From NCBI GenBank assembly GCA_026414575.1, contig JAOAIS010000049.1, forward strand, positions 1 to 51,713: a stretch of 51,713 nt of DNA, given 5' to 3'. Shown here one piece after another: positions 1-51,713 of the stretch. Each line of letters begins with the position of its first letter. The stretch's first letter is position 1. The position numbers and the translations under genes are program-made. The notes below the pieces were generated by a model. That model saw only the letters and a list, made by a program, of their open reading frames with translations, made no database searches and had not been told where the DNA came from. The stretch comes from Aquificaceae bacterium (GTDB taxonomy: Bacteria; Aquificota; Aquificia; Aquificales; Aquificaceae).

Positions 1-19
1 AGATGTGTATAAGAGACAG
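1..19. other. Nextera transposon mosaic-end adapter remnant
   Basis: The first 19 bases read AGATGTGTATAAGAGACAG, identical to the Tn5 mosaic end used in Nextera library preparation. This is untrimmed adapter at a contig terminus, not genomic sequence, and genuine sequence starts at about base 20. It also implies that the window begins at an assembly end. Confidence 0.95.
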
Positions 20-21
20 AG

Positions 22-177
22 TTGATAGTGGATGGGGCTATACTTACAGTGGCTAAGGTCTACAGAGGAAGGGAAAAGAGAATAAAGAGATGTTCAGGAA
101 GGGTCTTTGGACAGAAAGGCAGGTGGGCTTTGAAGGAGGTTTTTTGTGGTGGTGCTGTGCTTGAGGATATGGTTTAG
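22..177 (+). CDS. Possible 3' tail of a truncated gene
   Basis: One frame is open from the end of the adapter to a TAG at 175-177, about 51 codons. It begins LIVDGAILTVAKVYRG and ends CGGAVLEDMV. A competing frame starting at base 21 ends after 11 codons at a TAA. The open frame could be the end of a gene cut off by the contig edge, but 51 codons without a stop can occur by chance and I do not recognise a family. Treat it as tentative. Confidence 0.25.
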   Translation: MIVDGAILTVAKVYRGREKRIKRCSGRVFGQKGRWALKEVFCGGAVLEDMV

Positions 178-410
178 AAAAATAGCAAAAGCTAATAAGA
201 TGTATGGGGGGGAAGCTCACGGTTATGTGGATGGTATGAGGGCGCGTGACATATAAGATAGAGAGCTCTAAGGCGGTGAGCATATGATGTAGGGTATCAT
301 GCTTCTGCGTTATGTGTATGCTCGCTCTATGACTTACTGATTTTTAGAAGGGGAATGTGGGGTAGTTTTTGGCTTGATGTATGGCCCATCTGTTATATCA
401 TTTTAAAGCC
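178..410. other. Non-coding stretch upstream of pdxA, with nested hairpins
   Basis: No convincing gene lies here; the ORF on the minus strand at 53-283 has shadow-like composition. The stretch holds a perfect 7-bp inverted repeat, GAGCATA (278-284) with TATGCTC (317-323). Inside it lies a smaller hairpin, ATGAT (284-288) with ATCAT (296-300). No canonical promoter for pdxA is obvious. The hairpins could be a terminator for the preceding gene or a leader structure. Confidence 0.4.
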
Positions 411-1373
411 ATGCTAAAAATAGGTATAACCATTGGAGATCCGGCGGGTGTTGGGCCCGAGTTAATCCTTAAGCTTTCCAAACACTTTGACCCACAGAAG
501 GCCTACATCCTTTACGGAGAAAAAAAGATAATGGAAGCAATCAAAAGGGAGCTTGGTGTTGACCTTGAGCTGGAAGACATATACAGGGTTGAGGATGTTA
601 AAAGGCCTGGGTTTTACATAGCCGACTTAGACATAAGCGAGACGGATAGACCTATGCCTTCAATTACCTCCGGTAAGGTGGCAGTTGCCTATCTGGGTAG
701 GGCTGTGGTGGATGCGGTTTATGGACGCATTCATGGACTTCTTACTATGCCTATAAACAAGTTCTGGGCCAAGCTGGCAGGTTTTTCTTACGAGGGTCAA
801 ACAGAATTTTTGGCTCAAGCTTGCAATACAAAGGAATATGCCATGCTCATGCACTCCGAGGGCATAAAGGTAGTTCCACTCACTACCCACATACCTTTGA
901 GAGAGGTTCCAGGAAGGGTGAAGGCAGAAACCATAATAAGGAAAGTCAAGCTTATAGTGGGTGAGTTCAAAAGGCTATTTGGTATGGAGCCGGCGGTTGG
1001 CATCCTCGGGCTTAACCCTCACGCGGGAGATATGGGGACAATAGGCGATGAGGATGTAAAGGAGATAGCCCCAGCGGTGGAAAGTCTAAAGAAGGAAGGC
1101 TACAAGGTAGAAGGTCCGCTGTCCCCCGACAGCGCCTTTTTAGACATAAAATTTGACGTGTATTTGTGCATGTATCACGACCAAGCTCTCATACCCTTTA
1201 AACTCCTTGCCTTTAAAGAAGGTGTGAATCTTACCTTAGGTTTGCCCTTTATCAGGACTTCACCAGATCATGGCGTTGCTTACGACATAGCCTGGAAGGG
1301 CATAGCGGACGAGACTCCTTCTTTGAAGGCTCTACAGCTTTGTGAAAAACTTATACTTAGAACATGTCCATAA
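411..1373 (+). CDS. pdxA: 4-hydroxythreonine-4-phosphate dehydrogenase
   Basis: PdxA oxidises 4-phosphohydroxy-L-threonine with NAD(P)+, and the product is condensed with DXP by PdxJ in the DXP-dependent route to pyridoxal phosphate. The N-terminus carries the family signature GDPAGVGPE. Further hallmarks are LNPHAGDMGTIGDED, the metal-site region YHDQALIPFK and the C-terminal RTSPDHGVAYDIAWKG. The ORF track starts at 381, but I chose the ATG at 411 because the protein then begins MLKIGITIGDPAG, as the family normally does, giving 320 residues. It overlaps the following cyclase gene by 10 bases, so the two are probably co-transcribed. pdxJ lies about 35 kb away on the other strand. Confidence 0.95.
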   Translation: MLKIGITIGDPAGVGPELILKLSKHFDPQKAYILYGEKKIMEAIKRELGVDLELEDIYRVEDVKRPGFYIADLDISETDRPMPSITSGKVAVAYLGRAVVDAVYGRIHGLLTMPINKFWAKLAGFSYEGQTEFLAQACNTKEYAMLMHSEGIKVVPLTTHIPLREVPGRVKAETIIRKVKLIVGEFKRLFGMEPAVGILGLNPHAGDMGTIGDEDVKEIAPAVESLKKEGYKVEGPLSPDSAFLDIKFDVYLCMYHDQALIPFKLLAFKEGVNLTLGLPFIRTSPDHGVAYDIAWKGIADETPSLKALQLCEKLILRTCP

Positions 1374-2815
1374 GAAGTAGGATATATATCAGCCTGCTTG
1401 CCTCAGCTTCTATCACCTTATTGGTTTCTTTTATACTACTCTACGCCATTTCCTCAAGGCTCATAGAGAGCAGGGTTACAGAAACTTACGAACTCGTGTA
1501 CAAAAATTACAAGGAAATCCTAAACCGCGAGGAGAAAAACCTGCGCTTAATATCGGAAGATGTGCCACTCAAGGAGGGTTATCAAAAAAGGAAGTTATCA
1601 AAGGCCGAGTGTAAGGAAAAGCCACATTACCGAGTATTAGCTACAGGCCCCCACTATGGAATAAACAGGATTTACTCCGATGGCTGTTATTTTGTCGGCA
1701 CAAGCCTCGAAGAAATACTAAGGCTTATAAGCGGTCTAATGGATTTAGAATGGGTTATATATTATGAAAGAAGATACCTCAATGATATTTTGGAGACCTC
1801 CATAGATGAATTCATAAAGGGAAAGATAGTCATAGAAAACAGGGTTATCGATAGGTTTTCCAGTGAAAAAGTTCTGAATGTGCCAGCCCATGTGACGGGT
1901 TATGCGCTCTATGGTAGCATGCTTGAAAAAGCACTATTGATGGAAATTGCCCTGATTGACCACAAGGGGTTTCCTTTTGGGAAAATACTGCTTGTAAAGG
2001 ATATTTCTGTCATATACAGAGAGGCCTATGTAGTATTCGTTGCCCTCGCCCTTTACTCTATTGTTATGGTTTCCTTCTTGTCCCTTGTGCTTCTAAAGAT
2101 AGTATCCGCTTTGGCTGACAGGATAATCTTTCTAAAGGATGTAACCGCAAGCATAGAAAAAAAGGATTTTTCTGTGGTGAAACTCCTTGAGAATTCCCAC
2201 AGCCGCTGGAAGGATGAAGTTTATGAACTAAAACACAGCATACAAAATATGGCAGTAAGCCTAAAAACCGCCTTCGAAGAGTTAGAAAAGAAACAAAAAG
2301 AGTTAGAACAGCTCGCTTATTACGACCCTCTAACTGGGCTTCCCAACAGAAGGTTTTTCTTCGACCATGCAAACCTAATCTTAGAAAGCTCCAAAAGGTA
2401 TGGAACGCCCCTCAGCCTTCTGGTCATGGACATCGACCACTTTAAGAGGATAAACGACACATACGGACACGAGGCAGGCGACATAATGTTAAAGAGTTTT
2501 GCAGAAATTCTGAGAAAGAGTATAAGGCAATCAGACATGCCAGCAAGGTTTGGCGGCGAAGAGTTTGTGCTCTTAATGCCTAACACAAACCTTCAACAGG
2601 GCAAGGTTGTGGCGGAGAGGATAAGAGTTAGCTTCCAGAATAATTTTATAATTTACGATGGCAACGAGATCAACACAACACTGAGTGGCGGACTTGTAAG
2701 CTTTTCACCGAATGTGGAGAGCATTGATGAACTTATAAAGATGGCCGACGAAGCCCTTTATAAGGCAAAGGAATCAGGTAGGAACAGGATAGAAATCTAT
2801 GAGGTTAAAAAATAG
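1364..2815 (+). CDS. Membrane-bound diguanylate cyclase (GGDEF)
   Basis: This 483-residue protein probably makes cyclic di-GMP from two GTP. A membrane helix lies near residues 8-29, followed by a roughly 190-residue extracytoplasmic sensor region and a second helix near 222-247. A short coiled coil leads into a C-terminal GGDEF domain. The domain starts at DPLTGLPNRR (about 321) and has an intact GGEEF active-site motif (397-401). The product-inhibition I-site RxxD (RQSD) sits five residues before it, as in feedback-regulated cyclases. The gene overlaps pdxA, and its tail overlaps the convergent oxidoreductase gene by 11 bases. The sensed signal is unknown. Confidence 0.92.
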   Translation: MSIRSRIYISLLASASITLLVSFILLYAISSRLIESRVTETYELVYKNYKEILNREEKNLRLISEDVPLKEGYQKRKLSKAECKEKPHYRVLATGPHYGINRIYSDGCYFVGTSLEEILRLISGLMDLEWVIYYERRYLNDILETSIDEFIKGKIVIENRVIDRFSSEKVLNVPAHVTGYALYGSMLEKALLMEIALIDHKGFPFGKILLVKDISVIYREAYVVFVALALYSIVMVSFLSLVLLKIVSALADRIIFLKDVTASIEKKDFSVVKLLENSHSRWKDEVYELKHSIQNMAVSLKTAFEELEKKQKELEQLAYYDPLTGLPNRRFFFDHANLILESSKRYGTPLSLLVMDIDHFKRINDTYGHEAGDIMLKSFAEILRKSIRQSDMPARFGGEEFVLLMPNTNLQQGKVVAERIRVSFQNNFIIYDGNEINTTLSGGLVSFSPNVESIDELIKMADEALYKAKESGRNRIEIYEVKK

Positions 2816-4190
2816 GCACTTCAAGGGCTGGGTTGCCAAGGGGCCTAAGCATGCCATTCTTTATGGCTTTTAGCACATTATCTTGTATCTTTCTGTCTTT
2901 GAACTTTATAAAGTGGTGAAAAAGCACACCGCTTGACTCAAGCCCAAGACCCCTGTCTGCAAGCACCTTATCAGCCCAGCCTCTCACCGACTTACTTCTT
3001 GTAAAAAGGTTTCTTGAGTTAATACCCCTTTTCTTTTCAACGCCCACAAACTGATAGCCGCACACATTGCCTTCTTTGAGGAAAACCTTTACAAGCTTGC
3101 CCTCCCACTCAAAGGTAAAGGACTCCTCTGCATCTTCAAAAACGCCTCCACTTCCTGCAGTGACAACCCTTGTCTTTACCGCATTGTAATCCACAAGCCC
3201 GGGGTTTCTTACTTTCAAGCCGGCCATGTTGAACCCCGCTATGGCACCACTTTGCTGAGCCGTTGGAAACAAGGCTATCCAGCGCCAGTTGCCCCAAGCA
3301 TCCAACCCAGAGCATATGTCCCCTGCCGCATAAACATCGGGGTCGGAAGTTTGCTGGTATTCATTTACCAACACCCCGCCCACCACTCTGCCCGTCACCT
3401 CATTTATGTGAATCTTTATATCTGTGTCTGCCACAAGATTCGTCCTTGGTCTAACACCCGTAGAGAGTATAACCATGTCCGCTTTTATGAATTTGCTTTT
3501 GTCCGTGCCGTTGGGTCTTATCTCAACCGCTTCTACCCAACCATCCTCTCCATGTATGGCAACTACCTGATGGTTTAGGTAAAAGTTTATACCCTCTTCC
3601 TCCAAGGGCTTTAAATAGCGGTCCGCCATAAACTTGTCCAGCATTCTGGGAAGAGCCCTGTCAAAGAACTCTACCACATGAACTTCAAGGCCCATGTGTT
3701 TAAAAGTTTCCGCATCCTCTACCCCTATAGGACCAGCTCCAACAATGACAACGCTCCTGATCCTCCCCAACAAAACCCAATCCCTTATTCTTCTTGCATC
3801 GTAAAGATCTTTGGCGGTAGTGACGCCAGAAAGTTCAACCCCTTGTATGGGTGGCACAAAGGCGTAGGCGCCAGCCGCAAGAAGACACTTGTCGTAATAA
3901 ATTTCCTCACCGCCTCTTATGAGCACAACCTTGCGCTTGTTGTCAACGGAAACAACTTCCTTATTTGGTCTGAAGTCTACCTTGTGCCTTTCGTAGAAAG
4001 AATAACCTCCCTTGTAAAAAAGGGCTTCCTCGGATATGTCGCCCCTTATGACATTTTCCATGCAGTTGGGGGCGTAGGTGGGGAATTCCTCCCGAGATAA
4101 AACCACTATTTCCGAATCTGCATCCACTCTCCTGAAGGCTTCTATGGCGCTGGCAGATGCCGGTCCGTTTCCCACTATGACTATGCGCAT
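2805..4190 (-). CDS. FAD-dependent pyridine nucleotide-disulfide oxidoreductase family protein
   Basis: This 461-residue flavoprotein has two Rossmann folds: an N-terminal FAD motif IVGNGPASASA and a central NAD(P)H motif VVIVGAGPIGVE. A second FAD contact, VYAAGDI, follows. A cysteine in the segment YAPNCMENVIRG (about residue 43) occupies the place of the redox-active cysteine of NADH oxidases and CoA-disulfide reductases, although the surrounding sequence differs from the usual SxxxCG. The C-terminal ~130 residues resemble a family dimerisation domain, but I do not recognise them precisely. Substrate is undetermined. A TATAAT box about 10 bases before the ATG suggests an almost leaderless mRNA. 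Confidence 0.8.
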   Translation of the reverse strand: MRIVIVGNGPASASAIEAFRRVDADSEIVVLSREEFPTYAPNCMENVIRGDISEEALFYKGGYSFYERHKVDFRPNKEVVSVDNKRKVVLIRGGEEIYYDKCLLAAGAYAFVPPIQGVELSGVTTAKDLYDARRIRDWVLLGRIRSVVIVGAGPIGVEDAETFKHMGLEVHVVEFFDRALPRMLDKFMADRYLKPLEEEGINFYLNHQVVAIHGEDGWVEAVEIRPNGTDKSKFIKADMVILSTGVRPRTNLVADTDIKIHINEVTGRVVGGVLVNEYQQTSDPDVYAAGDICSGLDAWGNWRWIALFPTAQQSGAIAGFNMAGLKVRNPGLVDYNAVKTRVVTAGSGGVFEDAEESFTFEWEGKLVKVFLKEGNVCGYQFVGVEKKRGINSRNLFTRSKSVRGWADKVLADRGLGLESSGVLFHHFIKFKDRKIQDNVLKAIKNGMLRPLGNPALEVPIF

Positions 4191-4199
4191 AGGTATCTA

Positions 4200-4205
4200 A
4201 TTATA
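4200..4205 (-). promoter_or_regulatory. -10 box of the disulfide-oxidoreductase gene
   Basis: TATAAT on the minus strand ends 10 bases before the ATG at 4190, so transcription would start only about 3 bases before the start codon. No -35 match and no Shine-Dalgarno sequence are visible, which is consistent with a leaderless transcript. Confidence 0.5.
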
Positions 4206-4282
4206 ACCCTTGGTAGGATAAGCACATCAAAAGCCCTACTTTATCCTTAGCTTTGCAAACCAGTTCTAAAGCCTTCAAGAAT

Positions 4283-5740
4283 TTAGGCTCTGTCAATCTT
4301 CATAATGTACTCCAAGCATGTCCTTACACCAAAACCTGTGCCACCCTTGGCATAGTAAGAGAACTCCTCTCTTAGATGTGCTGGCCCCGCTATGTCAAGA
4401 TGCACCCACTTTATGCCTTCACCCACAAACTCCTCAAGGAACATGGCCGCAGTTATGGCACCTCCGTAACGACCACCAGAGTTCAGCACATCGCCTTCGC
4501 CCTTTTTTATCTTTTCCCTTAACCTCTTGTCGTCCATGGGCATCTTCCAAAGTCTCTCACCGGTGAGTTTAGAAAGCCTAAGAAGCTCATCTCCAAACTC
4601 TTCATCGTTGGTAAACAAGCCTGCGGTATACTCACCCAAGGCTACCATGCATGCCCCGGTCAGCGTTGCCATATCAATGATTCTTGAGACCCCTAGGTTG
4701 GAGGCGTAAGATAGGGCGTCCGCAAGTGTCACCCTTCCCTCCGCATCCGTGTTGTCTATTTCTATGGTTTTGCCGTTCATGGCCCTTATGATGTCATCCG
4801 GTCTGTAGGCGGTTCCACTGGGCATATTCTCCGCAGCACCAAAAATACCATGCACCTCCACCTGAGGCCTTAAATCGGCCAGAGCCTTCATTATGCCTAT
4901 TACCGCACAAGCACCCGACTTGTCCATCTTCATGGTTCTCATGTAATCGCCCGTCTTTATGTTAAGCCCCCCACTGTCAAAGGTAAGACCCTTACCCACT
5001 ATGGCAACTTTTGCTTTTGGATCACCCTGAGGTCTGTAGACCATGTGCACAAAGCGTGGCGGTGTAGAAGAGCCCTTACCCACGCTCCAGAGGGCCTGCA
5101 TGCCCATTTCTTGGATCCCCTTTTCATCATAGACCCTACATTCAAGACCGCACTCGTTGGCCACCCTCTGGGCAATCTCTGCAAGGGTTATGGGATTTAT
5201 CACATTCCCTGGCTCGTTTACCAGATTTCTGGTAAAATTCTGGGCTTTTGCAAGGATGCTTCCAAATCTTACGGCGTCCTCGTCCTCTCCGTATATATAA
5301 ACATCCTCTACCCCATGAGCTTCCTCTTCCTTTTTGGTCTTGTAGCGATCAAAGCGATAGCTTCCAAGAATAGCACCTTCTGTAACAGCCTTAAGGGCTC
5401 TAAAGTCAAGCTCTCCAGCATACAGGTATAGACTTTTAACCCTGTCCTTACAAGCTCTCTTTGCCAGAAGGGCAGCGGCAGTCCTGTAGGAGTCCTCCTC
5501 AGCCTTTTCCCTCTTGCCAAGTCCAACAACATAAAAAATCCTTGGCTCCTCGTCTACCAGCAGACAAACTTTGGTAAGGCTTTCTTCTTTGCCTTTGAAA
5601 TTATCTACCGACAAAAGCTTTTCCACCTGTCCCTTTAGGCTACCAAGGAAGCCAAGATTGCTCATATCATCTTCAAAGACAAACACCCCAAGGGGGTCCC
5701 TTACCTCATTAGCCTTGAAATTCAAAGCTTTAACTTCCAT
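4283..5740 (-). CDS. pepA: Leucyl aminopeptidase (M17 family)
   Basis: This is a two-zinc cytosolic exopeptidase that removes N-terminal amino acids. The 485-residue length is typical. The catalytic domain carries the M17 signature NTDAEGRVTLADAL, and the metal and active-site segment KGLTFDSGGLNIKTG holds the catalytic lysine region. A strong GGAGGT precedes the ATG at 5740. The gene follows ilvH by 15 bases and is probably the last gene of the ilvB-ilvH-pepA transcript. Some family members also bind DNA as regulators, but nothing here shows that. Confidence 0.95.
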   Translation of the reverse strand: MEVKALNFKANEVRDPLGVFVFEDDMSNLGFLGSLKGQVEKLLSVDNFKGKEESLTKVCLLVDEEPRIFYVVGLGKREKAEEDSYRTAAALLAKRACKDRVKSLYLYAGELDFRALKAVTEGAILGSYRFDRYKTKKEEEAHGVEDVYIYGEDEDAVRFGSILAKAQNFTRNLVNEPGNVINPITLAEIAQRVANECGLECRVYDEKGIQEMGMQALWSVGKGSSTPPRFVHMVYRPQGDPKAKVAIVGKGLTFDSGGLNIKTGDYMRTMKMDKSGACAVIGIMKALADLRPQVEVHGIFGAAENMPSGTAYRPDDIIRAMNGKTIEIDNTDAEGRVTLADALSYASNLGVSRIIDMATLTGACMVALGEYTAGLFTNDEEFGDELLRLSKLTGERLWKMPMDDKRLREKIKKGEGDVLNSGGRYGGAITAAMFLEEFVGEGIKWVHLDIAGPAHLREEFSYYAKGGTGFGVRTCLEYIMKIDRA

Positions 5741-5755
5741 AGCACACCTCCGGGC

Positions 5756-6331
5756 TTATTCCTCCTCCTGAATAGACCCTTCCCTTTTCATGGCTATTTT
5801 GCCAGTCCTTGCCATCTCCTTTATGCCAAAGGGTCGTACAAGCTCTATAAAAGCCTTTATTTTGTCCTCAGTGCCCGTTATCTCCACAGTGTAGGTTTCT
5901 GACGAGACATCAACAACCTTTGCCCTAAATATCTCCACAAGCCTTAGCACCTCGTCCCTTGCCCTTGGCGTAGCGGTGTGGACCTTTACAAGTGCCAACT
6001 CTCTCTCCACATGGGGTGTGTCTGTTAAGTCTTTTACCTTGAGGGTATCTATGAGTTTTCGGAGTTGTTTGACCACCTGGTCTATGACCACATCGTCGCC
6101 TATCACTTCAAGGGTCATGCGAGATATGCCCTTCTCGTGAGTCTCACCCACCGAAAGACCCTCTATGTTGTAGCCTTTTCCAGCTATCAGGGTTGCAATG
6201 CGCGCAAGCACGCCCAACTCATTGCGTACAGTGAGGTTTATAATGTGCTTGCGCATCTCACCCTTTTTAACTTCCCTGAAAAGAGGAGCCTTTATGGCTT
6301 CTAAACCTCTTGTTCCAACTGTGTCAGCCAT
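5756..6331 (-). CDS. ilvH: Acetolactate synthase small (regulatory) subunit
   Basis: This is the regulatory subunit of acetohydroxyacid synthase, which binds valine and activates the catalytic subunit. The 191-residue protein has an N-terminal ACT domain beginning HIINLTVRNELGVLARI (from about 29), with the typical GYNIEGLSVG effector-site segment, and a C-terminal ALS_ss_C domain. About 28 residues precede the ACT domain, slightly more than usual. Start at 6331 is supported by AAAGGAGG just upstream. It lies 11 bases downstream of ilvB in the same operon. Confidence 0.95.
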   Translation of the reverse strand: MADTVGTRGLEAIKAPLFREVKKGEMRKHIINLTVRNELGVLARIATLIAGKGYNIEGLSVGETHEKGISRMTLEVIGDDVVIDQVVKQLRKLIDTLKVKDLTDTPHVERELALVKVHTATPRARDEVLRLVEIFRAKVVDVSSETYTVEITGTEDKIKAFIELVRPFGIKEMARTGKIAMKREGSIQEEE

Positions 6332-6342
6332 GAAAACCTCCT

Positions 6343-8097
6343 TTATCCTACCAAATACATGGTCTCTGCCTCTACCGACTTTTTGCCATCTTCGAGTATC
6401 ATGTCCCTGTAAGACTTGCCCGCTGGCACCATGGGAAGGACATTTTCCTCCCTATCCACATGAAAGTCCATGATAACAGGCCTATCTTGAATCTTGAGAG
6501 CTTCCTCTATGATTTCTCTCACCTCCGAGGGCTTTTCTGCCCTAAAGCCCGCCGCACCGCAGGCCTCTGCAAGCTTTACAAAGTCTGGCTGAACTGAAAG
6601 GTCCACCTCCGAGTATCTTCTCTCATAAAAGAGCTCCTGCCACTGACGCACCATACCAAGATAGCCGTTGTTTATTATGGCAACCTTGACGGGCACCCTG
6701 TATTGTACCGCAGTTATAAGCTCCTGCATGGTCATCATAAAAGAACCATCACCGTCTATCACAAAAACTTCCCTTTCTGGTCTTCCCAGCTTGGCGCCAA
6801 TGCCCGCAGGAAAACCAAAACCCATAGTTCCAAGACCGCCCGAGTTTATAAACTGCCTTGGAAAGGAGTACTTGTAGAACATAGCAGACCACATTTGGTG
6901 CTGGCCTACACCTGTGGTAATTATTGCCTCGCCTTTTGTAGCCTCGTATATCTGCTCTATCACATACTGGGGCTTTATGATGCTGTTGGACCTTGCGTAA
7001 GTCAAAGGATGCTTTTTTCTCCAGGCTTCTATCTGTTCTATCCATTTTTGTTTTTCTTCTGGATAGAGTGTCTTTGCAACCTCCCTCTTGAGCTCCTCAA
7101 TGATTTTTCTCAGCACTATCCTTACATCTCCTACTATGGGCACATCCACCACTATGTTCTTGGATATAGAAGCTGGGTCTATGTCAATGTGAACTATCTT
7201 TGCTTGAGGTGCAAATTCTTCCACTTTACCCGTTACCCTATCATCAAAGCGGGCACCAACCGCAATAAGAAGGTCGCAGTTATAAACCGCCATGTTGGCG
7301 TAGTAAGTACCGTGCATTCCAAGCATATGAAGGGAAAGGGGATGAAGTTCTGGAAAGGCGCCCTTACCCATGTTGGTGGTGGTAACGGGGATATTCATAA
7401 GCTCTGCCAGCTCAACCAGCTCCTTCTGGGCTTCCGCCTGAACAGCACCGCCACCCACATACATAACGGGTCTTTTTGCCTCAAGTATGAACCTGACCGC
7501 CCTTTTTATCTGCTGTAGGTTACCCTCAAGGTGGGGTCTGTACCCAGGAAGGGACTCCTTTACCTCATCGAAGGTAGGCACGGGAACATCGCTCAGCTTC
7601 TGGGTTATATCCTTTGGTATGTCCACAAGCACAGGACCAGGACGGCCAGTCCTCGCTATGTAGAAAGCCTGGCGCAGTATGAGTGGTAGTTCCTCTATTT
7701 TCTTGACAAGAAAATTATGCTTGGTTATTGCCCTCGTTATGCCTACTATGTCCACTTCCTGAAAAGCATCGTTACCGATAAGATGGGTTGGCACCTGCCC
7801 AGTTATGAAAACCACAGGGACAGAATCCATGTAAGCATCTGCGATGGCGGTCACCAAGTTTGTGGCGCCAGGACCGGAGGTGGACATGGCAACACCAACC
7901 TTTCCCGTTGCTTTGGCATAACCCTCCGCCATGTGGCCTGCACCCTGCTCATGCCTTGCGAGTATATGCTTTATATAACCATCCCTGTAAAGGGCATCGT
8001 AGACCTCCATAATGGCACCACCTGGATGACCAAACACAAGCTCCACTCCTTCTTCTTTCAATGTTTCTATGACAATATCCGCACCCTTTCTCAGCAT
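6343..8097 (-). CDS. ilvB: Acetolactate synthase large (catalytic) subunit
   Basis: This thiamine-diphosphate enzyme condenses two pyruvates to acetolactate, or pyruvate with 2-oxobutyrate, the first common step of branched-chain amino acid synthesis. At 584 residues it has standard length. Visible features are the N-terminal GHPGGAIMEVYDAL with the catalytic-glutamate region RHEQGAGHMAEGYA, and the ThDP motif GDGSFMMT ending at NNGYLGMVRQWQ. GGAGG precedes the ATG. It heads the operon ilvB-ilvH-pepA. A long inverted repeat at 8138-8163 sits over the expected -35 region and could be an operator. Confidence 0.97.
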   Translation of the reverse strand: MLRKGADIVIETLKEEGVELVFGHPGGAIMEVYDALYRDGYIKHILARHEQGAGHMAEGYAKATGKVGVAMSTSGPGATNLVTAIADAYMDSVPVVFITGQVPTHLIGNDAFQEVDIVGITRAITKHNFLVKKIEELPLILRQAFYIARTGRPGPVLVDIPKDITQKLSDVPVPTFDEVKESLPGYRPHLEGNLQQIKRAVRFILEAKRPVMYVGGGAVQAEAQKELVELAELMNIPVTTTNMGKGAFPELHPLSLHMLGMHGTYYANMAVYNCDLLIAVGARFDDRVTGKVEEFAPQAKIVHIDIDPASISKNIVVDVPIVGDVRIVLRKIIEELKREVAKTLYPEEKQKWIEQIEAWRKKHPLTYARSNSIIKPQYVIEQIYEATKGEAIITTGVGQHQMWSAMFYKYSFPRQFINSGGLGTMGFGFPAGIGAKLGRPEREVFVIDGDGSFMMTMQELITAVQYRVPVKVAIINNGYLGMVRQWQELFYERRYSEVDLSVQPDFVKLAEACGAAGFRAEKPSEVREIIEEALKIQDRPVIMDFHVDREENVLPMVPAGKSYRDMILEDGKKSVEAETMYLVG

Positions 8098-8137
8098 TTA
8101 AATCCTCCACAGTAGTTTTAGAGGTATAAAATATACG

Positions 8138-8163
8138 CAAATTTAAAAGTTTGGTTAAATTTG
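8138..8163. promoter_or_regulatory. 9-bp inverted repeat upstream of ilvB, candidate operator
   Basis: CAAATTTAA and TTAAATTTG form a perfect 9-base inverted repeat separated by 8 bases. On the ilvB strand it lies just upstream of a TATA-rich -10 candidate (8125-8135), so it would cover the -35 position. That placement suits a repressor or activator site. A chance AT-rich palindrome is also possible. Confidence 0.4.
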
Positions 8164-8234
8164 TCCATAAGGCTTTTATTTTATTAGCATAAGCTTAAAT
8201 AAGTGTAGATAATAAATAAGTTAAATAGTTCTTA

Positions 8235-8263
8235 TTGACTGACCCCGGTCTTTAGGTTTATAG
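8235..8263 (+). promoter_or_regulatory. Sigma-70-like promoter of the flavoprotein/Rieske cassette
   Basis: TTGACT (8235-8240) and TTATAG (8258-8263) are separated by exactly 17 bases. Transcription would begin near 8270, leaving a leader of about 25 bases that contains the GGGAGGTG ribosome-binding site. This is the best-formed -35/-10 promoter I found in the window. Confidence 0.6.
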
Positions 8264-8294
8264 TTTTTTAAGCACTTTCAAGGGAGGTGTAAAC

Positions 8295-9629
8295 ATGCTA
8301 ACAAGGCGTGACCTTTTGAAATCTGCAGGGGCGGGCGCAGTAGCCCTGGGACTATCGTCCCAACCAGTTTTTTCAGCTGCAGAAAAAGTGGTAAAGATGG
8401 AAGCACTCATGCCATCACCAAAGGGCAACCGCGTAGTGGTGTGTGGCGGTGGATGGGCGGGTCTTACGGTAGCCAAGTACCTAAAAAGGGAAAACCCCAA
8501 CATAGAAGTAGTGCTAATAGAGCAAAGACCCAACTTCTTCTCATGTCCCATATCCAACCCATGGCTTGCAAACCTTGTAAACCTTGACTTCATATCCCAT
8601 GATTACAACCAACCCGCAGCAAAGTACGGCTACAGGTTTGTAAACGATAGAATAATAGCCATAGAAAGGGACAAAAAAAGGGTATACACCACCAGAGGTT
8701 ATATAGAATACAACTATCTTGTTCTCACCCCAGGCATAAGGTATAACTATGCACCGTGGTTTGGCGACAATCAGGAACTAATAAGGTATACAAAGTTGAA
8801 CTTCCCAGCGGCTTACATACCTGGCTCTGAACACCTTGCTCTCAAAAGGAAGATATGGGCCTTCGAAGAAGGTGACTTCATCATAACCGTGCCCCCCGGT
8901 GCTTACAGGTGCCCACCCGCACCCTATGAAAGAGCCTGTATGGTAGCAGAGGTTTTCAAGAGGAATAAAGTAAAAGGTAAGGTCATACTCCTTGAGCCAA
9001 AAGAAGATATAGCACCCAAAGGTCCTGGCTTTAGGATGGCTTACGACCAGGTCTACTTAGGTTTAGTGGAGGTAGTGACAAAAGTTTCCATAAGGGAGAT
9101 AGACCCCATTAAGAAGGTAATAAAGACAACCGCCGGAGATTTTAAGTTTGCGGATGCCAACATAATTCCACCACAGCAAGCTGGTGAACTGGTGTGGATG
9201 GCAGACCTCATAGCCAAAGACAAGGAAGGAAAACCCACTGGCTGGGCAGACCAGGACCCCCTCACCTTCCAAGCAAAAGCGGATGCAAGCGTGTTTCTGT
9301 TGGGTGATGTTATATCTCCTGCTTTGGGTGTTGCTTATCCCAAGAGCGGTCATCAGGCAAACTCCCAGGGCAAAATAGTGGCAAAGGTCATAGCCTCAAG
9401 AATAGCGGGCAAAGAAATAAAGCCCGGAAGCCTTATGCCAGAAAATGTGTGCTACTCCATGGTAAACGGCACACCCCAAGAAGCTATAGTCATAAGCGTT
9501 AACTACGAATACAACGAAAAGGAAAACAAGATAACACCAAGACCAAGAACCATCAACGACAGGTCAGAGGCTCTGGCAAAGGCTACCTATGAATGGGCAA
9601 GAGCCATGTACAGGGATATGTTCTCATAA
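8295..9629 (+). CDS. Tat-exported flavocytochrome c sulfide dehydrogenase-type flavoprotein (copy 1)
   Basis: This 444-residue protein resembles FccB/SoxF, the flavoprotein of flavocytochrome c sulfide dehydrogenase. A twin-arginine signal (MLTRRDLLKSAGAGAVALG) predicts folded export. The FAD Rossmann motif CGGGWAGLT is at 50-58. Cys84 in FFSCPISN matches the covalent-FAD cysteine region of FccB. Cys206 (YRCPPAPYERA) and Cys386 (NVCYSMV) match the positions of its redox-active disulfide, judged from remembered family patterns rather than an alignment. The C-terminus ends WARAMYRDMF, as in the family's C-terminal domain. No cytochrome subunit follows; instead a Rieske gene lies downstream. Substrate (sulfide, polysulfide or other) is inferred only. 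Confidence 0.85.
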   Translation: MLTRRDLLKSAGAGAVALGLSSQPVFSAAEKVVKMEALMPSPKGNRVVVCGGGWAGLTVAKYLKRENPNIEVVLIEQRPNFFSCPISNPWLANLVNLDFISHDYNQPAAKYGYRFVNDRIIAIERDKKRVYTTRGYIEYNYLVLTPGIRYNYAPWFGDNQELIRYTKLNFPAAYIPGSEHLALKRKIWAFEEGDFIITVPPGAYRCPPAPYERACMVAEVFKRNKVKGKVILLEPKEDIAPKGPGFRMAYDQVYLGLVEVVTKVSIREIDPIKKVIKTTAGDFKFADANIIPPQQAGELVWMADLIAKDKEGKPTGWADQDPLTFQAKADASVFLLGDVISPALGVAYPKSGHQANSQGKIVAKVIASRIAGKEIKPGSLMPENVCYSMVNGTPQEAIVISVNYEYNEKENKITPRPRTINDRSEALAKATYEWARAMYRDMFS

Positions 9630-9636
9630 TGCCTAA

Positions 9637-9653
9637 TGGGGGCCCACCCCCCA
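9637..9653 (+). terminator. GC-rich hairpin between flavoprotein 1 and the Rieske gene
   Basis: TGGGGG (9637-9642) pairs perfectly with CCCCCA (9648-9653), starting 7 bases after the flavoprotein stop codon. No clear U-tract follows directly; AAAAAATTG comes about 10 bases later. It may be an attenuator or mRNA-stabilising hairpin that lowers downstream expression, or a weak terminator. Confidence 0.4.
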
Positions 9654-9739
9654 CAGAAGATAAAAAATTGTTTAACTTCTATTGGTTTGGCTTGTTTATG
9701 TCGGAAGTTGACCCCAAAATATTTAAAGAGGTGCAAGAC

Positions 9740-10459
9740 ATGAATAGAAGGGGCTTCATAAAGGTATGTGGAACTATGGCGGTGGCATCCATGGTTGATC
9801 CATCTTTATTTTCCCATGTGCTGGCACAACAGCAAGACGGTATGTTTCAGGCCTATAAGAAGGCTCTTCTTGTAAAAGCCGACGGAACACCTCTAAAAGA
9901 AGGAGACATAAAGCCCCATGTTAACTACATCTTCTTCTATCCCCATACAGCCACACCATGTTATCTTATAAACCTTGACGAGTCGGTGCCCCCTGCAGAG
10001 GTGAAGCTAAGGGATGGGAAAAGCTACCGATGGATGGGAGGAATAGGCTCCAAGAAGAGTATAGTAGCATATTCCGCCATATGCGCCCACCAGTGGAGCT
10101 ACCCCACGCCTCAGTACTCTTTTATTAACTACTATCCACCCCATAAGCCTTCAGATACTACCAAAAAGGCGGGTATAATCCAGTGCTGTGCCCACCTTGC
10201 CCTTTACGACCCAAAACAGGGTGGTAGCATAATAGACGGTCCTGCAGACTTTCCCCTTGCCTCTGTTGTGCTTCAGGAGGAAGGTGGACTGCTCTATGCG
10301 GTAGGCGTGCTTGGAAAAGACCAGTTCCAGCAATTTTTCGACAACTACAGAACAGAACTAAGACAACAGTACGGGTCAACAGCAAAAGCCAGAGAACTCG
10401 TGGACAAATGCACTGTAGCGGAGGTGGATAAATATGTCCAGGCAGTGGTCATGTGTTGA
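9740..10459 (+). CDS. Tat-exported Rieske [2Fe-2S] protein
   Basis: A 239-residue exported iron-sulfur protein. I moved the start from 9593 to the ATG at 9740 because AAAGAGGT stands 7 bases before it and the protein then opens with a twin-arginine signal, MNRRGFIKVCG. Rieske ligands are CAH (115-117) and CCAH (149-152). The 31 residues between the two ligand pairs are more than in typical Rieske proteins and include an aromatic/proline-rich insert, FINYYPPHKP. It lies between two FccB-like genes and overlaps the second by 26 bases, so it is probably their electron-transfer partner. It could alternatively serve an arsenite-oxidase-like or bc1-like enzyme, but no such genes are nearby. Confidence 0.85.
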   Translation: MNRRGFIKVCGTMAVASMVDPSLFSHVLAQQQDGMFQAYKKALLVKADGTPLKEGDIKPHVNYIFFYPHTATPCYLINLDESVPPAEVKLRDGKSYRWMGGIGSKKSIVAYSAICAHQWSYPTPQYSFINYYPPHKPSDTTKKAGIIQCCAHLALYDPKQGGSIIDGPADFPLASVVLQEEGGLLYAVGVLGKDQFQQFFDNYRTELRQQYGSTAKARELVDKCTVAEVDKYVQAVVMC

Positions 10460-11690
10460 CAGAAGAGAGTTTGTGTCCGGTATTCTTGCGGTAAGCGCAG
10501 CAATCCCATTATTAGCCTATGCAACACCTTCAAGAAGGCAAAAGGCACACGTGGTCATAGTAGGTGGCGGTTATGGAGGTGTAACTACCGCCAAGCACCT
10601 CAAAAGATACAACCCAAACCTGGATGTAGTTTTGATTGAAGAAAGGCCCTTTTTCATGTCCTGCCCCATGTCCAACCACTTTCTCGCAGGTCTTATGGAG
10701 TTGACGCAACTTTGCTTCTCTTACAATGTGCTCGAGACAAAGCACGGAGTAAAAGTCATTAACGACAAGGTTCTGGGTATAGAGCTGGACAAAAAGGCTG
10801 TCAGGACATCCTCTGGCTACATATCTTACGATTATCTGGTTCTCTCGCCGGGAATAGATTACGACATTGAAGACAAGCCCTACTACAAAGAATCCATAGT
10901 TCGTAACCCTCCAGCTTTCAAACCAGGCTCTGAACACATATACTTAAAGAGGCTGATAGAGGAGTTCGAAGGTGGTGACATTCTCATAACTGTCCCACAG
11001 CCTCCATACCGTTGTCCAGCAGCCCCCTACGAACGCGCCGCCCTAATAGCCAGCATGATAAAAAGAAATAAGCTAAAGGCTCATATGTACTTTGTTGATG
11101 CCAACGAAAGGCCTCTGATAAACTCAGAGGGTTTCATGTCCGCCTACTACGACCTCTACAGGGATGTAGCCACCTACATAACTTCTGCGCAGATAAGAGA
11201 TATTGATGTACAGAAAAGGGTTGTAAGAACCTCGCATGGGGACTTTAAATACGACCTTGCCAACATAATACCACCCATGAGGGCAAACAGAATCGTCAAA
11301 GAGGCTGGACTTCTAAAGAAGGGTCAAAGGTGGGTAGAAGTAAACCCTCTTACCTTTGAATCGCAGGTTAAAAATGTTTTCGTAATCGGAGATGCAGCCC
11401 AAAGTTACTTACCAAAGAGCGGATACGCAGCCCATTCAGAAGGAAAGCTCGTTGCAAAAATCATAGACGCCAGGATAAAGGGCAAGGAAGTCAAGGAAGA
11501 GTACCTGCAGATGATATGCTATGCCATGGTGAGCGACAAAGAAGCCATAATGACAGAAACAGCCTTCCGTTACGACGCGGTGAGTAAAAGGTTTATGCCT
11601 ACCCATAGGGAAGACAACCAAAGGAAAGAGAGCACCGCAAAAAGATACGAGGAATGGGCAAGGGGACTTTGGAGAGACCTCTTTGGCTAA
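10434..11690 (+). CDS. Tat-exported flavocytochrome c sulfide dehydrogenase-type flavoprotein (copy 2)
   Basis: A 418-residue paralogue of the flavoprotein encoded at 8295-9629. The signal peptide contains DRREFVSGILAVSAA, a twin-arginine type. The FAD motif VGGGYGGVT is at 43-51. Cys77 (MSCPMSN), Cys193 (PYRCPAAPYERA) and Cys362 (MICYAMV) line up with Cys84, Cys206 and Cys386 of copy 1, so covalent FAD and a redox disulfide appear retained in both. The two proteins are clearly diverged, with different lengths around residues 145-165, which suggests an old duplication and perhaps a heterodimer. The 3' end overlaps convergent rpmI by 4 bases. Confidence 0.85.
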   Translation: MSRQWSCVDRREFVSGILAVSAAIPLLAYATPSRRQKAHVVIVGGGYGGVTTAKHLKRYNPNLDVVLIEERPFFMSCPMSNHFLAGLMELTQLCFSYNVLETKHGVKVINDKVLGIELDKKAVRTSSGYISYDYLVLSPGIDYDIEDKPYYKESIVRNPPAFKPGSEHIYLKRLIEEFEGGDILITVPQPPYRCPAAPYERAALIASMIKRNKLKAHMYFVDANERPLINSEGFMSAYYDLYRDVATYITSAQIRDIDVQKRVVRTSHGDFKYDLANIIPPMRANRIVKEAGLLKKGQRWVEVNPLTFESQVKNVFVIGDAAQSYLPKSGYAAHSEGKLVAKIIDARIKGKEVKEEYLQMICYAMVSDKEAIMTETAFRYDAVSKRFMPTHREDNQRKESTAKRYEEWARGLWRDLFG

Positions 11691-11890
11691 AACTCCTTTA
11701 GCATCCCCTTCACCTTGTCTTCCCACCCGGGGTGGACAAGGGCTACCTTTCTTAATCTTCTCTTTCTGTCTTTCGCCTTGTGCGTGTTGTAGTGAGAACC
11801 GCCTGACCTCATCCTCTTTACTTTACCAGTGGCGGTTATCTTAAACCTTTTCTTCGCAGACCTGTTGGTCTTCATCTTTACCTTCGCCAT
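11687..11890 (-). CDS. rpmI: 50S ribosomal protein L35
   Basis: A 67-residue, strongly basic protein with the L35 pattern: N-terminal KMKTNRSAKKRFKITATGKVKR and the C-terminal KAKDRKRRLRK segment. GGAGGT precedes the ATG. In most bacteria rplT (L20) follows rpmI, usually with infC before it. Here the gene ends the run and its stop overlaps the convergent flavoprotein gene, so neither partner is adjacent. Confidence 0.95.
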   Translation of the reverse strand: MAKVKMKTNRSAKKRFKITATGKVKRMRSGGSHYNTHKAKDRKRRLRKVALVHPGWEDKVKGMLKEF

Positions 11891-11922
11891 GTAAATACCT
11901 CCAGCAAAGCATTATAGCACAC

Positions 11923-12435
11923 TTAGCATCCAAGAAGCTCTTTAAGGTCTTTACTCAAATCCCTGTATACACCAAGCTTCACGCGGTAAACCTTGCCATC
12001 CCTATCTAACAAGTAAGAAGTTGGAAAGCCCATGAGCTTGAGCTCCTTTTCCGCCTCCTCGGAGGTACGGACCATCCAAAAGGAGTAAGAGTTCTCCCTC
12101 AAAAACCTCTCAAGGGATGTCTCCGAGCTATCCATGTTCACCGCCAAGACTTCAAAACCCCTATCCCTACAACGCCTGTATTCCCTCTCAAAAAGGGGCA
12201 ACTCCTCCTTACAGGGTGGGCACCAAGTAGCCCAAAAGTTGACAAGAACCACCTTTCCACGAAGGTCTGATAGCCTGAAAACCTTGCCATCGGTGGTCCT
12301 AAAGGTAAGGTTCGGCATAGATTGCTCCGAGCTGGGTAAAGCCTGCAGGACCTCCTCTTGCTTCTGTTTTAAACCAAAAAATAGCATAATCCCCAAAAGC
12401 AGGCCTGCAAGAAGGTAAGGAAGGTATCTGAACAT
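11923..12435 (-). CDS. Membrane-anchored TlpA/ResA-type thiol-disulfide oxidoreductase
   Basis: A 170-residue thioredoxin-fold protein with an uncleaved N-terminal helix (about residues 5-22) that should anchor it on the periplasmic face. The redox site is WCPPC (71-75) in FWATWCPPCKEELP, typical of TlpA/ResA proteins that keep cytochrome apoprotein cysteines reduced or serve periplasmic thiol reduction. It sits between argJ and rpmI. The window contains c-type heme and Tat-exported cysteine proteins that could be clients, which is inference. Confidence 0.9.
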   Translation of the reverse strand: MFRYLPYLLAGLLLGIMLFFGLKQKQEEVLQALPSSEQSMPNLTFRTTDGKVFRLSDLRGKVVLVNFWATWCPPCKEELPLFEREYRRCRDRGFEVLAVNMDSSETSLERFLRENSYSFWMVRTSEEAEKELKLMGFPTSYLLDRDGKVYRVKLGVYRDLSKDLKELLGC

Positions 12436-12467
12436 GTTTTAATAATTTATTAAGGGCCTTTTGACTT

Positions 12468-13598
12468 TCAAGTGGTGTACTCTGCGTTTATCCTAATGTA
12501 GTCGTAGGTCAAGTCCGAGGCGTAATAGGTCCAGCTTTCTTTGCCTTCCATGAGGTCAAGGGTTATCTCTACTTCCTGAGATTCCTCCAGGTATTTTCTG
12601 GCACCTTCTACAGCCCTTGGATGCACCTTGCCATCATAAACAAGATGGTTACCTATGTAGAGTTTTAGCCTAAATTGGTCTATGGGAAAGGGTGTAGAAC
12701 CTGCCGAGGCTACAATCCTGCCCCAATTGGGGTCCCTACCAAAGATAGCGGTCTTTACGAGGTTCGACGTGGCTATTGCCTGAGCTATGAGCCTGGCTTT
12801 AAGTTGTATGGATGCGTTTTTCACGACAGACTTTATAACCCTCGTGGCACCCTCACCATCTTGCACTATCTTTTTTGCAAGACTTATGGATACATCCTCT
12901 AGGGCATCGCTTACCTTCTGAATATCATCCCTGTAAAGACCGAGGCTTATAAGACCAAAGGCGTCGTTGGTGCTTTGGCACCCATCTACGCTTATGGAAT
13001 TAAAGGTCCTTTCGTTAACATCCCTATGAAGCCTTTCGATTATGTTGTGGCCGATTTCTGCGTTGGTAAAGACAAAAGCAAGCATGGTGCCCATGTTAGG
13101 GTGTATCATGCCTGCACCCTTGGCAAAACCAAAGACCTCTAGCCTGTCCCTCTTTAGGAAGTCATACTTTGGAAAGCTGTCTGTTGTGGATATTGCCTCG
13201 CTTGCCCTCTTAAGGTCTAAGGGTTCAAGAAGGCTACAGGCAGAATCTATTGCGGAAAGGATGCTTTCTATGGGCATGGGTTTGCCTATTACGCCCGTTG
13301 AGAACACAAGAACTTCATCCTCATCCACTTCCAACCTTTCCGCAACTTTCTTTGCCATGAGCTCCGCATGCAAAAGTCCATCCTTGCCAACGCCACAGTT
13401 GGCATTGCCACTGTTTATAACCATTGCCCTCACCCTGCCATTAAAAACACTTTGAGAGTAAAGGATGCTTGCGGACTTAAAGTGGTTTTTGGTGAAGAGA
13501 AAGGATGCGGTGCAGGTTTTGGGTAGATGCACCACAAGGATGTCTGGCTTTCCGCCCGTCTTCAGTCCTGCCCTTCCAACTCCCATCAAGATGTCCAT
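12468..13598 (-). CDS. argJ: Glutamate N-acetyltransferase / amino-acid acetyltransferase
   Basis: ArgJ transfers the acetyl group from N-acetylornithine to glutamate, and in bifunctional forms also uses acetyl-CoA, in cyclic arginine synthesis. The protein is made as a precursor that cleaves itself at a Thr. The expected segment is HPNMGTMLAFVFTNAEI, with GTMLAF in place of the common ATMLAF. Other signatures are FSTGVIGKPMP, KGAGMIHPN and the C-terminal AEYTT. The 376-residue length is slightly short, mainly at the N-terminus. The gene follows the M48 peptidase gene by 9 bases. Confidence 0.95.
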   Translation of the reverse strand: MDILMGVGRAGLKTGGKPDILVVHLPKTCTASFLFTKNHFKSASILYSQSVFNGRVRAMVINSGNANCGVGKDGLLHAELMAKKVAERLEVDEDEVLVFSTGVIGKPMPIESILSAIDSACSLLEPLDLKRASEAISTTDSFPKYDFLKRDRLEVFGFAKGAGMIHPNMGTMLAFVFTNAEIGHNIIERLHRDVNERTFNSISVDGCQSTNDAFGLISLGLYRDDIQKVSDALEDVSISLAKKIVQDGEGATRVIKSVVKNASIQLKARLIAQAIATSNLVKTAIFGRDPNWGRIVASAGSTPFPIDQFRLKLYIGNHLVYDGKVHPRAVEGARKYLEESQEVEITLDLMEGKESWTYYASDLTYDYIRINAEYTT

Positions 13599-13607
13599 AG
13601 GAAAATT

Positions 13608-14894
13608 CTACCACAGAGCTCCAAGCCTTCTCAGTCTTTCCTTTGCATCCTCTGCCCATGGTGCTCTTCCCTGAGACAGTTCAAGGGCAGTCCTGTAATG
13701 CTCAACAGCTTTGCTCCTTTGCCCCGTAGCTTCGTAATTTCTACCAAGGTAGTAATGGGTGGAGGCATGGTCTGGTATGAGCTGGCTCGCCCTTTGCAAG
13801 TGTTTAATAGATGCTGTGTGTTCCTTCTGTAAAAACTTCACATAACCATGAACATAGTTGGTCAAAAAAACATCGGGCATTGTCCTAAGGGCTGTCTCAG
13901 ATTGTCTTTCTGCCTCCAAAAGCCTTCCCTCCATCGCCAGTATGTAAGCCACATAAGCCCTCGCAGGATAGTTATCAGGGTAGGCTTCCAAAGCCCTGTT
14001 AAAATGCTCAAGGGCTACTCTGTAGCTCCTCTGTCCGAAGGCTTTTTTGCCCTTTTCAAACTCTTCAAAGGAAGCCTGCGTTTGAACAAGTTTTGACTTT
14101 ATCCTCTGAAATTCCAGCGTGTCTGTTATAAAAGCCCCTGTGGGCTTTAGCACTTCAATTTCTTTGCTTACTTCCTGTATCCTTGTATCGGGCAATGGGT
14201 GAGTGGACATCCACTCGGGAGGTCTCCCGCCCCTTTCCAGGGATTTAAACATCTCAAAGACCCTTATCATGCCCATGGGGTCGTAGCCAGCCTTGTAGGT
14301 ATAAAGAACGCCGTATTGGTCTGCCTCCTTCTCTTGCTCCCTGCTAAACTTAAGGGCCAGAAGCCCTGCACCCACCTGACCAAACTGCAAAAGCGCTTTA
14401 CCGTAAGGTCTATCCGCAAACAGAAGGGCCCCTATATTAAGCAAAAGGTTTAAACCGAACTGTTTTTCAAGAAACTTGGCGTGGTGTCTTGCGTTTATGT
14501 GCCCCAGCTCATGAGCAAGCACGCTGGCAAGCTCACTCTCCGAGTTTAGCTTCAACAACAAACCTCGGGTTATCATCACTGGACCGCCAGGAAGGGCAAA
14601 AGCATTGACCTGAGAAGAATTAACAAGGTAAAACTGGTAAGGTAGCCTCCTCTCCGATTTCCTGGAAAGGGTTAGACCTATATCCTTTATGTATTCCTGA
14701 ACATCCCTGTCGGGATAGAGGCCGTCAGACTCCTCTATAGCGTAGGGCACATAAGCTCTGCCAAGCTCAACCTCCTTCTCTTCTGGCAACAGATTTAGAA
14801 GGGGCAAGCCCTTGGTAGTTCCCGCACAAGAAGTTATAAAAAAGATAAGGACAAAAAGACTAAAGAAACCATTAAACCCCTTCCTGCTTAGCAT
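13608..14894 (-). CDS. M48 metalloprotease lipoprotein with TPR repeats (BepA-like)
   Basis: A 428-residue envelope protease. The N-terminus is a lipoprotein signal with lipobox FITSC (acylated Cys23). The zinc motif HELGH is at 128-132, and the third ligand probably lies in SREQEKEADQYG. The C-terminal half contains TPR repeats, for example YRVALEHFNRALEAYPDNYPA and HYYLGRNYEATG. This architecture matches BepA/YfgC, which assists outer-membrane protein (LptD) assembly and degrades failed intermediates. The start overlaps hemW by 7 bases. Confidence 0.92.
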   Translation of the reverse strand: MLSRKGFNGFFSLFVLIFFITSCAGTTKGLPLLNLLPEEKEVELGRAYVPYAIEESDGLYPDRDVQEYIKDIGLTLSRKSERRLPYQFYLVNSSQVNAFALPGGPVMITRGLLLKLNSESELASVLAHELGHINARHHAKFLEKQFGLNLLLNIGALLFADRPYGKALLQFGQVGAGLLALKFSREQEKEADQYGVLYTYKAGYDPMGMIRVFEMFKSLERGGRPPEWMSTHPLPDTRIQEVSKEIEVLKPTGAFITDTLEFQRIKSKLVQTQASFEEFEKGKKAFGQRSYRVALEHFNRALEAYPDNYPARAYVAYILAMEGRLLEAERQSETALRTMPDVFLTNYVHGYVKFLQKEHTASIKHLQRASQLIPDHASTHYYLGRNYEATGQRSKAVEHYRTALELSQGRAPWAEDAKERLRRLGALW

Positions 14895-15991
14895 GGTTTT
14901 AATATAGCATCCATAAGCCTTAGAAGCACCTCGTTGATAAGAAGCATCCCTCTTCTGTTAAGCCTAAATCTATCACCTTCCACCTCAAAGAAATCCTCCA
15001 ATCCCTCAGGCACCTCACCGATGAGGCTTTTTTCCACACCCCTTCTGGTTCTCAGGGCCACAAAGATATAGTCATAGAGGCTTTCCTTACCCTCCAGCTT
15101 TTCCTGGTAAGCCACGGGCTTTTGTCCAGACATTACTTTTTGAGTATAAACCTTTAGACTCTTTGAATTTCCAAATCTGACACCCTCTATAAAACTCCAG
15201 GCGGATGCACCAAGTCCAAGAAACTCCTCGTGAGTCCAGTAGAGCATGTTATGCAAACACTCATAGCCAGCGAGCGCAAAGTTGGAGACCTCATAATGCA
15301 CAAAGCCCATATCCTCGAGCCTCTCTCCTATAAGTTGGTACATGCTTGCTATAACCTCATCGGCAGGAAGCTCCAAAAGCCCCTTTTGATAAAGCCTTCC
15401 AAAGACTGTATCCTCATAAGGGGTGAGGAGATAGAAGGAAACATGGGTAACGGGTAAGGATGCGAGCATGTCAAGCTCCCTTTGAAGCTCTTGAAAGCTT
15501 TGTCCCTGATAACCATAAATGAGGTCTATGTTTATGTTGTCAAATCCAGCCCTTTGGGCCCTATCAAGGCTTTTGAGACAATCTTCTACTCCATGAAGTC
15601 TGCCAAGAGCCTTCAGACCCTCTTCCCTCAAGCTCTGTACCCCAAGGCTTATTCTGTTAAAACCCAGCATCTTCAACAGTCTAAAATCTTCAAGACTGTA
15701 ATTTTCTGGGTTGCACTCAAGGCTTATCTCTCTAACACCAGACAGGTTCACATGCTTTGACAGTCTTTCAAAAAAGTCAGCATAAAGCTCGGGCCTTACG
15801 ATGGAAGGCGTCCCACCACCCAAGTAAATGCTCCTTAGGTCAAACTCAAGGTCTTGGTAGAGCTCAAGCTCCTTTAGAAGGAGGCTTAGGTATTCCCCGT
15901 GGTTTGCATCCGGTGCGACAATAGAGAGAAAATCACAATAAGGGCACTTATGAGAGCAGAAGGGTATGTGAAAGTAAAGACCCTTAACCAT
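14888..15991 (-). CDS. hemW: HemW-type radical SAM protein (coproporphyrinogen oxidase-like)
   Basis: The 367-residue protein starts MVKGLYFHIPFCSHKCPYCD, with the radical SAM cluster cysteines C12, C16 and C19 in CxxxCxxC. HemW proteins resemble HemN but act as heme chaperones and lack its oxidase activity. The N-terminus begins directly at the HIPFC motif, without the extension expected of HemN, which favours HemW. The ORF track starts at a TTG two codons earlier; the ATG at 15991 is preferred. It overlaps the rodA stop by 8 bases. Confidence 0.9.
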   Translation of the reverse strand: MVKGLYFHIPFCSHKCPYCDFLSIVAPDANHGEYLSLLLKELELYQDLEFDLRSIYLGGGTPSIVRPELYADFFERLSKHVNLSGVREISLECNPENYSLEDFRLLKMLGFNRISLGVQSLREEGLKALGRLHGVEDCLKSLDRAQRAGFDNINIDLIYGYQGQSFQELQRELDMLASLPVTHVSFYLLTPYEDTVFGRLYQKGLLELPADEVIASMYQLIGERLEDMGFVHYEVSNFALAGYECLHNMLYWTHEEFLGLGASAWSFIEGVRFGNSKSLKVYTQKVMSGQKPVAYQEKLEGKESLYDYIFVALRTRRGVEKSLIGEVPEGLEDFFEVEGDRFRLNRRGMLLINEVLLRLMDAILKPC

Positions 15992-17093
15992 CCTCAAACC
16001 TTATGGGTCTGTTCCTCTGCTCCCTTATTATGGCAAAGGCAAGGCCCATAAAAAGGGAAAAGGTAAGCACGCTACTTCCCCCGTAACTTACAAAGGGTAG
16101 AGGAATGCCAACAACCGGCATCCATCCCATGGTCATAAGCATGTTGACTAGGCTCTGGAAGAGCCACAGGCCTGCAAAAACGCCCAAATAAGCCCTTTCC
16201 AGCGGGTAAGGCGTGTGGAAGGCATAGAGGGCAATCCTGTAAGAGATTAAGAAAAGGGAGGCGAGGAGCATGAGACTACCCAAAAATCCCCATTCTTCCG
16301 CTATGACGGAAAAGATAAAGTCCGTGTGCTTTTCTGGCAGAAAAAGAAGGTGAGACTGGGTTCCTCCAAGTAGGCCCTTCCCCCATAAACCACCTGAACC
16401 AACCGCTATGACAGACTGGATTAGCTGATAACCGCTGCCGTGATAGTCCTCGTAAGGGTCAAGCACCGCAAGGATGCGCTCCCTTTGGTAATCCTTAAGA
16501 AGATGCCACAAGAAGGGGGAAGATAAAAGAAGGGCAAGGGCTGTAATGAAAAAGTAACGCCACCTAACACCCCACAGAAATAGGAGAAAGATAAGGATAA
16601 TGCCGTAAGTTATGGCTGTTCCAAGGTCTGGCTGTTTGATGGTAAGCACAGAAGGAAGCATAAAAGCCATCACAAGTATAAAACTTTCCTTGCTGAAAGG
16701 CTTTTTTATGTGGCTTAGAGTGTGAAGAGAAAAGAGGGTAAAGGAAAATTTAAAAAGCTCTGAAGGCTGAAGGCTAACTGGCCCAAGGTCAAGCCACCTT
16801 TTGGCGCCGTAAACGGTTTTACCAAGCAGGGGCACAAGGACAAGGAGTAGGAGATTAAAGAAGTATAAGGCTGGTGCCAGGTCATAAAAAAGCCTAAAGT
16901 TCAACCTCGATAAAAAAATCACCAAAAACCAGCCTATGGAAAGATAGATTAGTTGTTTGATAAAAAGGGGTGATATGGACCCTTTGTAGGTGGCGCTATA
17001 GACGCCCAACAGCCCAAACATGCACAAAACAAAAAGGGCAGAGATTAAGTAGGGGTCATAATCCTGCAAAAACCTACGAAAGAGGCTCTTCAT
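15984..17093 (-). CDS. rodA: Rod-shape SEDS peptidoglycan glycosyltransferase
   Basis: A SEDS-family polytopic membrane protein that polymerises lipid II during cell elongation. I start at the ATG at 17093, giving 369 residues beginning MKSLFRRF; the extra 46 residues in the ORF track read like translation inside the upstream gene. Family signatures include KRWLDLGPVSLQPSELFK, KQPDLGTAI, FSVIAEEWGF and GIPLPFVSYGGSS. About ten membrane helices can be recognised. RodA rather than FtsW is favoured by the PFVSYGGSS context and the absence of division genes. It overlaps the zinc-ribbon gene by 20 bases. Confidence 0.93.
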   Translation of the reverse strand: MKSLFRRFLQDYDPYLISALFVLCMFGLLGVYSATYKGSISPLFIKQLIYLSIGWFLVIFLSRLNFRLFYDLAPALYFFNLLLLVLVPLLGKTVYGAKRWLDLGPVSLQPSELFKFSFTLFSLHTLSHIKKPFSKESFILVMAFMLPSVLTIKQPDLGTAITYGIILIFLLFLWGVRWRYFFITALALLLSSPFLWHLLKDYQRERILAVLDPYEDYHGSGYQLIQSVIAVGSGGLWGKGLLGGTQSHLLFLPEKHTDFIFSVIAEEWGFLGSLMLLASLFLISYRIALYAFHTPYPLERAYLGVFAGLWLFQSLVNMLMTMGWMPVVGIPLPFVSYGGSSVLTFSLFMGLAFAIIREQRNRPIRFEDG

Positions 17094-17784
17094 AGTATAC
17101 AAACCTTCCACAGGAAGGGCAAACAACCACATCGCCCCCGACCAGCCTTGAATAGAGAGCGGACGGAAGCTTTGTGCCACAGCTTGTACAGGCGCCGAGT
17201 GAGTCCACGGGAAGTATAAGGGGGAGGCCATGCTTTCTCTTTAGGTTTTCGTATTCCTGAAGTATCTTATCCTCTGTGACATCCATCAAATTCTTTAGGT
17301 CTTCTTCAAGCTCTTCAAGCCTGTTTTTCAGCCTTGACTGGGAATACCTTATGTCCGCCAGCTCTTCTTGAATTTCTTCCATCTGTTTAGCCAACTTTTT
17401 GTCCTCCTTTTCTCCTTCAAGCCTTTTTAACTCCTCTTCTAAGCTCCTCAAACTGCTGGCAAGCTTTATAGCGCAGTCCTCGTGCTTTGCCTTCTCTCTC
17501 AGGAGAGCCTTGTATTCCTCCGCCCTTTTGACAAGGCTTAGCCTCTCTTCCGCAACCTTAGCCTTCCTGCCACATTCCTCTATGAGCTCTTTATGACTTT
17601 GAATGTCCCTTTTAACTTCTTCTGCTCTTTTTACAGCAACTTCCCTTCGCTTTTTCAACTCTTCCAGCTTCATCATTAGCCCTTCTGCCTGCAACTGGAG
17701 TTTTTCGAGGGATGCTCTGGTCCTTAGGATCTCCAATTCGGTCCTTTGGAGTTTTAGCATTGTCCTTAGTATGTCCGATTTCAC
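17074..17784 (-). CDS. Coiled-coil protein with C-terminal zinc ribbon (zf-RING_7 type)
   Basis: A protein of about 236 residues. A long Glu/Lys-rich coiled coil covers roughly 160 residues, followed by a C4 zinc ribbon with two CxxC pairs, ACTSCGTKLP and VVCPSCGRF, as in the zf-RING_7 (PF02591) family of unknown function. The ORF track starts at 17805, but the likely start is the GTG at 17784 (VKSDILRTM) or the ATG at 17760 (MLKLQRTEL). An AT-rich -10-like sequence lies just before the GTG, and no Shine-Dalgarno is seen. It is the first gene of a seven-gene minus-strand run ending at rpmI. Proposed roles in nucleic-acid binding are unproven. Confidence 0.8.
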   Translation of the reverse strand: MKSDILRTMLKLQRTELEILRTRASLEKLQLQAEGLMMKLEELKKRREVAVKRAEEVKRDIQSHKELIEECGRKAKVAEERLSLVKRAEEYKALLREKAKHEDCAIKLASSLRSLEEELKRLEGEKEDKKLAKQMEEIQEELADIRYSQSRLKNRLEELEEDLKNLMDVTEDKILQEYENLKRKHGLPLILPVDSLGACTSCGTKLPSALYSRLVGGDVVVCPSCGRFVYYEEPLS

Positions 17785-17790
17785 AAGGAA

Positions 17791-17796
17791 TATAAT
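17791..17796. promoter_or_regulatory. Shared -10 element between mtaD and the zinc-ribbon gene
   Basis: TATAATATAA at 17791-17800 places TATAAT only 7 bases before the mtaD ATG at 17804, so mtaD would be leaderless. Read on the other strand, the same block gives TTATATTATA close upstream of the GTG at 17784. One near-palindromic box may serve both directions. No consensus -35 is seen. Confidence 0.5.
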
Positions 17797-17803
17797 ATAA
17801 GCC

Positions 17804-19099
17804 ATGCTTGATCTTTTGATAAAATCCGCCCTTTTGCCCGAAAAGGGTTATCCCGTGGATGTGGGCATTAGCAGGGGTATCATAGTGGATGTGTCTGAAC
17901 ACATCAAGGAAGAGGCAAAATACACCATAAGGGCAGAGGGCAAAGTGCTCTTCCCTTCCTTTGCCAACATGCATACCCATATATCCATGAGCCTTTTGAG
18001 GGGCCTTGGTGCAGACCTTCCACTGATGGACTGGCTCCAGAAGGTCATATGGGTGCTGGAAGGTGAGTTTATATCTCCAGAGTTTGTAAGGGATGGAGCT
18101 CTTATAGGCGTGGCGGAAGCCATAAGGTCTGGAACCACCCTCTTCATGGATATGTACTTTTTTGAAGAGGCGGTGGCGGAGGTGGCAGAGAGGGCAGGCA
18201 TTAGGGCTGGTCTTGGTTTTGGCATACTTGACTTTCCCACAAGGGTGGCAAAGTCGCCGAAGGAATACCTGCAAAGGGCAAGAGGCTTCATAAAAGCTTT
18301 TAAAAACCACGAGCTTCTCTTTCCCGTAGTATGTCCCCATGCGGTCTATACATGCTCGCCAGACACCTTCAGAAGGTCCTTCGAGCTTGCCTCTGAAGAA
18401 GATGTATACCTTCACACCCACACAGCGGAAACCCAGTCGGAGATAGAAGCCTGCCTTGAAAAATTTCAAAAAAGGCCTGTAGAGCATCTTCATGCTATGG
18501 GAGTACTTAGCCAAAAAACCCTTATGGCCCATGTGGTTTGGACCACGGAGGAAGAGAGAGAGCTTATTAGGGAAAGCGGTGCCAAGGTTCTACATTGCCC
18601 CGAGAGCAACCTAAAGCTAGCATCGGGCATAGCACCAGTGAGCGATTACTTAAAAAGAGGCATACATGTATGCCTTGGCACCGATGGTCCAGCATCCAAC
18701 GATAACCTGGACATGTTGGAAGAGATGAGCCTTATGACAAAGCTACAAAAGGGCACAAACCTTGATGCCAGCGCTATGGATGCGAGGACAGCCCTCAGGA
18801 TTGCTACCGAGGAGGGCTTTAGGGCGGTAGGCATAAAGGCAGGCAGGATTGAGGTAGGCTACGAGGCAGACCTTATACTCCTTGATGTTCAAAAGCCACA
18901 CCTCCAACCCCTCTACGAACCCATTTCACAGCTTGTTTACTCTGCCAAGTCCTCTGACATAGACACGGTCATCTGCAAAGGCAAGGTTCTCATGGAAAAG
19001 GGGGAGTTAAAGACCTTAGACCAGGAAGAGGTGTTATCTGTTGCCAAAAGGTGGAAAGAGAGAATAAGGGATTTTCTGAAGAGTAAAATTTTTACATGA
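17804..19099 (+). CDS. mtaD: 5-methylthioadenosine/S-adenosylhomocysteine deaminase family amidohydrolase
   Basis: A 431-residue zinc amidohydrolase. MtaD-type enzymes deaminate MTA and SAH to the inosine forms in methionine recycling. Metal ligands appear as HTH (57-59) in NMHTHISMS, the second histidine region YLHTHTAETQSE, and the catalytic CLGTDGPASNDNLDM. This last segment is characteristic of MTA/SAH deaminase as against guanine deaminase or TrzN/AtzA-type chlorohydrolases, though substrate range cannot be fixed. Transcription appears leaderless. The TGA stop (19097-19099) directly abuts the tRNA-Pro gene. Confidence 0.85.
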   Translation: MLDLLIKSALLPEKGYPVDVGISRGIIVDVSEHIKEEAKYTIRAEGKVLFPSFANMHTHISMSLLRGLGADLPLMDWLQKVIWVLEGEFISPEFVRDGALIGVAEAIRSGTTLFMDMYFFEEAVAEVAERAGIRAGLGFGILDFPTRVAKSPKEYLQRARGFIKAFKNHELLFPVVCPHAVYTCSPDTFRRSFELASEEDVYLHTHTAETQSEIEACLEKFQKRPVEHLHAMGVLSQKTLMAHVVWTTEEERELIRESGAKVLHCPESNLKLASGIAPVSDYLKRGIHVCLGTDGPASNDNLDMLEEMSLMTKLQKGTNLDASAMDARTALRIATEEGFRAVGIKAGRIEVGYEADLILLDVQKPHLQPLYEPISQLVYSAKSSDIDTVICKGKVLMEKGELKTLDQEEVLSVAKRWKERIRDFLKSKIFT

Positions 19100-19172
19100 C
19101 GGGGTGTGGCTCAGGTGGCAGAGCGCCTGCTTCGGGAGCAGGAGGTCAGGGGTTCAAGTCCCCTCACCCCGA
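19100..19172 (+). tRNA. tRNA-Pro (anticodon CGG)
   Basis: The 73-base gene folds as a full cloverleaf. The acceptor stem is CGGGGTG/CACCCCG with discriminator A. The anticodon stem is CCTGC/GCAGG with loop TTCGGGA, giving anticodon CGG (19133-19135), which reads CCG. The T arm AGGGG-TTCAAGT-CCCCT is intact. The 5' C is typical of bacterial tRNA-Pro. CCA is not encoded. There are zero bases between the mtaD stop codon and the tRNA, so it is probably released from an mtaD-tRNA transcript by 5' processing. Confidence 0.97.
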
Positions 19173-19182
19173 GTATTGAAAA

Positions 19183-20256
19183 TTAACCCATCATTTTGCA
19201 AAGCTTCCTTATGGCTTCAAGCTTTTCCCTCTCCCCCACCTTAGCCCTTTCTATGGCTTTTTTCAGAGATTCTATGGTTGTATCGTAGGTTTTCCTGTCT
19301 ACTGGATAGGGGTAGCCGTCCTTTCCTCCGTGGGCAAAGGAATATCTGGCTGGGTCTTTAAAAGAGGGCTTAGAGCCGTAAAGGAGCTCACTAAGAAGGG
19401 ATAAGGCCCTTATCGTCCTTGGACCAACTCCCCTAATCCTTAACACATCTTCAAAAGAAGCTATATCCCTTTCTTCCATTTTACTTACATAATTTCTGAG
19501 TCTTTTCAGGTCCACATCCTCCTCCCTTATAGGATGCCTACGTGGCATGCTAAGGGTCTCTACCCTCTTGAGCTCTTCGAGCAAGGCCTTTCTGTCCTTA
19601 AGCATATCTTTTATGGCAGCCCTTACAGGCTCTGACTCTTTTGCCACCATGTTGAGGTCTATCCTCTCATGAACCTTCTCTGAGGATATACCGCTGTGGG
19701 GCTCTTCAACAAAGCTCTTGACTTGTAGGCTTAGCCAGTGGTATCTTCTTGCGTACCCTTCCTTCTGATTCATGCCCTGTTGGATGACGCACCACTTACC
19801 ATCTTCTGTAAAAAGCAAGGTGTGGTGGTAGAGTTGGTATCCATCCTGAAGCAAAACATTGTCCACCTTAGCAACCAGTCTGCTAACATCCTTTAGCCTA
19901 TCACCATTCAAGCCAACCCTTTGAGAAATGGTGTCTATCTCCAAAGGAGTATTGAGGGCAGTCTTCCCTTTACCCCCAACCATGTATATTCCTATCTCGT
20001 AGCCCACGTCCTTGAGAGCTTCCTTTAGGGCACCACACAAGGTAGTAGTAAGGCCACTCGAGTGCCAGTCAAAACCCAGAAGGCATCCCAAAGATTGGAA
20101 CCAAAAGGGGTCAGAAAGCCTTTTTAACAGAGTCTCCCTTCCATGCTCCAAGACCATAACTTCCAGAATGCTCTTTGAAAGCTCTACCATACGCCTAAAG
20201 AGCCATGGTGGTGCACTACCATAATGAAGTGGTAAGTTGGCTATACCCGTCCTCAT
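19183..20256 (-). CDS. DUF763 domain protein
   Basis: A 357-residue member of the DUF763 family, found mainly in thermophilic archaea and bacteria and of unknown biochemistry. I start at the ATG at 20256 because the protein then opens MRTGIANLPLHYG, the family's conserved N-terminus; the track's 21 extra residues do not fit. Conserved blocks include FWFQSLGCLLGFDWHSSGLTT and GGKGKTALNTP. A helix-hairpin-helix-like stretch, RIRGVGPRTIRALSL, hints at DNA contact. Its 3' end lies 10 bases from the tRNA-Pro gene on the other strand. A TATATTATAT box immediately before the ATG suggests a leaderless mRNA. Confidence 0.88.
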   Translation of the reverse strand: MRTGIANLPLHYGSAPPWLFRRMVELSKSILEVMVLEHGRETLLKRLSDPFWFQSLGCLLGFDWHSSGLTTTLCGALKEALKDVGYEIGIYMVGGKGKTALNTPLEIDTISQRVGLNGDRLKDVSRLVAKVDNVLLQDGYQLYHHTLLFTEDGKWCVIQQGMNQKEGYARRYHWLSLQVKSFVEEPHSGISSEKVHERIDLNMVAKESEPVRAAIKDMLKDRKALLEELKRVETLSMPRRHPIREEDVDLKRLRNYVSKMEERDIASFEDVLRIRGVGPRTIRALSLLSELLYGSKPSFKDPARYSFAHGGKDGYPYPVDRKTYDTTIESLKKAIERAKVGEREKLEAIRKLCKMMG

Positions 20257-20262
20257 GGGAAT

Positions 20263-20270
20263 ATAATATA
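20263..20270 (-). promoter_or_regulatory. -10 region of the DUF763 gene
   Basis: On the minus strand TATATTAT ends about 6 bases before the ATG, leaving no room for a leader or ribosome-binding site. This is the same arrangement as at mtaD, pdxJ and prfB. Confidence 0.45.
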
Positions 20271-20374
20271 CTGAAGAGGGCAAAGGAGGTCTTAAATGGG
20301 AAAAGGGAGGCTTTGTCAAAAAACCAGGAGCTTTGAATTCTTGTTAAAGGACAAAAATAAATAGGAGGTAAGTC

Positions 20375-21343
20375 ATGAGAGGAATTGCAGTCCTTGGTCT
20401 TTTGGGCGTAGCCCTTGCCCAGCCGGCTATTGACCCACCCTTTGCGGACAGGCTTTTTCCTTATGTAAAGTACGGGGAGGTTTGGACAGGTACTCCTGCC
20501 GTTGTCAAAGACGCAACCCTTCCTAATGCCCTCGTGGTCTACGGACTAAAGGAAGACCAAGAAATAGTGGCACTTGCTGGTAGAATAGCCTATTACTTGG
20601 GGCAGTGGACAGAAGACATAGGCTTTACCGCAGAGGATGTAAGGCAGTCAAGGATGCCAGAGCTTCTGGTGAGCGACCAAAGAATAAAAGGCATGGACTA
20701 TCAAAACCTCATAGTGGTTGGGACCAACAACGATGTAGTAAGGGATTTAGGGCTAAGCTTTGATAAGCCTACTGTCAAACTTGTGCAGAAGGACGGGAAA
20801 AATATACTGATTGTAGGGGGCGCAAACAAGGAGCAGATAATCCAGGCGGGCAGATATCTTTCCGATGTTAGGCTCAACTTCAAGGCAGGAGCCTACAAAA
20901 CCTTCTTTTCCTTTGTAGCCTTAAGGGGACACTTAGAAAAGGGTGAATTTGATACCGCCCTCAGGCTTGTTAGAAGTCCAGTGGGTCTTTCCGCCTGCGG
21001 TAAAAACATGGCCCTTGCAGGTCCTATGGTAGCCCAGTGGGGTGAGGAGCTAAGAGCCGTCGTAAGACACAGAAATAACATACTCTACAACGAGCTTCCA
21101 AAAGCCATAGAGGCAAAGGACAAGGAAAAGGCTATAAACCTCTGGAAGGAGGCCATGTTTACCTGTTATCAATGTCATCAGGGCATAAATGTGCCTCAGG
21201 TTAGAAGGTTCAAGCCAACGGAAAGCATACACATGAAGCACCAACAGATAGCGGAAGGCTTCGGCCTTGTGAAGGTGTTGGGCGCAGAAAAGTCCTGCGT
21301 AGCCTGCCATGCAGGACCCACCAGCATGAGGGGCTATAAGTAG
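20375..21343 (+). CDS. Exported di-heme c-type cytochrome with an unusual N-terminal domain
   Basis: A 322-residue protein with a cleavable Sec signal (MRGIAVLGLLGVALAQ). Two heme c sites, CYQCH (264-268) and CVACH (308-312), lie in the last 60 residues. Residues 175-270 are helical, and the heme site at the end of a helix resembles a cytochrome c'-like bundle. Residues 45-170 form an alternating beta/alpha segment (VVYGLKEDQEIVALAGRIAYY, NLIVVGTNND, ILIVGGAN) that resembles the S-layer-associated domains which display such IVGG motifs. I do not recognise this combination. AGGAGGT precedes the ATG. A DUF1461 membrane gene follows by 7 bases and may anchor or serve it. Confidence 0.8.
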   Translation: MRGIAVLGLLGVALAQPAIDPPFADRLFPYVKYGEVWTGTPAVVKDATLPNALVVYGLKEDQEIVALAGRIAYYLGQWTEDIGFTAEDVRQSRMPELLVSDQRIKGMDYQNLIVVGTNNDVVRDLGLSFDKPTVKLVQKDGKNILIVGGANKEQIIQAGRYLSDVRLNFKAGAYKTFFSFVALRGHLEKGEFDTALRLVRSPVGLSACGKNMALAGPMVAQWGEELRAVVRHRNNILYNELPKAIEAKDKEKAINLWKEAMFTCYQCHQGINVPQVRRFKPTESIHMKHQQIAEGFGLVKVLGAEKSCVACHAGPTSMRGYK

Positions 21344-21350
21344 TCTATCT

Positions 21351-21986
21351 ATGTCCTACAGAAGGAGGGCTCTGAGTCTTTTGCTTGTGGCCCTCTTCCC
21401 ATTTCTAATAGCACTTCTTGGTGTGCGCCTTGCCTTTACAGAAAACTTCGTGGAGTTTCTGTATGGCAGGGTAGAGCTTCCTCCGGACTCCATGCCCTAC
21501 GAGCTAAGGCTCAGTATAGCCAAGATGGGCCTAAGGTCCGTAACTTCCAACAGGGGTATGGAAGAGTTTAAAAACTCTGGTCTTTTTAATCAGAAGGAGA
21601 TAAGGCATATGGAGGATGTAAAGGGGCTTTTGGACTCTCTTTTTACTCTACTCTATGTGGGAGCTCCCCTTTGGCTTATGGGGCTTTTGAACCTCAAAAA
21701 CAAAAAAGAAATTGGCAAGGCGCTTTTCTTCGGAAGTCTCTTGCTGGAGCTTTTTGTTCTCTTGGTGGTATTTGTATCCCTTATAAGCTACCAATGGCTC
21801 TTTGAAGCCTTCCATAACCTCTTTTTTGACCCATATTCTTGGAGGTTCAGGAACGAAGACATGCTCCTTCGTGTCTATCCGATGGACTTTTGGTACAAGG
21901 CAACCCTCTATACCGCTTTGGGCATCTTTACCTTTAACCTTCTTCTCCAATCTTTTGGTCTTCTCCTCTGGAGGAAAAATTCCTGA
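21351..21986 (+). CDS. DUF1461 integral membrane protein
   Basis: A 211-residue protein with about four membrane helices (near residues 10-28, 100-118, 125-150 and 182-205). The periplasmic loop carries the pattern of the DUF1461/TIGR01906 family, ELPPDSMPYELRLSIA and a downstream HMEDVK. Its function is unknown. It lies 7 bases after the di-heme cytochrome gene and is probably co-transcribed with it. The 3' end overlaps the convergent GGDEF-EAL gene by 53 bases, an unusually long antisense overlap. Confidence 0.82.
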   Translation: MSYRRRALSLLLVALFPFLIALLGVRLAFTENFVEFLYGRVELPPDSMPYELRLSIAKMGLRSVTSNRGMEEFKNSGLFNQKEIRHMEDVKGLLDSLFTLLYVGAPLWLMGLLNLKNKKEIGKALFFGSLLLELFVLLVVFVSLISYQWLFEAFHNLFFDPYSWRFRNEDMLLRVYPMDFWYKATLYTALGIFTFNLLLQSFGLLLWRKNS

Positions 21987-24885
21987 GCTTTTCCTCTGCA
22001 GGTCCGGGAGTGCCCAAATAATAACCCTGCGCCATGTCCACCCCAAGCTCAAGAAGTATCTCAACCGTATCCTTGTCCTCCACATACTCCGCAATAGTCC
22101 TCACGCCCAAACCTTTGGCCACATCTACCATGCTTTTGACAAAGGTCTTATCCGCTTTTGACCTTCTCATGCTCTTAATAAACTCGCCATCAATCTTAAG
22201 AAAATCCGCAGGAAGGTACTTTAGGTATAGAAAAGAAGCATAACCAGAGCCAAAGTCGTCTATGGCAAACTTAAAGCCTACTTCCTTTATTTCTCTCATG
22301 AAATTCCCTACCTTAAAAATATCCTGTATGGCTTCCCTCTCTGTGATCTCAAAGACGAGCCTCTCTGGCTTTATTTGGTAAGCTTCCATAAGGCTTACGA
22401 TTTCCTTCGCAAAGTCCTGCGTAAGGTCCTGCGGAGAAAGGTTTATAAAAAAGATGCAGTTTGTGCATCTTTTGAAGGAGGATACTCCCTGAAAGAGCCT
22501 TTCCACCATGACAAGGTCCAGCTTTCGCATAAGCCCCATACGCTCCGCAACCTTTATAAAGCTTCCTGCGGGTACAAGCTCACCCTTTACCACAAGCCTC
22601 ATTAGGGCCTCAAAACCTTCTATCTTCCAAGTTTCTAAGTTGACTATATCCTGCAGGAACACTTCTATAGAACCCTTTTCCAAGCTTTCCAGCGTGTCCT
22701 TTTCTACTCTCATAAACATCCTGTATAATTCCTTTGTAGATTCGTCCACCGCCCTTATTTCACCCTTACGCTCCCTCTTTATTACATGCATTAGGGCTTC
22801 ACCCATAGAAATCATCTCCTCCTTGTTCTTGGCATCCAGTGGGTAGCATACTATGCTGGCGCTTATGCTTGGGCGAATCTCCAAGTCACCCAGAAAGAGT
22901 GGATTACCAACTATCTCCTGCTTTAGTCTTTCTGCCACATCCTTCACAGCACCCTTGTTGGATTTTGGCAGTATAATACCAAACTCGTCTCCACCAAGCC
23001 TTCCGGCCATATCAAGGCGTCTTATGTTTTTTCTTACAATATCCGCTACATGCCTGAGTAGAAAGTCCCCCACATTGTATCCATAAGTGTCGTTTATCAC
23101 CTTGAGATTGTCTACATCCATAAAGATGAGACATAGCGAAGCTCCAAATCTGTCTGACCTCTCTATCTCTTCCTCAAGGAGCTTTTCAAAGCTCTTTCTG
23201 TTGTAAAGCATGGTAAGGGGGTCGTGCTCGGTAAGAAGCTTGATGTTTGCCTGTGTCTTTTCTAAGTCCTCTATCACCTTCATGAGTTTTACAACATGGA
23301 AGAGTTGGTTGCCCACGGTTTTCAGAAACAGAAGCTCCTCCTCACTAAAAGCCCCCGATTTTCTTAAGCTCACTACACCCGATTGATAGGAACTGCTCTC
23401 AAACTTACAATAGATGTAGTTATTGTCCGACCCGTAGGCATGAGCACTTTCCATAACCTTCTCTATCAGCTGGTGGGTCTCCAAATGGGAAAAGTTTTGC
23501 AAAAACCCAGTGGAAAAAACTACCCTGTCAGGAAGCTCTGCATTCTTGTTCCACATGTAAAAGACACCGCCGTCCGCCTTAAGCACATAATCAAGTCTTT
23601 CGAGCACCTGCTTGGAAAAGGTATCGATGTTGTTGTAAGCCTGAGTAGCATACTCGGAGGTCTCCAAAAGAAGGTATAGCCTCTGAAGCTCTTTGCTTTT
23701 CTCGTCTACAACCCTGTTAAAATTAAGCCAATTAAGGAGAAAGCCCAAAACCAACCTGCTCATATTGATTATGTGTAGCCTCACCAGAGGGCTTTCAAGA
23801 TTGCCGCCAATTTTTGCCACCAGCAGGTATCCATCATAAAGATGGTAGTAGAAATCCCTATCAAAGTACTGCCCGCCAAGACCCTTAACAAGCTTGACAA
23901 CTCCATTCATGTCAAAGGTTGGGGGGCTATCCCTTCTTTCGCCGTAAACATGCGCCACAAGCCTCTTGTCCTCAAGGCTGTAAAGGTAAATCTCTTTAAT
24001 CGTATATTCCAAAGCCCTGTCAAGGGACAGAATAAGCACAGCATCTGCCATCTCCGGTTTTGACCTAAGCAAGGTTCCGAGCATAGACCTTGTCGCATTC
24101 ATAATATGAACAGCCTCTTCCCTTACGCCCAAGTAAAGTATGGAAAACATGAGCAAGGCATAGGCAAACAGGCGTTCTGCGGATGCAAGCACTATGAGAA
24201 AGTCATAAAAATGTTTGTAGAGGGCAAGACTCAAAGAAGAAAGGGCAAGTAGTCCTATGGAGGCAGACATATACCAAGAACCTTCCTTCCCAAATATTTC
24301 CCTTCTTTTAATGTAAAAGGCAAGAAAAGCCATGAGAACAATGCTTACATAATCAAACATGTCTCTGTACCAAGGCTGTCCAAAACCCTCTACAAAGAGA
24401 GGTGGAAGCTCGTGGTGGAATAAGACCACATAGAAGGAGGAAAAGAGCGAAAGAAAAGTCAAAAGCCAGAAGGCAAAAGCAGGGGTAAACCTCCTGGAAA
24501 ACACCCTATCATGAAAAACAGAAATATAAAGGGCAAGCACCACAAGACTTCTTGAGAGGAGAAAAAGATAAGCCACCTTGTTTCTTGTGTTTTTTGTTAT
24601 GAAATCCGGAAAAAAGACAAAGGAGAGTATGTGAAAAAGGTCGGGAACCAGCGAAGGTATAAGAAAGACGCCTATAAGGTAAAACCTTTGACATACAATG
24701 CGTGGACCAAGCGCGAGTAGGGTAAGAACTATAAAGAAGAGAAAAGCAAAGGAAGTAATCCTTAGGGTGGCTATCCAGAAGGCAAAAGAGCTTCTATCAA
24801 GGACAAGCTGGTCCCTGTACAAAAAGGCAATAAAGGTAGCTAATGCACCCCCCAATAGTAAAAGGATGCTTATGTATTTATGCAT
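21934..24885 (-). CDS. Multipass membrane GGDEF-EAL cyclic di-GMP enzyme
   Basis: A 983-residue protein. About eight membrane helices fill the first ~260 residues, followed by a probable GAF-like region (roughly 410-540), a GGDEF domain and an EAL domain. The cyclase motif GGDEF (631-635) is intact, with I-site RRLD five residues before it. The phosphodiesterase domain shows EALMR (759), FEITER and DDFGSGYAS, with IAEYVE where IAEGVE is usual, so both activities are plausible and the net direction cannot be predicted. The track's TTG start is replaced by the ATG at 24885, which overlaps the upstream stop as TGATG. Confidence 0.92.
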   Translation of the reverse strand: MHKYISILLLLGGALATFIAFLYRDQLVLDRSSFAFWIATLRITSFAFLFFIVLTLLALGPRIVCQRFYLIGVFLIPSLVPDLFHILSFVFFPDFITKNTRNKVAYLFLLSRSLVVLALYISVFHDRVFSRRFTPAFAFWLLTFLSLFSSFYVVLFHHELPPLFVEGFGQPWYRDMFDYVSIVLMAFLAFYIKRREIFGKEGSWYMSASIGLLALSSLSLALYKHFYDFLIVLASAERLFAYALLMFSILYLGVREEAVHIMNATRSMLGTLLRSKPEMADAVLILSLDRALEYTIKEIYLYSLEDKRLVAHVYGERRDSPPTFDMNGVVKLVKGLGGQYFDRDFYYHLYDGYLLVAKIGGNLESPLVRLHIINMSRLVLGFLLNWLNFNRVVDEKSKELQRLYLLLETSEYATQAYNNIDTFSKQVLERLDYVLKADGGVFYMWNKNAELPDRVVFSTGFLQNFSHLETHQLIEKVMESAHAYGSDNNYIYCKFESSSYQSGVVSLRKSGAFSEEELLFLKTVGNQLFHVVKLMKVIEDLEKTQANIKLLTEHDPLTMLYNRKSFEKLLEEEIERSDRFGASLCLIFMDVDNLKVINDTYGYNVGDFLLRHVADIVRKNIRRLDMAGRLGGDEFGIILPKSNKGAVKDVAERLKQEIVGNPLFLGDLEIRPSISASIVCYPLDAKNKEEMISMGEALMHVIKRERKGEIRAVDESTKELYRMFMRVEKDTLESLEKGSIEVFLQDIVNLETWKIEGFEALMRLVVKGELVPAGSFIKVAERMGLMRKLDLVMVERLFQGVSSFKRCTNCIFFINLSPQDLTQDFAKEIVSLMEAYQIKPERLVFEITEREAIQDIFKVGNFMREIKEVGFKFAIDDFGSGYASFLYLKYLPADFLKIDGEFIKSMRRSKADKTFVKSMVDVAKGLGVRTIAEYVEDKDTVEILLELGVDMAQGYYLGTPGPAEEKLRNFSSRGEDQKIGEEG

Positions 24886-25577
24886 CAAACACTATTATAG
24901 TCAACGGAGGACCCACTTGGGACATTAGAGTTCAGAAGTTTTAGCAGAAATTTTGCTACCTCTTTTGGGGGTTTTAAAGTCTTTGGGTCCTCTTGGGGGT
25001 AGGCCCTTGCCCTCATCTGCGTCCTTGTGGCACCGGGGTTAAGGGCATATACTCTTATGCCCCTTTCTCTTAGCTCCTCCGCCAGCAAAAGGCTAAAGCC
25101 TTCCACACCAAACTTGGAAACCGCATAGGCTCCCCAATAGGGCGCAGGTCTTTTGCCTGCACCTGAGGAGAGATTTACGACAACAGAGCCCTTTTTCATG
25201 TGAGGGAGGCAATACTTAGTAACATAAAAGATGCCGTTTAAGTTTACCCTTATGACCTCTTCCCATACATCCTCTGGATACTCCTCAATGGATACCCTAT
25301 CCCCCAAAAGACCGGCGTTGTTCACAAGCAATTCTAAACCTCCCAGCTTTTGAAGACAGAAATCCACAAAGTTCTTCACGCTTTGCCTTTCCCCCACATT
25401 ACAAGCTTTTATGTAAAGACCACTCGGGCTTCCTAATTCTTCCTTTAGCCTTATCAAATCCTCCTCTTTTCTCGAGCAGGTGCATACACTCCATCCATCC
25501 CTCAGAAGCTCTTCCACGATGGCCCTGCCTATACCCCTGCTTCCTCCTGTTACTATGGCTCTTTTTTTCTTCAACAT
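24885..25577 (-). CDS. Short-chain dehydrogenase/reductase
   Basis: A 230-residue classical SDR. The cofactor motif TGGSRGIG is at 11-18, the structural NNAG segment is present, and the catalytic Tyr and Lys are in YAVSK with an upstream Ser in NLSSGAG. SRK after the second strand suggests NADP(H). It is similar to 3-oxoacyl-ACP reductases and pteridine-reductase-like SDRs, but the substrate cannot be inferred. It is translationally coupled (TGATG) to the GGDEF-EAL gene. Confidence 0.88.
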   Translation of the reverse strand: MLKKKRAIVTGGSRGIGRAIVEELLRDGWSVCTCSRKEEDLIRLKEELGSPSGLYIKACNVGERQSVKNFVDFCLQKLGGLELLVNNAGLLGDRVSIEEYPEDVWEEVIRVNLNGIFYVTKYCLPHMKKGSVVVNLSSGAGKRPAPYWGAYAVSKFGVEGFSLLLAEELRERGIRVYALNPGATRTQMRARAYPQEDPKTLKPPKEVAKFLLKLLNSNVPSGSSVDYNSV

Positions 25578-25593
25578 GCGTATATTTTAAGAA

Positions 25594-25599
25594 TATAAT
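25594..25599 (+). promoter_or_regulatory. -10 box for the disulfide oxidoreductase operon
   Basis: TATAAT lies 22 bases before the ATG at 25622, and AAGGAGGT follows between them. Unlike the leaderless promoters elsewhere in the window, this one leaves room for a normal short leader. The divergent SDR gene starts 17 bases to its left. Confidence 0.5.
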
Positions 25600-25621
25600 A
25601 AATTAATTAAGGAGGTCGAGC

Positions 25622-26296
25622 ATGCTCCTGAACCTTGAAGTGAGAACACAGCTGAAAGACATATTCTCGAAGGAATTAAAAGAGCCGGTGAGCCTCAAGC
25701 TTTTTTCTCAGGCTATAGGCTGTGAGACCTGTCATATTGCGGAAGGTCTCCTCAAAGAGCTTGTAGAAACAGACCCAGAAAGAATAAAGCTGGAAGTATA
25801 CTCGCCCCTTGTGGACAAAGAGATAAGCCAGAGGTATGGCGTGGACAGGGTGCCCACCATAGTAATAGAAGGAGACAGCGATTATGGCATAAGATACATA
25901 GGCCTACCTGCGGGTCTTGAGTTTACTACCCTTGTGCAGGGTATAGTGCAGGTCTCCAAGAGGGAGCCAAGGCTCTCCGAGAAAACGCTGGAACTCCTCA
26001 AAGGTGTTGATATTCCTATGGAAATAATGGTCTTTGTCACTACCTCCTGCGGATACTGTCCATCTGCCGCCATAACAGCCATGAACTTTGCCATGGCAAG
26101 CGACTACATAAAAGCCTTAATCGTAGATGCCAGCGAGAACATGGACCTGGCCGAAAGGTTTCAGGTAGTGGGTGTTCCCAAGATAGTGATAAACAGGGGC
26201 GTTGCGGAGTTTGTGGGTGCTCAGCCCGAGAACAACTTCTTGGGTTACATCCTATCTGCCTACGAAAAAATGAGGAGAGAAAATGGACAGGCTTGA
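25622..26296 (+). CDS. Protein disulfide oxidoreductase (tandem glutaredoxin-like fold)
   Basis: A 224-residue PDO of the type found in hyperthermophiles, where it forms or isomerises disulfides in intracellular proteins. Two thioredoxin-fold units are visible. The N-terminal one has CETC (34-37) and a cis-Pro loop DRVPTIV. The C-terminal one has CGYC (143-146) and GVPKIV. The first site is atypical, while CGYC resembles the active C-terminal site of known PDOs. It heads a three-gene operon, overlapping the TPR gene by 14 bases. Presence of a PDO supports a thermophilic host with disulfide-stabilised cytosolic proteins. Confidence 0.92.
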   Translation: MLLNLEVRTQLKDIFSKELKEPVSLKLFSQAIGCETCHIAEGLLKELVETDPERIKLEVYSPLVDKEISQRYGVDRVPTIVIEGDSDYGIRYIGLPAGLEFTTLVQGIVQVSKREPRLSEKTLELLKGVDIPMEIMVFVTTSCGYCPSAAITAMNFAMASDYIKALIVDASENMDLAERFQVVGVPKIVINRGVAEFVGAQPENNFLGYILSAYEKMRRENGQA

Positions 26297-26606
26297 ATAC
26301 TTTAAAAACCTTCTTGAGAAATCCCCCAACAATCCCATGCTCAACTACTCTCTTGCCCTCGAGTATTACAAGCTGGGCAACTACCAGAAGACGGTAGAAT
26401 ACATGACCGCATACCTAAGCCTAAAAGAAGACGAAGGTGCTGGCTACAGAGTGCTCGCACAATGCTATGAAGAGCTTGGAGAATATCAAAAGGCTATAGA
26501 GGCACTCCAGGAAGGTATACAAAAGGCTACAAAACACAACCACCCCAGCATGGTAGAGGAGTTCAAAACTTGGATAGAACGGCTACAACACTTGCAATCC
26601 TTTTAG
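26283..26606 (+). CDS. Small TPR protein
   Basis: This 107-residue protein consists of about two and a half tetratricopeptide repeats (NPMLNYSLALEYYKLGNYQK, GAGYRVLAQCYEELGEYQKA) and has no signal peptide. It presumably acts as a protein-protein adaptor. It overlaps the PDO gene at its start and the DUF3108 gene at its end (37 bases), so the three are almost certainly one transcript. Confidence 0.8.
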   Translation: MDRLEYFKNLLEKSPNNPMLNYSLALEYYKLGNYQKTVEYMTAYLSLKEDEGAGYRVLAQCYEELGEYQKAIEALQEGIQKATKHNHPSMVEEFKTWIERLQHLQSF

Positions 26607-27331
26607 CCCTTCTTTCCCTTTCCTTTGCCGGAGAACTAAAAGCCTGTTACAGGGCCTATTTACTTTTTTTACCCGTGGCGGAAACGTGCATAAGCTACAA
26701 AAGGGAAACAAACCTACTAAAAGCCAGCAGCTTTGTGCGCACTATCAATGTGGGAAAGCTGGTAAAAAGGGTTTATAACAAGGGAAGTGCCACGGTAGAA
26801 CTTCCAGAACTCAGGCCAAAGCACTTTGTTTACTACCAAGAAGAGGGTGAATTCAAAAGGTATCAGGAGTATAACTTTGGAAATGGCAGGATAAAGACCA
26901 CCGAAATACATTATGTAAAGCTTAGCAATGATGTAGAAAGGAAAGAAGAAAGAGAGTACGAATATAAAGGTTTTGTTGACCCATACACCGCCAGCCTTTT
27001 GCTTTACAGAGACAGCGCAAGGCTTGAGCAAGGAACCATAAAGATGTTTTATGATGACAAAGAGTACCTACTGCCCTATGGTGTCAAGGGTAGGGAGAGA
27101 CTGGAAACTCCTGCTGGCAACTTCATCACGAGGAAAGTGGAGGTATACCCAAACATAGAAACAAAGGGCCTCCTCAAGCCCAAAGGCGTATGGTACCTGT
27201 GGATAGATGAAGAAACTCACATACCGGTAAGAATGGAACTTAAGTTTGTAATAGGTTCAGCTATCGCCAAGCTTGAAAAGCTCGAAGGTGACACAAGAAT
27301 GCTTGAAAACCTTTTGAACGCAAAAAGGTAG
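26570..27331 (+). CDS. Exported DUF3108 family protein
   Basis: A 253-residue protein beginning at a TTG (26570) with GAGGAG upstream. The N-terminus TTLAILLALLSLSFAG is a Sec signal. The mature part is a beta-rich envelope protein, and TPAGNFITRKVEVYP followed by VWYLWIDEETHIPVRME fits DUF3108. Such proteins often accompany outer-membrane or lipopolysaccharide genes. Two cysteines near the N-terminus (ELKACYRA, AETCISYK) could pair, and the PDO in the same operon is cytosolic, so a direct link is uncertain. A GC hairpin starts at its stop codon. Confidence 0.75.
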   Translation: MDRTATTLAILLALLSLSFAGELKACYRAYLLFLPVAETCISYKRETNLLKASSFVRTINVGKLVKRVYNKGSATVELPELRPKHFVYYQEEGEFKRYQEYNFGNGRIKTTEIHYVKLSNDVERKEEREYEYKGFVDPYTASLLLYRDSARLEQGTIKMFYDDKEYLLPYGVKGRERLETPAGNFITRKVEVYPNIETKGLLKPKGVWYLWIDEETHIPVRMELKFVIGSAIAKLEKLEGDTRMLENLLNAKR

Positions 27332-27345
27332 GGGGCAAAGCCCCC
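27331..27345. terminator. Bidirectional GC hairpin terminator
   Basis: GGGGGC (27331-27336) pairs with GCCCCC (27340-27345) around a 3-base loop, between convergent genes. It starts at the last base of the DUF3108 stop codon. On the minus strand a short T-run (CTTTTTG) follows. It probably terminates both transcripts. Confidence 0.55.
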
Positions 27346-27355
27346 CATTTGGAGA

Positions 27356-27547
27356 TTACTTCTTCTCCTCTTTCTTTTCTCCCTTCTTTTCCTCTTTCTT
27401 CTCTTTCTTTTCCTGCTTCTTCTCCTCTTTCTTTTCCTGCTTTTGCTCCTGCTTCTGCTCCTGCTTTGCAGGCTGCTGCTGTGCCTGTTGTGCCATTACG
27501 GCACCGGTGAATCCTACTGCAAGTAGTAGTGCGAGTAGCTTCCTCAT
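27356..27547 (-). CDS. Small exported Lys/Glu/Gln-rich repetitive peptide
   Basis: A 63-residue product with a clear Sec signal (MRKLLALLLAVGFTGAVMA, cleaved at AQQ). The mature part of about 43 residues is almost only Gln, Lys and Glu, in a degenerate KQEQ/KKEE/KKGE repeat. It should be highly charged and either disordered or a single alpha helix. TAAGGAGGTG stands before the ATG, a strong ribosome-binding site, so the gene is real despite its composition. The coding strand shows matching low-complexity purine runs, prone to slippage. Function is unknown; a periplasmic chaperone-like, metal-buffering or spacer role are guesses. Confidence 0.75.
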   Translation of the reverse strand: MRKLLALLLAVGFTGAVMAQQAQQQPAKQEQKQEQKQEKKEEKKQEKKEKKEEKKGEKKEEKK

Positions 27548-27615
27548 GTTTACACCTCCTTAAAAGTTTTAGTATTTAACATGATAACACGGAAAAATGA
27601 AAATTTCATTAAAAC

Positions 27616-28464
27616 TCATGCCATCTGCCTTACCAAAAATAGAATTGCCTGATAAAAGAGAGCCAGCGCGCCCATCACATAATAGAATTTGTGATGATGC
27701 TCCACGACCCGCACAAGGGCGCAAGAAAGTCCCATGAAGAAAACTGAAAGGAGAAGATTTACTACGCCTACCACATAACCTCTTGTGGGAAACTCTCTCT
27801 CTTTGGGCATGACCATATTCAGACTGAGCCTGTAGGTATCAAAATCGGTAGAAAAAGTCTTACCTTCTTTCTGAGTCAAAAGGGAACCCTTCTCAAAAAG
27901 AATCTCCTCTCCCTTAACCTCAGCCCCTTTGGCTATAACCACACCCTCCTGAAACTTGAAGAAAACTCCTCCAAGGCTGTTGCCCTCCCTTTTTTCCACA
28001 TACAGGGTAAACTGCCCAAAAGTATGAAAGCTCCTTATTGGCACCGATGTGATTATAAGAGCATAATACCTTAGCGTTAACTGTCTTCTCATGTGGCCTA
28101 TATCCTCTTCCCTGAGTGTAAAAAAAGTCAAAAACAAAGACACAAAAACTGGAAGGGTTAAGAAAAGACTTTTAACATAAAAGCTTTTGGGATCTATGCC
28201 AAAAGCCTGAACAACTTGCAGTTTTTTGTTCTCCTTAAGCTCAAAAAGGTTAATAGAGAAGGACAAAAAGATAGCCATGGGAAGCATGAAGGAAAAGTAG
28301 TAAAAAAACCAGAGAAAAAGAAAAGGGAGAGAGTCTTCAAGAGGCAACTGAAACATTATCTGGTCAAACCTGAATATTTGAAAAAGAAGGAGAAGAATGG
28401 TTAGCGTAGAACTTATAAAAAGGGATAATTTAAGGGATTTCCAAAAAAACCAACGAAAAATCAT
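27616..28464 (-). CDS. LptF/LptG family permease
   Basis: A 282-residue membrane protein of the YjgP/YjgQ (LptF/LptG) family, which with LptB and LptC extracts lipopolysaccharide from the inner membrane. The N-terminal membrane helices carry a typical block, LFELKENKKLQVVQAFGIDP, followed by a periplasmic beta-jellyroll region (about 130-225) and C-terminal helices. It is shorter than the usual ~350 residues, and only about two helices remain after the jellyroll, as though the C-terminus is reduced. It overlaps the upstream TPR gene by ATGA. Confidence 0.83.
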   Translation of the reverse strand: MIFRWFFWKSLKLSLFISSTLTILLLLFQIFRFDQIMFQLPLEDSLPFLFLWFFYYFSFMLPMAIFLSFSINLFELKENKKLQVVQAFGIDPKSFYVKSLFLTLPVFVSLFLTFFTLREEDIGHMRRQLTLRYYALIITSVPIRSFHTFGQFTLYVEKREGNSLGGVFFKFQEGVVIAKGAEVKGEEILFEKGSLLTQKEGKTFSTDFDTYRLSLNMVMPKEREFPTRGYVVGVVNLLLSVFFMGLSCALVRVVEHHHKFYYVMGALALFYQAILFLVRQMA

Positions 28465-30098
28465 TTAGCCTTAAGCTTATTTTTTAGCCTTTCCTTCTGG
28501 TTTGGTTCCCCTCTTTTGCCAGCCATAAGCAATTCGTAGGCTTTTTTGTAGTATTCCTGAGCCTCCTTCTCTCTTCCCAGCTTGGACAACACATCACCCA
28601 TGTGCTCGTAAAGGACGGGATCCTCCTTTTCCTTCTCGAGGGCTTTTAGAAGCAGTTCGTAGGCTTTTCTGTAGTCCTCTCTATAGTAGAAAACCCATGC
28701 CATGCTATCTATGTAAGCAGGATTTTCTGGCTCCTTCTCAAGGGCCCTTCTTATGAGGGACTCTGCCTCATCCAGCCTTGTGCCCCCGTACCACAAAAGC
28801 AAAGAATATCCAAGATGATTTAAAAGCTCGTGGTCATTGGGGCTAAGCTCAAGGGCTTTTCGCAAGTCATGCTCCGCAGACACTATCCTTCCCATCCTAT
28901 CGTAGACTACAGCCCTCAGAAAATAACCCCTGTGGTCCTTCGGGTTTATGTGGATAGCCTTCTCTATAAAACCAAGAGCCCTCTCGTGGTCATCCGTCTC
29001 GCTAAGGAGATTGCCCATGAGTAGGTTAAGTTGGTAGCTATTTGGCTCCAAAGAAAGACCAAGCCTAAGGAGCTCCTCCGCTTTCTTGTACTCCTTTTTG
29101 TCCGTGTAGATACCTGCCAACCTTTCAATAATTCTTGGATTATTACCAAGCCTTTTTTGCAAGTCTAAATAAATGCTGAGGGCCTTATCGGTTTCCTTGA
29201 GTATTTCGAGAAGCATGGCGTAGGTGTAAGCCACATCTGGATTTCCAGGATTATCTGCATAGAGCCTCTCTAAGATTCTCCTTGCTTCCAAGTTTTCCCC
29301 AACCCTTATAAGCACAAGGCTATACTGGTAAAGATAAGCACCATCTGGGTATAGTTCTGATAGTCTTCTGTAAACCTCCTTGGCCTCCTCGTACCTTCCT
29401 GTGATAGTGTATAGATTGCCAAGCCTTTCGAGAGCACTCCTGTTTTCTGGGTCTTGCTTGAGTATATCCTTATAAAGACTTTCCGCTCTTGAGTACTCTC
29501 CTCCCTGCTCGTAAATGCTACCAAGGGTTATAAATCCGGCTTCAAAGGTAGAGCTGGCTTTTAGAGATTTTTCTAAAAGTTCTATGGCTTCCTGCTGTCT
29601 GCCCTGGGAGAGAGCTATGCGGGCAAGCATAAAATAGGGAAGTGGATTTTCTGGGCTCACCCTTGCAAGATTCTGCAAGACGCTGGTAGCCTTCAAAAGC
29701 TCACCCCTTTTTAAATACTCCTCCGCCAAAAAGACCATTATTTCCTTTGAGTTAGGATTTTTGGAGTAGCCCTCTTCAAGCATCCTAAAAGCCTTCTCAG
29801 GCTCTTTCCTGATTATGTACACGCTGTGAAGCGCCAGATATGGCTCTGGTAAGTCTGGATGTCTTAATTTAAAATCTTTGGCTATTTTAAGGGCTTTTTC
29901 CATTTTCTTGAGAGCTATCTCCAATCTGACGGTATCCACATAAAGGGTTGGCGTAGGAGACCTTTCAAGAGCCCTCAGACAATGGATCTCCGCCCGCGCA
30001 GGCTCCTTGTCTTGATAAAGCCTGCAAAGAATGTAATCACTGTAAGGGTTGTAAGCAAGAGCTAAGCTAGTAAAAAGTAATAGTAGTATGGCCCTCAC
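28461..30098 (-). CDS. Exported TPR-repeat protein
   Basis: A 545-residue protein starting at a GTG that overlaps the upstream stop (GTGA). A Sec signal (MRAILLLLFTSLALA) is followed by at least twelve tandem tetratricopeptide repeats covering nearly the whole chain, for example ENPLPYFMLARIALSQGRQQ and DHELLNHLGYSLLLWYGG. It is a periplasmic or outer-membrane-associated scaffold. Coupling to the LptF-like gene suggests an envelope-assembly role, which is inference. Confidence 0.88.
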   Translation of the reverse strand: MRAILLLLFTSLALAYNPYSDYILCRLYQDKEPARAEIHCLRALERSPTPTLYVDTVRLEIALKKMEKALKIAKDFKLRHPDLPEPYLALHSVYIIRKEPEKAFRMLEEGYSKNPNSKEIMVFLAEEYLKRGELLKATSVLQNLARVSPENPLPYFMLARIALSQGRQQEAIELLEKSLKASSTFEAGFITLGSIYEQGGEYSRAESLYKDILKQDPENRSALERLGNLYTITGRYEEAKEVYRRLSELYPDGAYLYQYSLVLIRVGENLEARRILERLYADNPGNPDVAYTYAMLLEILKETDKALSIYLDLQKRLGNNPRIIERLAGIYTDKKEYKKAEELLRLGLSLEPNSYQLNLLMGNLLSETDDHERALGFIEKAIHINPKDHRGYFLRAVVYDRMGRIVSAEHDLRKALELSPNDHELLNHLGYSLLLWYGGTRLDEAESLIRRALEKEPENPAYIDSMAWVFYYREDYRKAYELLLKALEKEKEDPVLYEHMGDVLSKLGREKEAQEYYKKAYELLMAGKRGEPNQKERLKNKLKAK

Positions 30099-30973
30099 TC
30101 TCCGCTCCTGTGGATAAGCATTGGGACTTCCAGCGTCCTGACCAGCTCAGAGGATGTGCTTCCAAGAAGAACCCTTTTAAGACCAGAGAGTCCCCTGCTT
30201 CCAAGAACCACGAGGTCTATACCCATTTGCTCCTTAAGAAACCTCTTAATACCATCCGCCGGGGATCTGTCGTCAATAACAAGGGACTCCGCATCAAAAC
30301 CCTCGCCCCTTAATTTCTCTTCCATATCCCTCATATGTTTAGCCTTCTCTTCCCTGTATTTTTCGCTCAGCACATCCCTTATACCCTCTACCACAGGTAT
30401 TTCTATGGTCTCTTCCACATGAAGGATGATTAACTTTGGCATGAATGGTCTGAAAAGTTCAAGAGTAAACCCCAAAGCCCTCCTTGCATGTTCTGAAAAG
30501 TCATAAGCCACAAGCACCTTTTTTATACTCTGTGGCTCTTTCCCCTTAAGAACAAAAACGGGCTTACGAGAATATTTGACCACCTTCTCGGTGGTAGAAC
30601 CTATAAGTATTCTCTCCACAAGCCCCTTTTTATGACTACCCATAAAAAGCAGGTCAAAGGCCTCTTCCTTTTCAAGAATAATCTCTGCAGGCTCCCCCAC
30701 CTCTACAGAAACATCAACCTGCAGGGGCTTGAGAAACTCCGCAAGGCCCATCATCTTTTCCTTTGACTCTTCCTTCTTTCTTTCCTGCAACTCTGTGAGG
30801 ATTTGCAGGTCTATGGCACTCATACCAAAACTTTCAGGGTATGGAAGGTAAAGAACTGGGGAAACAGTATGCAGAAGTGTTATGCCCGCCCTGTGGGGTT
30901 CGGCGATAACCTTGACAAACCTTAGCAGTGGGTTTGTTATCTCTGTAAAGTCAACGGGAACAAGAAATCTCAT
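30095..30973 (-). CDS. Tandem universal stress protein
   Basis: A 292-residue protein with two UspA domains, each opening with a beta strand and Asp (FLVPVDFTE, VLVAYDFSE). The second ends in a full ATP-binding pattern G-2x-G-9x-G-S (GSRGLSGLKRVLLGST). In the first (GSHKKGLVERILIGST) the second glycine is Lys, so nucleotide binding may be confined to the C-terminal domain. It is coupled to the TPR gene downstream and lies 20 bases after the suhB-like gene. Confidence 0.92.
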   Translation of the reverse strand: MRFLVPVDFTEITNPLLRFVKVIAEPHRAGITLLHTVSPVLYLPYPESFGMSAIDLQILTELQERKKEESKEKMMGLAEFLKPLQVDVSVEVGEPAEIILEKEEAFDLLFMGSHKKGLVERILIGSTTEKVVKYSRKPVFVLKGKEPQSIKKVLVAYDFSEHARRALGFTLELFRPFMPKLIILHVEETIEIPVVEGIRDVLSEKYREEKAKHMRDMEEKLRGEGFDAESLVIDDRSPADGIKRFLKEQMGIDLVVLGSRGLSGLKRVLLGSTSSELVRTLEVPMLIHRSGE

Positions 30974-30993
30974 GACTACCTCCCTTTTCCCTT

Positions 30994-31794
30994 CTAAAGG
31001 GTAAGCTCATTAAATTCCTCCAGGTTTAACTTAACAATACTCTCTATAAAAGGATAGCAAAGGTGGTTGCCCGCATAAACATCCGTAGCCATAGAAAAAC
31101 CCTTTGTAAGCGACACAAGGGCTCCGGCCTCCTTTGCCACAAGGGCACCTGCCACCACATCCCAAGGGTTTAGCTCAAACTCAAGAAGACCATCAAACAC
31201 ACCTTCTGCCAAAAGACAAAGATCTACTGCGGCGGCACCTGGTCTTCTCATAGCACCTACCTTATCGAAAATCTCTTTAAAGATGCTCCAGTAAGAGTCA
31301 AGGCTTCTTTTTGCCCTCGAAGGATATCCGTAAGACACATAGCATTCCTTGAGCTGATTTTTTTGTTTTACTTCTATTCTTTTACCGTTCTTGAAAGCAC
31401 CACCGCCAGCAACAGCCCAGTATAGGCTATCAAAAAGGGGTGTATAAACTGCACCAACAACAGGAAAGCCCTTGTAGAGAAGCCCCACAGAGGTGCCAAA
31501 GATAGGAAAGCCCGCCACATAGTTTTTGGTGCCATCCAGCGGGTCAATGTACCATACATACTCGCCGTCACCTAAGCCACCGTCCTCTTCCCCCACCACC
31601 CTGTGGTCTGGCAAGTATTTCTGTATATGCTCCCTTATCCTTTCTTCGGAAAGCTTGTCTGCAAGACTGTATATATCCTTGTCTCCCTTCTCCATTACAG
31701 TGTTGTCTTCTCTCTTGTAGAATTCCTTTAGAACAAACCCACCAAGGACCGCAGATTCTTTCGCCACCTTCAGAAAAAGCTCTATGTTATGCAT
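30994..31794 (-). CDS. suhB: Inositol monophosphatase family phosphatase
   Basis: A 266-residue Mg-dependent, Li-sensitive-type phosphatase. Motif A is present as VGEEDGG and YIDPLDGTKNYVAGFP, motif B as NPWDVVAGALVAKEAGA. Candidate activities are inositol-1-phosphatase, fructose-1,6-bisphosphatase or 3'-phosphoadenosine phosphatase; the sequence alone does not decide. The start overlaps pgk by 8 bases, and the link to a glycolytic/gluconeogenic gene makes an FBPase role worth considering. Confidence 0.88.
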   Translation of the reverse strand: MHNIELFLKVAKESAVLGGFVLKEFYKREDNTVMEKGDKDIYSLADKLSEERIREHIQKYLPDHRVVGEEDGGLGDGEYVWYIDPLDGTKNYVAGFPIFGTSVGLLYKGFPVVGAVYTPLFDSLYWAVAGGGAFKNGKRIEVKQKNQLKECYVSYGYPSRAKRSLDSYWSIFKEIFDKVGAMRRPGAAAVDLCLLAEGVFDGLLEFELNPWDVVAGALVAKEAGALVSLTKGFSMATDVYAGNHLCYPFIESIVKLNLEEFNELTL

Positions 31795-32977
31795 CGTCCA
31801 AAACTTCTATGCAGGGTAGACTATTTCCCTCAAGAAGCTCAAGAAAGGCGCCTCCACCGGTAGAGACAAAATCTATAGCGTTGTATACACCAGCCCTGTG
31901 TATGGCATGGTCCGTGTCTCCACCGCCCGCTATGGTAAGGGCAGGAGACTGGGCAAGCAATCTTGCGGTCTCGTAAGTGCCATCCTTGAACCTATCCAAC
32001 TCAAAAACACCCATGGGACCGTTCCACACTATGGTCTGGGCGCCGGCGGTTATTTCCCTAAGAAGCGTCACGGACACTGGTCCTATGTCAAGACCCATCC
32101 AGCCCTCTGGTATTTCCTGCCACGGCACAACCCTTGTGGGTGTGTTGTCGGACATTTCCTTGCCCACAACAAAGTCTACCGGCAGATAAAGGCTCACATC
32201 CAGCTTCTTGGCTATTTCCACTATATCCATTGCAGTTTTCAAAAGCTCTTCTTCCACCAAGGAACTACCCACCCTATAACCCATAGCCCTTATAAAAGTA
32301 AAAGCCATGGCACCACCTATAAAGAGCTTGTCCACCCTCTTTAGGAGGTTCTTTATGATACCCAGCTTGGAGGAGACCTTTGCACCTCCTATGATGGCAA
32401 CCACTGGTCTTTGGGGGTTTACCATTGCCCTTTCAAAGTAGCTTATTTCCTTCTCAAGAAGAAAGCCCATGACCGCAGGCTTTAGTATTTGAGGCACAAG
32501 GTATACGGAGGCGTGTTTTCTGTGACATGTGCCAAAGGCATCGCTCACATAGACCTCTCCAAGCCTTGCCAAGGCTTTAGCAAAATCCTCGTTACCCTTG
32601 CTTTCGCCTTCATGAAACCTAAGATTTTCCAAAAGCACAACATCTCCATCTCTCATGCTGTAGACTTCCCTTTCCACCTCCTCACCCACACAGTCTGGGA
32701 GCATTCTTACATCACGACCTATGTGGCGGGAAAGCCTCTTGGCAATAGGTGCAAGACTAAACTTCTCGTCTCTCCCCTTTGGTCTTCCAAGATGGGATGC
32801 AAGCACTATTTTAGCTTTGGCATCTAAAAGGTACTCTATGGTGGGGAGGCTTGCCCTTATTCTCGTATCGTCCTCGATATTGCCAAGCTCATCCATGGGC
32901 ACATTAAAATCTACCCTTACCAAAACCCTCTTGCCCTTAAGCTCCACATCCCTAAGAGTTTTTTTCCTAAAGGCCAT
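31787..32977 (-). CDS. pgk: Phosphoglycerate kinase
   Basis: A 396-residue enzyme interconverting 1,3-bisphosphoglycerate and 3-phosphoglycerate with ADP/ATP; in an autotroph it works mainly towards gluconeogenesis. Signatures are RVLVRVDFNVPMD near the N-terminus, SHLGRPKG, the hinge LLEKEISYFE, GGAKVSSKLG and the nucleotide-binding STGGGAFLELLEG. Full length. It lies within a run of unrelated housekeeping genes rather than with gap or tpiA. Confidence 0.97.
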   Translation of the reverse strand: MAFRKKTLRDVELKGKRVLVRVDFNVPMDELGNIEDDTRIRASLPTIEYLLDAKAKIVLASHLGRPKGRDEKFSLAPIAKRLSRHIGRDVRMLPDCVGEEVEREVYSMRDGDVVLLENLRFHEGESKGNEDFAKALARLGEVYVSDAFGTCHRKHASVYLVPQILKPAVMGFLLEKEISYFERAMVNPQRPVVAIIGGAKVSSKLGIIKNLLKRVDKLFIGGAMAFTFIRAMGYRVGSSLVEEELLKTAMDIVEIAKKLDVSLYLPVDFVVGKEMSDNTPTRVVPWQEIPEGWMGLDIGPVSVTLLREITAGAQTIVWNGPMGVFELDRFKDGTYETARLLAQSPALTIAGGGDTDHAIHRAGVYNAIDFVSTGGGAFLELLEGNSLPCIEVLDDA

Positions 32978-32987
32978 GGCATCCTCC

Positions 32988-33320
32988 CTAAAAATCTAGG
33001 TCTATATCCTCATCGTCAAACTCAGGATTCTCATTCGTTTCAAAAACTCCTCTAAGATTTAGGGCAAGCCTTTTAAGGTTCTCAAGGAAAAACACCACAT
33101 CTTCGTAAATCTCCAGAAGGGTCTTGTACCTAACCATGTCCTCGTAGCTAAGCTTTTTTGTTTTCAAAAGCTTCTTTATGGCTATCTTTGAGATAAAGGC
33201 TCTTGAGTACTTTTCCTGCCATTCTTTCCAAAATTCTTGACTGCTTACAGGCGATTTCACTATGAAAAATTCAAGGTTGGACAGCTCCTCTATTAGGTTA
33301 AGGTCAAGGGTGTTTTTCAC
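32988..33320 (-). CDS. Hypothetical protein, acidic C-terminus
   Basis: A 110-residue protein starting at a GTG (33318-33320) with AGGAGGT upstream. It is mostly alpha-helical, lacks cysteines and signal peptide, and ends in a strongly acidic tail (DDEDIDLDF). I do not recognise a family. It sits 20 bases after trpC and 10 bases before pgk, so it is co-transcribed with them. Confidence 0.65.
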   Translation of the reverse strand: MKNTLDLNLIEELSNLEFFIVKSPVSSQEFWKEWQEKYSRAFISKIAIKKLLKTKKLSYEDMVRYKTLLEIYEDVVFFLENLKRLALNLRGVFETNENPEFDDEDIDLDF

Positions 33321-33340
33321 GGCTTACCTCCTGCTGAAAA

Positions 33341-34105
33341 TTATAAACCAATAAGTTCTCTTAGTTTTTTAGCTGGGTCTTGGCTTTTCATGAGACTCGT
33401 CCCCACTAAAAAAGCGTCCACGCCGACGCCCTCAAGCCTATCAACTTGCTCCCTATTCTCTATACCACTCTCCGCTATGACAAACTCCGCACCCATGGAC
33501 TTTAGCTCCGGAGCAAGTCTTTCCGAAAGACTCACATCCACCTTGAGAGTGTCCAAATCCCTGTTGTTTATGCCTATTATCCTTGCACCACACTTCAAGG
33601 CTCTCTCCGCCTCCTTTAGGCTAAAGACCTCCGCAATATAAGAAAGACCAAGCTCTTTAGTATACTCGAGCAAATCAGCAAGAAGTGCATCCTCTAATAT
33701 TCTCACTATTAGCAGAACCGCATCTGCGCCGTAGGCCTTTGCCTCAAGAATCTGTACTGGATGTATGATAAAGTCTTTCCTCAGAAGGGGTAGTCCTGTG
33801 CTTTTTCTTACACCAAAAAGGTCCTGAAGGTTACCACCAAAGAATCTTCTATCCGTAAGCACGGATATTGCAACGGCACCAGCCTCTTCATAGAGTTTTG
33901 CCTGCTCTACCGCCGATACATCCCTTATAAAACCCTCGGAGGGTGAAGCCCTCTTGACCTCGGCGATTATCCTTGGACCCTTTGCGGAAAGCGCCTTTTT
34001 GAAAGAATAGGACTCTTCCCTCAGAAAAGCCCTTTCCTCAAGCTCTTTGATATAATCTCTGGAGGTGTTTATTTCACTTCTCTTGTTCTCTAAGATTAGT
34101 TCCAA
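33341..34105 (-). CDS. trpC: Indole-3-glycerol phosphate synthase
   Basis: A 254-residue TIM-barrel enzyme that closes the ring of CdRP to indole-3-glycerol phosphate in tryptophan synthesis. Signatures are IIAEVKRASPSEGFI (catalytic Lys), LLRKDFIIHPVQILEAKAYGADAVLL and the phosphate-binding IAESGIENREQV. The likely start is a TTG at 34105, five bases after the TusA-DUF3343 stop, with AGGGG nearby. No other trp genes are in the window. Confidence 0.95.
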   Translation of the reverse strand: MELILENKRSEINTSRDYIKELEERAFLREESYSFKKALSAKGPRIIAEVKRASPSEGFIRDVSAVEQAKLYEEAGAVAISVLTDRRFFGGNLQDLFGVRKSTGLPLLRKDFIIHPVQILEAKAYGADAVLLIVRILEDALLADLLEYTKELGLSYIAEVFSLKEAERALKCGARIIGINNRDLDTLKVDVSLSERLAPELKSMGAEFVIAESGIENREQVDRLEGVGVDAFLVGTSLMKSQDPAKKLRELIGL

Positions 34106-34110
34106 AACCC

Positions 34111-34698
34111 CTATGGATAAACCCTCCTGTATTCTTTGCCTTCCTTCCTGTATATGGCTTCAACGCCAAAATCTTCCCTCTTTAACTCATCGTATATTTT
34201 CTTTGCGCTTTCATAGCCATGCACCGCAAGCACAACCCCGCATCTTGGGTCTATCTCGTCGGGTATGGGTATGAGCTTCGCCCTACCCCTAAGGTGCCTT
34301 TCGGCCCTCGTGCCTTCTGAAATAGCCACAAAGGTGATGAAGTGATCCGGTTTTTTTATAAAAGGGTTTATGCTCATAAGATACTGCCTTATGTGAAGTT
34401 TTACTCCAAGGGCATGGAACCTTATCCAATACCAAAGATTTGCCTCCACGGCACCAGACCCCTTCCTAAGAAGTGCCACCACCTTACCATCCTCCCTTTT
34501 TAGGCTTACCAACTCGTTCCCAGTCTGGGCACACCAACTGTAAACATCTCTCTCAAAACCTGGGTCTGTAGATATTACCCTCAGAGTTTGCCCCTCTTTT
34601 AATTTTTTCATCTTCTCAGAGGTTATTACCAAGGGTAGGGGACAAACAAGTCCTGTGAGGTCAATGGCCTCTTCCTTAAGTTCTTCTAATGCCTTCAT
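34111..34698 (-). CDS. TusA-like sulfur carrier fused to a DUF3343 domain
   Basis: A 195-residue two-domain protein. Residues 11-80 are a TusA/SirA domain with the sulfur-carrying cysteine in LTGLVCPLP (Cys19). Residues 120-190 match the DUF3343 pattern of putative sulfur/selenium carriers: an ITFVAISEGTRAE strand, then LIPIPDEIDPRCGVVL with Cys153. A linker of about 35 residues (81-117) with an aromatic-rich segment, NLWYWIRFHALGV, connects them. Separate TusA and DUF3343 proteins occur in sulfur and selenium metabolism. The fusion implies persulfide passing between Cys19 and Cys153, with the extra Cys56 as a possible partner. It precedes trpC. Confidence 0.82.
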   Translation of the reverse strand: MKALEELKEEAIDLTGLVCPLPLVITSEKMKKLKEGQTLRVISTDPGFERDVYSWCAQTGNELVSLKREDGKVVALLRKGSGAVEANLWYWIRFHALGVKLHIRQYLMSINPFIKKPDHFITFVAISEGTRAERHLRGRAKLIPIPDEIDPRCGVVLAVHGYESAKKIYDELKREDFGVEAIYRKEGKEYRRVYP

Positions 34699-34707
34699 GA
34701 CAGCACC

Positions 34708-35559
34708 TCACACTGCAATTACTTTGGCCTGAGGTTTTTCCTCAAAGCCTTCAATGTATAAATTTATAAGCTTTCCTGCCCTTTCAAGGTTTTTCAAAAA
34801 CTCCTTGTCGTAAAGCTCCAGCGGATTATTAAGGTAGAAAATAACGCTGGCTTCGCCCCTTTGGAGTCTCACGGGCACATGAAAACTGCATGTTTTCCTG
34901 TCTAGCATAGCTTCTTTGAAAAGGTTTCCCTGCATGGGTCTTATACTTATGGACTTTAGATTGAACACCCCCTTCAGGTCTTTGAGATATTCCTCAAGGC
35001 TATTACTCTTCTGGAGTATGTCAAGAATGGCACCTGTCATCTCAAGGTGGGACAAGCTTTTTTCAATCTTGCCGTAATCTGACATAAGGTTTGAGTAAGA
35101 CTTTCTGAGGTTTCTTATGTAGAACCTCTCCTTTCTCAAAGCCTCCACAAGGTCGGGATGCAGAGAAGAAAGAAAAAGTGCCACCATGACCGGTAGCAAC
35201 GCAAGCCCCCACTTGCCGTAGTAGTAAAAGCCAAAACCTACGGAAAACCAGAAAAAAAGCATGCCTTCAAATATTTTTCTGCTGGTGTAGAGGGCGACGG
35301 GTGGCAAGAGGGCAAAAACCGCTTCCTTTTGCCCCGATAAAAGCACTAGAGCTGGCACAAAGATAAGGTCTCCATAACTTTTAAAAAGCCTTACTTGCCC
35401 CGGATACAGAAAAAGGTATACACTAAGGGAAAGATAGAGGACAGAAGGAATGATTATAAGAGCCTTGTGGGTATAAGGTTTGCCCATGGAAAGGGCGACA
35501 AAAAAGACAAAAAGTAGAACTCTGTAACCGAGGAAGATAAGGTTTATATCTCTAAGCAC
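34708..35559 (-). CDS. Membrane protein with coiled coil and GAF-like C-terminus
   Basis: A 283-residue protein starting at a GTG (35557-35559). About five membrane helices occupy residues 5-130, then a coiled coil (about 135-170) and a soluble alpha/beta domain of about 110 residues that looks GAF-like (SFHVPVRLQRGEASVIFYLNNP). The layout is that of a membrane sensor lacking an output domain, so it may signal through partners. I do not recognise a named family. Confidence 0.65.
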   Translation of the reverse strand: MLRDINLIFLGYRVLLFVFFVALSMGKPYTHKALIIIPSVLYLSLSVYLFLYPGQVRLFKSYGDLIFVPALVLLSGQKEAVFALLPPVALYTSRKIFEGMLFFWFSVGFGFYYYGKWGLALLPVMVALFLSSLHPDLVEALRKERFYIRNLRKSYSNLMSDYGKIEKSLSHLEMTGAILDILQKSNSLEEYLKDLKGVFNLKSISIRPMQGNLFKEAMLDRKTCSFHVPVRLQRGEASVIFYLNNPLELYDKEFLKNLERAGKLINLYIEGFEEKPQAKVIAV

Positions 35560-35568
35560 AGGAATATT

Positions 35569-35826
35569 TTACTCCACATCTATCTTTTTAACCCTTTCTT
35601 TGGGTTTGGCCCTTTCCATCTTCTGCTCCAGTTTGCCCACCTCATAATCCACAAGGGTCTTTAGTATCCTCCAGAAAGATAGCTCTATAGTATAAAGGTT
35701 TTTGAGAACCTCTCTCCTTACCTCCTTTGGTGGCAGGAAAAGCTCCAAAAGCCTAAACACCTCCATCCTCATGCGTTCCACTTCTTCCTCAATATTTTCC
35801 TGTCTGTGCTTTTCCTCCTGCTCCAT
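35569..35826 (-). CDS. Small hypothetical helical protein
   Basis: An 85-residue, highly charged helical protein (EEKHRQENIEEEVERMRMEV at the start, KPKERVKKIDVE at the end). It has no signal, cysteine or recognisable domain. It lies 15 bases downstream of pdxJ and 9 bases before the GAF-like membrane gene, so it belongs to their transcript. Possibly a partner of that membrane protein. Confidence 0.6.
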   Translation of the reverse strand: MEQEEKHRQENIEEEVERMRMEVFRLLELFLPPKEVRREVLKNLYTIELSFWRILKTLVDYEVGKLEQKMERAKPKERVKKIDVE

Positions 35827-35841
35827 CGGATTTAAATATAT

Positions 35842-36570
35842 TTAAATTGCCATTAACTTCAAGAACTCCTTGACTGCCCTCTCCAAACCCCAAATAACCG
35901 CGTTTGATACGATGGAGTGCCCCACATTTAGCTCCTCCACCACATCCTTCAGAGCTTCCACCAACATGGAAGTGTTTTTGTAGTTAAGGCCGTGTCCCGC
36001 ATAGACCCTAAGCCCTAAAGACTTAGCCTCCTCACCGGCTACCCTCAGTCTTAAAAGCTCTTCCTCCGCTTCTTTAATAAGATGCCTGTTAAAGAGGTTC
36101 GCATACCTGCCTGTATGGAGCTCCACCGCATCCGCACCCACCTCCTTGCTTGCATGCACCTGAGCCTTTTCTGGTTCCACAAAGAGGGACACCTCTATAC
36201 CCGAATCCCTAATATCTATCAGATAAAGTCTTAAAAAATCCTTTAGCTTCACCACATCAAGACCACCCTCCGTCGTTATTTCCTCCCTCCTTTCTGGCAC
36301 AAGTGTTACTCTGTTGGGCTTTATTCGGAGAGCTATTTTCTTCATCTCTTCCGTTGGAGCCATCTCAAGATTTATAGGCACATGGACCACCTTTCTTATG
36401 AGCTCCAAGTCCTCATCTTGAATGTGTCTTCTGTCCTCCCTGAGGTGTAGGGTTATTTGATGTGCGCCCGCCTGCTGGGCTATAAGGGCAGAATACACAG
36501 GGCTTGGCTCAAAAGTTCTTCTTGCCTGACGGAGAGTCGCCACGTGGTCTATGTTTACACCCAGCCTCAT
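35842..36570 (-). CDS. pdxJ: Pyridoxine 5'-phosphate synthase
   Basis: A 242-residue TIM-barrel enzyme that condenses 1-deoxyxylulose-5-phosphate with the PdxA product to form pyridoxine 5'-phosphate. The signature N-terminus LGVNIDHVATLRQARR is present, with ITLHLREDRRHIQDED and the C-terminal LNVGHSIVSNAVIWGLE. With pdxA in the same window, the two final steps of the DXP-dependent route are covered. TATAAT lies about 10 bases before the ATG, so the mRNA is nearly leaderless. Confidence 0.97.
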   Translation of the reverse strand: MRLGVNIDHVATLRQARRTFEPSPVYSALIAQQAGAHQITLHLREDRRHIQDEDLELIRKVVHVPINLEMAPTEEMKKIALRIKPNRVTLVPERREEITTEGGLDVVKLKDFLRLYLIDIRDSGIEVSLFVEPEKAQVHASKEVGADAVELHTGRYANLFNRHLIKEAEEELLRLRVAGEEAKSLGLRVYAGHGLNYKNTSMLVEALKDVVEELNVGHSIVSNAVIWGLERAVKEFLKLMAI

Positions 36571-36577
36571 AAGGGTT

Positions 36578-36586
36578 TATATTATA
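36578..36586. promoter_or_regulatory. Overlapping divergent -10 elements of pdxJ and the 36590 gene
   Basis: TATATTATA lies in the 19 bases between two divergent start codons. The minus strand reads TATAAT (36586-36581) about 10 bases from the pdxJ ATG; the plus strand reads TATATT (36578-36583) 6 bases before the ATG at 36590. Both transcripts would be leaderless or nearly so, and the two polymerase footprints would exclude each other. Confidence 0.5.
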
Positions 36587-36589
36587 TCT

Positions 36590-37471
36590 ATGCTTGAGAT
36601 TAAAGAAAGAGACCCCTTTAGTAGCCTCGTACTTGAAGTCCTCGATGACCCGACCAAGAAAGAGATGGTCTTCTATCTCATGTGTTATTCACAGCTTGTC
36701 CGAAGGGATGGAAGCTTCCATATAGAGCTTGAGAGGTTCCTCTCTTGTGCTTATAGAAACTTTAGAAATGCCAGAAACTATTGGAAGGACATTCTCGTGG
36801 AGATGAACCTTTTTGTCATATCGGACCTATATGGCAACCTATACAAGGGGAAGGACATATACCGCGTGGAGGAAGGGGGAGTGTATCTCATAAGCCTAAA
36901 GCATGAGTATGCACACCTTTTCGACGAGCTCAGCTACAAGGCCCTAAAACTCTGGAATGTTTTGAGCAGAATGGTAGTATACAGAAGATTTCTCACTGCA
37001 CAAGATGCGGTAGTCGTATCAACCCTCATGTTCAACGAGGGTCTTTACGAAGAGGTAAAAGGCTACAGTGAGGTTTGTGCCGAAAGATATCTCGCTGAGG
37101 CTATTTACTTTAAAGCCATCGGCAAGCTTTCCAGTTTATACATGGGCGACCTCAAAAAGACTCCACAAAATGTAAGAGCTATTTTAGGCGAGCTTGAAAA
37201 GCTGAAGGAAGTATACTACGGAATAAACATGCTGAAGCTTAGAAGGGACCTGGAAAACCTTGCGGAGAAGGTAGAAAGGAGCAAAGCTATTAGCCCTATT
37301 AAGATAGAGTTTGTAAACCAAAAGATGAAAGGTGGTGGTTGGCTCAAAAGCCTCCTTAAAAGGTTAATGGACATCTTTGGAAAAGTTTGGGGAGGGTGGA
37401 AGGACAGAGATAGTTATTGCCTTGAGGAAACCTTATGTTCAAGGAGTTTTCGGACCCCATACACCAACTGA
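36590..37471 (+). CDS. Hypothetical protein preceding the HD phosphohydrolase
   Basis: A 293-residue cytosolic protein that I do not recognise. I start at the ATG at 36590 (MLEIKERDPF) because the track's start at 36551 lies inside divergent pdxJ. It is largely helical, and a middle section (about residues 120-215) with several aromatic helices resembles helical-repeat scaffolds. Its 3' end overlaps the HD-domain gene by 37 bases, so the two products are probably made together and may interact. Confidence 0.6.
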   Translation: MLEIKERDPFSSLVLEVLDDPTKKEMVFYLMCYSQLVRRDGSFHIELERFLSCAYRNFRNARNYWKDILVEMNLFVISDLYGNLYKGKDIYRVEEGGVYLISLKHEYAHLFDELSYKALKLWNVLSRMVVYRRFLTAQDAVVVSTLMFNEGLYEEVKGYSEVCAERYLAEAIYFKAIGKLSSLYMGDLKKTPQNVRAILGELEKLKEVYYGINMLKLRRDLENLAEKVERSKAISPIKIEFVNQKMKGGGWLKSLLKRLMDIFGKVWGGWKDRDSYCLEETLCSRSFRTPYTN

Positions 37472-38544
37472 TAAAGGCAGACCATTGCGAAGTAAAAGTT
37501 ATAAACAGTCCACCCCTTCAGAGGCTTAGATTCATAAGCCAGTTAGGTGTAGCCTACTTGGTTTTCCCATCCGCCCAGCACAGCAGGTTTGAACATTCCC
37601 TCGGCACTATGGAGCTTGCGGGTAGAATCTACAAAAACCTCAACATAAAAGATGAAAGGCTTTATAGCCTCGTGAGGCTTGCAGGGCTTATTCATGATGT
37701 TGGCCATGCCCCCTTTTCCCATACAACAGAAGTCCTAATGGGCGACAAAAGCCATGAATCCGTGGGTGAAAGGGTAATCTTAGAAGAGGGCGTGGGAGAG
37801 ATAATGAAGTCATGCGGCTACACAGAAGATGAGATTGAATTGGTAAGGAAAATGGCCTTTAAAAAGGAGGGGAGTACACCCAAGATCATTACCGGTGAGT
37901 TTGGCGCGGACAGAATGGACTACTTAAGAAGAGATGCCTACTTTTGCGGAACTTCCTATGGCTTTTTTGATTACAGCAGACTCCTTGAAAACATAGTCCT
38001 CGTGGATGGCAAAAAATGCGTCCATGTTAGCGCTATAAGGGCATTAGAAAGCTTTATACTCGGTAGATACTTTATGTACTCGCAGGTTTATTTTCACAAG
38101 GTAGTGCGCATACTCAATATACACCTTAAGGAGGTAGTGCAGGGCTTTATAAGGGAAGGACTACTCAACCCAGAAGATTTTCACAGAAAAACGGACTCCC
38201 ACATACTTTCCCTGATGATGGACAGACAAGGGGAAGAAGCCGTGAGAAGGGTGCTTGGAAGGGAGCACTACAGGGAAGTATTCTCTACCTCCTCGAAGGA
38301 TGTCTTTGAGTTCTTAAGAGATAGGTTGCTGGAGAAATACGAAGAAAACCTCCTCAGGTTTGACCACATTAACAAGCAGGTTCTTGACGAGGACATACCC
38401 CTGTGGGATGGGCATAAGCTCATAAGCTTAATGGAGGCTTCAAAGCTTGTCTCTTCTCTTAGGGATATAGAATTTTACAGAATTTATGCCAATCCAACAT
38501 ACAGGGAGGAAATAAGGGAGTATGTTCGCAAAATCTCTTCATAG
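37435..38544 (+). CDS. HD-domain phosphohydrolase (SAMHD1/dGTPase-like family)
   Basis: A 369-residue COG1078-type protein. The N-terminal FKEFSDPIHQLI and INSPPLQRLRFISQLG are family hallmarks. The metal-binding residues are visible as H in HSRFEHSLG, HD in LAGLIHDVGHAPFSH and D in FGADRMDYLRRDAYF. Relatives hydrolyse dNTPs or other nucleotides, or act on phosphorylated substrates. GAGGA precedes the ATG. It overlaps the gene on each side (37 and 23 bases). Confidence 0.88.
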   Translation: MFKEFSDPIHQLIKADHCEVKVINSPPLQRLRFISQLGVAYLVFPSAQHSRFEHSLGTMELAGRIYKNLNIKDERLYSLVRLAGLIHDVGHAPFSHTTEVLMGDKSHESVGERVILEEGVGEIMKSCGYTEDEIELVRKMAFKKEGSTPKIITGEFGADRMDYLRRDAYFCGTSYGFFDYSRLLENIVLVDGKKCVHVSAIRALESFILGRYFMYSQVYFHKVVRILNIHLKEVVQGFIREGLLNPEDFHRKTDSHILSLMMDRQGEEAVRRVLGREHYREVFSTSSKDVFEFLRDRLLEKYEENLLRFDHINKQVLDEDIPLWDGHKLISLMEASKLVSSLRDIEFYRIYANPTYREEIREYVRKISS

Positions 38545-40447
38545 TTCCCGAGCAGTAGTTATTTTGCTGGTCCACTCTACAACCTTGGTGGGCATTGTCT
38601 CCCTCTGGAAGGTAGCCGAGCCTGTATACTTCCTTATTTTCCTTGCTCTATACCTTTCGGGTGTATACATGGACATAAAAGGTTCACATCCTGTCAATAG
38701 ACTAACCCTAAATCTGCTTGGCATAATACTCACACTCTACTTTATCTCCCATCTGACGCTGGAAAATCCCTTAAAACCCTTCTCCCATGTAGTGCTCCTG
38801 CTCCTTGCCATAAAAAGCCTCGAGGAAAAGAAGATAAGAGACCTCTATCAGATGTTGCTTCTTAGTCTTTTTGGCCTTTCCATATCTACCGCCTACAGCA
38901 TAGGTCCAAGCTTCTTGCTTTTTTTCCTTCTTCACGGCTTTTTAGCGGTGTCCTCTCTTGTTCTCCTAAACCTCTACAGGAGGAGTGGGGACAAGAAACT
39001 AAGCTGGCTAAACTACAGGGAATATATCCTTGCAGGATTTGCACTATTTCTCTCTGTAGCGCTTCTGACATTCCCCCTCTTCTTTTTCCTGCCAAGAACT
39101 CAAGCGCCCATCTTTGACCTTTTTTCAAAAGGTAGTGGCTTAAAAACTGGGCTTGCGGAAAGCATAGCCCTCGGTAAGATAGGAGAAATACAGGAAGACA
39201 ACGCGGTAGTCTTTAGAGCCTATGGGCTTCCTCAAGGTCTTAAAGACCCATACTGGAGGGTTATAGTCTTTAGCACCTACTCAAAAAACACATGGCTAAG
39301 AGCAAGGGAGGATAAGTACATACTTCCCGAGAATTCAGAAGGTTTAACTTACAGCCTTATCCTTGAACCCTCCTTCGACAACATGGTGCCAGCCCTCGAT
39401 TACCCCCTAAACCTGCTTAGAATAGAAGGTCTGAGCGCCAACGCATTCATGGCAACAGGTAATGTGCTTCGCCTTGACAGGGAGATAAACAGGGCAGTAA
39501 GGGTCACAGTTAGCTCTTCAAAGACTCCAATACTCGTAGAAGATCCAAAGCCTTACCTTCAAATACCTAAGGACATAAGCCCAAACCTTATAAAACTTGC
39601 AGAGGAGCTCTCCAAAGGCGCACAAGGAGACATAGAAAAAATAAAAAGGGTGTTAGAACACTTTTCAACGGGTTACCAATACACTCTGAAGCTGGAAAAG
39701 TATGAGGGGGATCCCATAGATTACTTTATGTTTGTCTCCAAAAAGGGCAACTGTGAGTACTATGCTAGCGCAACCGCCCTTCTTCTTAGGCTGATGGGAG
39801 TGCCGACAAGGGTAGTCGGAGGATACAAGGGAGCCCTCTGGAATCCCTACGGCAACTATCACATAGTGACCAACTCCATGGCCCATGTGTGGGTGGAGGC
39901 TTATGTGGAAGGAAAATGGCTCAGAATAGATACAACACCACCCTATATGGCACCCTCGGTAGGGAAAATATCGGGCCTTTCCCTATTAAGGGATTCTCTT
40001 GTAAGCTTTTGGTATTCAAATGTGGTAGGTTATTCTTCAGAAAAACAAATTAAGCTTTTTAAAAACATAGGCGAGGGCTTTAGGGCTGAACTAAGAACAG
40101 AAAGTCTTTTTAAACACCTCATTCAAATAACGCAGTGGCTGATGCTTGCCCTCCTCTTATATCTGGTCCTTTTCATATTTTCAAGATTTAGAAAAACGCC
40201 TGAAAATCTTTATCTAAAGACAAGGGATATACTTCACCGGGAAGGGCTTGTAAAAAAAGAAGCCTTACCGGAGGAGGTTCTCTCCGCCTGCAAAAATAAA
40301 GAATACTACAGGTTGGTCAAGTTTATCCTTTCCATATACCAAAGGCACAAGTATTCACCCTATAGGGTTTATTCCGATGAAATTGTAGAAGGCTACAGAG
40401 CCATGGAAAATCTAAGAAGGATCATCCGTAGCTCCCGTCGCTCCTAA
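38522..40447 (+). CDS. TgpA-type membrane transglutaminase-like protein
   Basis: A 641-residue protein. The N-terminal ~190 residues have about six membrane helices (DUF3488-like). A large periplasmic transglutaminase-like domain follows, with catalytic triad Cys411 (GNCEYYAS), His455 (AHVWVEAY) and Asp470 (RIDTTPP). One more helix (near 540-560) and a cytoplasmic tail end the protein. TgpA of Pseudomonas has this architecture and is essential there; its substrate is unclear. The usual neighbours (MoxR ATPase, DUF58) are absent. The 3' end overlaps queF antisense by 26 bases. Confidence 0.9.
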
Positions 40448-40802
40448 CCCTTATGACCGTATGCACATTACCCCTGGGATTGAAGTCACCCACTACCTCA
40501 AGAAATCTTGGCCTAAGAAGGCTTTCCAAGGCTGTGTATATTTGGTTGGTTGCCTCCTCGTGAGATATATAACGGTTTCTAAACTTGTTAAGCCATAGCT
40601 TTAAAGACCTTAGCTCCACTATGTATTTGTCCGGTATGTACCTTATCCTTATGGTAGCATAGTCGGGATAACCCGACCGAGGACAAAGGCAGGAAAACTC
40701 AGGAAAAGTTATCTCAATCATATAGTCCCTACTGGGCGTAGGGTTTTCCCAAGGCTCAAGCTCCGCCTGCTCTATGGCTAACTCTCCATATTTTTTCTCC
40801 AT
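40422..40802 (-). CDS. queF: NADPH-dependent 7-cyano-7-deazaguanine (preQ0) reductase
   Basis: QueF reduces the nitrile of preQ0 to preQ1 in queuosine tRNA modification. The short unimodular type is represented: catalytic Cys in [10 protein letters not shown], Asp in GYPDYATI, and [21 protein letters not shown] as the substrate-binding segment. The track starts at a GTG (40850). I prefer the ATG at 40802 ([10 protein letters not shown]), leaving about 24 residues before the conserved RDY. A good AGGAGG lies about 30 bases upstream of it, so the true start remains open. No preQ1 riboswitch is evident. Confidence 0.93.
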
Positions 40803-40850
40803 AAGTTTCAATTTTACATTAATCGGCAACTCCCTCCTCGTTTTTCCCAC

Positions 40851-41119
40851 ACTCTAAAAATTCACAAACTGAGGAGTGGTGAGTTCAACAATCAGAAGTC
40901 CCTCCTTGGCAGAAGGCTCTTCAATGCGGGTATTGTAAAGTCGGAGCACGAAAAAGCTTAAAAGACTGCTTAAGCACGAGGTGGATATGCCTTAACAGCC
41001 ACGGCGGGTCTTATCCAAACACCATCAGATTAAAAACAGTCTTCAACAGACATGTGGGTAGGAATCAAACATAAGAAGCTAAGCATAAACAATGGTTACA
41101 GCCAAAGAGCTAAAGGCAT
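40851..41119. other. Intergenic region with secondary structure, no gene recognised
   Basis: No reading frame of interest is present. Several inverted repeats occur: GCTTAA...TTAAGC (about 40955-40974), CAAT-GCGGGT-ATTG (40922-40935), and on the minus strand GGATA...TATCC enclosing GCC-GT-GGC (40983-41016). I could not match it to tmRNA, SRP RNA, RNase P RNA or common riboswitches. It could be a small RNA such as 6S RNA, or a decayed mobile element. See findings. Confidence 0.35.
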
Positions 41120-42394
41120 TCAAGGGTCTTTAACTTCTGTCCTCTTGCATTCTAACAGAAGGTAAACTCCGTCAAACTCTCTGCCTTTAGTTAAAACCCT
41201 GCAAAAGGGTAGCTCTTCCAGGTTTTTCTCTTTTGTTATAACAAGCCCTTCTGCCGACGATGGAAGCTCAAGCTTCTTTATGCACTTGCCAGAGTAGAAA
41301 ACCAAAGCGGAATCCTCAGCCCTGTAAAAATAAACAGGACCCTCATAATTCTTAACCAGAGGGTAGGCTTTGGGCGTAAACCTCTCCTTCTCATAAAAGT
41401 GGATGAGCGGCATAAGCAGTAAAAAAACGAAGGAAGAAATCAAAATAGAAAACTTTAAATACCTCTTGTCCACCACCTCTGCAAGAAGTATGGCAAGGGG
41501 TGGGTAGGCAAAGAGTATGTAGTGATGTAGCTTGTTGCTGGCAAGGCTAAAAAAGAGCAAGACAAAAGCTGCCCAGAGAAGAAGGGGAAGCCAATCTCTT
41601 CTAAAGGACCTTATGAGCCTAAAGTAAAGGGGGATGTACCAAAGGGTGCTAAGGGCAAGGATAGGCAGGTAGTAGTAGAAGGGTGCGGGATGGGTGGACA
41701 TCTGGCCAGTGTATCTCATCAGGTTCTCGTAGATGAAAAACCTGTAAAAGTATTCATAGCCATGTTGCAAAAGCATGAAGGCATACCAAGAAAAGCCCAC
41801 AACGAGGAAAATAAAGAGACCTATGGGCTTTATAAAGTTTAGCCTTCTCTTCCAGAGTATGTATACACCTACCGCCAACACCACGCCCACAGGACCCTTA
41901 GTAAGAAAGGCAAGGGCAAGGAAAAACCATCCAAGCACTAACCTACTTTTCAAAAAGGCATAAAGCCCACACAGAGCAAAAAAGGTGTTTAGCATCTCTG
42001 GCACTACCGCCCTGGCTTCCAACCAGAGGTGAGGGAAGGTGGCAAGCACTAAAGCGGAGCTCAGAGCCTTACCCTTTGAAAAGAAGTCTCTCGTTAGAAG
42101 GTAGGTGATGCCCACCATACCCATGGCAGACAGGCCAGATACCAGCCTTGCGGAAAATTCGCCCAAACCAAAAAGATAAGAACTCGTGACAACCAGCCAG
42201 TAGAGCAGGGGTGGTTTTTCGAAGCGAGGTTGGCAGTTGTATTGGGGATTTATAAAATCCCCGGTCTTTATCATGTTTTGGACTGCATCCATGTTTCTCC
42301 CTTCATCCAGGGAGGTGAAAGATAAAAACCAACTGCCGAATATAAAATACAAAAGGAGTAGAACTAAAAGAAAGTAGAGATTGCGACGAAACAT
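41120..42394 (-). CDS. ArnT-like membrane glycosyltransferase (PMT/GT83 family)
   Basis: A protein of about 424 residues with roughly ten membrane helices. The N-terminal catalytic loop has SLDEGRNMDAVQNMIKTGDF and FEKPPLLYWLV, the pattern of ArnT-type transferases that use undecaprenyl-phosphate sugars. ArnT adds aminoarabinose to lipid A; relatives add other sugars to lipid A or glycans. I start at the ATG at 42394 (MFRRNLYFLL) since the track's extra 37 residues lie inside the PAP2 gene; MGYRRVMFRR at 42412 is also possible. It is shorter than ArnT (~550) at the C-terminus. Confidence 0.82.
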   Translation of the reverse strand: MFRRNLYFLLVLLLLYFIFGSWFLSFTSLDEGRNMDAVQNMIKTGDFINPQYNCQPRFEKPPLLYWLVVTSSYLFGLGEFSARLVSGLSAMGMVGITYLLTRDFFSKGKALSSALVLATFPHLWLEARAVVPEMLNTFFALCGLYAFLKSRLVLGWFFLALAFLTKGPVGVVLAVGVYILWKRRLNFIKPIGLFIFLVVGFSWYAFMLLQHGYEYFYRFFIYENLMRYTGQMSTHPAPFYYYLPILALSTLWYIPLYFRLIRSFRRDWLPLLLWAAFVLLFFSLASNKLHHYILFAYPPLAILLAEVVDKRYLKFSILISSFVFLLLMPLIHFYEKERFTPKAYPLVKNYEGPVYFYRAEDSALVFYSGKCIKKLELPSSAEGLVITKEKNLEELPFCRVLTKGREFDGVYLLLECKRTEVKDP

Positions 42395-42864
42395 AACACG
42401 CCTATAACCCATCCTACCACCACATCGAGGGGGAAGTGAACGCCCATGTAAACCCTGCCATAGCCTATGAGTATGGGATAGAGTATCAAAAGCATCTTGA
42501 ACCAAAAGGGTGAGCTATTTAGAAGGCATAGGGAGATTGTTGCAGCCATGGCAGTGTCCCCAGAAGGGAAAGACTTTAGCTTAAGCCTTTCAAGGATGTA
42601 TACATTCTCAAGAACTGCGGAGGGTCTCTTTGCCCTTATTGTATATTTGAGAGTTTTTACCATCAGAACCTGAAAAACCATGACAAGAACATATTTGATG
42701 AACCTCTTGTCTCCCAATATGAATAGTATAAAACCAACGAGAAAGCCAAACCAGCCTTTTCCTAATATATGAAAATATCTGTAAAAAACATCAAGAACCG
42801 GGTGTCTTTTGTGGTTTATGAGGTAAAAAAGCTGGTGGTTGATGTGGAACTTTTCCAAATCCAT
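42364..42864 (-). CDS. PAP2-family membrane phosphatase
   Basis: A 166-residue protein with about five helices. The three PAP2 motifs are KYTIRAKRP (72-81), SFPSGDT (98-104) and GRVYMGVHFPLD. The second has Asp where PSGH is common, a variant I recall in other PAP2 proteins. Candidate substrates are undecaprenyl diphosphate, lipid A phosphate (LpxE-like) or phosphatidate. It overlaps the ArnT-like gene by 31 bases and the preceding gene by one base (TAATG). Pairing with a glycosyltransferase that releases undecaprenyl phosphate suggests lipid carrier or lipid A processing. Confidence 0.85.
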   Translation of the reverse strand: MDLEKFHINHQLFYLINHKRHPVLDVFYRYFHILGKGWFGFLVGFILFILGDKRFIKYVLVMVFQVLMVKTLKYTIRAKRPSAVLENVYILERLKLKSFPSGDTAMAATISLCLLNSSPFWFKMLLILYPILIGYGRVYMGVHFPLDVVVGWVIGVLCFVAISTFF

Positions 42865-43289
42865 TAGTTGTGCTTAAAGATTATCCTACCCCTTTCCACG
42901 TTTTCTGGTATTAAAATCACCCTCTGGTCGCTCATGAAGGAGACAAAGCCCTCTATAAGACCCGCAAAAAAGTATACAACCGGCGAATTCATGAGATCTT
43001 CGCCCACTATGGCGTCCGTAAAAACATCTTCCTCCGTAATAACTTTACCTTCTTCAACCTTTATTGACTGGGCAAAACCAAGGTCCTCAAGTATTATACA
43101 GGCTCTTCTCAGGGCTTCTTCCTTGGGAAGATTTTCTGGAAAGTGTCCTATAAGACTCTCTAAAAGTCTTGGACCTGCCTGTTTGCCCGCATCGCGCATA
43201 ACTGCCTTGGCCCCCTTGTCTCCTATTAGGTTCTTAACACCTTCTGCCATGTTCACTATAGCCAGCAGTAAAATATCTGAATCTATCAT
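42864..43289 (-). CDS. Hypothetical protein, possible 4VR/hydrocarbon-binding-like fold
   Basis: A 141-residue cytosolic protein without signal peptide. The sequence alternates helices and strands and contains EALRRACIILEDLGFAQ and FFAGLIEGFVSFMSD, which recalls 4-vinyl reductase/heme NO-binding-like small-molecule domains. The resemblance is weak and I do not assign it. It starts the transcript that continues into PAP2 and the ArnT-like gene; AAAGGGG precedes the ATG. Confidence 0.6.
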   Translation of the reverse strand: MIDSDILLLAIVNMAEGVKNLIGDKGAKAVMRDAGKQAGPRLLESLIGHFPENLPKEEALRRACIILEDLGFAQSIKVEEGKVITEEDVFTDAIVGEDLMNSPVVYFFAGLIEGFVSFMSDQRVILIPENVERGRIIFKHN

Positions 43290-43369
43290 GTCATATACCC
43301 CTTTCTTTATTGTAGCATGTCTTAAAAAAAACTAAAATTAGCTTAGCTTATGATGACTGTAAGCATAGC

Positions 43370-44734
43370 TTATCCAACCGACTCGTATATCCTACCCCTG
43401 AAGTCAGCACCCAAAGACTTGGCAAGCTCTTCTGTTCTTTTCATGTCCACGCCCTCGTAGTCCACTGCAGTTGCCACCACCTTAAAACCCTCCCTAATTG
43501 CCTCTTTTATAAACTCCAAAACCTTCTCAAAGGCGTATTCTTCCGCAGGCCTGCATACTTCGTTGTAGGTCTCCTTGTCTGGAGCATTAAGGCTCACAGA
43601 CCACACATCCACAAGACCTTTAAGCTCTTTGAGCTTTTCCCTCGGAAGGAAGGTGAACATAAGACCGTTGGTGTCCACTCTTACCCTTCCACCCTTTTCC
43701 TTGACCCAGCGGGCAATTTCCTTGAGTGCAGAAAACCTAAGGGTTGGCTCGCCATAGCCACAGAAGACAACCTCTTCGTACCTTGTTGGTTCTCCTATTT
43801 CTCTTATGACCTCTTCCACAGAAGGGTCTCGAGATACCCAAACCCAATAGCCCTTCACCATGAAGTTTCTTTCCCTCTCTCTCTGACAAAAGGCGCAATG
43901 CAAGTTACATTTGTTGGTTAGGTTTATGTAAAGTTTGTTGTTTATCATATAAGTGACCGTATCCTTTTTCCCGTCACACAACAGGTTAAAGAGTAGCTTT
44001 GCATTCTCTGAAGTCATCCTCTCCACATCATCAAGGGAGGTGTTGGATATGAGCTGTGCCATAGCTTCCGCCACATAGCGTAGGTATGTTGGTTTGTTGG
44101 GCTTACCTCTTACGGGCTGGGGCGCAAGGAAGGGCGAGTCCGTCTCCATAAGAAGCCTGTAGGTGGGCGTTCTTTTGACTACCTCCCTCAGCTTTTGGGC
44201 GTTGGGGTAAGTTATGATGCCCGAGTAGGATATATAAAAGCCAAGGTCCGCACAGGCTTTCATGAATTGATAAGAGCCGGTAAAGCAGTGCATCACACCT
44301 CCTACCTCGTAAGCCTTCTCTTCTTTGAGAACTCTTAGGGTTTCTTCTTCCGCATCCCTTGAGTGCACCACTATGGGTAGTCCAAGCTCGCGGGCAAGGG
44401 CTATCTGCCTTCTGAAGACTTCCTCCTGCCTTTTTCTGTCCGAGTAGTTCTTATAGAAATCAAGACCCATCTCCCCAAGAGCTTTTACCTTTGGGTTCTC
44501 CTTTGCGAGGGTCTTTAGCCACTCAAGGTCTTCTTCGGTAACCTTATCCGCCTCATGGGGGTGAAAGCCTATGGCACAAAAAACTTTGGTGTTCTCTTGG
44601 CAAAGCTTAAGGGCGTTCCTTATGGTCTTTCTGTCGTAGCCTATGGTAAGGAGATATTCAAGGCTCTTATCCTGCAAGGTTTCTACTAAGTCTTCCTCCT
44701 TCAAAAGGTCCAGATGGCAGTGGGTGTCTATCAT
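43370..44734 (-). CDS. TatD-family nuclease fused to a radical SAM domain
   Basis: A 454-residue fusion. Residues 1-255 are a TatD metal-dependent DNase with ligands THCH (H5, H7), GEMGLD (E88), VVHSRDA (H124), MHCF (H149) and ETDSP (D199). Residues 264-454 form a radical SAM domain with NKCNLHCAFC (C276, C280, C283) and the SAM-contact CGYGEPTLR. The radical SAM part corresponds to the TatD-associated group (TIGR04038 as I recall), which elsewhere is a separate gene beside tatD, so the fusion supports a joint function. No frameshift is needed to read through. Confidence 0.92.
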   Translation of the reverse strand: MIDTHCHLDLLKEEDLVETLQDKSLEYLLTIGYDRKTIRNALKLCQENTKVFCAIGFHPHEADKVTEEDLEWLKTLAKENPKVKALGEMGLDFYKNYSDRKRQEEVFRRQIALARELGLPIVVHSRDAEEETLRVLKEEKAYEVGGVMHCFTGSYQFMKACADLGFYISYSGIITYPNAQKLREVVKRTPTYRLLMETDSPFLAPQPVRGKPNKPTYLRYVAEAMAQLISNTSLDDVERMTSENAKLLFNLLCDGKKDTVTYMINNKLYINLTNKCNLHCAFCQRERERNFMVKGYWVWVSRDPSVEEVIREIGEPTRYEEVVFCGYGEPTLRFSALKEIARWVKEKGGRVRVDTNGLMFTFLPREKLKELKGLVDVWSVSLNAPDKETYNEVCRPAEEYAFEKVLEFIKEAIREGFKVVATAVDYEGVDMKRTEELAKSLGADFRGRIYESVG

Positions 44735-44766
44735 GGATAGAAAAGATACCAGCTATTTCTGTTTTT

Positions 44767-46041
44767 TCAAGCCCTGTTTTTTACGCTTATCCTCAAAAAG
44801 TGAGTGGCACAGGATATGCAGGGGTCAAAGCTTCTCACTAAAGGCTCTGCAAGTTCCCTGAGGGTATCCTCCTTGGGTTCTTCAAAGTCTTTTATGAACT
44901 CCCAAAGGGAAAGCTCCATGGCGGGCTGGTTCTGGGAGGTGGGAGGGACTATGTCCGCACTGAGGATGCGACCCTCTTGGTCAAAGGTGTAGTGATGCCA
45001 AAGGATGCCTCTGGGCGCCTCCGAAACACCAAAGCCTTCAGAAGCTCTTGGATGTGTCTCAACCTTGCTCCTTTGGGGCTTTTTATAGTCCCTAATGACC
45101 TCTTTGGCTCTCTCGAGGGCGTGTATAGTCTCCACCATCCTCACCAAAAGGCTCCGGTATGGGTTTTTCACGGGCGGTTCAAGCCCAAGTTGCAGGGCCA
45201 CATCCTTTGCGGTGCGTGATAGCATATCAAAGGCGTTGTTAAAGCGGGCAAGAGGACCAACAAGATATACCCTACCATCTCTAAGGCGGGCGTGCTTGGC
45301 GGTGGAGTAGGACATCTCAAACTCATCAAAAGCCTCCTTAAACTCCGAAGGCTTTATCCTCTGACCCTCAAAGCATATGTCTCCCTTCAATATGGGATAC
45401 TCCTCCTCCCACAGGGATACAAAAACCACCTCCTTCAAATCAAAGCGTGGAAATTCAAGATTCTTGAACCTCTCTAAAGACCAAAGGCTTTTCTCAAGGG
45501 CAAGCTCTACAGAGGGCAATAGCTCTGAGATGCTCTCTGGTAGAGAGCTAAAACCACCTGCGGTCAGCGAGACGGGGTGAGATGTTCTTCCGCCAAGGGT
45601 CTGGAGGATGAGTCCGCCACACCTCTTTATCTCTAAACCTGCCAGTGCCAGCTCCCTATCCAACTTTGCCAATTCAAGGAAGGAAGGAACACCAAAGAAG
45701 TCCGGCAAATGCAGGAAAAAAACATGAAGGGCATGGCTCTGTATCCACTCGCCGTAGTACATGAGCCTTCTAAGCTTCTGTAGCTCCTCAGGAACCTCCA
45801 CGCCAAAGGCATCCTCCACTGCCTGAACCCCACTCATCTGATAGGCTACTGGGCATATACCACATATGCGAGCGGTTATGTCCGTTATCGTGTGGTAAGG
45901 CTTGCCCCTGAGGATACCTTCGATGAACCTGGGCGGTTCATATATGGAAAGCCTTATCTCCTTGGGCCTTTTGTCCTCAAGGTAAACCTCAAGAGCACCC
46001 TCACCTTCCACTCTGGTAAGAGCCTCAAGCTTTACCTTCAT
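44767..46041 (-). CDS. [NiFe] hydrogenase large (alpha) subunit, group 3b type
   Basis: The catalytic subunit, about 424 residues from the ATG at 46041, which overlaps the small-subunit stop as ATGA (the track uses a GTG two codons earlier). Nickel ligands are RICGICP (C60, C63) near the N-terminus and DPCISC (C408, C411) near the C-terminus. The precursor ends ATHFLRISVKNRA, so a maturation protease should cut after His414. The gene order with the three upstream subunits matches sulfhydrogenase-type bidirectional NAD(P)-linked hydrogenases. No maturation (hyp) genes are present here. Confidence 0.95.
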   Translation of the reverse strand: MKVKLEALTRVEGEGALEVYLEDKRPKEIRLSIYEPPRFIEGILRGKPYHTITDITARICGICPVAYQMSGVQAVEDAFGVEVPEELQKLRRLMYYGEWIQSHALHVFFLHLPDFFGVPSFLELAKLDRELALAGLEIKRCGGLILQTLGGRTSHPVSLTAGGFSSLPESISELLPSVELALEKSLWSLERFKNLEFPRFDLKEVVFVSLWEEEYPILKGDICFEGQRIKPSEFKEAFDEFEMSYSTAKHARLRDGRVYLVGPLARFNNAFDMLSRTAKDVALQLGLEPPVKNPYRSLLVRMVETIHALERAKEVIRDYKKPQRSKVETHPRASEGFGVSEAPRGILWHHYTFDQEGRILSADIVPPTSQNQPAMELSLWEFIKDFEEPKEDTLRELAEPLVRSFDPCISCATHFLRISVKNRA

Positions 46042-46781
46042 AGCCACCCCCTAAGTTCCCTGTTGTAGCCGTTAAAGGAAAGCCTTAAGAGCTCTTTAAG
46101 ATTTTCCACGCTAAGTCCGAGTCTTTCGTAGCCTCCCTGCAATGCCTCAAGGGCTGGCTTTTCCACAGGACCGTAACAGCCATAACAGCCCCTCTCAAAG
46201 CTGGGACAGAGGGCACCACAGCCCGCCACGGTTATGGGGCCAAGGCAGGGTTTCTGGTAGGCCACTGCCACGCAGACATTGCCCTTCCTCTTGCACTCAA
46301 GGCATAGGGGGTAGGTGGGGAGCTGGGGAGACCTCTGGTGCATCACTGCCACCAAAACTTCCTTGAGAGCCCTCCTGTTTATGGGACAGCCTCTTACCTC
46401 CAAGTCCACCTTCACAAAGTCCGAGATAGGTCTTGAGAAGGGATTTACCACATAGTGCCCCTTGTAGACGGAGGAGTATACCTCAGAAAAGTCCTCGTAG
46501 TTCCTCGCAGACTGGATGCCTCCAGAGACTGCACAGGCACCTATTGCCACCAGAAACTTTGAGCTTTCTCTTATCTTTTTTATCCTCTCCTCTTCCTCGG
46601 GTGTGGAGACCGAACCCTCCACAAAGGACAGGTCAAGCTCGCCCCAGCGGTTGTAAGAGGTGGCCTCGAGGAAATACTCTATGCTCACCATCTCCGAAAG
46701 AAGCAGGAGCTCCTCCTCAAGGTCAAAGAAGGCAAGCTGACAGCCGTCGCAAGAAGAAAACTTAAAGACCCCCACCCTCAT
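46038..46781 (-). CDS. [NiFe] hydrogenase small (delta) subunit
   Basis: A 247-residue electron-transfer subunit. The proximal cluster motif CDGCQLAF is at the N-terminus, CAVSGG follows, and further cysteines at CLECKRKGNVC, KPCLGPITVAGCGALCP and GCYGCYGP ligate additional [4Fe-4S] clusters. No Tat signal is present, which fits a cytosolic group 3 enzyme rather than a group 1 uptake hydrogenase. It overlaps both neighbours by ATGA. Confidence 0.95.
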   Translation of the reverse strand: MRVGVFKFSSCDGCQLAFFDLEEELLLLSEMVSIEYFLEATSYNRWGELDLSFVEGSVSTPEEEERIKKIRESSKFLVAIGACAVSGGIQSARNYEDFSEVYSSVYKGHYVVNPFSRPISDFVKVDLEVRGCPINRRALKEVLVAVMHQRSPQLPTYPLCLECKRKGNVCVAVAYQKPCLGPITVAGCGALCPSFERGCYGCYGPVEKPALEALQGGYERLGLSVENLKELLRLSFNGYNRELRGWL

Positions 46782-47578
46782 ACCTCTTCCCTCTCAAAGT
46801 ATTCCCTTATGAGGTCATACCTGAAGACTGGTCCATCCTTACACACAAAGTAAGGACCTATCATGCAGTGACCACAGGTGCCCACAGAACACTTCATGTG
46901 TCTCTCCAAAGAAGCGTATACATTCTCCGGTGATATGCCCTTACTTTCAAGCAGCTTAACGCAGGCTTTTACCATGGGGTCGGGTCCGCAGATAAAGACC
47001 ACCGTATCCTCCTCCAGTTCCAGCTTCTCTATAATCTCCGTAACAAGCCCTACCCTGCCCTTCCACTTCGGATGGGGCTTTGAAAGGGTTATGTGAAGCT
47101 CAGCCTTGGAGGACCAGTCTTCATAAAGGTATTTGTAAAGAAGGTTTTCGTAGTCCTTCGAGCCATAGATATGGACAAGCCTTTTTATGGAGCTTTTTAG
47201 AGCCTCTTCAAAGACCCACCGGGTGGCCGCAAGACCAAGACCGCCCGATATGAGGAGAAGGGTCCTTCCGAAAGCCTTTTCAAGCTCCCAGACGTTTCCG
47301 TAAGGACCTCGCCAGTATAGCCTATCCCCTTCCTTGAGCTGGTCTATGTGTCTGGTCACATCCCCCACAGCTCTCACCGTGTGGACAATATAGTCTTCAC
47401 CTTTGCTTGCTATTGTTATGGGAGCTTCGCCCATGCCAAAGGCATACAGCATGTTGTATTGACCAGGCTGGGCACTCTCTTCCGTTGCTATGTGAAAAGT
47501 GTAAACATTTTCGCACTCTCTAATGAGCCTCACCACAAGACCTTCCTTTAGATTGTAAGGACTATCGCAGACCGGCAT
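46778..47578 (-). CDS. Hydrogenase FAD/NAD(P)-binding (gamma) subunit
   Basis: A 266-residue ferredoxin-NADP reductase-like subunit that passes electrons between NAD(P)H and the iron-sulfur chain. The FAD site is GQYNMLYAFGMGEAPITI and the NAD(P) site LLISGGLGLAATRW, with VFICGPDPMVKA. The C-terminus carries a [2Fe-2S] motif, MKCSVGTCGHCMIGP with FVCKDGP. It starts one base after the beta-subunit stop. Confidence 0.94.
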   Translation of the reverse strand: MPVCDSPYNLKEGLVVRLIRECENVYTFHIATEESAQPGQYNMLYAFGMGEAPITIASKGEDYIVHTVRAVGDVTRHIDQLKEGDRLYWRGPYGNVWELEKAFGRTLLLISGGLGLAATRWVFEEALKSSIKRLVHIYGSKDYENLLYKYLYEDWSSKAELHITLSKPHPKWKGRVGLVTEIIEKLELEEDTVVFICGPDPMVKACVKLLESKGISPENVYASLERHMKCSVGTCGHCMIGPYFVCKDGPVFRYDLIREYFEREEV

Positions 47579-48685
47579 CTACTCACTCCCAAGAACCTTC
47601 TTTATCTCCTGCCTTATGTCAATACCCACAGGACACCATGTTATACACCTGCCACAACCCACGCATCCAAAGAGGTCAAACTGGTCCATCCAATAGGCAA
47701 ACTTGTGCATGAGCCACTGCCTGTATCGTGAATGAACGCTCTGGCGTATGTTGTAGCGGTGGACTGTGGCAAAAGCAGGAGAAAAGCAAGAATCCCAGAC
47801 CCTTATCCTCTCGCTTTCTTTTAGCTTCAGGTCGTTCCTTTCAAGGATGTCAAAGCAAAAACATGTTGGGCAAGACTGGGTGCAGGAGGTGCAGGCAAGA
47901 CATCTTTTCTCTATGTGTTTCCAGTATTGGCTGTCCATCCGCCCGTAAAGCCTATCCGGAAGACCCCCTATTTCAAAGTGCCTTTCCATGATGGCCTCCG
48001 CCTCCCTCAGTCTTTCTCTCTTCTGTAGGAAGTGCTCTTCTCCTGCTTCCTTCTTGTTTCCCAAAGACTCTAAAAGCGCCCTGCCCCTCTCTGAACCAGC
48101 CTCAAGGAGAAAGCCCTCTCTTAGCTCGGTTATCAAAAGGTCGTAGCCCTCCTTTACCTCTGGACCCGTGCCCATGGTGGTGCAGAAGCAGGTGGATGTA
48201 GCGTAGGCGCAGTTTACTGCCACCACGAAGGCGCCTTCTCTCAGTTTTCTGTAGTAAGAGTCCGGGTGAGGGTTTTTGTGGACAAAGACCCTATCCAACA
48301 CCTCAAGGGCAAAGAGGTCGCAGGCTCTCACATCAAAAAAACAGAAGTTTCCCTCTGAGTTGCAAACTTCGAACTCAAGGCACCCATCGGAAGTTCTCAC
48401 CCTCATAAGAACAAGCTCCGAAGGATGCAAGAAAGCCTTTAGGCTGTTGACCGGATGGGTGTAGGTAAAGTAGCCCTCCGCCCTCTCAAGGCAGTAAAAA
48501 CCAGGCATTTCCCTGTTTCTATGACCAAAGGGGAGCTCTCTAAGGCTTTCCACCTCCGAGTAGAGTATGACTCCCTCCTTTAGCTTGGGCGCCACAACTC
48601 TCCATCCTTCTTTTAACCTACAAAAAAGCTCTTCAAGTCCTTGGTAACTTACTATGTAGCCCCTGCCCTCTCCTTTGTCCTCCAT
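47579..48685 (-). CDS. Hydrogenase iron-sulfur (beta) subunit
   Basis: A 368-residue protein with two C-terminal [4Fe-4S] ferredoxin motifs, [14 protein letters not shown] and [15 protein letters not shown], after a domain of about 240 residues containing extra cysteines ([21 protein letters not shown]). It matches the HydB-type subunit of sulfhydrogenase, similar also to anaerobic sulfite reductase subunit A, and underlies the sulfur-reducing activity reported for such enzymes. The ATG at 48685 lies 34 bases inside prfB, so hydrogenase translation appears coupled to release factor 2. Confidence 0.92.
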
Positions 48686-49764
48686 CGGAGATATTCCTCC
48701 ATGAAAGGGTCTATGTCGCCATCCATTACAGCCTGCACATTGCCCACCTCCAGCTCCGTCCTAAGGTCTTTGACCATCTGATAGGGTTGAAAGACATAAG
48801 ACCTAATCTGATGCCCCCAGCCTATGTCTGTCTTTTCACCCTCAAGGGACCTTTTCCTCTCCTCAAGCTTTTGTAGCTCAAGCTGATAGAGCTTTGCCTT
48901 CAAGAGCTCAAGGGCCTTTAGCCTGTTCTGGAGCTGGGACCTTTCTTGCTGGCAGGAGACCACAATACCCGTAGGCTTGTGCCTGAGCCTCACTGCGGTG
49001 TCCGTCTTGTTCACATACTGACCACCAGCACCGCTTGCCCTGAAAGTCTCCATCTCAATGTCCTCTTCTCTTATCTCTATGTTTATAGTCTCGTCTATCT
49101 GGGGCATAACACTCACAGAGGCAAAGGATGTGTGCCTTCTGGCGTTGGCGTCAAAAGGGGAAATCCTAACAAGCCTGTGGACGCCGTGCTCACCCTTAAG
49201 GTATCCGTATGCGTAGGGCCCCTTTATGAGAAGGGTAGCGCTCTTTATGCCCGCCACATCGTCAGGGTTTATGTCCACCAGCTCCACCTCGTAGCCCTTC
49301 TTTTCTGCCCACCTTCTATACATCCTCAAGAGCATACCCGCCCAGTCGCAAGCTTCCACGCCTCCGGCCCCTGCCTGAACGGTAAGGTAGGCATTCTTTG
49401 CATCCATTTCCTCCGACAGGAAGGTCTTTATCTCCAAGTTCCTTATGGGCTCTTCAAGCCTCTGCAGTTCTTCAAGAAGCATTTTGGTAGTCTCCACATC
49501 ATCCTCCTCTGTTGCCTCCAGAAGCTCCTCCACATCAGAAAGAGACCTTTCTATTTCCTGAAACTCCTTTGTGCTCTCCTCCAGCCATCTCCTTCTCTGT
49601 GTAAGACTTTTTGCCCTTTCCTGGTCGTTCCAAAAATCCGCAGAGGTCATGCTCTTGTCTATGACCTCTAACTCTCTTTTCATAGCATCCATGTCAAAGG
49701 TGGACCTTACATCCTCAAACTTCTCCTTTAGCCTCTGTAACTTTTCCTTGACTTCTGCCAGCAT
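48652..49764 (-). CDS. prfB: Peptide chain release factor 2
   Basis: A 370-residue RF2 that terminates at UGA and UAA. The codon-recognition tripeptide SPF is at 202-204 and the catalytic GGQ at 247-249. The whole protein is read in one frame, so the autoregulatory +1 frameshift at an early UGA known from E. coli is absent. TATATT lies directly before the ATG, indicating a leaderless start. Its 3' end overlaps the hydrogenase operon. Confidence 0.96.
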
Positions 49765-49772
49765 AGGTATTT

Positions 49773-49780
49773 AATATAAT
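49773..49780. promoter_or_regulatory. Divergent -10 elements between prfB and the 49801 gene
   Basis: AATATAAT gives TATAAT (49775-49780) on the plus strand, about 20 bases before the GTG at 49801, with GGAGGT between. On the minus strand it gives TATATT ending 8 bases before the prfB ATG. One short AT box thus appears to drive both genes, leaderless on the prfB side. Confidence 0.45.
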
Positions 49781-49800
49781 TCCATCTGCGGAGGTTTGAT

Positions 49801-50151
49801 GTGAGAAAACTGAACATAGCCATAGCGGGGCTTGGCAGAGTGGGTAGTGAGTTTTTGAAGGCTCTCCTTGAGGTAAGCTCAGACACGGTGAGATTGGCAG
49901 CTGTGGCAGAGCCAAGGGAAGAGCTTCCAAGCGTAAAGCTGGCAAAGGAAAGAGGAATTGCTTATTTTAAGGATGCAAGGGATATGCTTAGGTCTTTAGA
50001 GGACATGGTGGATATCCTTTTTGATCTTACTGGGGATGCGCTTGTAAAAAGCGACCTTCATGAGATTATAGTCAAGACGGGCAACAAAAGGACGCTCATA
50101 GTACCAGAACCTGTGGCCTTCCTCATATGGAGCATCATCAAGAAAGAATAA
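49801..50151 (+). CDS. Small stand-alone Rossmann-fold protein
   Basis: A 116-residue protein starting at a GTG, with GGAGGT six bases upstream. It opens with a dinucleotide-binding motif, IAIAGLGRVGSEF, as in the NAD-binding domain of homoserine or aspartate dehydrogenases, but it stops where their catalytic domain would begin. It may be a regulatory or redox-sensing remnant domain. It overlaps the acetyltransferase gene by 25 bases. Confidence 0.7.
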   Translation: MRKLNIAIAGLGRVGSEFLKALLEVSSDTVRLAAVAEPREELPSVKLAKERGIAYFKDARDMLRSLEDMVDILFDLTGDALVKSDLHEIIVKTGNKRTLIVPEPVAFLIWSIIKKE

Positions 50152-50645
50152 GGCCTATGAAAAAAGAGGACCTGCCAGAGGTCCTCAACATAAGCCAAGA
50201 ATGCTTTAGCACCGATGCATGGAACATAAAAGCCTTTGAGAGGGAGTTTGAGCTTGACTACTCTTACAGGTTTGTTTTGGAAAAGGAGGGAAAGGTTATA
50301 GGATATGCGGTGGTCTGGAAGGCCTATGAAGATGCAAGCCTTATGTCCATAGCCATAAAAAAGGACTTCTGGGGAAAGGGCTACGGAAAGAAGCTAATGA
50401 GTTTTCTCGTGGACTACTTCCGACCCAAAGCAAAAAGATTTCTCCTTGATGTGAGAAGGTCCAACATAAAAGCCATAAGACTTTATCAGTCCCTTGGTTT
50501 TAAAATACTTTGGGAAAGACACAAATACTATTCGGACGGCGAGAGCGCCCTTCAGATGTCTCTTGAATTGGAGGAATGCGATGGATATAAAGGGAAGGCC
50601 CCTGAAACTCCTCATTTCGGAGGAGGAGATAAAAAACAGGATTAG
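50127..50645 (+). CDS. GNAT N-acetyltransferase (RimI-like)
   Basis: A 172-residue acetyl-CoA-dependent acetyltransferase. The start region ERIRPMKKEDLPEVL, the acetyl-CoA site DFWGKGYGKKLM and the C-terminal VRRSNIKAIRLYQSLGF fit RimI, which acetylates the N-terminus of ribosomal protein S18. The last ~20 residues (GYKGKAPETPHFGGGDKKQD) look unlike the family and lie wholly inside the overlapping hpt gene (65 bases), so the natural stop may have been extended. Confidence 0.85.
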   Translation: MEHHQERIRPMKKEDLPEVLNISQECFSTDAWNIKAFEREFELDYSYRFVLEKEGKVIGYAVVWKAYEDASLMSIAIKKDFWGKGYGKKLMSFLVDYFRPKAKRFLLDVRRSNIKAIRLYQSLGFKILWERHKYYSDGESALQMSLELEECDGYKGKAPETPHFGGGDKKQD

Positions 50646-51105
50646 GGAGCTTGCGGAGGACATACAGAAGCACTTCTCCGAACCCTTTTTGGTGGTTGGC
50701 CTTCTTAAGGGTGCCTTCGTTTTTACCGCAGACCTCATAAGGAGCTTTAGCGTTCCCGTGAAGGTGGACTTTATGTGGGTATCAAGCTACGGCTCCTCTC
50801 AGGAAAGTCAAGGACACATAAAATTGGTTAAGGATTTGGATAGAGATATAGAGGGTCAAAGAATTTTGCTTGTGGATGACATATTGGACACGGGTCACAC
50901 CCTTCTGGAGGTCTGCAGACTTCTTGAGTTAAAGGGTGCAAAGGAGATAAAGACTTGCGTCCTTTTAGACAAAAGAGAAAGAAGGAAAGTATACCTCGAG
51001 GCGGATTTTGTGGGCTTTGAAGTGCCAAATCTCTTTCTGGTGGGCTACGGGCTTGACTGGGACGAAGAGGGAAGAAACCTTAAGGATATATACGCAGTCC
51101 TATAG
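50581..51105 (+). CDS. hpt: Hypoxanthine phosphoribosyltransferase
   Basis: A purine-salvage enzyme converting hypoxanthine (often also guanine) and PRPP to IMP/GMP. The PRPP-binding motif ILLVDDILDTGHTL is intact, with VVGLLKGAFVFTADL upstream and the purine-contact DFVGFEVPNLFLVGYGLD near the end. I start at the ATG at 50581 (MDIKGRPLKLL), giving 174 residues, the usual size; the track's start at 50494 lies deep within the GNAT gene. Confidence 0.93.
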   Translation: MDIKGRPLKLLISEEEIKNRIRELAEDIQKHFSEPFLVVGLLKGAFVFTADLIRSFSVPVKVDFMWVSSYGSSQESQGHIKLVKDLDRDIEGQRILLVDDILDTGHTLLEVCRLLELKGAKEIKTCVLLDKRERRKVYLEADFVGFEVPNLFLVGYGLDWDEEGRNLKDIYAVL

Positions 51106-51277
51106 AAAACAAGGTAAAAAGCCTCTTCCAAACCGGGCGGGTTGGACTTTAAATCTTTTAAAAGACTAAAAATCTCAAACAAAGAACGTTCTATTTTATC
51201 CATAAACCTTGGGAGGTTAAAAAAGATGCATAAAGTGTGCGCGTTATGACATAAAAAACAACAAAGGATGTGCTTTG

Positions 51278-51293
51278 TATAATATAGTATAAT
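51278..51293 (+). promoter_or_regulatory. Two -10-like boxes before the transposase remnant
   Basis: TATAAT occurs twice, at 51278-51283 and 51288-51293, 32-47 bases before the ATG at 51325, which itself has GGGGAGGT upstream. These may be the native promoter in the left end of the insertion element. No -35 match is convincing. Confidence 0.35.
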
Positions 51294-51324
51294 ACACAAC
51301 ATATTGCAAAAAGGGGAGGTAAAT

Positions 51325-51713
51325 ATGCCAAAAAGGATAAAGGTTGAAGATATTCAAGAAACTCGAGAGAAAGTACTTACAAGGCGAGAAAAACCAAGAC
51401 TTCAAAGCTCTTACAGTCAAACTCGTAGAAAAACTTGGCTCGGTATCAAAGGTGTAAAACCTAACAGATATTCCAGAAAGAACCATAACGATTGGCTTGA
51501 AGATTGGAATAAAAAAGAGCTCGCAAACCTAAAAGGTCAGGGTGGGGGTCCTAAGCCAAAACTCTCTCAACGACAGAAGGAGCAACTACTTAAACTTCTA
51601 AAAGAAAGAGATTACTGGACAACAACCCAAGTCAAACAGCTCATAAAAGAAAGGTTCAACATAGAATACTCAGATGTTCACATAAGAAGGACGCTTAGAG
51701 CTTTTGGCTTGCT
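51325..51713 (+). pseudogene. IS630-like transposase, frame-disrupted 5' part, cut by the contig end
   Basis: From the ATG (MPKRIKVEDI) one frame stays open to the window end, and its later part is a convincing IS630-type helix-turn-helix region: DWLEDWNKKELANLKGQGGG, then KLSQRQKEQLLKLLKERDYW. However, the expected preceding helix-turn-helix is found in the next frame, as LTVKLVEKLGSVSKV, a TAA, then NLTDIPERTI. The coding sequence therefore jumps frame near 51365 and back near 51490, and contains a stop. Either the copy is decayed or the contig end carries errors or a collapsed repeat mixture. The element's catalytic DDE domain is beyond the window. Confidence 0.65.
51325..51713 (+). mobile_element. 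Partial IS630-family insertion sequence
   Basis: The transposase remnant marks an insertion sequence whose left end lies somewhere between the hpt stop (51105) and 51325. The 219 bases between hold AT-rich sequence and promoter-like boxes. Without the right end the terminal inverted repeats cannot be defined. Multi-copy elements break assemblies, which explains the window ending here. Confidence 0.6.

Follow-up and report, generated by a model that had tools for sequence, protein, structure and literature searches.

A conserved TusA-DUF3343 fusion protein in the Aquificota and its plausible role as a sulfur carrier

Results

The window, by which we mean the whole 51,713-nucleotide stretch of Aquificaceae DNA that was analysed, contains an open reading frame at 34111..34698 on the minus strand that encodes a TusA-DUF3343 fusion protein of 195 aa. 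The first-pass annotation had located this frame at exactly this position and gave no strand; the open frame, its translation and same-genus orthologues all support it. All of the features described below are also on the minus strand. The TusA domain spans residues 11-79 (34462..34668; PF01206, 5.9e-23), whereas the DUF3343 domain, which Pfam currently names Se_S_carrier, spans residues 119-184 (34147..34344; PF11823, 5.4e-11; model pLDDT about 90-98). Both domain identities proposed earlier hold against the curated Pfam cut-offs, as the TusA half scored 80.9 bits to PF01206 (cut-off 28.6) and the DUF3343 half scored 42.3 bits to PF11823 (cut-off 25). The PF11823 match was retained when the C-terminal part of the fusion was scanned alone, and it covers nearly all of the segment that had been assigned to DUF3343 (residues 120-190). 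The two cysteines singled out in the annotation are the CPxP cysteine of TusA (Cys19, codon 34642..34644) and the family cysteine of DUF3343 (Cys153, codon 34240..34242). Twelve same-genus orthologues were 72-81% identical over essentially the full length, which places the fusion far beyond chance.

Three families of the order carry the fusion. We refer to these as f1, which includes loci labelled Thermocrinis, Hydrogenobacter and Aquificaceae, f2 and f3, and to the sister family Desulfurobacteriaceae, with loci so labelled, as f5. In the window the gene belongs to a closely spaced series, pdxJ - 85 aa - 283 aa - fusion - trpC - 110 aa - pgk, that is partly kept in other f1 genomes. trpC (33341..34105; PF00218, 7.9e-79) is the next gene downstream, with a gap of 5 bp, and a gene for a 283-aa protein with a hydrophobic N-terminal half (34708..35559) lies 9 bp upstream. 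Thus, of the two neighbours named previously, trpC is adjacent but pdxJ (35842..36570; PF03740, 3.8e-92) is three genes upstream, separated from the fusion by the 283-aa gene and a gene for an 85-aa protein (35569..35826). The 283-aa and 85-aa proteins and a 110-aa protein (32988-33320), none with a Pfam family, are found again near the fusion in several Aquificaceae, and in several of these the 283-aa gene is conserved upstream of it.

The surroundings vary by family. In f2 the fusion follows miaA-hfq-hflX-HIT, and in f5 the stand-alone DUF3343 gene lies mostly between cstA and a gpsA-like gene, the latter named by sequence inspection. Because the neighbouring genes have housekeeping roles and vary from family to family, context does not name the acceptor; the annotation was right that function is not evident from these genes, which are not sulfur genes. 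The genome of the window also has a separate TusA gene beside an IscU-like and a ThiI/MnmA-like gene (locus L097) and another beside DsrE-like genes (locus L098), so the fusion is the third, distinct TusA of this genome.

A search of 136 genomes of the phylum found the full-length fusion, in single copy, in about 100 of the 112 genomes of f1, f2 and f3, including 34 of the 41 genomes of f2; the genomes of these families without it were mostly incomplete drafts. Within the order it is an old housekeeping gene, nearly universal and present in one copy. The DUF3343 proteins of f5 are unfused and 109-133 aa long. A tree of the common helix and DUF3343 region set the unfused f5 proteins apart from all fused proteins (support 100/100), a separation that fits a single origin of the fusion, and recovered f1 (100/97) and f3 (99/93), with long f3 and f5 branches that make exact placement less sure. 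Genus g5 of f1 (loci L069 and L070) nested inside f2 (99/95), suggesting that its fusion may have been acquired by horizontal transfer. An apparent TusA overlapping DUF3343 at locus L181 was rejected as an artefact of the ORF start.

We also searched outside the Aquificota. Of 255 genomes sampled from other phyla, 41 had PF11823; among the matches listed, the open frames were mostly 70-175 aa, i.e. stand-alone, and none was a fusion. A profile built from the fusion alignment was run over three other phyla, with 24, 9 and 389 genomes (422 in total), and each of the matches listed covered a single half of the protein. A scan of assembled contigs returned 32 loci, all from Aquificota except one labelled Acidobacteria; this record is probably the same contig as one of the same-genus genome G040 and so mislabelled. 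As the contig scan relied on a pair of short peptide patterns, the PF11823 and profile searches carry more weight for absence elsewhere. Two queries found no relative in viral contigs, plasmids yielded matches to TusA halves and none to DUF3343, and a search of defence systems gave no match. No paper joining TusA and DUF3343 was found in the open-licence literature, a scope that leaves out subscription journals. Within the limits of sampling, the fusion looks confined to the Aquificota, which bears out the rarity claimed for it. These data confirm that a fusion of two known sulfur-carrier families is real, conserved and, within this sampling, restricted to the phylum.

Residues 88-110 (34369..34437) had been described as an aromatic linker. 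Instead, they form a confident helix in the predicted model of the fusion (pLDDT 90.2 overall, with a pTM of 0.67 that leaves the relative placement of the domains unsure). The helix carries the motif FxxxG[VI][KR]LH and is one of the best-conserved stretches of the chain, with F94, G98, L101 and H102 identical in all 61 aligned fusions. In the 17 unfused f5 proteins the G, L and H of the motif are constant and the F is found in 16. By inspection, the motif is missing from 37 DUF3343 proteins from outside the Aquificota. Since it is already present in the unfused f5 proteins the helix is not a fusion linker; judged from these sequences, it belonged to the DUF3343 protein before the fusion arose and is specific to the phylum.

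The TusA half of the model superposes on IscS-bound E. coli TusA (3lvj_C) with an rmsd of 1.0 over 71 columns and a TM score of 0.88 on the target. In E. coli TusA, helices alpha1 and alpha2 contact IscS, Met24, Arg27, Arg31 and Phe58 are needed for IscS binding, and Asp45 and Asp51 are described as near Cys19 (PMC2854127). The corresponding IscS-binding positions in the window protein are Val24, Ser27, Lys31 and Gln58, which departs from the E. coli docking set, and Ser27 is invariant in the fusions, those of f3 included. These changes, together with the invariant serine, argue that docking on IscS, if any, would differ from that of E. coli TusA, or that this surface may pack within the protein. 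The DUF3343 half modelled alone gave a pLDDT of 91.7 and a pTM of 0.80, and a fold search of this half against the PDB returned no significant match (best E 0.06).

Conservation of the two cysteines was followed in an alignment of 61 fusions, 56 from f1 and f2 and five from f3, together with the 17 unfused f5 proteins. Cys153-Gly154 is identical in all 61 fusions, and the cysteine is present in 16 of the 17 unfused proteins. A stand-alone DUF3343 protein from an f5 species (genome G122, L085:6647-6976) has Trp in place of this otherwise constant cysteine (KGWGVG). Cys19 and the CPxP motif that it opens (C19-P-x-P22) are present in 56/56 fusions of f1 and f2, as is Asp51, and Asp45 is present in 55/56. 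In all five f3 fusions the motif is lost, Cys19 being replaced by F, Y or P, Asp51 is deleted and Asp45 is lost. The f3 proteins retain the motif of the helix and, in TusA, Ser27, Trp55 and Asn61, and score near or below the PF11823 cut-off. Both cysteines of the proposed relay are therefore fixed in f1 and f2, but the two-cysteine arrangement is not obligatory, since the f3 fusion does without Cys19 and Asp51 while keeping Cys153.

NifS/IscS-type cysteine desulfurases showed a two-peaked score distribution across the genomes of the phylum. A strong match (E below 1e-65) was found in 61/64 genomes of f1 and 40/41 of f2, and in 0/7 genomes of f3, 0/2 of family f4 and 0/22 of f5, where no match was better than about 1e-13. 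No such enzyme was thus found in any of these 31 genomes. The EF2568-type desulfurase, a partner of DUF3343 elsewhere, was above cut-off in no Aquificota genome, which leaves the NifS/IscS-type enzyme as the presumed donor in the phylum. The seven f3 genomes gave no TusA match whatsoever at the search threshold, and f3 has no recognisable TusA besides the fusion. Each f5 genome had one TusA match, whose open frame is about 200 aa long, and the one such frame tested was YedF (TIGR03527, 216 bits; cut-off 110). Cys19 is thus kept together with the desulfurase and lost in f3, which has the fusion but no such enzyme, whereas Cys153 is constant, which supports a desulfurase-fed TusA half; this match consists of one loss in one lineage, a single evolutionary event of limited statistical weight.

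Of 37 DUF3343 loci from other phyla, 26 have a class-V cysteine desulfurase on the same strand and no more than about 1.7 kb away, 15 have TusA or YedF nearby, and SelD and YedE also recur. Unlike this usual setting, no adjacent cysteine desulfurase or YedF was seen in the window or in the contexts of f2, f3 and f5. We also found DUF3343 in other fusions. At locus L148, from another phylum, it is joined to a NifS-type desulfurase (4087-5487) and followed by mnmA (5501-6598; 451 bits to PRK00143.1), an arrangement hinting that DUF3343 can serve tRNA 2-thiolation. At L149:2872-4134 it is fused to the N-terminal end of SelD, and the genes upstream include a cysteine desulfurase and a DsrE/YedF-like gene. 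Both fusions point to a hand-over of sulfur or selenium by DUF3343. In the open-licence literature its role appears only as a genomic prediction of selenium trafficking with possible use of sulfur (PMC5322559), and neither a solved relative nor an assay was found there.

Discussion

Our model is that the fusion is a two-domain persulfide carrier in which sulfur would pass from a desulfurase to Cys19 of TusA, then to Cys153 of DUF3343 and on to an acceptor; we put the chances of this scheme at about even. The TusA half would be loaded with persulfide sulfur at Cys19, most probably by the IscS/NifS-type desulfurase of the genome. The sulfur would then be handed to Cys153 of the DUF3343 half, within one molecule or between molecules, and DUF3343 together with the FxxxG[VI][KR]LH helix would deliver it to the acceptor, plausibly a thiolation enzyme. 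Persulfidation, the direction of flow, direct transfer from cysteine to cysteine and the acceptor are all steps that we infer. The relay envisaged in the first-pass annotation is plausible but must be restated, with TusA probably the desulfurase-facing input and Cys153 of DUF3343 probably the constant working site. Support for the carrier model comes from the Pfam matches, the constancy of Cys19 and Asp51 in f1 and f2, the presence of a desulfurase in those families and its absence from f3-f5, the occurrence of DUF3343 near desulfurases and TusA/YedF elsewhere, the NifS and SelD fusions, and the superposition on 3lvj. It is weakened by the single f3 event, the altered IscS-binding residues, the absence of an adjacent desulfurase gene in the window, neighbours that vary by family and have no link to sulfur, and the pTM of 0.67.

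It is possible, although we rate it distinctly below an even chance, that the TusA half serves mainly for docking or as a structural element. The working site would then be Cys153 with the helix, loaded directly by the donor (a desulfurase, or sulfide where there is none), and Cys19 would be accessory at most. This would account for f3, which keeps the fusion, the helix motif, Cys153, Ser27, Trp55 and Asn61 and loses Cys19, Asp45 and Asp51; Ser27 and Trp55 are on alpha1 and alpha2, the helices that contact IscS in E. coli (PMC2854127), and could pack against the protein's own helix. It is also consistent with f5, in which DUF3343 is alone and the NifS/IscS enzyme absent, and with L148, in which DUF3343 is joined straight to a desulfurase without TusA. 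Against it, Cys19, Asp51 and Pro22 are constant in the 56 fusions of f1 and f2 despite TusA halves that share only about 37% identity from one family to the other, which argues for a chemical role there. An unlikely alternative in our view is a dedicated role in one pathway, for example tRNA thiolation by MnmA, with the fusion as a one-piece substitute for the TusA-TusBCD-TusE relay of E. coli. The L148 fusion directly before mnmA and the place of the f2 gene in the miaA-hfq-hflX-HIT string would suit such a role, but that neighbourhood is limited to f2, and the TusA genes at L097 and L098 are better candidates in the genome of the window.

The annotation had left the cargo as sulfur or selenium, and a selenium carrier feeding SelD would agree with the published prediction for DUF3343 (PMC5322559), with the DUF3343-SelD fusion at L149 and with the presence of a SelD gene with an in-frame TGA in the window's own genome. 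SelD was above cut-off in 57 of the 136 genomes, comprising 21/22 in f5 and about 36/64 in f1, and in 0/41 genomes of f2 and 0/7 of f3. As the fusion is kept in f2 and f3 without SelD, selenium is not its general cargo. Moreover, in f5 SelD is nearly universal, yet DUF3343 is unfused and the only TusA lies in a frame of YedF length. On this distribution we rejected a general selenium role, a reading that is largely refuted and that we consider very improbable; the cargo is probably sulfur, a role backed by the neighbours and fusions of DUF3343 elsewhere. The SelD gene of the window's genome (G000:C11:22402-23304, L111 region), like most SelD genes of the phylum, has one in-frame TGA, a probable selenocysteine codon.

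One possible history, which we rate below an even chance, is that DUF3343 with its helix is a sulfur carrier in its own right, with or without a desulfurase, to which TusA was fused as an input port in the ancestor of the Aquificales, its chemistry being switched off later in the lineage without a desulfurase. On this history, the fusion would define a direction of transfer, from desulfurase to TusA to DUF3343, and would make DUF3343 the delivery step. DUF3343 is widespread, and an order of transfer that can be tested follows from the fusion, its natural form without Cys19 and the fusions to NifS and SelD; together these also separate a sulfur role of DUF3343 from a selenium role. The protein is small, probably soluble and heat-stable, and would suit persulfide assays and crystallography.

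The fusion shares with E. coli TusA/YhhP (PF01206) the fold, the CPxP cysteine, Asp45 and Asp51. It differs from that protein in the added DUF3343 domain and in having Ser27 and Gln58 where E. coli has Arg27 and Phe58, and it scores below the cut-off of the NCBIfam TusA equivalog (50.8 vs 78 bits). YedF (TIGR03527) is likewise a two-domain protein of roughly 200 aa with an N-terminal TusA, but its second domain is DsrE-like rather than DUF3343, and the fusion scored 20.3 bits to TIGR03527, over the N-terminal part only and far below the cut-off of 110, which places it outside YedF. The DUF3343-NifS (L148) and DUF3343-SelD (L149) proteins also join DUF3343 to a sulfur or selenium protein in one chain; in these, however, DUF3343 is N-terminal and is joined to an enzyme instead of a carrier. 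Finally, the fusion resembles other PF11823 proteins in having the domain above cut-off and the family cysteine followed by Gly. It differs in having PxPxEIxxxCG in place of the usual PxPREISSxCG, and in that its domain is preceded by the FxxxG[VI][KR]LH helix, which was not seen in the 37 proteins from outside the Aquificota.
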